Positions 1-25,580 of a stretch of DNA of 25,580 nucleotides are shown piece by piece (position 1 is the first letter of the stretch; every line of letters begins with the position of its first letter). The stretch covers positions 1 to 25,580 of IMG/VR virus record IMGVR_UViG_3300033148_002824, one strand, 5' to 3'. Position numbers and translations under genes: made by a program. Under the pieces are notes generated by a model that saw only the letters and a list, made by a program, of their open reading frames with translations, was not told where the DNA came from and searched no databases. The DNA comes from a virus.

Positions 1-20
1 AGAAAACTTTTTTTTTTCAT
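1..20 (-). CDS. Possible start of a leftward gene running off the window (partial)
   Basis: A minus-strand ATG at positions 20-18 opens a frame beginning MKKKSF that leaves the window. It is preceded on the minus strand by an A-rich leader of the same type as the late-gene leaders here (a long A run ending directly at ATG). The 13-bp iterons lie 40-75 bases upstream. Only six codons are visible, in low-complexity sequence, so this is a weak call resting on the leader and on the leftward promoter at 423-451. Confidence 0.25.
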
Positions 21-57
21 TTTTTTTCTTTTTAATAGTAATTATCTATCTAAAACC

Positions 58-96
58 TAGTTGTATATACTAGTTGTATATACTAGTCGTATAATA
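58..96. repeat. Three tandem 13-bp iterons
   Basis: TAGTTGTATATAC occurs twice exactly (58-70, 71-83) and a third degenerate copy starting TAGTCGTATAAT follows (84-96). Each unit contains the palindrome GTATATAC, and ACTAGT is formed at the junctions. Helical-phase tandem repeats like this are typical of replication iterons or repressor operators; which applies here is unknown. Confidence 0.7.
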
Positions 97-164
97 ATAA
101 CGGCCTTTAGGGTTTTTTATCCAGATAGTTTAGTTAGGGATCCTCTGCAAGAATTTTTTTTAAT

Positions 165-272
165 TTAGATTTGTTTCTTGATACAAATAGCTTTTTTTTT
201 GGCTAAAAACTCTAATAAGATGGCCGTTAATTTCCTTATTAGAGAAAAAATTAAAAAAAACAACGCTTGCAT
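165..272 (-). CDS. Possible 35-residue hydrophobic and basic peptide
   Basis: A minus-strand ATG at 272-270 encodes 35 residues beginning MQALFFLIFSLIRK and ending in a lysine-rich tail (AKKKAICIKKQI). It has a hydrophobic N-terminal half, an amphipathic middle and a basic end, a profile seen in small membrane toxins and lysis peptides. It starts about 20 bases beyond the U-run of the predicted leftward small RNA, so it would be expressed only by read-through or from another promoter. Part of it is encoded by poly-A and poly-T runs, and a perfect 9-bp inverted repeat lies inside it. It may be chance. Confidence 0.25.
   Translation of the reverse strand: MQALFFLIFSLIRKLTAILLEFLAKKKAICIKKQI
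211..243 (-). terminator. Possible weak leftward terminator hairpin
   Basis: TCTAATAAG (211-219) pairs perfectly with CTTATTAGA (235-243) around a 15-base loop. On the minus strand it is followed by G and five T. The stem is AT-rich and the loop large, so termination would be inefficient. The right arm of another inverted repeat, GGCCGTTA, sits in its loop, so the two pairings compete. Confidence 0.3.
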
Positions 273-292
273 TTTTAAATTTTCTTTCTAAT

Positions 293-416
293 AAAAAAAA
301 TCTTACATTCTTACAGCTGACGGGCAAAAGGGTTCACTACAGACCCTTGCTTGACAGAAGCCAAAGCATCCGTCAGCTGAAAAAATATAAGATTTTACGT
401 GGTGAGTTTTTTGCAT
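293..416 (-). ncRNA. Predicted leftward structured small RNA or terminator-ended leader, about 124 nt
   Basis: A minus-strand promoter (423-451) places a start near 416. The transcript then folds as a long hairpin. AAAATCTTA (396-388) pairs with TAAGATTTT (305-297). After an internal loop, CAGCTGACGG (379-370) pairs perfectly over 10 bp with CCGTCAGCTG (323-314). Inside lie two small hairpins: GCTT-CTGTC-AAGC, and AAGGGT pairing with ACCCTT around a CTGTAGTGA loop. The overall shape is a three-way junction. The last stem runs into eight T on the minus strand (300-293), so the fold ends as an intrinsic terminator. It matches no RNA family I recognise. It could be a trans-acting small RNA, or an attenuator for leftward genes beyond 290. 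Confidence 0.65.
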
Positions 417-422
417 ATTTAT

Positions 423-451
423 AATATATATCACTATGGAAAAAATGTCAA
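423..451 (-). promoter_or_regulatory. Leftward sigma70-type promoter
   Basis: On the minus strand TTGACA (451-446) is followed after exactly 17 bases by TATATT (428-423), matching five of six bases of the -10 consensus. It drives the predicted structured RNA ending near 293. Confidence 0.7.
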
Positions 452-460
452 CACTTTATC

Positions 461-472
461 TGTGGATAACTT
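461..472 (-). promoter_or_regulatory. DnaA-box-like sequence between divergent promoters
   Basis: The minus strand reads AAGTTATCCACA, containing the perfect DnaA-box consensus TTATCCACA (469-461). It lies between the -35 elements of the leftward (446-451) and rightward (478-483) promoters. The same 12-mer occurs immediately before the -35 of the promoter at 25007, so it may be a shared operator rather than an origin element. Confidence 0.55.
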
Positions 473-477
473 TTAAG

Positions 478-506
478 TTGATTTTTTTAACTAATAGTAT
501 TATAAT
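478..506 (+). promoter_or_regulatory. Rightward promoter for the terminase-side gene cluster
   Basis: TTGATT (478-483), 17 bases, then a perfect TATAAT (501-506). The start would be near 513, giving an A/T-only leader of about 30 bases before the gene at 544. Confidence 0.6.
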
Positions 507-543
507 AGTAATAGAGAATAGTTAATTTTTAATAAATAAAAAT

Positions 544-750
544 ATGAAAAAGGAATTAAAATTACCTTTAGAAGTAGAACAAAAAGAGCAAAAGCGTCGC
601 GTAGAGGGATTTCAAAAAGAGTACCGAAAGTTAGTTAAGGCGTATGATTTAGATTTTAAAGCAGTTAATGAACCTAGCGTGAAAATAGTTGATCTAAAAG
701 TAGTGAGAAATATTCAGGAAGCTCAGAATAAGAAAATACAAACAAAATAA
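544..750 (+). CDS. Hypothetical small charged protein
   Basis: A 68-residue lysine- and glutamate-rich protein with a predicted helical N-terminal half (roughly residues 5-35) containing EYRKLVKAYDLDF. I do not recognise a family by name. It is the first gene of the rightward cluster behind the 478-506 promoter. It has no Shine-Dalgarno site; the leader ends AATAAATAAAAAT before the ATG. Its stop overlaps the next start (TAATG), so the two are probably translationally coupled. Confidence 0.6.
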   Translation: MKKELKLPLEVEQKEQKRRVEGFQKEYRKLVKAYDLDFKAVNEPSVKIVDLKVVRNIQEAQNKKIQTK

Positions 751-989
751 TGTTTGTATTTCTTTTTGGATTTATTACGGGAATTGTTTTTTGTATTTTC
801 ATAGTGGTAATAGAAATATGGTTAAATAATTTTATTTTAACAGAAGTTAAAAATAAAATAAAAAAACAACTAAAAGTAAAATCAGAAATAATTACAAATC
901 CAAGTATAAGAGAAAAAAGCGTAAAAGAAATAATTAAAAAAAACGAAGATAAGGGAATACCTACTCCCATAGAAGAATTTTATGATTAA
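750..989 (+). CDS. Small single-pass membrane protein
   Basis: 79 residues. Residues 1-26 are strongly hydrophobic (beginning MFVFLFGFITGIVFCIFIVV), a probable signal anchor. The rest is charged and helical, with KNKIKKQLKVK followed by an acidic end. The likely topology is one N-terminal membrane helix and a soluble coiled tail. The start overlaps the previous stop as TAATG and its end overlaps the GroES-like gene by 8 bases. A phage membrane protein placed before terminase could act on the host envelope, but nothing in the sequence shows a specific function. Confidence 0.6.
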   Translation: MFVFLFGFITGIVFCIFIVVIEIWLNNFILTEVKNKIKKQLKVKSEIITNPSIREKSVKEIIKKNEDKGIPTPIEEFYD

Positions 990-1233
990 ACCATTACATA
1001 AAAATTGTTTAATAGAGATAGAAGAGATGAAAGAAAAATCAGGAATTATATTACCGGACAATAATATAATTACTGAGATAGCTAAAGTAATTGCAATAGG
1101 TGAAGATGTTAAGAAAGTCAAAAAAGGAAATAGAATATTATTTAAAAGCTGGTCAATAGATGAAGTTGAGATTAAAAAAAAGAAACACATATTTATATCA
1201 GAGGATTTAATCTTAGCATATGAGACTACATAA
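982..1233 (+). CDS. GroES-like co-chaperonin (Cpn10)
   Basis: 83 residues that align by eye along the whole GroES fold: N-terminal MIKPLHKNCLIEIEE (usual MKPLxDxVLVKxxE), a mobile loop around residues 15-27 with KEKSGIILPD whose GIILP is the hydrophobic GroEL-contact tripeptide region, the central KKGNRILFKSW (usual GDKVLFxKY), and the C-terminal FISEDLILAYE (usual LLxEEDILAVxE). Cellular GroES has about 95 residues, so this is a compact version. In T4 the phage co-chaperonin gp31 caps host GroEL so that capsid protein can fold. By analogy this one probably retunes the host chaperonin for a virion protein encoded downstream. It overlaps both neighbours, which implies coupled translation. Confidence 0.85.
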   Translation: MIKPLHKNCLIEIEEMKEKSGIILPDNNIITEIAKVIAIGEDVKKVKKGNRILFKSWSIDEVEIKKKKHIFISEDLILAYETT

Positions 1234-1438
1234 TTGTAAGACAATACTAAATACTAAAGAAGTAATTATAGATATCTGCACTGAATGTAAAAAAAAATTC
1301 ATTTATAGAAAATGTAGACATAGTGGAAGAATAGATAATGAAAGATATAAAAAGGATCATAAAAGAGATTTAATTCAGCGAGGCGATAAATTATGGAATA
1401 AGTATTATGGGAACGATAAAACAAAAAAAAACAGCTGA
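1220..1438 (+). CDS. Small Cys/His protein, probable zinc binder
   Basis: 72 residues with a CTECKKKFIYRKC cluster (CxxC then a third Cys) followed by an RHSGRID segment, then KKDHKRDLIQRGDKLWNKYYG. The Cys and His spacing suggests a small zinc-binding fold. I recognise the general pattern as a small protein found near the terminase small subunit in related phages, but no function is known to me. It overlaps the GroES-like gene by 14 bases and terS by 32 bases, so it belongs tightly to the packaging cluster. A DNA- or terminase-associated role would be a guess. Confidence 0.65.
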   Translation: MRLHNCKTILNTKEVIIDICTECKKKFIYRKCRHSGRIDNERYKKDHKRDLIQRGDKLWNKYYGNDKTKKNS

Positions 1439-1817
1439 ATTAGTAGTTAAAACTTTAAAAGGAGAGAGTAAGAAGAATGCGGGTGAAATATTGGATAAAG
1501 TAGGTTATAGTAAGAACGTATCTAGAAGTCCAAAACCGATATTAGAAAGTGAAGGATTCTTAGAAGAGTTCAATAAATTAATTCCAGATAGAAAATTAAC
1601 TAATAAACATAATGAATTATTATTTGATGAAAAAAGTGAAATACAAATAAAAGCATTAGATTTAGCTTATAAGATTAAAGGAAGTTACGCACCAGAAAAA
1701 AAAGAGTCAGTTAATTTGAATTTAAATTCTAAGCTTGAAGGATTAAAAGACTCTAAAAAGATAAAGCAATTAGCTACTGAATATGAGGAAAAACTTAAAA
1801 AAACATTAGAAGAGTGA
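1407..1817 (+). CDS. terS: Terminase small subunit
   Basis: 136 residues. The N-terminal part (about residues 7-46) is a helix-turn-helix type region with GEILDKVGYSKNVSRSPKPI. Then come an LESEGFLEEF element, a helical oligomerisation region (roughly 62-92, with KALDLAYKIKGSYAPEK) and a charged C-terminal tail. This arrangement is typical of TerS proteins, which bind the packaging site as a ring and hand DNA to the large subunit. It sits two genes upstream of terL. Its start overlaps the preceding gene by 32 bases. A basic 16-codon frame starting GTG overlaps its stop (GTGA). Confidence 0.75.
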   Translation: MGTIKQKKTAELVVKTLKGESKKNAGEILDKVGYSKNVSRSPKPILESEGFLEEFNKLIPDRKLTNKHNELLFDEKSEIQIKALDLAYKIKGSYAPEKKESVNLNLNSKLEGLKDSKKIKQLATEYEEKLKKTLEE

Positions 1818-1908
1818 AAAAACGAGTTCATACAATGCGATCTAAGCGCTTTAAAAAAGATTAATATAGTAATATATAGTTGGATAACAACCAAAAGAAT
1901 TAAAATAT

Positions 1909-2100
1909 ATGAGAATTACAAGAAAGTTTATACAAATAACAACAGGAGAATACTCTTACGAGAAGTTAGTATATGGTGAAAAGAAACAATTTAAAGGGCA
2001 TTGCCTATATGCTTTAGATAATCAGGGACAGATATGGAAGTGGGCTGTTAGAGAAGATAAAGGTAGGTGGGCTAAATTTGAAGATTGTAAAGTAGAATAA
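1909..2100 (+). CDS. Hypothetical small beta-rich protein
   Basis: 63 residues lying between terS and terL. The C-terminal half, LYALDNQGQIWKWAVREDKG, has the alternating aromatic and polar pattern of a beta-hairpin, similar to one propeller blade or a small SH3-like barrel. I do not recognise the family. The leader is A/T-rich without a Shine-Dalgarno site. The 91 bases before it hold only a short hairpin (GTTG-GATAA-CAAC). Its stop is one base from the terL start. Confidence 0.55.
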   Translation: MRITRKFIQITTGEYSYEKLVYGEKKQFKGHCLYALDNQGQIWKWAVREDKGRWAKFEDCKVE

Positions 2101-2101
2101 A

Positions 2102-3730
2102 ATGTTAGAAGATCTATCTATACATGCATTTATTCAGAAGTATGAAATTAAAAATGAAAAGGGTGACTTATTAGAATTTAGAAATCATCTCTTTCTGTTT
2201 GACATATATAGAGATTTCTCAGTAAAACTAGCTGTATTGAAAGCTGCTCAAATAGGAATGACTACCTGTGAAATAATAAAAAGCATTTGGATTATCCATA
2301 ATATAAAGATGGATGCAGTATATATTCTTCCTACTGATAGTGATGTTAATTCAATGGTTGGCTCTAAAGTAAATAGAATAATTGCCCAGAATCCAATATT
2401 TCAAAAATGGACTAAAGATAAAGATACAGTAGAACAAAAGCAGATAGGATCTAATTATATTCATTACAGAGGAAGCTGGAGTCAAAAAGCAGCTATAATG
2501 GTAACGAGTGATTGGAATTGCTATGATGAAATTGATGCATGTAAGCAAGACGTTATTGAGCAATACGCTACAAGACTACAACACAGTAAGTTTAAATGGG
2601 AACATTATTTTTCTCATCCATCATCAGTAGGAACAGGAATTGATAAGCATTGGCAAAGATCAGATCAAAAACATTGGTTTATTAAATGTAGTAAGTGTAA
2701 GGAAGAGCAGTATATGGAATGGCCTAAGAGTTTTGATTTAAAAAAAGAGAAATATATTTGTAAGTATTGCGGAAAGGAATTAACTAATGAAGAAAGAAGA
2801 GTAGGAAGATGGGTAAAGAAATATAAAAATAGAGAATATTCTGGATACTGGATACCTTTATTTATAGCCCCGTGGGTTTCAGCAAAGGAAATAATTAATT
2901 ATCAAAAAGAAAAATCAGAAGAGTATTTTTATAATAAAGTATTAGGACTACCTTATGTAGGAGGAGGAAATAAACTTACAAAGGCACACTTAATGCAAAA
3001 CCTAACAGGAGAATTAGTTATAACACCAGAAGATAATGAAAGAATAGTAATCGGAATAGATACAGGAAAGAATGTACATTATGTAATTGGATGTAGTCAA
3101 GGAATATTTCATTATGATTATTTTAGTAAAGGAGAGTTAAATTCAAAGATAGATAAGTATGGTGAAATTGAACAGTTATTAAATAGATGGAAAAGAGCAA
3201 TTGTAGTAATAGATCAAGGAGGAGACATTACAGGTGCGAGAGAATTAAGGGAAAAATATCCCGGAAGAGTATTTCTTTGTACATTTGGAGTAGATAGAAA
3301 AACAAAAGAATTAGTAAGATGGGGTAAAAACGATGAAGAAGGAGCTGTAGTAGCTGATAGAAATAGATGTATTCAATTAGTAGTAGATGAATTTACAGAT
3401 GGAAGAATTCCTATTCAAGGTAATGAAGATGACTGGTATGACTATTGGCTACATTGGAATGCATTAACAAGAATAAAGGAATTTGATCAGAAGACAATGG
3501 AAATTAAGCGTAAGCTATGGGTTAGAAATGGAGACGATCACTGGGCATTAGCAACTACATATTGGAGAATAGGTATGAGTAAATTCGGATCTAATGAAAA
3601 TAAAATTATAAAAGGAAAGAAAGAAGATATAGAAGAATCGCCGATCATATATACTGGAGATAAAATGGATAATCAATTTATTACAAAGCAATTTAAGAAA
3701 ACAAAAACAAATGATTGGAGAAGCTTATGA
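2102..3730 (+). CDS. terL: Terminase large subunit, GpA family
   Basis: 542 residues forming the ATP-driven packaging motor and nuclease. Near residues 47-55 is KAAQIGMTT, the variant Walker A of the lambda GpA family. YDEID (141-145) is Walker B with catalytic Glu143. A four-cysteine zinc ribbon (CSKC 196-199, CKYC 220-223) is a GpA hallmark. The C-terminal RNase H-like nuclease shows its acidic set at IGIDTGK (Asp320), VVIDQGGD (Asp371) and NGDDHWALA (Asp478/479). Length and order are normal and all motifs are intact. It ends in an ATGA overlap with the next gene. Confidence 0.92.
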   Translation: MLEDLSIHAFIQKYEIKNEKGDLLEFRNHLFLFDIYRDFSVKLAVLKAAQIGMTTCEIIKSIWIIHNIKMDAVYILPTDSDVNSMVGSKVNRIIAQNPIFQKWTKDKDTVEQKQIGSNYIHYRGSWSQKAAIMVTSDWNCYDEIDACKQDVIEQYATRLQHSKFKWEHYFSHPSSVGTGIDKHWQRSDQKHWFIKCSKCKEEQYMEWPKSFDLKKEKYICKYCGKELTNEERRVGRWVKKYKNREYSGYWIPLFIAPWVSAKEIINYQKEKSEEYFYNKVLGLPYVGGGNKLTKAHLMQNLTGELVITPEDNERIVIGIDTGKNVHYVIGCSQGIFHYDYFSKGELNSKIDKYGEIEQLLNRWKRAIVVIDQGGDITGARELREKYPGRVFLCTFGVDRKTKELVRWGKNDEEGAVVADRNRCIQLVVDEFTDGRIPIQGNEDDWYDYWLHWNALTRIKEFDQKTMEIKRKLWVRNGDDHWALATTYWRIGMSKFGSNENKIIKGKKEDIEESPIIYTGDKMDNQFITKQFKKTKTNDWRSL

Positions 3731-3903
3731 ATAAAGAACTAGAAAAACTAGCTATAATTCAAAGAGAGTTAATTAATGTTGCTAGGAGAAATAAAGATAA
3801 TACAAATATTACTATCAAGATCCGCAATGGAATAATAGTATGGGCAGAAGCAGATAAGAGTTTTAAGAAAAGAATTAAACTTAACGGGTTGACATTTTCT
3901 TAA
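3727..3903 (+). CDS. Small DUF2292/YezD-like protein
   Basis: 58 residues from ATG 3727, chosen over an in-frame TTG at 3715 because the ATG overlaps the terL stop as ATGA. The N-terminal part is helical; then comes a beta-hairpin NITIKIRNGIIVWAEADKSF with a basic end. This resembles the YezD-like DUF2292 family of short proteins (a strand, an xIxDGxIV turn, and a basic C-terminus). Function unknown; nucleic-acid binding is possible from the charge. The -35 element of the next promoter lies within its last codons, so its end and the promoter have evolved together. Confidence 0.5.
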   Translation: MNKELEKLAIIQRELINVARRNKDNTNITIKIRNGIIVWAEADKSFKKRIKLNGLTFS

Positions 3904-3917
3904 AGGTGTTATATAAT
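3889..3917 (+). promoter_or_regulatory. Perfect-consensus sigma70 promoter before the portal gene
   Basis: TTGACA (3889-3894), exactly 17 bases, then TATAAT (3912-3917). Both hexamers match the consensus fully, the only such case found in the window. It starts inside the previous gene and lies upstream of an intrinsic terminator, so most transcripts should be very short unless termination is overcome. Confidence 0.85.
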
Positions 3918-3923
3918 AAGATT

Positions 3924-3991
3924 AAAGAAAGGGATGAGTCTCGTCTGACCGTAAAATCGGAGGACACACAATTATTTTTTGTGTGTTTTTT
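3924..3991 (+). ncRNA. Predicted short RNA of about 68 nt between promoter and terminator
   Basis: With a start about 7 bases past the -10, the transcript covers GGGATGAGTCTCGTC, a small hairpin (CCG 3949-3951 with CGG 3958-3960, which may be extended by GTCT 3943-3946 pairing with GGAC 3962-3965), and the terminator. The GGAC arm shares two bases with the terminator stem, so the two folds compete slightly. It may be a stable small RNA, a by-product like lambda 6S RNA, or an attenuator leader for the portal operon. Confidence 0.55.
3964..3991 (+). terminator. Intrinsic terminator
   Basis: ACACACAA (3964-3971) pairs over 8 bp with TTGTGTGT (3979-3986) around a 7-base loop, followed by a T-run that continues as TTTTTATTTT to about 3996. 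It is a classic Rho-independent terminator, about 50 bases downstream of a perfect promoter and 70 bases upstream of the portal start. Confidence 0.8.
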
Positions 3992-4001
3992 ATTTTAGAA
4001 A

Positions 4002-4049
4002 GGGTTTTAATCATATTGATTAAAAGCTAAAGGGATTAAAACTCCCTTT
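4002..4049 (+). promoter_or_regulatory. Portal leader with competing hairpins
   Basis: TTTTAATC (4005-4012) can pair with GATTAAAA at 4018-4025, leaving a second hairpin AAAGGGA (4029-4035) with TCCCTTT (4043-4049). Alternatively GGGTTTTAATC (4002-4012) can pair with GATTAAAA at 4034-4041 plus CTCCC, with one bulged base, which destroys both hairpins. The stretch ends 13 bases before the portal ATG. Confidence 0.5.
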
Positions 4050-4062
4050 TAAATAAAAAATT

Positions 4063-5871
4063 ATGTTTGATGGTTTTTATAGTCTTTTTAGAAAAGTAAA
4101 CAGACACGGGTCTGAAGATTTTGATACTCAAGAAGGAACAGAAGAACTACTAGATGAGTTAAAGTTAAATATGAAAGACGAGGAGTTGATTGATTTAAAA
4201 GATCAATGGACTAAGAAATGGAAAGAATATGAAACTAAAATTAAAACTAAACAAGAGGAAAACGAAAAGTATTGGTTAGGGAAGCATTTTAATAATGTAA
4301 AAATACAAGAAACAGATAGACCTATAGTAGATAATATTATATTTGAAGCAGTAGAAACTTTTCTTCCAATAGCTACAAATAGAAATCCAGAGCCAACAGT
4401 AAGTAGTGATAATTCAAAAGAAGGGGAAGAGATAGCAAAGAAAGTGCAGTCAATGTTAGTATATCAAGCTGATATTCAACGATTAAAGTTAAGATTAAAA
4501 AAAGTAACTAGATTCTGGGCGCTATATTTATTAGGAGTAGTTAAAATAAGTTGGTCGTTAAATGAGAATGATATTTATACTAAAGTATTAAGACCTCAGA
4601 AGCTTATTTTAGATCCTGATGGAACTATAACAGAAGACATGCAGTATACAGGAGAATATATAGGAGAATATAAAAATGATACTGCTAATAATTTAATTAA
4701 AAGATTTCCTAAGAAGAAAGAAATAATAAATAAATTAACAGAAAAAAAACTAGGAACTAAAATAAATTACATAGAATGGTGGACAGAGGAGTATGTATTT
4801 TGGTCTCTCGGAAAAAAAATACTAAGAAAGATTAAAAATCCTCATTGGAATTATTCAGGAAAAGAAGTTGAGACCATGAAAGATGGTAGTGAACAAGAAA
4901 CTGGAAAAATGATTCCAGGAAAAAATCATTTCAATTATCCTAAGATTCCTTATGTATTCCTTTCAATTTTTAACTTAGGAAAACATCCTCACGACGATAC
5001 TTCATTAATAGGTCAGAATCTTGCGAATCAAGACATTATAAATAAAAGACAAGCACAGATAGATAGAAATATTGATGGAATAAATGGAGGATGGGTTATA
5101 TCTGGAGAATATTCCGGATTAACTAAAGAGCAATCAGCATCCGCAGTAGAAGCTTGCAGACAAGGAGGGGCTCTTTGGATAGCTCAGGGAAATCCAGCTA
5201 CCGCTGTTCATAGTAATCAAGCACAAGGACTTCCTAACGACGTATTTAATCATTTAATTGATACTAGAGAAGAATTAAGAAATATATTCGGAGTAAGAGG
5301 CTCAAGTCCACAAGGAACAATAAATGAACAAACACTTGGTGGAAAACAATTGATTAAAGCTCAAGATTCTTCACGAATAGGGGGAGGCGTATCAGAATAC
5401 TTAGAGCAATTCTGTGACCAGGTATTTAATTGGTGGGTACAAATGATGTATGTTTATTACGATGAAAAGCACACAGGTTCGGTGATAGGAAAAGATAAAG
5501 CAATGGAGTTTATAGAGTTATCTAATGCTGATATTGATAGAAAGGTATGCGTAAGTGTTAAGGAAGGTTCATTATTACCAAAAGATGAGTTTAGTGAAGC
5601 TAGTAACGCAGTTATGTTAGCCGGAATAAATAAGATTGATGATATATCTCTATTTGATAAGTTAGGATTTTCCAATCCACAGGAATCAGCCGAAAGACTA
5701 TATATGCAAAATACCGCACCTCAATTACTATATCCTGAAGCAGCTAAAGCGGCAGTAATGGCAAATCAAGCTATGCAAATAGAGCAAGCAGCAACTGATA
5801 TGACGATTAATGAACAAGCAACTGCAGGACAAATAGCGGTTAAAGGAGAAGGAGAAGAAGAAAAAAAATAG
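4063..5871 (+). CDS. Portal protein, P22-like podoviral type
   Basis: 602 residues, within the usual size for podoviral portals. The N-terminal charged helical region (roughly 25-75, with QWTKKWKEYETKI) leads to NEKYWLGKHF and then RPIVDNIIFEAVETFLP (86-102) and ATNRNPEPTVSS, the characteristic start of the portal wing domain. Further on, LGVVKISW, LRPQKLILDPDG and RNIFGVRGSSPQGT follow the usual portal order, and the end is Ala/Gln-rich and probably helical (barrel). The dodecameric portal forms the DNA gate at the capsid vertex and binds the terminase and the adaptor encoded at 13819. It has no Shine-Dalgarno site and its leader contains competing hairpins. Confidence 0.85.
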   Translation: MFDGFYSLFRKVNRHGSEDFDTQEGTEELLDELKLNMKDEELIDLKDQWTKKWKEYETKIKTKQEENEKYWLGKHFNNVKIQETDRPIVDNIIFEAVETFLPIATNRNPEPTVSSDNSKEGEEIAKKVQSMLVYQADIQRLKLRLKKVTRFWALYLLGVVKISWSLNENDIYTKVLRPQKLILDPDGTITEDMQYTGEYIGEYKNDTANNLIKRFPKKKEIINKLTEKKLGTKINYIEWWTEEYVFWSLGKKILRKIKNPHWNYSGKEVETMKDGSEQETGKMIPGKNHFNYPKIPYVFLSIFNLGKHPHDDTSLIGQNLANQDIINKRQAQIDRNIDGINGGWVISGEYSGLTKEQSASAVEACRQGGALWIAQGNPATAVHSNQAQGLPNDVFNHLIDTREELRNIFGVRGSSPQGTINEQTLGGKQLIKAQDSSRIGGGVSEYLEQFCDQVFNWWVQMMYVYYDEKHTGSVIGKDKAMEFIELSNADIDRKVCVSVKEGSLLPKDEFSEASNAVMLAGINKIDDISLFDKLGFSNPQESAERLYMQNTAPQLLYPEAAKAAVMANQAMQIEQAATDMTINEQATAGQIAVKGEGEEEKK

Positions 5872-5880
5872 ATTTAGATA

Positions 5881-5937
5881 GGTGATAATTAAGTGGATTC
5901 ACCAACCACATAATAGGGTGCATAATAGAATTCACCC
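5881..5937 (+). promoter_or_regulatory. Structured 5' leader element, copy A (before scaffold)
   Basis: Stem 1: GGTGA (5881-5885) with TCACC (5899-5903). Conserved loop TAATTAAG (5886-5893). Stem 2: GTGG (5893-5896) with CCAC (5906-5909). Stem 3: GGGTG (5916-5920) with CACCC (5933-5937), whose loop contains AGAATT. The start codon follows 10 bases later. Copy B at 9812-9863 keeps all the stems with different bases and the same loop sequences. Stems 1 and 2 interleave, so they are either a tight pseudoknot or two alternative states. Confidence 0.75.
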
Positions 5938-5947
5938 AACTATAAAT

Positions 5948-6679
5948 ATGGATGAAGTAAATTTGGCGGATATTCCCAATGAAGGGGATGTCATAGAGGA
6001 GAAGGAAACTTCTATAGAATCGCCAGCTGAAAAAAAACCAGAGGAGAAACCAGAGGAAAAAAAAGAAAAGGAAGAAAAAAAAGAAGCAAAAGAAGTAAAA
6101 GAAGAAGTTCCTTTTCATAAACATCCTCGCTTCAAGGCACTTGTAGAGGAAAAAAATCAATACAAGAAAGATCTTGATGATATGAAGGAATATATGAAAT
6201 CTGAAATTAGCGAAATAAAGGAATCGCAATCCAAGGATACTAAAATTCCTAAGTGGTTCTCAGAAGCTTTAGGAGATAATAAGGAAGCATGGAATAGTTT
6301 TCAGGAAATGAATAAAGAATCACAAGAATCAATTAAAAAAGAAATCAGAGAGGATCTAAAGAAAGAACAAGGTAAGAGTGATGACTCAGCAGATAAATGG
6401 AAGAAGTGGGTGGATAATCAAATTGATTCTTTACAAGCTGATGGTTTAGAGTTTAAAAAAGAAGATCTCATGAAAGTAATGATGGAATATAAACCTACTG
6501 ATGGAAAGGGAAATCTTGATTTTAAAAAAGGTTATAATATCTTGAAACTCTCAACCAAAAAAGATTCTAAGAAAATAAACGAACGAAAGAAAATTGTTAG
6601 TGAGAGCAAGAAGACAGATAAAGAGCCACAAACTAAGAAATGGTTTACTCCTGCTGATATGGTAGGCAAGGGATGGTAA
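5948..6679 (+). CDS. Capsid scaffolding protein
   Basis: 243 residues from ATG 5948. An upstream in-frame GTG at 5882 would translate through the structured leader, so I reject it. The N-terminus is very acidic and then a Lys/Glu/Pro run (about 28-52) leads to VPFHKHPRFKALVEEK (54-69), a motif seen in scaffold proteins of related phages, followed by long coiled-coil helices. The end is TPADMVGKGW. Composition (highly charged, helical, no aromatic core) and position between portal and capsid fit a scaffold that guides procapsid assembly and is then expelled. No protease motif is visible. Confidence 0.75.
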   Translation: MDEVNLADIPNEGDVIEEKETSIESPAEKKPEEKPEEKKEKEEKKEAKEVKEEVPFHKHPRFKALVEEKNQYKKDLDDMKEYMKSEISEIKESQSKDTKIPKWFSEALGDNKEAWNSFQEMNKESQESIKKEIREDLKKEQGKSDDSADKWKKWVDNQIDSLQADGLEFKKEDLMKVMMEYKPTDGKGNLDFKKGYNILKLSTKKDSKKINERKKIVSESKKTDKEPQTKKWFTPADMVGKGW

Positions 6680-6699
6680 TAATTAATTAATAAAAAAAT

Positions 6700-7734
6700 A
6701 TGGCAAATAGCAACCGAGTTACATCCGTGACTCAGGATGTTCTTCTTCCAAAATTGTTAGATACTATTTTGAGAGAAAACGTTCTTTGGACACGCCTTAT
6801 GGGAGGTTCTGCAAAACCTTTTAAAGGAGAGACAATGAAAAAGTCTATAAAAGTTTCAAAAAATACCACTGGTGGGCATTTTAGAGGATATGATTTATTG
6901 GATACTACTGCTACTGATAATAGAATTCAATTATCTTTTACTCCGGAATTTTATTACAAATCAGTTTCAGTACCAGTAACTGATTTATCTTTGAATGCTT
7001 CTAGTGAAGGAAAAGTAATTGACTTAATGTCAGCTGAAATGGAAGGTACTGCTCATGATATGGCTGATGACTTAGGTGATAAACTATATACAGATGATGC
7101 AACTGCAGCAGATGATAGTTCAGGAAGTCTATTTAATGGATTAGCAAATATCATTGATGATGGTGGAACTGCTGCAACTTATGGTGGACAGACAAGATCA
7201 ACTTACACTACGCTTAATGCTACTGATACTGCTTCTGGGGGTACTTTAACATTAGCTAAAATCTCAACATTATTAAGTGCTATCGGAGATGGATCACAAG
7301 GTGCGAGCATTTTAATATCTGACCGAACTGTATGGAATTTACTTGAACAGTTGATTGAGCCTAAAGTTAACATTACCCGAAATATTGATACATATAAGAA
7401 GGGTGTTAAGGGTGGAGCTGGTCTTACGGCTATTGACTATAGAGGAATCCCTGTAGTAGCAGATAGAAAAGCTACTTCTGGATATCTATATGCGATTGAT
7501 GAAGATTACATTGATTGGTTTGCACTTCCTGTTTATGGGGAGAATGCATTTAAGTTTAAAACTGTAACTGAGGGTAATGACTATGGTCAATCTCAGGGTA
7601 TGGGATTCAGTTGGGATGGTTGGAAGAAACCGGTTAATCAGAAGGCTTATGTAACTCAACTTACTTTAGCTGGAAACTGGATCTGTTGGGATCCTGGAAA
7701 ACATGGTCGTTTAACTGGTATTACGGGAGTTTAA
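6700..7734 (+). CDS. Major capsid protein, HK97-like fold
   Basis: 344 residues. The N-terminal VTQDVLLPKLLDTILRENVL is the N-arm and first helix. FKGETMKKSIKVSK and LSFTPEFYYKSVSVPVTD form the E-loop and P-domain strands. Residues around EGTAHDMADDLGDKLYTDD form the spine helix typical of this fold, and ILISDRTVWNLLEQL with YRGIPVVADRK forms the A-domain. The C-terminus QLTLAGNWICWDPGKHGRLTG is as in podovirus-like coats. There is no long N-terminal delta domain, consistent with the separate scaffold upstream. It has an A/T-only leader with no Shine-Dalgarno site, although this should be the most abundant virion protein. Confidence 0.85.
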   Translation: MANSNRVTSVTQDVLLPKLLDTILRENVLWTRLMGGSAKPFKGETMKKSIKVSKNTTGGHFRGYDLLDTTATDNRIQLSFTPEFYYKSVSVPVTDLSLNASSEGKVIDLMSAEMEGTAHDMADDLGDKLYTDDATAADDSSGSLFNGLANIIDDGGTAATYGGQTRSTYTTLNATDTASGGTLTLAKISTLLSAIGDGSQGASILISDRTVWNLLEQLIEPKVNITRNIDTYKKGVKGGAGLTAIDYRGIPVVADRKATSGYLYAIDEDYIDWFALPVYGENAFKFKTVTEGNDYGQSQGMGFSWDGWKKPVNQKAYVTQLTLAGNWICWDPGKHGRLTGITGV

Positions 7735-7747
7735 TTAATTTAACATA

Positions 7748-7792
7748 TTTCGCTATTTACCTTGAGTTTAAAGACTACAAGAGATAGAGGAA
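7748..7792 (+). promoter_or_regulatory. Long imperfect hairpin in the leader of the gene at 7806
   Basis: TTTC-G-CTAT (7748-7756) pairs with ATAG-A-GGAA (7784-7792) with one mismatch. Above an internal loop, CTTGAGT (7761-7767) pairs with ACT-A-CAAG (7774-7781). It has no T-run, so it is not a terminator. It lies between the capsid stop and the next start, where a transcript-processing or stability element would sit. Confidence 0.5.
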
Positions 7793-7805
7793 TAAAAAGA
7801 AAAAT

Positions 7806-8786
7806 ATGTTATTACGAGATTATAATCCGGCATTGCGATATGGAGCGCAGATTCTTCCATCAGAAATAGTAGGTGGAGGAATGACTGTGTTCGGTAATGC
7901 TTGGTATGTAGATCCTACTAATGGAGACGATAATGATACTGGAGAAACTCCAGATCATGCATTTGCTTCAATTAGTGCTGCTATTTCGGCTGCTACGACA
8001 AATAACCATGATGTTATTTTTCTAAGCGCTCATGCAGCTCATGCACAAACCTCAATGCTGACAATTACAAAGAGTAGGCTTCATTTTGTGGGAACTGATA
8101 TGAGAGGCGGAGTAGGTATGGGTGCTAGAAGTAGAATTACTATGGGAGACAGTACAGTAGCTGCTGATATTGCTTTGATGCAAAACACAGGAGTAGGAAA
8201 TACTTTTACTAGTATCAAGTTTGATAGTTCAAGTACTGTAGCTGCTTCAATTTGGGGTGTTACAGAAGGTGGAGAATACACAGTTTATAGAAGCTGTGAA
8301 TTTTATAAGTCATCTGACTTAGATGTAACACTTTCAGCTGAACTCTTAGAGAATGGTGATTCTTGCCAATACATAGATTGTAGCTTTGGATCACTTGCTA
8401 ATGAAGTATCAACTGCAATCATTCATCCGTGTGTAGAATTTGCAAGAGAAAAAATCACTGGTAAGTTTTCAAGAGATGCAAGATTTGATAATTGCCAATT
8501 CTTAAGAAAAGCAGGAGGAACAGCTAATTCATTTGTAGATGCAACTGGAGTAAATGATGTAAATAGAATGGCAATGTTTAAGAATTGTGACTTTATTGCT
8601 AATGAAATAGGTTCAGTACCTGCAGAAGCTGTTACAGCTAGTGGTGGAAAGCAAGAACGAGGAGCAATTCTATTGAATAACTGCTGGGCATTTAACTGTA
8701 CTCTATTAACTGAGGCTTCAGTTGGAGTATTTGTTGCTAATGCGACTGCTGTTCATAATACTTCTGGAATAGCTAAAGATGGTTAA
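7806..8786 (+). CDS. Beta-helix-like structural protein (probable head or spike accessory)
   Basis: 326 residues. YVDPTNGDDNDTGETPDHAF (34-53) is the calcium-site-like opening common to parallel beta-helix (pectate-lyase type) proteins. A following FASISAAISAA helix and DVIFLSAHAAH resemble the first coil of such folds. Repeating short strands with CEF, CSF, CQF and CDF turns (SCEFYKS, DCSFGSL, NCQFLRK, NCDFIAN) spaced by roughly 35 residues mark successive coils. It lies directly after the capsid gene, where minor head or decoration proteins are encoded. No catalytic residues are identified. It may be a surface spike rather than an enzyme. Confidence 0.65.
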   Translation: MLLRDYNPALRYGAQILPSEIVGGGMTVFGNAWYVDPTNGDDNDTGETPDHAFASISAAISAATTNNHDVIFLSAHAAHAQTSMLTITKSRLHFVGTDMRGGVGMGARSRITMGDSTVAADIALMQNTGVGNTFTSIKFDSSSTVAASIWGVTEGGEYTVYRSCEFYKSSDLDVTLSAELLENGDSCQYIDCSFGSLANEVSTAIIHPCVEFAREKITGKFSRDARFDNCQFLRKAGGTANSFVDATGVNDVNRMAMFKNCDFIANEIGSVPAEAVTASGGKQERGAILLNNCWAFNCTLLTEASVGVFVANATAVHNTSGIAKDG

Positions 8787-8803
8787 AAATTAAATAAATA
8801 ATT

Positions 8804-8959
8804 ATGGCTAAGAAAAAAGTAATCAAGAAAGCTATTAAAAAAGGATCATTTATAACTGACATTAAGCGAGAATATTTTATGGAAGATGGAATTGAAAAAG
8901 TAAAATGTACTCATATGAGTGGTTCTAAAGTAGTAAAAGTAGAAATTGAAAATTCATAG
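8804..8959 (+). CDS. Small basic hypothetical protein
   Basis: 51 residues (begins MAKKKVIKKAIKKGSF, ends VVKVEIENS). A lysine-rich N-terminus is followed by a short beta-rich part with CTHMSGSKVVKVEIE. The ATG has the typical late-gene leader (TAAATAAATAATT). The length is a whole number of codons and it fits exactly between its neighbours. Function is unknown; basic tails of this kind can bind nucleic acid or the capsid interior. Confidence 0.6.
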   Translation: MAKKKVIKKAIKKGSFITDIKREYFMEDGIEKVKCTHMSGSKVVKVEIENS

Positions 8960-8979
8960 GTTTAATTCAAGTTGACCTT

Positions 8980-9021
8980 AAGATTAGCGCCTTTTAAGGA
9001 AGTCTAATCTTTAAAAGATTA
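8980..9021 (+). promoter_or_regulatory. Leader with mutually exclusive hairpins before the gene at 9041
   Basis: AAGATTAG (8980-8987), CTAATCTT (9004-9011) and AAGATTA (9015-9021) form a three-part set. The middle arm can pair with the first (8 bp, with an inner CCT-TTTA-AGG stem) or with the third (7 bp, 3-base loop). This is the arithmetic of an RNA switch or attenuator. There is no T-run, so any control would be translational or through stability. Confidence 0.5.
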
Positions 9022-9040
9022 ATTAACTAATAAAAAAAAT

Positions 9041-9766
9041 ATGGCACGATTTACACAAGATGCTGCTACAGCTCCTAGGAATATACGGAGTAACTCATCT
9101 GTTCAGGAAGCTGCTTTGGGAACAAAGATTATTACTCCTGATGGACGAGCTTATCGTTATATTCAAGCTGGCGGCACAGCATTAGTACCTGGAAAATTAC
9201 AAGATGGACCAGCTAATGCAACTAACCACGCTAACATAGCGGTGGTTTCCGGAGCTGCTGGCGCTTTAGAAATAGTAGTTACATTAGGCGCTACTGCAGC
9301 TACTGCTAATCAGTATGCTGGAGGTGTTATTGTTATTAATGATGAAGATGGGCAGGGATATACTTATTCAATTAAATCTCATCCTGCTGCTGCTCTATCA
9401 ACTAACTTAACAGTTACCTTAGATGATGACGAACCAGTAGTAACTGCTTTGACGACCAGTTCACAAGCAACGCTAGTAGCTAATCAGTATAAAGATGTTA
9501 TTATTCATGCTGCATCTGAGACTGGCGTTCCTGTTGGAGTAGCTGTAACAGCTATTACAGCTGAGTATTTTGGATGGATCCAAACAAGAGGTCCTGTTTC
9601 TTGCTTACATGATGCAACACCTGCTGAAATCGGAGAAGGCGTTAGCGCTTCTACAACTACGGATGGTTGTGTAACAGAGCAAGTAACGCCTCTTAGTGAA
9701 GTTGGAGTAGCGTGTGTTCAGGGAGTTTCCACGGAATATAATCCTGTATTCTTAGTTATGGATTGA
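9041..9766 (+). CDS. Capsid decoration-like protein
   Basis: 241 residues, Ala/Thr/Val-rich and all-beta in pattern. GRAYRYIQAGGTALVPGKLQ, DGQGYTYSIKSHPA and EYFGWIQTRGPVS, then a C-terminal STEYNPVFLVMD, follow the layout of a family found beside capsid genes in many tailed phages. A role as a head-stabilising decoration or minor head protein is inferred from that position. It is preceded by the mutually exclusive hairpins and an A/T-only leader. Confidence 0.6.
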   Translation: MARFTQDAATAPRNIRSNSSVQEAALGTKIITPDGRAYRYIQAGGTALVPGKLQDGPANATNHANIAVVSGAAGALEIVVTLGATAATANQYAGGVIVINDEDGQGYTYSIKSHPAAALSTNLTVTLDDDEPVVTALTTSSQATLVANQYKDVIIHAASETGVPVGVAVTAITAEYFGWIQTRGPVSCLHDATPAEIGEGVSASTTTDGCVTEQVTPLSEVGVACVQGVSTEYNPVFLVMD

Positions 9767-9783
9767 TTTTAGATAAGGTTTAA

Positions 9784-9807
9784 GGGGCTTCCTTTTTAAA
9801 AAGCCCC
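9784..9807 (+). promoter_or_regulatory. GC-rich stem-loop downstream of the gene ending at 9766
   Basis: GGGGCTT (9784-9790) pairs perfectly with AAGCCCC (9801-9807) around a 10-base A/T loop. No T-run follows on either strand, so it is a weak terminator at best. It ends four bases before leader copy B and may protect or punctuate the message. Confidence 0.6.
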
Positions 9808-9811
9808 GTTA

Positions 9812-9863
9812 GGCGATAATTAAGCTGTTCGCCACAGCGTAATTGGGGTCAGAATTATCCCAA
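9812..9863 (+). promoter_or_regulatory. Structured 5' leader element, copy B
   Basis: Stem 1: GGCGA (9812-9816) with TCGCC (9829-9833). Loop TAATTAAG is identical to copy A. Stem 2: GCTGT (9824-9828) with ACAGC (9834-9838). Stem 3: TTGGGGT (9843-9849) with ATCCCAA (9857-9863), loop CAGAATT sharing AGAATT with copy A. The start codon follows 7 bases later. Compared with copy A, a T-to-C change in stem 1 is matched by A-to-G on the other arm, and stems 2 and 3 differ on both arms while remaining paired. Confidence 0.78.
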
Positions 9864-9870
9864 CAAACAA

Positions 9871-10230
9871 ATGAAAAACAATAAAAAATCAGTTGCAATA
9901 CTATTTTGTAATTGGACAGACCAAGATTTTACTCATAAGTGGGACAATGTAGAATATTCTTTTAAGTCAGGACAATCAGAATTAATTCAAGATTTTTTAG
10001 CACATCATTTCGCTAAACATCTTGCACAAAGAGAAATAAACAGAAAGAAACTCTTAATGACAGATCCTAAGTTTAAAGTATTCTATGATAAGTGTTTCTC
10101 TAAGGGAGTAGTAGAAGCTGATACAGACCTGAAGCTAGAAATAGAAATGGAGAAGAAAAAAATAAAAAAAGTAAACAAAAAGATTAAAAAAATAAAAGAA
10201 AAAGAATTTGAAGGATTAAATGAAAAGTGA
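9871..10230 (+). CDS. Conserved-looking phage protein of unknown function
   Basis: 119 residues. The first 75 are globular: AILFCNWTDQDFTHKWDN, then YSFKSGQSELIQDFLAHHFAKHL, a pattern I associate with a small structural-region phage protein with no assigned role. The C-terminal 40 residues are a lysine-rich, probably helical tail. It has the second copy of the structured leader directly upstream, which suggests it shares post-transcriptional control with the scaffold gene. Its stop overlaps the next start (TGATG). Confidence 0.6.
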   Translation: MKNNKKSVAILFCNWTDQDFTHKWDNVEYSFKSGQSELIQDFLAHHFAKHLAQREINRKKLLMTDPKFKVFYDKCFSKGVVEADTDLKLEIEMEKKKIKKVNKKIKKIKEKEFEGLNEK

Positions 10231-10928
10231 TGCGATTATTTGATGCAAAATCTATAATACAGAAAAAAAAAGCTTCTAGTGATCACTCGCTTTATCAATC
10301 TTATAAGATTAAAAAACAGTTAGAGAAAGATGTTTTAGTCTTAAAGAAATTCAAAGATTCTATAGAACCAGAAAAGCGAAAAGCAGTAGAAGCTTTTTCT
10401 GTATATATGCAAAAAATACAAGAGAAGAAAGGAAGAGCACTTAAAGAACTTCGTGATTTAGAGGATAAAAAAGAAAAAGCAATGATACCTTTAGATGATA
10501 GAAAGATGGAATTAATGGAATTTAAAGAAGAATTAAATGAGAAAAAGAAAAGCCTTACACAAATTAAGGAGGATCTAGAAAAAGAAAAAAGCATATATAA
10601 TAAAGATAAGAAGAATATAGAAGGAAAGTCAATTGGATTAAAAGCAGTAGAGATTGAATTATCAGAGAAACAAAAAGAAATTAAAGAAAGAGATTATGTT
10701 TTATTAAAAAAGGAAGACAGATTTACGAGTAGGAATTTAAAATTAATACAAAATGAAGAAAGAATAAAAACTCAAATGATTAATCTGGAAAATAAGGAAA
10801 AAGCTTTAGATGGTAAAGCGGAAGCTATTAAGAATAGAGAAGAATCTATTAATAAGAAATCTAAAATAATTCAAAGTAAGCAAGCTCAATTAAGAGCTGC
10901 TTATAATGAAATTAAAAAAAATGGCTAA
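10230..10928 (+). CDS. Long coiled-coil protein
   Basis: 232 residues from ATG 10230, which overlaps the previous stop (TGATG); a GTG sits just before it in frame. Almost the whole chain after residue 20 is charged heptad-like sequence with Lys, Glu, Leu and Ile and no proline-rich or globular part, so an extended coiled coil of about 30 nm is expected. Position in the head-tail gene region suggests a structural rod (head fibre or internal scaffold-like protein). A second coiled-coil gene lies at 11225. It cannot be named from sequence. Confidence 0.55.
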   Translation: MRLFDAKSIIQKKKASSDHSLYQSYKIKKQLEKDVLVLKKFKDSIEPEKRKAVEAFSVYMQKIQEKKGRALKELRDLEDKKEKAMIPLDDRKMELMEFKEELNEKKKSLTQIKEDLEKEKSIYNKDKKNIEGKSIGLKAVEIELSEKQKEIKERDYVLLKKEDRFTSRNLKLIQNEERIKTQMINLENKEKALDGKAEAIKNREESINKKSKIIQSKQAQLRAAYNEIKKNG

Positions 10929-11220
10929 TATAGTTTATAGAACGGCTCAAATAAATACTCCTGCTTTACTAGGTACTGGAACTGCTATAGCTGCTAACCC
11001 AGAGAGAAAGTCTTGGAGTATTCAAAATTGTGGAACTAATGTGCTTTTTGTACGTCTAGGTGGAGCTGCTTCAGCTACAGTATTTCATTATGCTTTAAAG
11101 CCGGGGACTGGAAATGATGATGGAACTGGAGGTTCTGTTTCAGAGGGAGACGGAGTAATATTTACAGGCATAATAACTGTAGCAGGAACCACTCCTAGGC
11201 TTACAACTAGAGAATCATAA
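10921..11220 (+). CDS. Small beta-sandwich structural protein
   Basis: 99 residues from ATG 10921, overlapping the end of the coiled-coil gene by 8 bases; an ATG at 10906 is possible but would add only a lysine-rich extension. SWSIQNCGTNVLFVRLGGAA and a late GDGVIFTGIITVAGTTPRL resemble compact beta-sandwich proteins of phage heads and tails. The protein at 23411 has a similar pattern (GTLYVGKANV with SVTIDYDD). The product is likely a small virion component, possibly the tip of the coiled-coil rod. Confidence 0.5.
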   Translation: MANIVYRTAQINTPALLGTGTAIAANPERKSWSIQNCGTNVLFVRLGGAASATVFHYALKPGTGNDDGTGGSVSEGDGVIFTGIITVAGTTPRLTTRES

Positions 11221-11224
11221 AAAT

Positions 11225-11704
11225 ATGCAATTAAATAATGAAGGAGGAGTACAACTCCCAAAAGATTTACAAAAACGCATTAAAGTAGCGCGTAATAGTT
11301 TAACTTTAGCAGAACAAGAATACATTAGACTCAATGAATTAAAGCGAAAGCAAGAAGGAGAAATAAAAGAAAATCTAGGAAAAATAAAGGATAGCAAGGA
11401 AGAGATTGAGGATATTAAAAAGCAAAATAAATCAATAATTAAAAATAATAAAGAGTTAAAAATAACTCTTCAAAAAAATGAAAGAAAGCTTAAAGAGAAT
11501 ATTATTAAGTTTAATAAGGTTTCTAAGGAGATAACTGTTAAAGAAAAGAGTCTCAATATACGAGAAGTAGAAGTACTTGGAAGGGAAATGAAAGCAGATA
11601 ATCAACTGCAAGTAAATGAAAAAAAGGGATTAGAGTTAGATAAATTAATTGAAGAATCTGACTTACAGGTAAAAAAAATTAAACTATTTGCGGAGAGTTT
11701 ATGA
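11225..11704 (+). CDS. Coiled-coil protein
   Basis: 159 residues. After the first 15 residues the sequence is charged and heptad-like throughout (QEGEIKENLGKIKDSKEEIE and onward), as in the gene at 10230 but shorter. Its last codons overlap the next start as ATGA. Repeating the order coiled coil then small beta protein (10230/10921 and 11225/11701) suggests that each pair builds one rod-shaped structure. No family is recognised. Confidence 0.5.
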   Translation: MQLNNEGGVQLPKDLQKRIKVARNSLTLAEQEYIRLNELKRKQEGEIKENLGKIKDSKEEIEDIKKQNKSIIKNNKELKITLQKNERKLKENIIKFNKVSKEITVKEKSLNIREVEVLGREMKADNQLQVNEKKGLELDKLIEESDLQVKKIKLFAESL

Positions 11705-11958
11705 AAATAGATGATAATAATTGTTATGTAGTGTTAGCTAAAGACACAGACGGTAATGCTATTCCTTTAAGGATAGATCCAGTAACAGGAAGGCTTTTAA
11801 TTGAAATTCATTATGTTGCAGAAGCAGAAAGAACTGTTAATCCAACTGAAATGGATGAAAATAATGAAGCAACTAGTTTAGTTTTAGGAGATGATGATGT
11901 TATTTATCCTCTCCAGATTGATAATAGAAACGGGTATTTATTAATTAATATAGAATAA
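11701..11958 (+). CDS. Small fibre-attachment-like protein
   Basis: 85 residues. DGNAIPLRIDPVTGRLLIEI (about residues 18-37) and YPLQIDNRNGYLLINIE at the C-terminus are two versions of one short beta-hairpin motif of the form LxID(P)xTGRLLIxI. The same motif occurs near the N-terminus of the next gene (LLVDPDTGRLKVSA). This suggests a shared docking module for fibre proteins. The gene overlaps its upstream neighbour and stops one base before the fibre gene. Confidence 0.55.
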   Translation: MKIDDNNCYVVLAKDTDGNAIPLRIDPVTGRLLIEIHYVAEAERTVNPTEMDENNEATSLVLGDDDVIYPLQIDNRNGYLLINIE

Positions 11959-11959
11959 A

Positions 11960-13741
11960 ATGACAAAGGAGCAAGCCAAAATAGATGATAATCGCCGCAA
12001 AGCTCTCCTGGGTGTTACTGATGATGCTAATGAAGAAACTCGTAATTTACTCGTAGATCCAGATACGGGACGACTTAAAGTTTCCGCAATAGTGGGAAGT
12101 GGTTCTCTTGTTTCAATAAATGCTGACTCTACAGGGGCGCAAACAATAGCATTAGGCTCTACTGGAACGGATGCAAATATCGTTGATGGTGGCTCTGGAG
12201 CACATACAATACACCTACCTACGGCCTCAACTACAAATAGAGGTTTATTAAGTAAAGCTGATTGGGACGCATTTGATGCTAAGACTGATGAATCTTTATT
12301 CAACGCTAATACTATTTTAAAAGCAGATAGTGATGACACTCCCGAAGCCTTAACAGTCGGAGAACAAACCCTAGTAGGAAGAATTACCGCAGGAGAAATA
12401 ACAGCTTTAACAGCTACTCAAGTCAGAACCCTTATAAGTGTAGAAGATGGGGCAGATGTTACAGATACAGCTAATGTAACGACTGCAGGAGCTTTAATGG
12501 ATTCAGAGGTTGACGCTAATTTAAAAACATTCGTATTGCCAGCTAGTACTACCATCTCAGCTTTTGGAGCTTCTATAGTAGATGATGCTGATGCTACGGC
12601 AGTAATTGCGACACTTAATCTTGATGCTGATATAGCGACTCTTTCACTTCCAGCTAGTACTACCATCTCAGCTTTTGGAGCTTCTATAGTAGATGATGCT
12701 GACGAAGCAACTTTTAAAGCTACAGTAAATCTTGAAATAGGAACTGATGTTTTAGCTGAACAAACAATAGGAATTGCTGATGATAATTTAGTAGAAATAG
12801 ATGACGCAGATGCGGCGGATAATGACTATGCTAAGTTTACCGCTAATGGTTTAGAGGGTAGAAGTTATGAGGAGGTAGTAAATGATATAGGTGCTAAACT
12901 AAACACTCCTCGGGGATTTCTTTTAAATGGTAAAATAGTCCCCTCTGTAGCTTCAGATGATTTAACAGTAGCTATTAAAGGAATAGATGGAAATGACCCT
13001 TCTGCAAGTAATCCTGTTTATATAAGAATAGGAGATACAGTAAGGGATATTACAAGTGCTTTGTCAGTGACATTAATAGATGGTTTAAGAATGAATCTTG
13101 GTAGCAACGAACTTATAGACAAAGAAGTAGATATGTTTGTTTATCTCGGATATAATTCAACTGATGGTGTAGTAATAGGATTTTGCCGATTCCCTTATGC
13201 TGATTCTTTTGACGATTTTAATACCGCAGACTCTAATAACGAAAAATATTGTGCAATTTCTACAATTACAAACGCAGTTGCTACTGATTATTATACTGTT
13301 ATAGGTCGCTTCGCAACAACTCTTGTTACAGGAAATGATTGGACTGTGCCAGCTTTTACAGCCAAAAATCTTATCCAAAGACCAATTTATGAAACAAGGT
13401 GGTTAGAATGGGCTCCGCAATGGTCAGCCAGTGGTGGTATGACTTATACTTCCGTGGCTACTCACGCATATAATTATAAAATTTCTGGAAGCACATTATC
13501 ATTTGTTTTAGGAGGAAGTGGAACAATTGGTGGAAGTGCTTCTTCTGCTGTTATTGGGACAATACCATTTACTCCTATTGATTTAGGCGGTAATTATAGA
13601 AGAAATGGAGCTAGTTCAGAGGGTCTTGGTGGATTTATATATTACAGAACGGCAACAATAAATTTTGTTAAATACGATGGTAGTAATTGGGCGTTAGGTG
13701 CTGCAAAAACAGCTTATTGCGAGTCACAATGTGAAATATAA
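11960..13741 (+). CDS. Tail fibre or spike protein with repeats
   Basis: 593 residues. The N-terminal KALLGVTDDANEETRNLLVD with DPDTGRLKV is a recognisable attachment segment of phage fibre proteins. The central part (about 60-260) consists of repeats such as LPASTTISAFGASIVDDAD, present twice, and short strand motifs ending in AxATLNL. A trimeric beta-structured shaft is likely. The last 180 residues, beginning about YETRWLEWAPQW, are Gly/Ser-rich beta sequence and probably the receptor-binding end. A 53-bp perfect direct repeat lies in the central part. Confidence 0.7.
   Translation: MTKEQAKIDDNRRKALLGVTDDANEETRNLLVDPDTGRLKVSAIVGSGSLVSINADSTGAQTIALGSTGTDANIVDGGSGAHTIHLPTASTTNRGLLSKADWDAFDAKTDESLFNANTILKADSDDTPEALTVGEQTLVGRITAGEITALTATQVRTLISVEDGADVTDTANVTTAGALMDSEVDANLKTFVLPASTTISAFGASIVDDADATAVIATLNLDADIATLSLPASTTISAFGASIVDDADEATFKATVNLEIGTDVLAEQTIGIADDNLVEIDDADAADNDYAKFTANGLEGRSYEEVVNDIGAKLNTPRGFLLNGKIVPSVASDDLTVAIKGIDGNDPSASNPVYIRIGDTVRDITSALSVTLIDGLRMNLGSNELIDKEVDMFVYLGYNSTDGVVIGFCRFPYADSFDDFNTADSNNEKYCAISTITNAVATDYYTVIGRFATTLVTGNDWTVPAFTAKNLIQRPIYETRWLEWAPQWSASGGMTYTSVATHAYNYKISGSTLSFVLGGSGTIGGSASSAVIGTIPFTPIDLGGNYRRNGASSEGLGGFIYYRTATINFVKYDGSNWALGAAKTAYCESQCEI
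12539..12702 (+). repeat. In-frame 53-bp perfect direct repeat
   Basis: The 53 bases at 12539-12591 recur exactly at 12650-12702, an offset of 111 bases (37 codons). Both copies are in the same frame and encode LPASTTISAFGASIVDDAD. Exact identity over wobble positions points to a recent duplication or gene conversion in the fibre shaft. Confidence 0.85.
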
Positions 13742-13751
13742 TTAAAAAAAT

Positions 13752-13781
13752 ATGAATAATTTAAAAGAGGCTGGAAAATAA
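13752..13781 (+). other. Nine-codon micro-frame before the adaptor gene
   Basis: ATG at 13752 opens MNNLKEAGK and stops. It has the typical late leader (ATTAAAAAAAT before ATG), while the adaptor start 37 bases later does too. It may be a leader peptide or a degenerate gene remnant. Confidence 0.25.
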
Positions 13782-13818
13782 TTCAATAAATTACGAAAAA
13801 TTTTAATAACTTAATAAT

Positions 13819-14712
13819 ATGTTAACATACACAGGAGCAAGAAATCTTTTTGGAAAACTAGCTAATGATTCGTCATCCAGTACATTAACTTTAGCTGATA
13901 CTTTAATAAATCTTTTTGCTAAAAAGATTTCTAAAAAATTCAATTTTCAAGAAGATACGGCAACTATAACTTCCGTTGCTAGTCAGCAGTTTTATGATTT
14001 ACCAATAGATTTTGGAAGATTTAAAGAACTTTATACTACTAGCGGAACAACGAATTATTTTCCGAGACTTATTACTTCAAGAGAACATTGGGATAAAATA
14101 AATGCATCAACTTCAGTAGTAGGCGACGTACCTCAATATGTTTTTATTTTTAAAAAACAGATCGGTTTTTATCCGACTTTTACAACTGCAGATATAGAAA
14201 GTACTTTAGTTTATCATATTATAATCAGAGATTTAAGCGTAGCTGATTATACGACAGGGACTATTGTTACTGCTACGAACGGAAGTACTGCTATTGTAGG
14301 CGACTCTACAGTATGGACATCTGCGATGGTGGGAAGATATTTAAAAATTCCAATAAGTCAAGACGGGGATGAATATTGGTATAAAATAGCTTCCGTAACA
14401 GATAATACGCATCTTGTTTTAGAAAAAAATTACGAAGGAACTTCAATTGCAGCTGGTTCATCTACATATACTATCGGAGAATGTTATTCAATACCTGAAG
14501 ATTATCAAATACTTCCAGTCTTTCAAGCGCTGGAAATTTTCTTTACATCAATAAAGCCTGATACAGGAAAGGCTAGTTTATATAAACTAAAAGTAAGAGA
14601 ATTAGAACAAGACCTTATGGCAGAGCACGGAAGTAATACAATTGATCCCAGGATTTTAGAAAAAGATGTAGGAATTATTAACATTAATAATTATATTCAA
14701 CCAACAGAATGA
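13819..14712 (+). CDS. Head-tail adaptor (SU10/P22 gp4-like)
   Basis: 297 residues. The first 140 show the adaptor pattern: a helix (TLADTLINLFAKKISKKFNF), then QQFYDLPIDFGRFKELYTT, SREHWDKINASTS, and IGFYPTF with TLVYHIIIRDLS. Residues 145-221 are an inserted beta domain (TTGTIVTATNGSTAIVGDS to STYTIGE). The last helices, beginning SIPEDYQILPVFQALEIFF, close the fold. Adaptors form a ring under the portal, linking it to the nozzle. The family usually lies near the tail genes of podoviruses, as here. Its stop overlaps the next start. Confidence 0.72.
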   Translation: MLTYTGARNLFGKLANDSSSSTLTLADTLINLFAKKISKKFNFQEDTATITSVASQQFYDLPIDFGRFKELYTTSGTTNYFPRLITSREHWDKINASTSVVGDVPQYVFIFKKQIGFYPTFTTADIESTLVYHIIIRDLSVADYTTGTIVTATNGSTAIVGDSTVWTSAMVGRYLKIPISQDGDEYWYKIASVTDNTHLVLEKNYEGTSIAAGSSTYTIGECYSIPEDYQILPVFQALEIFFTSIKPDTGKASLYKLKVRELEQDLMAEHGSNTIDPRILEKDVGIININNYIQPTE

Positions 14713-16280
14713 TAAAGAAAATAAGCATCAATTCTATTTTTGGCGGGCAATCAACTACTCAGTATTTTGCTAAGAAGGATTCTTATCAATCCTCAATAGC
14801 GGTGGATCCTGATATGCCTGTAGGAAGTGAAGTAAAGGCTTCTGGTTGTTTAGTGCCTACAGTTTATCAAAAATTTAGCGGAGCGAATATTACCGGATAT
14901 ACGAAGTGGTTATTAACAAATATAAAGAATGCTTTACTTTACGCATATAATTCTAATGGAAAAGTAGTTAGTTATAATAGTTCTTTAGCAAGTGAAGCAT
15001 TAGTAGGAACTCCTACAAGCGGAGCAGGAAATGGAGCAGTTTATTATGATAATTATTTATATTTTGCTACCCCAACTAATATATCCGCATACGGACCGTT
15101 AAATGGTACTCCGGCTTTAGTAAATACTGTGTGGACAGGAGCAAGATTAGGAAGCCAAGTAGCTCTTACAAATACGACTTATCCTACAATTCAAGGCGTT
15201 CAAATACCTAATCATCCAATGCATTATCACGGAGACTTATCAGTTTATTTTGCTGACGTAGTGGAGGGAGCTGGGGTTTTACATAGAATTAAAACAAAGA
15301 AAACTACCCACGAAGGAGATACAGATGATGCAAGTTCTTATAATGCTTTGGATTTGCCAAAAGGATGGTTTATAACTGATATTGATTCTTGGGGTATGGA
15401 TGTAGCTATATTAGCTATTCAAACATCATCAAGTACCTTAGAACAAGGAAAAGCAGCCTTATTTATATGGGATCCTACAAATACGAACACATTTTATAGG
15501 GGACCTATTTATCTTCCAGATACTTTAGCTACAGCTCTTATGAATGTTAATGGAAGATTATACATTTGGTCAGGTAATGCTGTTGCTGGTTGTAGGCTCT
15601 CAGAATACATTGGAGGAGATTCAATTTCTGAAATAGCTTTTATTGAAGATGGGCAGCCACCAATGGCAGGAGCTACTGATGCGTGCGGCGGACGATTAAT
15701 TTGGCCTATATCTACTTCTACTCCAGAAGCTTCTGTTTCAGTTTTAGGATATGGTTCAAAGAATAATAATTTACCAAAAGTAATTCACAATATTGCTCGT
15801 ACTACCTCAGCTGGGACTAGTGGAATTTGTACAGCATTAAAAGCTGTTCAGCAAGGCGCCGCTACTCAACAAATAGTTATAGGTAGTGGGGATGGAAGCG
15901 GATATCAAATTGATAAGTATTCTACAACAGCGACCTACGATTCAATTTGGAGATCTCAGATATATACCATTGGTTCAAAATTTACTATAGAAAAAATACG
16001 AATACCTCTAGGGGCTGCATTGGCAGCAAATATGAGTTTAGTTTGTAAGATTTATTATGATGACTCTGTGGCTACAAAAACACTTACAACTATAAATACT
16101 ACTAATTTTACAACTGGAACAAGAAAAATAATTTTTAATCAGCAAGACATATTAGATAGCTCTATAACTCCTCAGAATAATTTTTTCATAGAGTTAAGTT
16201 GGGCGGGAACAGTAAAGTTACCAATTATATTTCCAATAGAAGTTTTAATAGATATCCAAGAAGAAGAAAATAATGATTAA
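14709..16280 (+). CDS. Tail nozzle-like beta-propeller protein
   Basis: 523 residues. It opens with SINSIFGGQSTTQYFAKKDS followed by SSIAVDPDMP and repeated blade-like segments: NALLYAYNSNGKVVSYNSSL, GAVYYDNYLYFATPTNI, and RLYIWSGNAV. This fits the propeller nozzle that podoviruses place beneath the adaptor (P22 gp10-like). The order adaptor then nozzle, with a 4-base start/stop overlap, supports this. The C-terminal 150 residues are a beta-sandwich (KFTIEKIRIPLGAAL onward). No catalytic site is seen. Confidence 0.65.
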   Translation: MIKKISINSIFGGQSTTQYFAKKDSYQSSIAVDPDMPVGSEVKASGCLVPTVYQKFSGANITGYTKWLLTNIKNALLYAYNSNGKVVSYNSSLASEALVGTPTSGAGNGAVYYDNYLYFATPTNISAYGPLNGTPALVNTVWTGARLGSQVALTNTTYPTIQGVQIPNHPMHYHGDLSVYFADVVEGAGVLHRIKTKKTTHEGDTDDASSYNALDLPKGWFITDIDSWGMDVAILAIQTSSSTLEQGKAALFIWDPTNTNTFYRGPIYLPDTLATALMNVNGRLYIWSGNAVAGCRLSEYIGGDSISEIAFIEDGQPPMAGATDACGGRLIWPISTSTPEASVSVLGYGSKNNNLPKVIHNIARTTSAGTSGICTALKAVQQGAATQQIVIGSGDGSGYQIDKYSTTATYDSIWRSQIYTIGSKFTIEKIRIPLGAALAANMSLVCKIYYDDSVATKTLTTINTTNFTTGTRKIIFNQQDILDSSITPQNNFFIELSWAGTVKLPIIFPIEVLIDIQEEENND

Positions 16281-17886
16281 AGAATTCAAACAACAAGGCA
16301 TTCCTGAAATTGAAGAAAAGTATCTTACCGAGGGAGAAATAAGGGCTATCATAGACGAAAGCCTTACGAATCTTGCTGGCACAACGAGAGTTGTTGCTGG
16401 AGAATTTACTAATCAAGCAGGAACTATATCTGTTACACCAACAGGTTCATCAATTACAGAATTAGATGCAGGTTCTTTGATAAACATACAAGGCTGGACT
16501 TTCTCAGGAACATTTTCAGCATCTGATGCAAATACAGTAGCTTGGACTTCTGGAACAATTACATTGGGTGATGGAACGACATTTTCTATATCTGCCGGTA
16601 ATACTGGGAATATAGCCGCACTTACTTATATTTATTTTGATAAGGGAACATCAGAAACAGTATTACAAAAAACCACAACATCAGGAACAGCGGCAGGAGC
16701 AAATAAGATATTATTATGTGTAGCAAAAAATGAAACTGGAAAAGATGCTACATTTCAAGCATTTGGAGCAAAAGGAACTGGAGTGCTGATTACAGCAGAT
16801 AATATAGCTGCCAATACGGTCACGGCTAATGAAATAGCTGGTAATACAATTACAGCGAGTGAGATAGCTGCAGGAGCTGTCAATACTAGTGAACTTCACG
16901 CTGACTCTGTTACGGCTACTGAGATAAGTATAGGAACTCTATCTGCTATATCAGCGAATATGGGGACAATTACAGCAGGTAGTATGGCAGCTGAACGAAT
17001 AACCTCAGGAACATTTATAGGTAGAACATTTAAAGCAAATAATGGTGCAGGAGCAGATGTATGGGTAGAGAATGACGGAATTATTAGATTTAGATATGGG
17101 AGTAATACAAAAGCTCTAATATACGCCAATTCAAACGGAGATATAGTGATTGATGCAGATAATACTTTGCATTTATTTGCTGATGGTGCTGGTGACGATA
17201 TAGTTATAGCTGCGGCAGATATAATCCTCATGGAAGCAACGAATTTTTATTTTGAGTCTTTTCATGATACGCAACACGAATGTGATAATTGGATAGTTAA
17301 ATATAATAATGATAATGATGGTGCTGATTGTTACTGGTATAGTAATAGTTCTCTAAAAATGAAATTAACATCAGCTGGAAATTTAGAGATAGCTGGAACA
17401 TTATCAAAAGGCGGAGGTTCATTTAGAATTGACCACCCACTAAAACCGAAAACACATATTCTTAATCATTCTTTTACCGAAAGTCCTGAACAATTAAATA
17501 TTTATAAAGGAAGAGCAAAAACTAAAAATAAAAAAGCAATTATAAAACTGCCCAACTATTTTGAAGCATTGAATGAAAAAATAGAATATCAATTAACGCC
17601 AATTAAAAGTTTAGCTAGGCTAGGAATAAAAAAAGAAGTAAAAAACAATAAATTTGAAGTATTTTCAGATGAGGATTGTGAATTTAGTTGGACTGTTATG
17701 GGAGTGAGGAAAGATAGGTTTGCAAAAGCTAATCCAATTATAGTAGAAGAGAAAAAAGAAAAAGAAGGATATTTACATCCAGAATTATTTGGAGAGAAAA
17801 TGATTAAAGTTGAAAATTCAGAAAAATTAAAAAAGAAAAAGTCAATTTTTCACAAAAAAAGAAAGGACAGAACCTCAATTAAGTGA
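16273..17886 (+). CDS. Tail fibre with IDHP-type C-terminal domain
   Basis: 537 residues. Residues 1-180 include a beta-rich N-terminal part (INIQGWTFSGTFSASDA, ALTYIYFDKGTSE). About 178-235 are repeats of the NTVTANEIAGNTITASEIAA type (short trimeric shaft). Then come a Gly/Asp-rich section and, from about residue 384, FRIDHPLKPKTHILNHSF with ESPEQLNIYKGRA and YFEALNEKIEYQLTPI, a fibre-tip domain I recognise from several phage and prophage proteins, followed by VMGVRKDRFAKANPIIVEE and a lysine-rich tail. Receptor binding is inferred. It overlaps the nozzle-like gene by 8 bases. Confidence 0.72.
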   Translation: MIKEFKQQGIPEIEEKYLTEGEIRAIIDESLTNLAGTTRVVAGEFTNQAGTISVTPTGSSITELDAGSLINIQGWTFSGTFSASDANTVAWTSGTITLGDGTTFSISAGNTGNIAALTYIYFDKGTSETVLQKTTTSGTAAGANKILLCVAKNETGKDATFQAFGAKGTGVLITADNIAANTVTANEIAGNTITASEIAAGAVNTSELHADSVTATEISIGTLSAISANMGTITAGSMAAERITSGTFIGRTFKANNGAGADVWVENDGIIRFRYGSNTKALIYANSNGDIVIDADNTLHLFADGAGDDIVIAAADIILMEATNFYFESFHDTQHECDNWIVKYNNDNDGADCYWYSNSSLKMKLTSAGNLEIAGTLSKGGGSFRIDHPLKPKTHILNHSFTESPEQLNIYKGRAKTKNKKAIIKLPNYFEALNEKIEYQLTPIKSLARLGIKKEVKNNKFEVFSDEDCEFSWTVMGVRKDRFAKANPIIVEEKKEKEGYLHPELFGEKMIKVENSEKLKKKKSIFHKKRKDRTSIK

Positions 17887-17985
17887 TGCTGTATGAAATA
17901 CCTGACACATCAATAGAAGATATATTATAAATAGCATAACTCCGATAGGAAGCATTATCAATACAGACAATATAATTTTATTCAT
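17875..17985 (-). CDS. Antisense 36-residue membrane peptide
   Basis: ATG at 17985-17983 on the minus strand encodes MNKIILSVLIMLPIGVMLFI and 16 more residues (ending QVFHTASLN). It carries one Lys before a 25-residue hydrophobic stretch, so a single-pass membrane peptide is likely. A minus-strand promoter (TTGACA-N17-TATACT) ends about 28 bases upstream, giving a 20-base A/T leader of the same kind as the late genes. It is the only minus-strand frame inside the structural cluster with such support. Its stop lies within the end of the fibre gene. A superinfection-exclusion or lysis-timing role is typical of such cargo genes, but nothing here proves it. Chance remains possible at this length. 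Confidence 0.45.
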   Translation of the reverse strand: MNKIILSVLIMLPIGVMLFIIYLLLMCQVFHTASLN

Positions 17986-18006
17986 AAATTTTAATTAAAT
18001 AATTAT

Positions 18007-18038
18007 ACAGGGAGTATAGTAAACTACTTACAACCTGT
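18007..18038. promoter_or_regulatory. Imperfect palindrome overlapping the leftward promoter and rightward leader
   Basis: ACAGG (18007-18011) is the reverse complement of CCTGT (18034-18038); inside, GTA-TAG (18014-18019) pairs with CTA (18024-18026) and TAC (18029-18031). The arms overlap both elements of the minus-strand promoter. As DNA it looks like an operator; as RNA it is a hairpin 12 bases before the ATG at 18050. Confidence 0.55.
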
Positions 18039-18041
18039 CAA
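18013..18041 (-). promoter_or_regulatory. Leftward sigma70-type promoter inside the structural cluster
   Basis: On the minus strand TTGACA (18041-18036), 17 bases, then TATACT (18018-18013): 11 of 12 consensus bases with ideal spacing. It points at the antisense peptide at 17985. Confidence 0.65.
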
Positions 18042-18049
18042 GTAATAAT

Positions 18050-18835
18050 ATGGCAACAATATCAAAAATAGATACTTCTCAACTTGAAGCGTTAAGAAGT
18101 AAATACGCGGGTTATCTTTCTCCAACGGAGGAAGAAACAGGGACTCAAACTCAGCTTAAAAATTTAATCGCGTCAAAAGAGCTGGGTATAGCCAAAGCAG
18201 AAGCAGAGCCTATGGCACAAAAATTTGTCACAGGACAATCAACTGCTTTAGAAAAATCAGCAGCGCTTAAGAGTCTTCCTCTTCAAACAAGACTGGAAAA
18301 TTTACAATCCCAGCGAACTGCAGCAGCTGATGTTTTAAAGTCTCAATTAGGATTTGAAGAATCTAATATTCAGAGACAAACAGAAGATAGAAACTTACAA
18401 CTTGGTCTTGATGTAGCTGAAGAAGAAAGAGGGTACGCCGAAGAAGAAAGAGAAGAAAATTGGAAGCAGCAATTAAAGAGTTTAGCGATGTCATTAGGAG
18501 TAAGTACTAAGACTAAAAAAGGTGGAACATTAAGTGCTAAAAATTTAGAAAAAGCAATTGCTAAATCTAATAAGGGAGCATTAGAAGAAACTAGAAAATC
18601 AACTGACTTAGATTATCAATTAAGATTAAAAGAGTTAAATAAACCAACTACGACTAGTACTGGAACATGGTCAACTATGAATATAGGAGGAAAGATTTAT
18701 AAAATTAATTCTAAGACTGGTGAAATACAAGAAACAGGAGTTCAAGAAACTGGGGAAATGACACAAAGAATGCAACAACTAAGAGACGCGGGGTGGACTG
18801 AGGAAGAAATTAAATCATTTATGTTAATGCAATAA
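18050..18835 (+). CDS. Helical virion-associated protein
   Basis: 261 residues, mostly helical. Charged Ala/Glu/Gln-rich segments (roughly 25-200, with ESNIQRQTEDRNLQLGLDVA and a stretch dominated by Glu) are followed by a short beta segment (STMNIGGKIYKINSKTGEI) and a C-terminal helix RMQQLRDAGWTEEEIKSF. This small internal-virion-like protein sits immediately before the giant gene, an arrangement seen for ejection proteins of podoviruses. Its stop overlaps the next start as TAATG, so the two are likely made together. Function is inferred from position. Confidence 0.5.
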   Translation: MATISKIDTSQLEALRSKYAGYLSPTEEETGTQTQLKNLIASKELGIAKAEAEPMAQKFVTGQSTALEKSAALKSLPLQTRLENLQSQRTAAADVLKSQLGFEESNIQRQTEDRNLQLGLDVAEEERGYAEEEREENWKQQLKSLAMSLGVSTKTKKGGTLSAKNLEKAIAKSNKGALEETRKSTDLDYQLRLKELNKPTTTSTGTWSTMNIGGKIYKINSKTGEIQETGVQETGEMTQRMQQLRDAGWTEEEIKSFMLMQ

Positions 18836-21800
18836 TGTCAATCTTTAATCAATTACAAGAATTAAGATCTCGTATAGGAGGAGGAGTATCCTCTTTTATT
18901 CAAGGTTCCCAAGAAGATGATTCTTGGATAGGGAGAGCTAAAAGATTTACTCAAAAAGGTCCTACTGATTATATCTCGGATTACTTTAAACCAACCTCAA
19001 AAATAAGAGCCAGGGATGTTATTAGAGGATTACCTCAAGCACAAGCAGACATAGTTAAAAATTTAGCGCTAGAATTACCTACTAGAGCTACTATGAAATT
19101 CCAAATGGAATTAAAAAGATTACAAGGAAAGAAAGAAATATTTACTCCAGAAACTAAGCTTGAAAAGTTTATTCTTGGCAGGGAGCCTGTCACTTCTTTT
19201 TCTAGAACTGGAGAAAAATTTGAAAAAACAAAAATAGGTCAATATATAAAAAAGAAAACTGGAATTGGAAAATTTGGTATGGCAATAACATCAATAGGAA
19301 TGACAGGATTAGATGTTCTTCCTTGGGGAGGAGCTTCCGCTAAAGTTGTTAAAAATATTTCTAAGTTAAGAAAATTTAATGATACTGTTAAGGCTCTTGG
19401 AAAGCATGCTAAAAAATATTCAGGCGAAGCGATAGAGGCAATGACAAAAGCAGACACAGTAGAGGATGTTTATAAAGTTATGAAACAAGAAAGTATTTTA
19501 AGTAAAGAATTAGGTACTATTGCAAAAGATTTTAAAAAGAAAATTACTACACCGAAAGCGAAAATTCATATAGACGACCAAAAGGTGATGTCTAATTTTA
19601 CAGATTATATAGCAGGAAGCTATAAGCCGGCTAAAAAAGATGCGTTACAATTAACAGAGGATGCATTAAGACTCACTCAGCATTATAAAATAAAGATGCC
19701 AGGAACATTACGAGGATTATCCCATGAATTTGGAAGAGTGTTAGAGAAGCAAAAATTTGCTACTAAGCCGACTAAGATAGGAGAATTAAAAAAGATATCA
19801 GAGCCTCTTTACCATGGAGCGGATAAAAAAGTTACTAAGGAGTTAAAAACATTTGAAAATATTCTCTCTTTTGAAAAAGATCAAAGAGCGGCGATTAATC
19901 AACTTGCGAAGGAAGGAGATATTGGGGCACAAAAAATTATACAAAGAGGTAGTCAATTTACAGAAATAGATGCATATATGAAAAGTAAGTTTAGCCCTGA
20001 GTATGACGCAATTAAATATCAGAATAAGCAATTACCTCAGAAGGGGATAGAATATCATGATCTAAAAAAGGGTAAATTTTATTCAGAAAAAAAAGAAATA
20101 GCTGAATTATATGCGAAACAAAGCAGGGATTTAAAATATAAAGATGAGATAAAACTCCCTACAAAAGAAATAACCCTCAAAGATATAGCTGAATCAGATG
20201 AAATTACAATTGCCGCTAGGGATGTTAAAAAAGGAAAGAAATCTCTTAGTGAGTTACCACTATTAGTTAAAAAGCAAGCTAATGGTAAATATTTTATTAA
20301 AGATGGAAAACACAGACTTGTAGAACAATATCAAAAAGGAATTAGAAAATTTAAGGTTACAGAAGATGAAAAGTTATATCGTAAAGCTGCAGGAGTAGAA
20401 GAAAAGGGATTAAAAAAGGTTAAAGTAAAAAAACACATAAGAGGAGAAGGAAAGGTAAAGGAATATACTAGAGTATCAAAAGCTAAACCAACTGAAGCCC
20501 TTGCAGGAGTAGCAACTGGCGCTGAAGTAGATGAAGAGGGTAAATTTGGAATTGATCCTAAAATGGCTGCGCTGGGAGTACTTGGAATGAAGGCAGCCAA
20601 AAGTAAAAGCATTCTTCAAATAGCACGCGAGAAAAAATTAACCGAAGCTAAGCAAGTAGATAGATTGGCAAACATTACTCCTACTGATTATCTAAAAACT
20701 AAAAAACTTATAAAGGGTACTTGGGCAACCGGAATTAGAGAATGGGGGCAAGATAAAATGATACGAGTTAAAAAATTAATTGAAAGTCCTGAAATAAAAA
20801 TATCTGATAAAACTGATCCTTATCTTGCAGAGACGCTATTCCATGGTAGAGTCGCTTCCCGTTTAGAGAATATAAAAAGTACTATTAAAGATATTGATGT
20901 AGATATAGTTAAAACAGCTAAGTCTTTAGGGGTTAAGGCTGATAAAATATCAGAAAACATTAATAGATACTTAGTAGCACGCCATGCTCCTGAAAGGAAT
21001 TTAAAGCTAGGAGAAAAAGCAGCTGGCATTACAACTAATCAAGCAAAAGAGGTAATGAGAGTAATTGAGAGTTCGGCTGAAGGAAAAGAAATAAAACGAA
21101 TCGCTGAGAGTATTAGTAATCTAAATAAGCAAACTCTAGAAATACTTTACGAAGGAGAAGTTATTAGTAAAGAATTATATGATCTTCTCGGGAAAACCTA
21201 TAAACATCACGTTCCACTCAATAGAATTCTTGACGAAACTGAAGATATAGCCAAATGGTTAACTGGAGGAAAAGGGTTTAGTACTAAAGGCTCTGGATTA
21301 TTAAGAGCTAAAGGGAGTCAATTAAAAGTAGCAGATATAATAGAAAATATAACAGCTAATGTAGAGCAGGCAGTGGTAAGAGCAGAAAAAAATAGAGTTG
21401 GATTATCAGTTTTACAATTTGCTAGAGATAATAAGATGGTTGGTGGATTATTTAAAGAAATAAAAGCTACTCCAATCGGAAGAACATTTAGCGGTGAGAT
21501 TATAACTAAGAAAGTTACTGATCCGTTAGTTTTAGCTATGAGAGAAAAGGGAAATCCAATAAATCTTAAAATAAATGACGAAGTTTTAGCAGGAGCATTA
21601 CAAGGAGTAAATGTTGAACATGTCCCAAATAAATTTAGATGGATAAATAGTATTACGAGATTTTATTCAAGTCTAGCAACAAGATATAATCCAGAATTTG
21701 CCTTTAGTAACATTATTAGAGACTTACAAGAAAATATGGTTTATATGGCGGCACAGAAAAAAATAGGATTTTCTGGCGCAGCAAAAACTCCTATTAAGCT

Positions 21801-23409
21801 AGCTACTAGTGCTAAAGATGTATTCAATGCTATAAGAGGAAAAAATACAGAAGGCGCAAAGCTTTACAGGCAAATGGTAGAAGATGGAGGAACTACTGGA
21901 GGCATGGCTCTATCTACTAGAAAACAAATTCAAATAGATTTAGATAAGATAAGAAAAATAAATAGATCAAACCCAAAAAAAGCAACAGAACAATTTCTAC
22001 AAAGTATAGATAACTGGAATCAAATATTTGAAGACTCTAACCGACTATCTTCTTATAAGGTAGCCTTAGAAAAAGGCTTTAGTAGAATGAGAGCAGCTCA
22101 AATTTCTAAAGAATCAACCGTTAACTTTAATCGCAAAGGAACAGCGGGACCAATAATAAATGCGCTCTATATGTTTTCTAACGCATCTATTCAAGGCTCA
22201 GCTAAAATGCTAATGGCAATGAAGGATCCTAAAGTAGCTACTGCAGTTATTACTTCGGTTACGGTCCCTGTTGTAGCTGTCAATCAATGGAATGATTCTA
22301 TTGATCCTGATTGGAGAGATAAGGTAAGTGATTGGGATAGAATATCAAACTTACCTATTTTAATTCCACAAGAAGAGGGGGTTAAATATGCAACAATTCC
22401 AGTGTCTTGGGGATTAAAACCTATAATGGCAATGGTAAATGTAGCTTATGATACATCAGTAGATAAGGCTAAAGGAGTTAAAGATAGTGCAGAAAAACTA
22501 ATTACTTCTATAACAGAAGCCTATAATCCTTTAGGGGGAACGGATTTATTTTCAGCTTTTATGCCTACATTAGGAGATATACCAGCTGACATATCAAGAA
22601 ATAAAGCATGGTATGGAGCACCAATTAAACCAGATTATAATGAAGAACTCCCTGAATCAGAGAAATTCTTTAAATCTATTGAAAAAACAGGTACTGGTAG
22701 AATAGCTAAAAAAATTACTGATAAATTATCTACGACAACTAATAGAGTTATAGAAATTAGCCCTGAAAATATAGATTATGGTTTTAATCAAATAGTTAGT
22801 GGTGCTGGTAAGTTCGTAAATAAAACTATTAATCTTGTTTCATCTATCGGTAAGGAAGATAAACCTCGTCCCCAAGAGCTTCCAATAATAAGTAGGTTTT
22901 TGAAGCAGCGCTCTGAAGAAGAGGTCGGTAGCGCAGCGAAATATAAAAAACAAGACGAGTTCTTTGAACAATTAAGAAAAATGGAAACTGGAGGTGAAGA
23001 ACAGAAACAAGCTATTCAGGAATATATTAATTCTTTTGAACCAGAAGATAGGTCTACTCAGCTATATATTATCAGAGAGTCTGGCTTTCCTACTAAGGGA
23101 GTTTCTAGTTCTGAGAATGTTGTTAGGGCACGTGAAATTGTAAAATTATCTCCAGAGGAAAGAAGTAAAGGATTACTAGAGGAATTAAAAAAAGATCCTA
23201 AATTTAAAACACAATACAAAAAAGCTCTTTCTGAAAAAGATTTAAGTCAAGAAGAAATAGATTTAAAAAATAGCTCTATATCAAATAGAATTAAATTTAT
23301 AAAGACTGAGATGGAAAAAATGACAGATGATGAGAAGGAAAAATATAAACTAGATTTAGTAAAGAAAAAAATAATAACTAAAAGTGTTTTAATAGGGTTA
23401 ATAGAATAA
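18835..23409 (+). CDS. Giant internal virion protein with polyvalent (LPD38-like) region
   Basis: 1524 residues. The N-terminus has a short hydrophobic patch (GKFGMAITSIGMTGLDVLPW) and helices. Around residue 325, PLYHGADKK with KFYSEKKEIAELYAKQ near 413 resembles the first two motifs of ADP-ribosyltransferase domains; the final catalytic Glu is not evident. At about 470-505, LPLLVKKQANGKYFIKDGKH followed by RL matches the ParB/sulfiredoxin-type nuclease motif. From about 630 to 1180, blocks including IREWGQDK, FAFSNIIRDLQENMVYM, EDSNRLSSYKVALEKGFSRM and NFNRKGTAGPIINALYMFSN match large-polyvalent-protein domain 38 (LPD38), found in phage proteins carried in the virion and probably ejected with DNA. 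The C-terminus is helical. All domain calls are by eye. Confidence 0.7.
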   Translation: MSIFNQLQELRSRIGGGVSSFIQGSQEDDSWIGRAKRFTQKGPTDYISDYFKPTSKIRARDVIRGLPQAQADIVKNLALELPTRATMKFQMELKRLQGKKEIFTPETKLEKFILGREPVTSFSRTGEKFEKTKIGQYIKKKTGIGKFGMAITSIGMTGLDVLPWGGASAKVVKNISKLRKFNDTVKALGKHAKKYSGEAIEAMTKADTVEDVYKVMKQESILSKELGTIAKDFKKKITTPKAKIHIDDQKVMSNFTDYIAGSYKPAKKDALQLTEDALRLTQHYKIKMPGTLRGLSHEFGRVLEKQKFATKPTKIGELKKISEPLYHGADKKVTKELKTFENILSFEKDQRAAINQLAKEGDIGAQKIIQRGSQFTEIDAYMKSKFSPEYDAIKYQNKQLPQKGIEYHDLKKGKFYSEKKEIAELYAKQSRDLKYKDEIKLPTKEITLKDIAESDEITIAARDVKKGKKSLSELPLLVKKQANGKYFIKDGKHRLVEQYQKGIRKFKVTEDEKLYRKAAGVEEKGLKKVKVKKHIRGEGKVKEYTRVSKAKPTEALAGVATGAEVDEEGKFGIDPKMAALGVLGMKAAKSKSILQIAREKKLTEAKQVDRLANITPTDYLKTKKLIKGTWATGIREWGQDKMIRVKKLIESPEIKISDKTDPYLAETLFHGRVASRLENIKSTIKDIDVDIVKTAKSLGVKADKISENINRYLVARHAPERNLKLGEKAAGITTNQAKEVMRVIESSAEGKEIKRIAESISNLNKQTLEILYEGEVISKELYDLLGKTYKHHVPLNRILDETEDIAKWLTGGKGFSTKGSGLLRAKGSQLKVADIIENITANVEQAVVRAEKNRVGLSVLQFARDNKMVGGLFKEIKATPIGRTFSGEIITKKVTDPLVLAMREKGNPINLKINDEVLAGALQGVNVEHVPNKFRWINSITRFYSSLATRYNPEFAFSNIIRDLQENMVYMAAQKKIGFSGAAKTPIKLATSAKDVFNAIRGKNTEGAKLYRQMVEDGGTTGGMALSTRKQIQIDLDKIRKINRSNPKKATEQFLQSIDNWNQIFEDSNRLSSYKVALEKGFSRMRAAQISKESTVNFNRKGTAGPIINALYMFSNASIQGSAKMLMAMKDPKVATAVITSVTVPVVAVNQWNDSIDPDWRDKVSDWDRISNLPILIPQEEGVKYATIPVSWGLKPIMAMVNVAYDTSVDKAKGVKDSAEKLITSITEAYNPLGGTDLFSAFMPTLGDIPADISRNKAWYGAPIKPDYNEELPESEKFFKSIEKTGTGRIAKKITDKLSTTTNRVIEISPENIDYGFNQIVSGAGKFVNKTINLVSSIGKEDKPRPQELPIISRFLKQRSEEEVGSAAKYKKQDEFFEQLRKMETGGEEQKQAIQEYINSFEPEDRSTQLYIIRESGFPTKGVSSSENVVRAREIVKLSPEERSKGLLEELKKDPKFKTQYKKALSEKDLSQEEIDLKNSSISNRIKFIKTEMEKMTDDEKEKYKLDLVKKKIITKSVLIGLIE

Positions 23410-23410
23410 T

Positions 23411-23812
23411 ATGTTAGAACAAGGAGGTTTAAAATCAGGAGATATTGTAGTCAAGACAAGTGATGCTCTTGGTAATGTTATTGATCCTGCCACTGAAGAT
23501 AAGCAAGACGATATAATTACAGGAGTGAAGTCTAATACTAACTTAGAGGGAGGGGGTAAAGTTTCAGTTGGTACTACAGCAGTTGAAGTTACTTTTTCAG
23601 GAGCTACTAAGTCTGTAATTATTTCAGCCGACCCAGCTAATACAGGAACTCTATATGTAGGTAAGGCAAATGTGACCAATGCAGGAGCGAATGCTTTGTG
23701 TTTTCTTCAATCTGGTGAAAGTGTGACTATAGATTATGATGATGCAACTAACGCAATTTATGTAGTGGCTTCAGCAGCCTCTCAAAATTTCTGGAAAGGA
23801 AGTTTAATATGA
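23411..23812 (+). CDS. Small beta-sandwich tail or fibre-base protein
   Basis: 133 residues. TSDALGNVIDPATEDKQDDI (about 18-37) resembles the attachment segment of fibre proteins; KSVIISADPANTGTLYVGKA and GESVTIDYDDATNAIYVVAS form a beta-sandwich like that of the protein at 10921. It starts one base after the giant gene and ends overlapping the next start (ATGA), so the three are cotranslated in series. It is probably a minor virion component; the exact role is unclear. Confidence 0.5.
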   Translation: MLEQGGLKSGDIVVKTSDALGNVIDPATEDKQDDIITGVKSNTNLEGGGKVSVGTTAVEVTFSGATKSVIISADPANTGTLYVGKANVTNAGANALCFLQSGESVTIDYDDATNAIYVVASAASQNFWKGSLI

Positions 23813-24519
23813 AAATTTTTAAACAACATCCTCAATGGTGGAAAAAATCAGGAACTAATTTATCTCCGATAGATTTAACTACTAATGTCGGATTAGGAAC
23901 AGATACCCCAGACGCTAAACTTCAAGTAGTGGGAGATTGTAAATTTGGAGATGATAATACAAATTATGCTTCATTCGCTTCAGACGGAGAATTAAGTTTG
24001 ACGGGAACAGCGAGAGTAAAAAAGAAAATTTATATCGGAGCGAATGGAATAAAAGCCCCAGGAGCTAAACCAGCTACTTTCGTAGAAGACGGTTTGACTG
24101 GTTGTTGGGAATTTGCAGATGCCATTGAAGCCAATCAAGAAAGCGTAAGTGGAACATTTTTAATTCCAGCTGATTTGGATAGAACAGTTGCCATAACCTT
24201 AAACATAGGCTGGCACGCAAATGGAATAAGCCCGGGAAATTGTAAATGGCAATTAGAGTATTTATGGAGAAGTCCCAACGAAAGCGTTGGGGCGGCCGCT
24301 CAAGAAACTTTGACAGTAGTCAGCACAGCTTCCGCTACAAGTAATGGATTAGTTTTAGCAGAGATAACTGGGATTGATTTGCCAAGTGCGACAGACGCGG
24401 CTTTCTTCTGGAAAGTAACCAGATTAAGCGGAGATGTGGAGGATACAATTTCAGCAGTAACTCATTTGAGAGGGCAATTTGTGGAATACACGGCAAATAA
24501 ATTAGGAGAAGCAATTTAA
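23809..24519 (+). CDS. Tail fibre or spike, short
   Basis: 236 residues. The N-terminal part has the repeat VGLGTDTPDAKLQVVGD with a following FASDGELSLTG, typical of fibre shafts and baseplate spikes. The C-terminal 140 residues (SGTFLIPADLDRTVAITLNI, then GNCKWQLEYLW) form a beta-sandwich seen at fibre ends. Codon choice looks more GC-tolerant than in earlier genes, and a GC-rich hairpin (24274-24291) lies within it, so this segment may be of different origin. Confidence 0.6.
   Translation: MKIFKQHPQWWKKSGTNLSPIDLTTNVGLGTDTPDAKLQVVGDCKFGDDNTNYASFASDGELSLTGTARVKKKIYIGANGIKAPGAKPATFVEDGLTGCWEFADAIEANQESVSGTFLIPADLDRTVAITLNIGWHANGISPGNCKWQLEYLWRSPNESVGAAAQETLTVVSTASATSNGLVLAEITGIDLPSATDAAFFWKVTRLSGDVEDTISAVTHLRGQFVEYTANKLGEAI
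24274..24291 (+). repeat. GC-rich perfect hairpin inside a tail gene
   Basis: CCCAACG (24274-24280) and CGTTGGG (24285-24291) form a 7-bp stem with an AAAG tetraloop, followed at once by GCGGCCGC (24292-24299). Such GC content is exceptional in this window, though it encodes the unremarkable PNESVGAAA. Confidence 0.7.
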
Positions 24520-24536
24520 TTAACTAAATAAAAAAT

Positions 24537-24557
24537 ATGAAATCAATGAAAAAATAA
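24537..24557 (+). other. Six-codon leader frame before the holin
   Basis: MKSMKK followed by TAA, one base before the holin ATG. The best late-type leader (TTAATTAACTAAATAAAAAAT) stands before this micro-frame rather than before the holin start, so ribosomes may start here and restart on the holin. Confidence 0.3.
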
Positions 24558-24558
24558 T

Positions 24559-24996
24559 ATGAAAAGTATTGTAAATAAATTCTGGCATAAGGTTTGCGTT
24601 TCATTTCCAGCGGGAATGTTTGTTCTTGACGAACATCAATATGCGGTGATTTACGCTCTTTTAATGATGATAATTCTGGATACTGTTCTGGGAATGTGGG
24701 TAGCGGTAAAATTCAAACGCTTCTCATCTTACGGAATGGGAAGAATAACAGGAAAGATTGGACGCTACTCAATAGCGTTAGCTTCCGTTTGGATAGTGGG
24801 TTGCCTTAATCCTAATCTATTCGGTTGGGCGTTTTCCGCCTTTGGCACTTTCTTCGTGCTTACAGAATTGTTTTCAAACTTTGAAAAATTATCTCTGCTT
24901 GGATTGAAATTGCCCACAAAAATGGTAGCTAAACTTAACGAAAATTACAACATAATAGACCCCGAGAAAATAAAGAAAATTTTAGATAAAAAATAA
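24559..24996 (+). CDS. Holin, phage_holin_4-like
   Basis: 145 residues. Three hydrophobic segments at about 28-50 (AVIYALLMMIILDTVLGMWV), 70-82 and 86-104 are separated by a basic loop with FKRFSSYGMGRITGKIGRYS. This order, with ILDTVLGMWVAVK followed by a Lys/Arg-rich turn, matches the Cph1/TcdE-type holin family (phage_holin_4_1). Holins permeabilise the membrane to time lysis. No endolysin gene is visible beside it; it may lie beyond the window. A short frame precedes it. Confidence 0.75.
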   Translation: MKSIVNKFWHKVCVSFPAGMFVLDEHQYAVIYALLMMIILDTVLGMWVAVKFKRFSSYGMGRITGKIGRYSIALASVWIVGCLNPNLFGWAFSAFGTFFVLTELFSNFEKLSLLGLKLPTKMVAKLNENYNIIDPEKIKKILDKK

Positions 24997-25006
24997 GTTA
25001 TCCACA
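24995..25006 (+). promoter_or_regulatory. Second DnaA-box-like element
   Basis: AAGTTATCCACA, identical to the element at 461-472 and containing TTATCCACA (24998-25006). It abuts the -35 hexamer of the next promoter, which starts at 25007, so a bound protein would directly affect polymerase. Confidence 0.55.
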
Positions 25007-25034
25007 TTGACAAGTTGTTAATTTATTGTATTAT
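25007..25034 (+). promoter_or_regulatory. Promoter of the right-end operon
   Basis: TTGACA (25007-25012), 16 bases, TATTAT (25029-25034). Alternative -10 registers exist in the same A/T run. It precedes four closely spaced genes that each carry GGAGG. Confidence 0.6.
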
Positions 25035-25067
25035 ATAAATAGTTATTTGAAATAAGGAGGAGATGCT

Positions 25068-25148
25068 ATGGCTTTCGCAATTAGTTTTGATATAGCAATT
25101 GTTGTCGGTTTAATACTTTTCTTATGGTGGCTTGACAGGAGGTTCTGA
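25068..25148 (+). CDS. 26-residue membrane peptide
   Basis: MAFAISFDIAIVVGLILFLW followed by WLDRRF. One hydrophobic helix spans almost the whole chain, with a basic end, so it should sit in the membrane with its C-terminus in the cytoplasm. A perfect Shine-Dalgarno site (GGAGG at 25056-25060) lies 7 bases before the ATG, and its stop overlaps the next start (TGATG), both strong signs that it is real despite its size. Function unknown. Confidence 0.65.
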   Translation: MAFAISFDIAIVVGLILFLWWLDRRF

Positions 25149-25321
25149 TGAAAACAATTTATCGTAAGATTTGTCCTATTTGCCAAGAGGAAGATAACAA
25201 AAATGCTAACACGCATAAAGTTATCAAAAAAATTTGCAGTCATTGCCTCAGAGAAATCCGTAATCAAAGGTGGATTAAAGAATGGAAAAGAAAAAAGGAG
25301 GCTAAATATGGTAGAAATTAG
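25148..25321 (+). CDS. Small CxxC/CxxC protein, probable zinc finger
   Basis: 57 residues with CPIC (9-12) and CSHC (30-33), a four-cysteine zinc site with a basic C-terminal helix (NQRWIKEWKRKKEAKYGRN). The start overlaps the previous stop; GGAGG is at 25138-25142, 5 bases upstream. Such proteins often bind DNA, RNA or host transcription factors. The following gene begins inside it. Confidence 0.65.
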   Translation: MKTIYRKICPICQEEDNKNANTHKVIKKICSHCLREIRNQRWIKEWKRKKEAKYGRN

Positions 25322-25532
25322 AAAGTGCTCCGGTTGCGGACGGATCTTAGGATGTAAAAACGCCGGACTGGAACGCCTCTGTATGCACTGCCAAAAGTAT
25401 GAGCTGTGTATATTCCGCCTAAGATATTCACATACCTCTGCCAATAATGTCAAAGACATTAAAGGTATAAAACTCTGCGTTTGTGATATATGTGCTAAGG
25501 AGGCAGAGAATGCTAACCGAACAAGAACTTAA
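25308..25532 (+). CDS. Cysteine-rich small protein, probable zinc binder
   Basis: 74 residues from ATG 25308, chosen because GGAGG (25297-25301) lies 6 bases upstream; a longer frame beginning at 25203 overlaps the previous gene. Nine cysteines occur in clusters: CSGC (7-10) and C16, then CMHC (25-28) and C34, then CVCDIC (57-62). This resembles a treble-clef or double zinc ribbon. GC content is higher than in the late genes. Function unknown; host takeover or regulation would be typical for this location. Confidence 0.65.
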   Translation: MVEIRKCSGCGRILGCKNAGLERLCMHCQKYELCIFRLRYSHTSANNVKDIKGIKLCVCDICAKEAENANRTRT

Positions 25533-25580
25533 AAAACTGAAAGCGTTAGTAAAAATGCTGGCTAATGGTCTTGCTTGGCA
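25510..25580 (+). CDS. Start of a further small gene (partial)
   Basis: ATG at 25510 opens MLTEQELKKLKALVKMLANG and continues off the window. It is preceded by GGAGG (25499-25503) at 6 bases and overlaps the previous gene by 23 bases. An amphipathic helix is visible, but no identity can be given. Confidence 0.55.
   Translation, partial: MLTEQELKKLKALVKMLANGLAW

Follow-up and report, generated by a model that had tools for sequence, protein, structure and literature searches.

The locus and its two leaders

The window analysed here is a single stretch of 25,580 nucleotides from a viral record (IMG/VR IMGVR_UViG_3300033148_002824). It contains two structured 5' leaders, A and B, placed before two genes that lie far apart (Table 1). 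Leader A precedes the scaffold gene. This assignment comes from genomic position and from weak PHROG head-scaffolding matches in two homologue scans, and the AlphaFold model of the protein is helical (mean pLDDT 71.8). The major capsid protein gene has no pseudoknot leader. Leader B precedes the B gene, whose family has 34 members by HMM. The core of the B protein is modelled at a pLDDT of approximately 90, and fold comparison found no match in the PDB or among viral models. Homologue scans, structure models and fold comparison revealed no RNA-binding domain in either the scaffold or the B protein.

Table 1. Leader elements and adjoining genes, with positions in the window
Feature	Position	Strand	Details
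Leader A pseudoknot 1	5881..5909	+	S1 GGTGA 5881-5885 / TCACC 5899-5903; S2 GTGG 5893-5896 / CCAC 5906-5909; L1 TAATTAA, L2 AT, L3 AA; covariation over 13 copies
Leader A probable pseudoknot 2	5916..5943	+	S1 GGGTG 5916-5920 / CACCC 5933-5937; S2 ATAG 5925-5928 / CTAT 5940-5943; pattern match, same position in relatives
Scaffold gene (A gene)	5948..6679	+	243 aa, charged, helical; between portal and major capsid genes
Major capsid protein gene	6700..7734	+	phrog_9953 major head protein, 2.9e-40
Leader B pseudoknot	9812..9838	+	S1 GGCGA 9812-9816 / TCGCC 9829-9833; S2 GCTGT 9824-9828 / ACAGC 9834-9838; L1 TAATTAA; covariation over 13 copies
Leader B hairpin 3	9843..9863	+	TTGGG 9843-9847 / CCCAA 9859-9863; conserved loop TCAGAATTA
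B gene	9871..10230	+	119 aa; N-terminal beta-plus-helix domain conserved

A sequence-only reading of this DNA had described each leader as a row of three hairpins. All the sequence elements that it listed for the two copies, and the start codons at 5948 and 9871, are where it placed them. The shape is different. Stems 1 and 2 interleave, therefore each leader is an H-type pseudoknot or a two-state switch and not a succession of hairpins. In leader A the former stem 3 is S1 of a second putative pseudoknot, which ends 4 nt upstream of the ATG. Relatives have an S2 at this position as well (GAG/CTC in L005, GTAG/CTAC in L006 and L167, TAGG/CCTA in L166), and the pairing has p of approximately 0.01-0.02 for each of S1 and S2 (n=6). 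Leader A is thus probably a tandem of two pseudoknots. In leader B, hairpin 3 ends 7 nt upstream of the ATG, and there is at best a weak pseudoknot partner for it (AAT/ATT in L005 and L006).

GATAATTAAG occurs exactly twice within the window. The MFE folding z-scores of the two leaders (-1.5 and -2.1) are unremarkable, and ordinary folding is blind to pseudoknots, so the two copies alone are no proof of structure. The predicted fold, selected at the RNA level, is established by comparative evidence.

Covariation in relatives

The element recurs in dozens of relatives. Those whose capsid protein is 66-87% identical have retained it before both genes, and each of the two interleaved helices shows compensatory changes. 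Over 13 aligned copies of the window clade, 94.9% of cells are paired, compared to 80.6% in shuffles and at most 61% in slid controls, and two-sided changes are found in 7 of 9 pairs. More distant phages (capsid approximately 32-36% identical) have a different-looking pseudoknot, AGGY-L1-S2-RCCU-GAA-S2', before the same two genes. Among its 34 copies the S2 arm takes 21 different sequences. Upstream of the B gene there are 12 AGGY...RCCTGAA cores; the S2 arms pair in every one, although nearly all of the arms differ (permutation p<=5e-5). Covariation in both clades bears out the earlier proposal of a selected fold in which both arms change together, and retention at the scaffold and B genes agrees with the same control acting before two distant genes. 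The search for homologues, set beforehand as the refutation test, found further homologues with the stems kept. On these comparisons the element is almost certainly an RNA fold.

The single-stranded parts were also said to be fixed. In the wider group they are not: the TAATTAAG loop, seemingly the conserved core, is particular to the window clade. What the wider group conserves is the pseudoknot topology, the placement just before the start codon and the gene pair. Within a genome leaders A and B have a common core, and this core is clade-specific: a TAAYNAA loop in the window clade, AGGY..RCCUGAA in L175-L193 and GTCTTTTnCTGAG...CCTGCTAACAA in L169-L172. The comparison of these cores shows both leaders diverging in parallel between clades, as would be expected if one recogniser diverges along with its two targets. 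Not every part is indispensable, since L003 and L004 have a single pseudoknot before the scaffold gene and leader B of L006 keeps only 3 S2 pairs. A clear pseudoknot was not found in the B leaders of L177, L186, L203 and L209, all of the wider group.

Placement and specificity

The element is confined to two genes per genome, the scaffold gene and the B gene. Pseudoknots precede 72% of A genes; the rate is 13% for 394 other genes and 11% for shuffles. For B genes the values are 59% vs 16%. The AGGY form has 32 forward matches across 897 kb of related loci, and all but one of them (31) are found 7-16 nt before an A or B gene; there is 1 match on the reverse strand and none in reversed DNA. A pattern scan of IMG/VR made without a protein query found 13 contigs; in each of the 12 whose start codon could be read, the gene at this place is scaffold-like. 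In most forms the pseudoknot ends approximately 1-16 nt from the start codon; otherwise a further hairpin fills the gap.

Several candidates were rejected. G008 has a third AGGY...RCCTGAA match, with the sequence AGGC..ACCT, but it falls inside the scaffold gene and its S1 pairs incompletely. The loose IMG/VR pattern GATAATTAAG..AGAATT gave at least 120 matches, nearly all by chance, and L163 matched a stricter pattern but within an unrelated coding frame. The pattern AGGTCTTNNNNYACCTGAAA also gave at least 120 matches; among the matches listed only two were true leaders, both already known. Stop-codon readthrough was considered because the portal stop adjoins pseudoknot 1 in L164-L167. It was rejected because leader B has no such stop and L005 and L006 have other sequence between.

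Comparison with known RNA elements

The sequence-only reading knew of no named RNA family with this shape, and the Rfam scans gave no matching family, only tRNAs and chance matches. At the gathering score, Rfam 15 found no STAXI (RF01728) or riboswitch match in the window and eight relatives; at E 10, the leader regions had no match to STAXI, preQ1, SAM-II, fluoride or other riboswitches. The STAXI motif shares tandem-repeated pseudoknots proposed from comparative genomics, but it occurs in Enterobacteriales close to genes for DNA handling, as 2-3 repeats in which UUCG loops are frequent (PMC2864571). The E. coli rpsO (S15) translational operator is mentioned in one source (PMC3014915) as a pseudoknot that serves autogenous control; it differs in having a ribosomal protein target and an SD-using host.

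The gene 32 operator of T4, T2 and RB69 is likewise a phage 5' leader with an H-type pseudoknot, and in T4 it is bound by its own gene product (PMC535899, PMC3014915). The leaders described here have the interleaved covarying helices of an H-type pseudoknot, with simultaneous formation of both helices as the candidate state. In both systems the structure persists while the sequence diverges. Both also have an overlap with a homing-endonuclease frame: segG at the T4 knot, and a homing-endonuclease-like ORF at leader B of L004. The T4 operator serves one gene, for a single-stranded-DNA-binding protein, whereas the present leaders serve the scaffold and B genes and do not lie upstream of a ssDNA-binding protein gene. 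The T4 knot is 67 nt upstream, and an unstructured AU-rich spreading region (UUAAA repeats) and an SD site lie between it and the start; here neither is present, and the knots, often in tandem, mostly stop 1-16 nt short of the ATG. Sequence likeness to the gene 32 operator is absent. Autogenous translational repression belongs to gene 32 and is only proposed for our leaders. The best reading is that they may act in a mode like the gene 32 operator but are unrelated to it in sequence and target.

A precedent for the control of a scaffold gene is found in phage P22, where free scaffolding protein lowers its own synthesis post-transcriptionally while coat protein synthesis continues. To our knowledge no RNA operator has been defined for it. 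The logic fits an operator on the scaffold gene only, with binding of scaffold protein to the leader a candidate here. A literature search, in which subscription journals were thinly covered, found no paper on pseudoknots before scaffold genes.

Function of the leaders

We propose, at somewhat better than even confidence, that the two leaders are translational operators through which one trans-acting factor represses the scaffold and B genes. Of the parts of this proposal, control of translation in cis is likely, and a single factor shared by both leaders is rather probable.

A two-state switch would have S1 and S2 as mutually exclusive hairpins between which the leader toggles. The L3 of the window clade (0-2 nt across a 4-5 bp S1) is tight for a classical coaxial H-type pseudoknot, and the S2 hairpin alone is stable in places (-4.4 kcal/mol in copy B). 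However, with an L1 of 3 nt and GAA as L3, the distant clade has loops well sized for a compact H-type knot. In most copies the two helices together are also more stable, on rough energies, than one helix by itself (-11.7 vs -7.7 in window copy B), and the interleaved layout recurs in several forms of unlike sequence. We regard a switch as unlikely overall, though the window's own copies might form one.

The knot could instead be an SD-independent enhancer, recruiting the 30S subunit or setting its position in a host that does not use SD sites. Shine-Dalgarno sites are near absent in the pseudoknot clades (4% and 1% of genes vs 46% in relatives without the pseudoknot). One pseudoknot-bearing member sits in a MAG with clear Bacteroidota markers, and Bacteroidota ribosomes are reported not to recognise SD sites (PMC9976891). 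Among 58 relatives of the L238 MAG no other carriers of the element were found. Other genes in the same genomes start from plain A-rich leaders, and the restriction to two genes, with the capsid gene lacking the element, argues against a plain enhancer, which we consider quite unlikely.

Many small H-type pseudoknots are riboswitches, and the knot might read a metabolite or a host ribosomal protein in place of a phage protein. This is improbable: a ligand pocket would have to be built from single strands that are wholly different from clade to clade, although topology and target genes are retained; there is no Rfam riboswitch match even at E 10; and the targets are phage virion or late genes only. 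Equally improbable is a processing or stability element (an RNase site or decay barrier) by which the amount of scaffold would be set relative to the other late proteins. A GC-rich hairpin (window, L006, L150) or a tRNA (L005, L166) lies directly 5' of leader B, so upstream RNA could be cut off there, but the fixed 7-16 nt to the start codon is expected for initiation control and not for a decay barrier. A DNA-level site (a protein-binding repeat or homing-endonuclease target) or chance duplication can be practically dismissed, despite the homing-endonuclease-like ORF that runs into leader B in L003 and L004, given the interleaved compensatory changes, the strand bias and start-codon placement, and the presence of the element across deeply diverged phages.

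In the operator model the leader mRNA would fold into an H-type pseudoknot, or into two in tandem in leader A, in or against the area needed by the 30S subunit, in genes without Shine-Dalgarno sites. One trans-acting factor, probably phage-encoded, would recognise the fold. The scaffold protein is the simplest and leading candidate, though less likely than not to be the factor. As free factor accumulates it would stabilise the knot and block initiation on the scaffold and B genes, while the adjacent capsid gene would remain on. The more specific version, in which a virion-assembly protein (scaffold or B) binds the clade-specific pseudoknots before just these two genes and uses feedback on translation to set the ratio of scaffold to coat, is possible at rather less than even confidence.

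If true, this would be an RNA-written assembly regulon in phages whose hosts do not use Shine-Dalgarno sites, with a pseudoknot operator for capsid assembly and a recogniser that diverges together with its two RNA targets between clades. The knots before scaffold genes form a family with dozens of natural variants in phages without SD-based control. As each clade has its own operator pair, trials of proteins with operators from the same and from other clades could reveal which protein binds. The family also suggests how viruses of Bacteroidota-like hosts may control translation initiation.

Topology of the twin leaders

The 25.6-kb window record carries terminase, portal, scaffold, capsid and further late genes, in that order. 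The twin leaders that a sequence-only reading had placed before the scaffold gene (the A gene) and the B gene were both found in the window exactly as described. That reading drew stems 1 and 2 as successive. However, the 5' arm of the second helix (S2) lies inside the loop of stem 1 (S1) and its 3' arm (S2') follows stem 1. In both leaders the order is S1 5', L1, S2 5', L2, S1 3', L3, S2 3' (L1 to L3 are loops), and this interleaving is that of an H-type pseudoknot. The 'stem 3' of leader A is reread as a second pseudoknot because two tandem pseudoknots precede the scaffold gene in L166 and L167, relatives with 66% identical capsid protein. The rereading finds modest support in sequence comparison (p about 0.01-0.02 for each helix, n=6).

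Simple stacking-energy sums with a 9.6 kcal/mol knot penalty gave most copies a better energy with both helices formed than with either hairpin alone; exceptions include the A leader of L190 and the B leader of L182. With an L3 of just 0-2 nt in the window clade, S1 and S2 could form together there only through unusual geometry or a frayed S1.

Features of the leaders and neighbouring elements
Feature	Location	Sequence or product	Basis
Leader A, pseudoknot 1	window:5881-5909, ATG 5948	GGTGA TAATTAA GTGG AT TCACC AA CCAC	sequence
Leader A, probable pseudoknot 2	within leader A	GGGTG CATA ATAG AATT CACCC AA CTAT	
Leader B, pseudoknot	window:9812-9863 (leader), ATG 9871	GGCGA TAATTAA GCTGT TCGCC ACAGC	sequence
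B gene product		119 aa	
Core, window clade		TAAYNAA loop	
Core, L175-L193		AGGY..RCCUGAA	
Core, L169-L172		GTCTTTTnCTGAG...CCTGCTAACAA	
GC-rich hairpin	window:9783-9807	GGGGCTT...AAGCCCC	
LPD38 polyvalent-protein domain protein	window:18835-23409	1524 aa	
Homing-endonuclease-like ORF	L004:8884-9183 (also L003)		
Terminase large subunit	L004:218-2806	862 aa (window 542 aa)	
GroEL-like chaperonin gene	L005:1356-2870; L006:1306-2877		
Possible pseudoknot-like element	L164:7558; L165:3714; L166 before gene 7628; L167:7589	GGACTCG TAAGCAGAA AGTG CGAGTCC A CATT	

Conservation and covariation in the window clade

Leader B is kept at the same gene in all close relatives, four from an IMG/VR capsid-protein search and L150 from a DNA pattern scan. 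Its S2 is altered on both sides among them (GCTGT/ACAGC, GCAGT/ACTGC, GCGG/CCGC, GCGAT/ATCGT), and L006 is down to three S2 pairs. Before the scaffold gene, leader A was found in L004 (ACGA/TCGT), L005 (GCGG/CCGC) and, in diverged form, L006 (GTAG/CTAC).

With the pseudoknot structure imposed on 13 copies (alignment A2), 94.9% of cells were paired (80.6% in shuffles) and the covariation score was 0.538 (0.229 in shuffles). The compensatory changes first noticed in the two window copies extend to two-sided changes at 7 of 9 pairs. None of 500 shuffles matched these values, although the shuffles ignore relatedness and the A and B copies share genomes. When the 3' partners were shifted by 1-3 columns, pairing fell to 20-61%. 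Support from covariation is thus strong, uncorrected for phylogeny.

Several neighbouring features were observed. The GC-rich hairpin, directly 5' of leader B, may separate the upstream transcript from the leader; L006 and L150 have one too, immediately before their leader B, and a tRNA gene takes its place in L005 and L166. In L004 and L003 this position holds an ORF judged by eye to be homing-endonuclease-like (helix-turn-helix and NUMOD-like repeats), whose TAA stop codon falls within the leader B pseudoknot, much as segG of T4 overlaps the gene 32 pseudoknot. The L004 terminase has an apparent intein insertion. The GroEL-like gene of L005 and L006 lies between terminase and portal, a position where the window showed no such gene. 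The GGACTCG element precedes a gene homologous to that at window position 9041 and was not seen in clades other than that of L164-L167. The LPD38 protein matches very large PHROG families of unknown function.

A topologically equal form in the wider group

A capsid-alignment search gave 78 loci. Where the capsid is about 32-36% identical, an element of unlike appearance but equal topology, AGGY-(5-9 nt)-S2-RCCU-GAA-S2', stands before the scaffold gene and ends 8-16 nt 5' of the ATG. Many of these loci have another pseudoknot upstream, such as GTCC GTTTCTA GGGT AGT GGAC CTTAAATAAG ACCC in L190. The B protein HMM recovered 34 members. Twelve loci of this clade carry a compact form at the B gene, AGGY-(3 nt)-S2-RCCU-GAA(nn)-S2', and S2 pairs in 12/12 with nearly all arms different. 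The 34 copies in the full set of loci have 21 distinct S2 arms; the descriptor demands S2 pairing, so the evidence is the number of distinct arms and not pairing itself. With S2' arms permuted among sequences, the paired fraction fell from 1.00 (p<=5e-5), to 0.54 in B leaders and to 0.69 in A leaders.

Specificity to the A and B genes

Related loci totalling 896,520 bases contained the AGGY form 32 times on the forward strand, and 31 of these matches fell 7-16 nt before an A or B gene; the reverse strand gave one match and reversed sequence none. The pattern AGGYN{7,13}RCCTGAA, which makes no S2 requirement, was searched across eight whole virus records of 35-42 kb. Exactly two sites, A and B, were found in five (G007, G010, G011, G012, G015). 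G018 has the B site only, and the A core of G019 is AGGG and was hence missed. A third match in G008 lies inside the scaffold gene and was rejected as a leader. The window-clade form occurs only at A or B sites within its contigs. A generic pseudoknot descriptor had matches in front of 72% of the A and 59% of the B genes, versus 13% for 394 other genes and 9-17% for shuffles, in a set that includes some near-duplicates and start coordinates a few bases late (L188, L238). A pattern scan across IMG/VR that used no protein query picked up 13 contigs; the start codon was readable in 12, and each of these has a scaffold-like gene at the site.

Translation setting and host

Pseudoknot-clade genes lack Shine-Dalgarno (SD) sites (4% and 1%, controls 3% and 6%), whereas relatives without the pseudoknot use them (46% of genes, control 5%). 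Host clues come from the MAGs of relatives, in which binning of phage contigs can err. The L238 contig was binned with a MAG bearing 150 type IX secretion tails and a full-length SusC/RagA protein, which mark it as Bacteroidota; a more distant relative is in a Prevotella MAG, and some relatives are assigned to TM7. Bacteroidia ribosomes are described as not using SD pairing (PMC9976891). Two copies of a related capsid gene lie 40 kb apart on a 71-kb contig of a Prevotella MAG (L239, L240), as though a single phage genome had been assembled twice in tandem.

Proposed control and candidate regulators

The leaders matched no Rfam family, in keeping with the initial remark that no named RNA family of this shape was known. 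The closest working analogue is the T4 gene 32 operator and the closest tandem-pseudoknot motif is STAXI, but the leaders match the defining features of neither.

Because the element sits at the start codon, its position points to control of translation initiation. Its restriction to two genes, and the capsid gene directly after the scaffold gene without an element, argue for a regulator over a general enhancer. Within each clade the A and B leaders have a common core. Gene conversion between them would produce a similar pattern of resemblance. That two separate RNA sites stay alike while drifting between clades suggests a single recogniser for both.

In P22 free scaffold protein reduces its own synthesis, and by this analogy the scaffold protein, here predicted to be helical with a disordered N-terminus, would be the simplest candidate for the regulator. 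The B protein may serve instead, since it forms a small well-modelled domain (core pLDDT about 90) for which a structural search gave no match.
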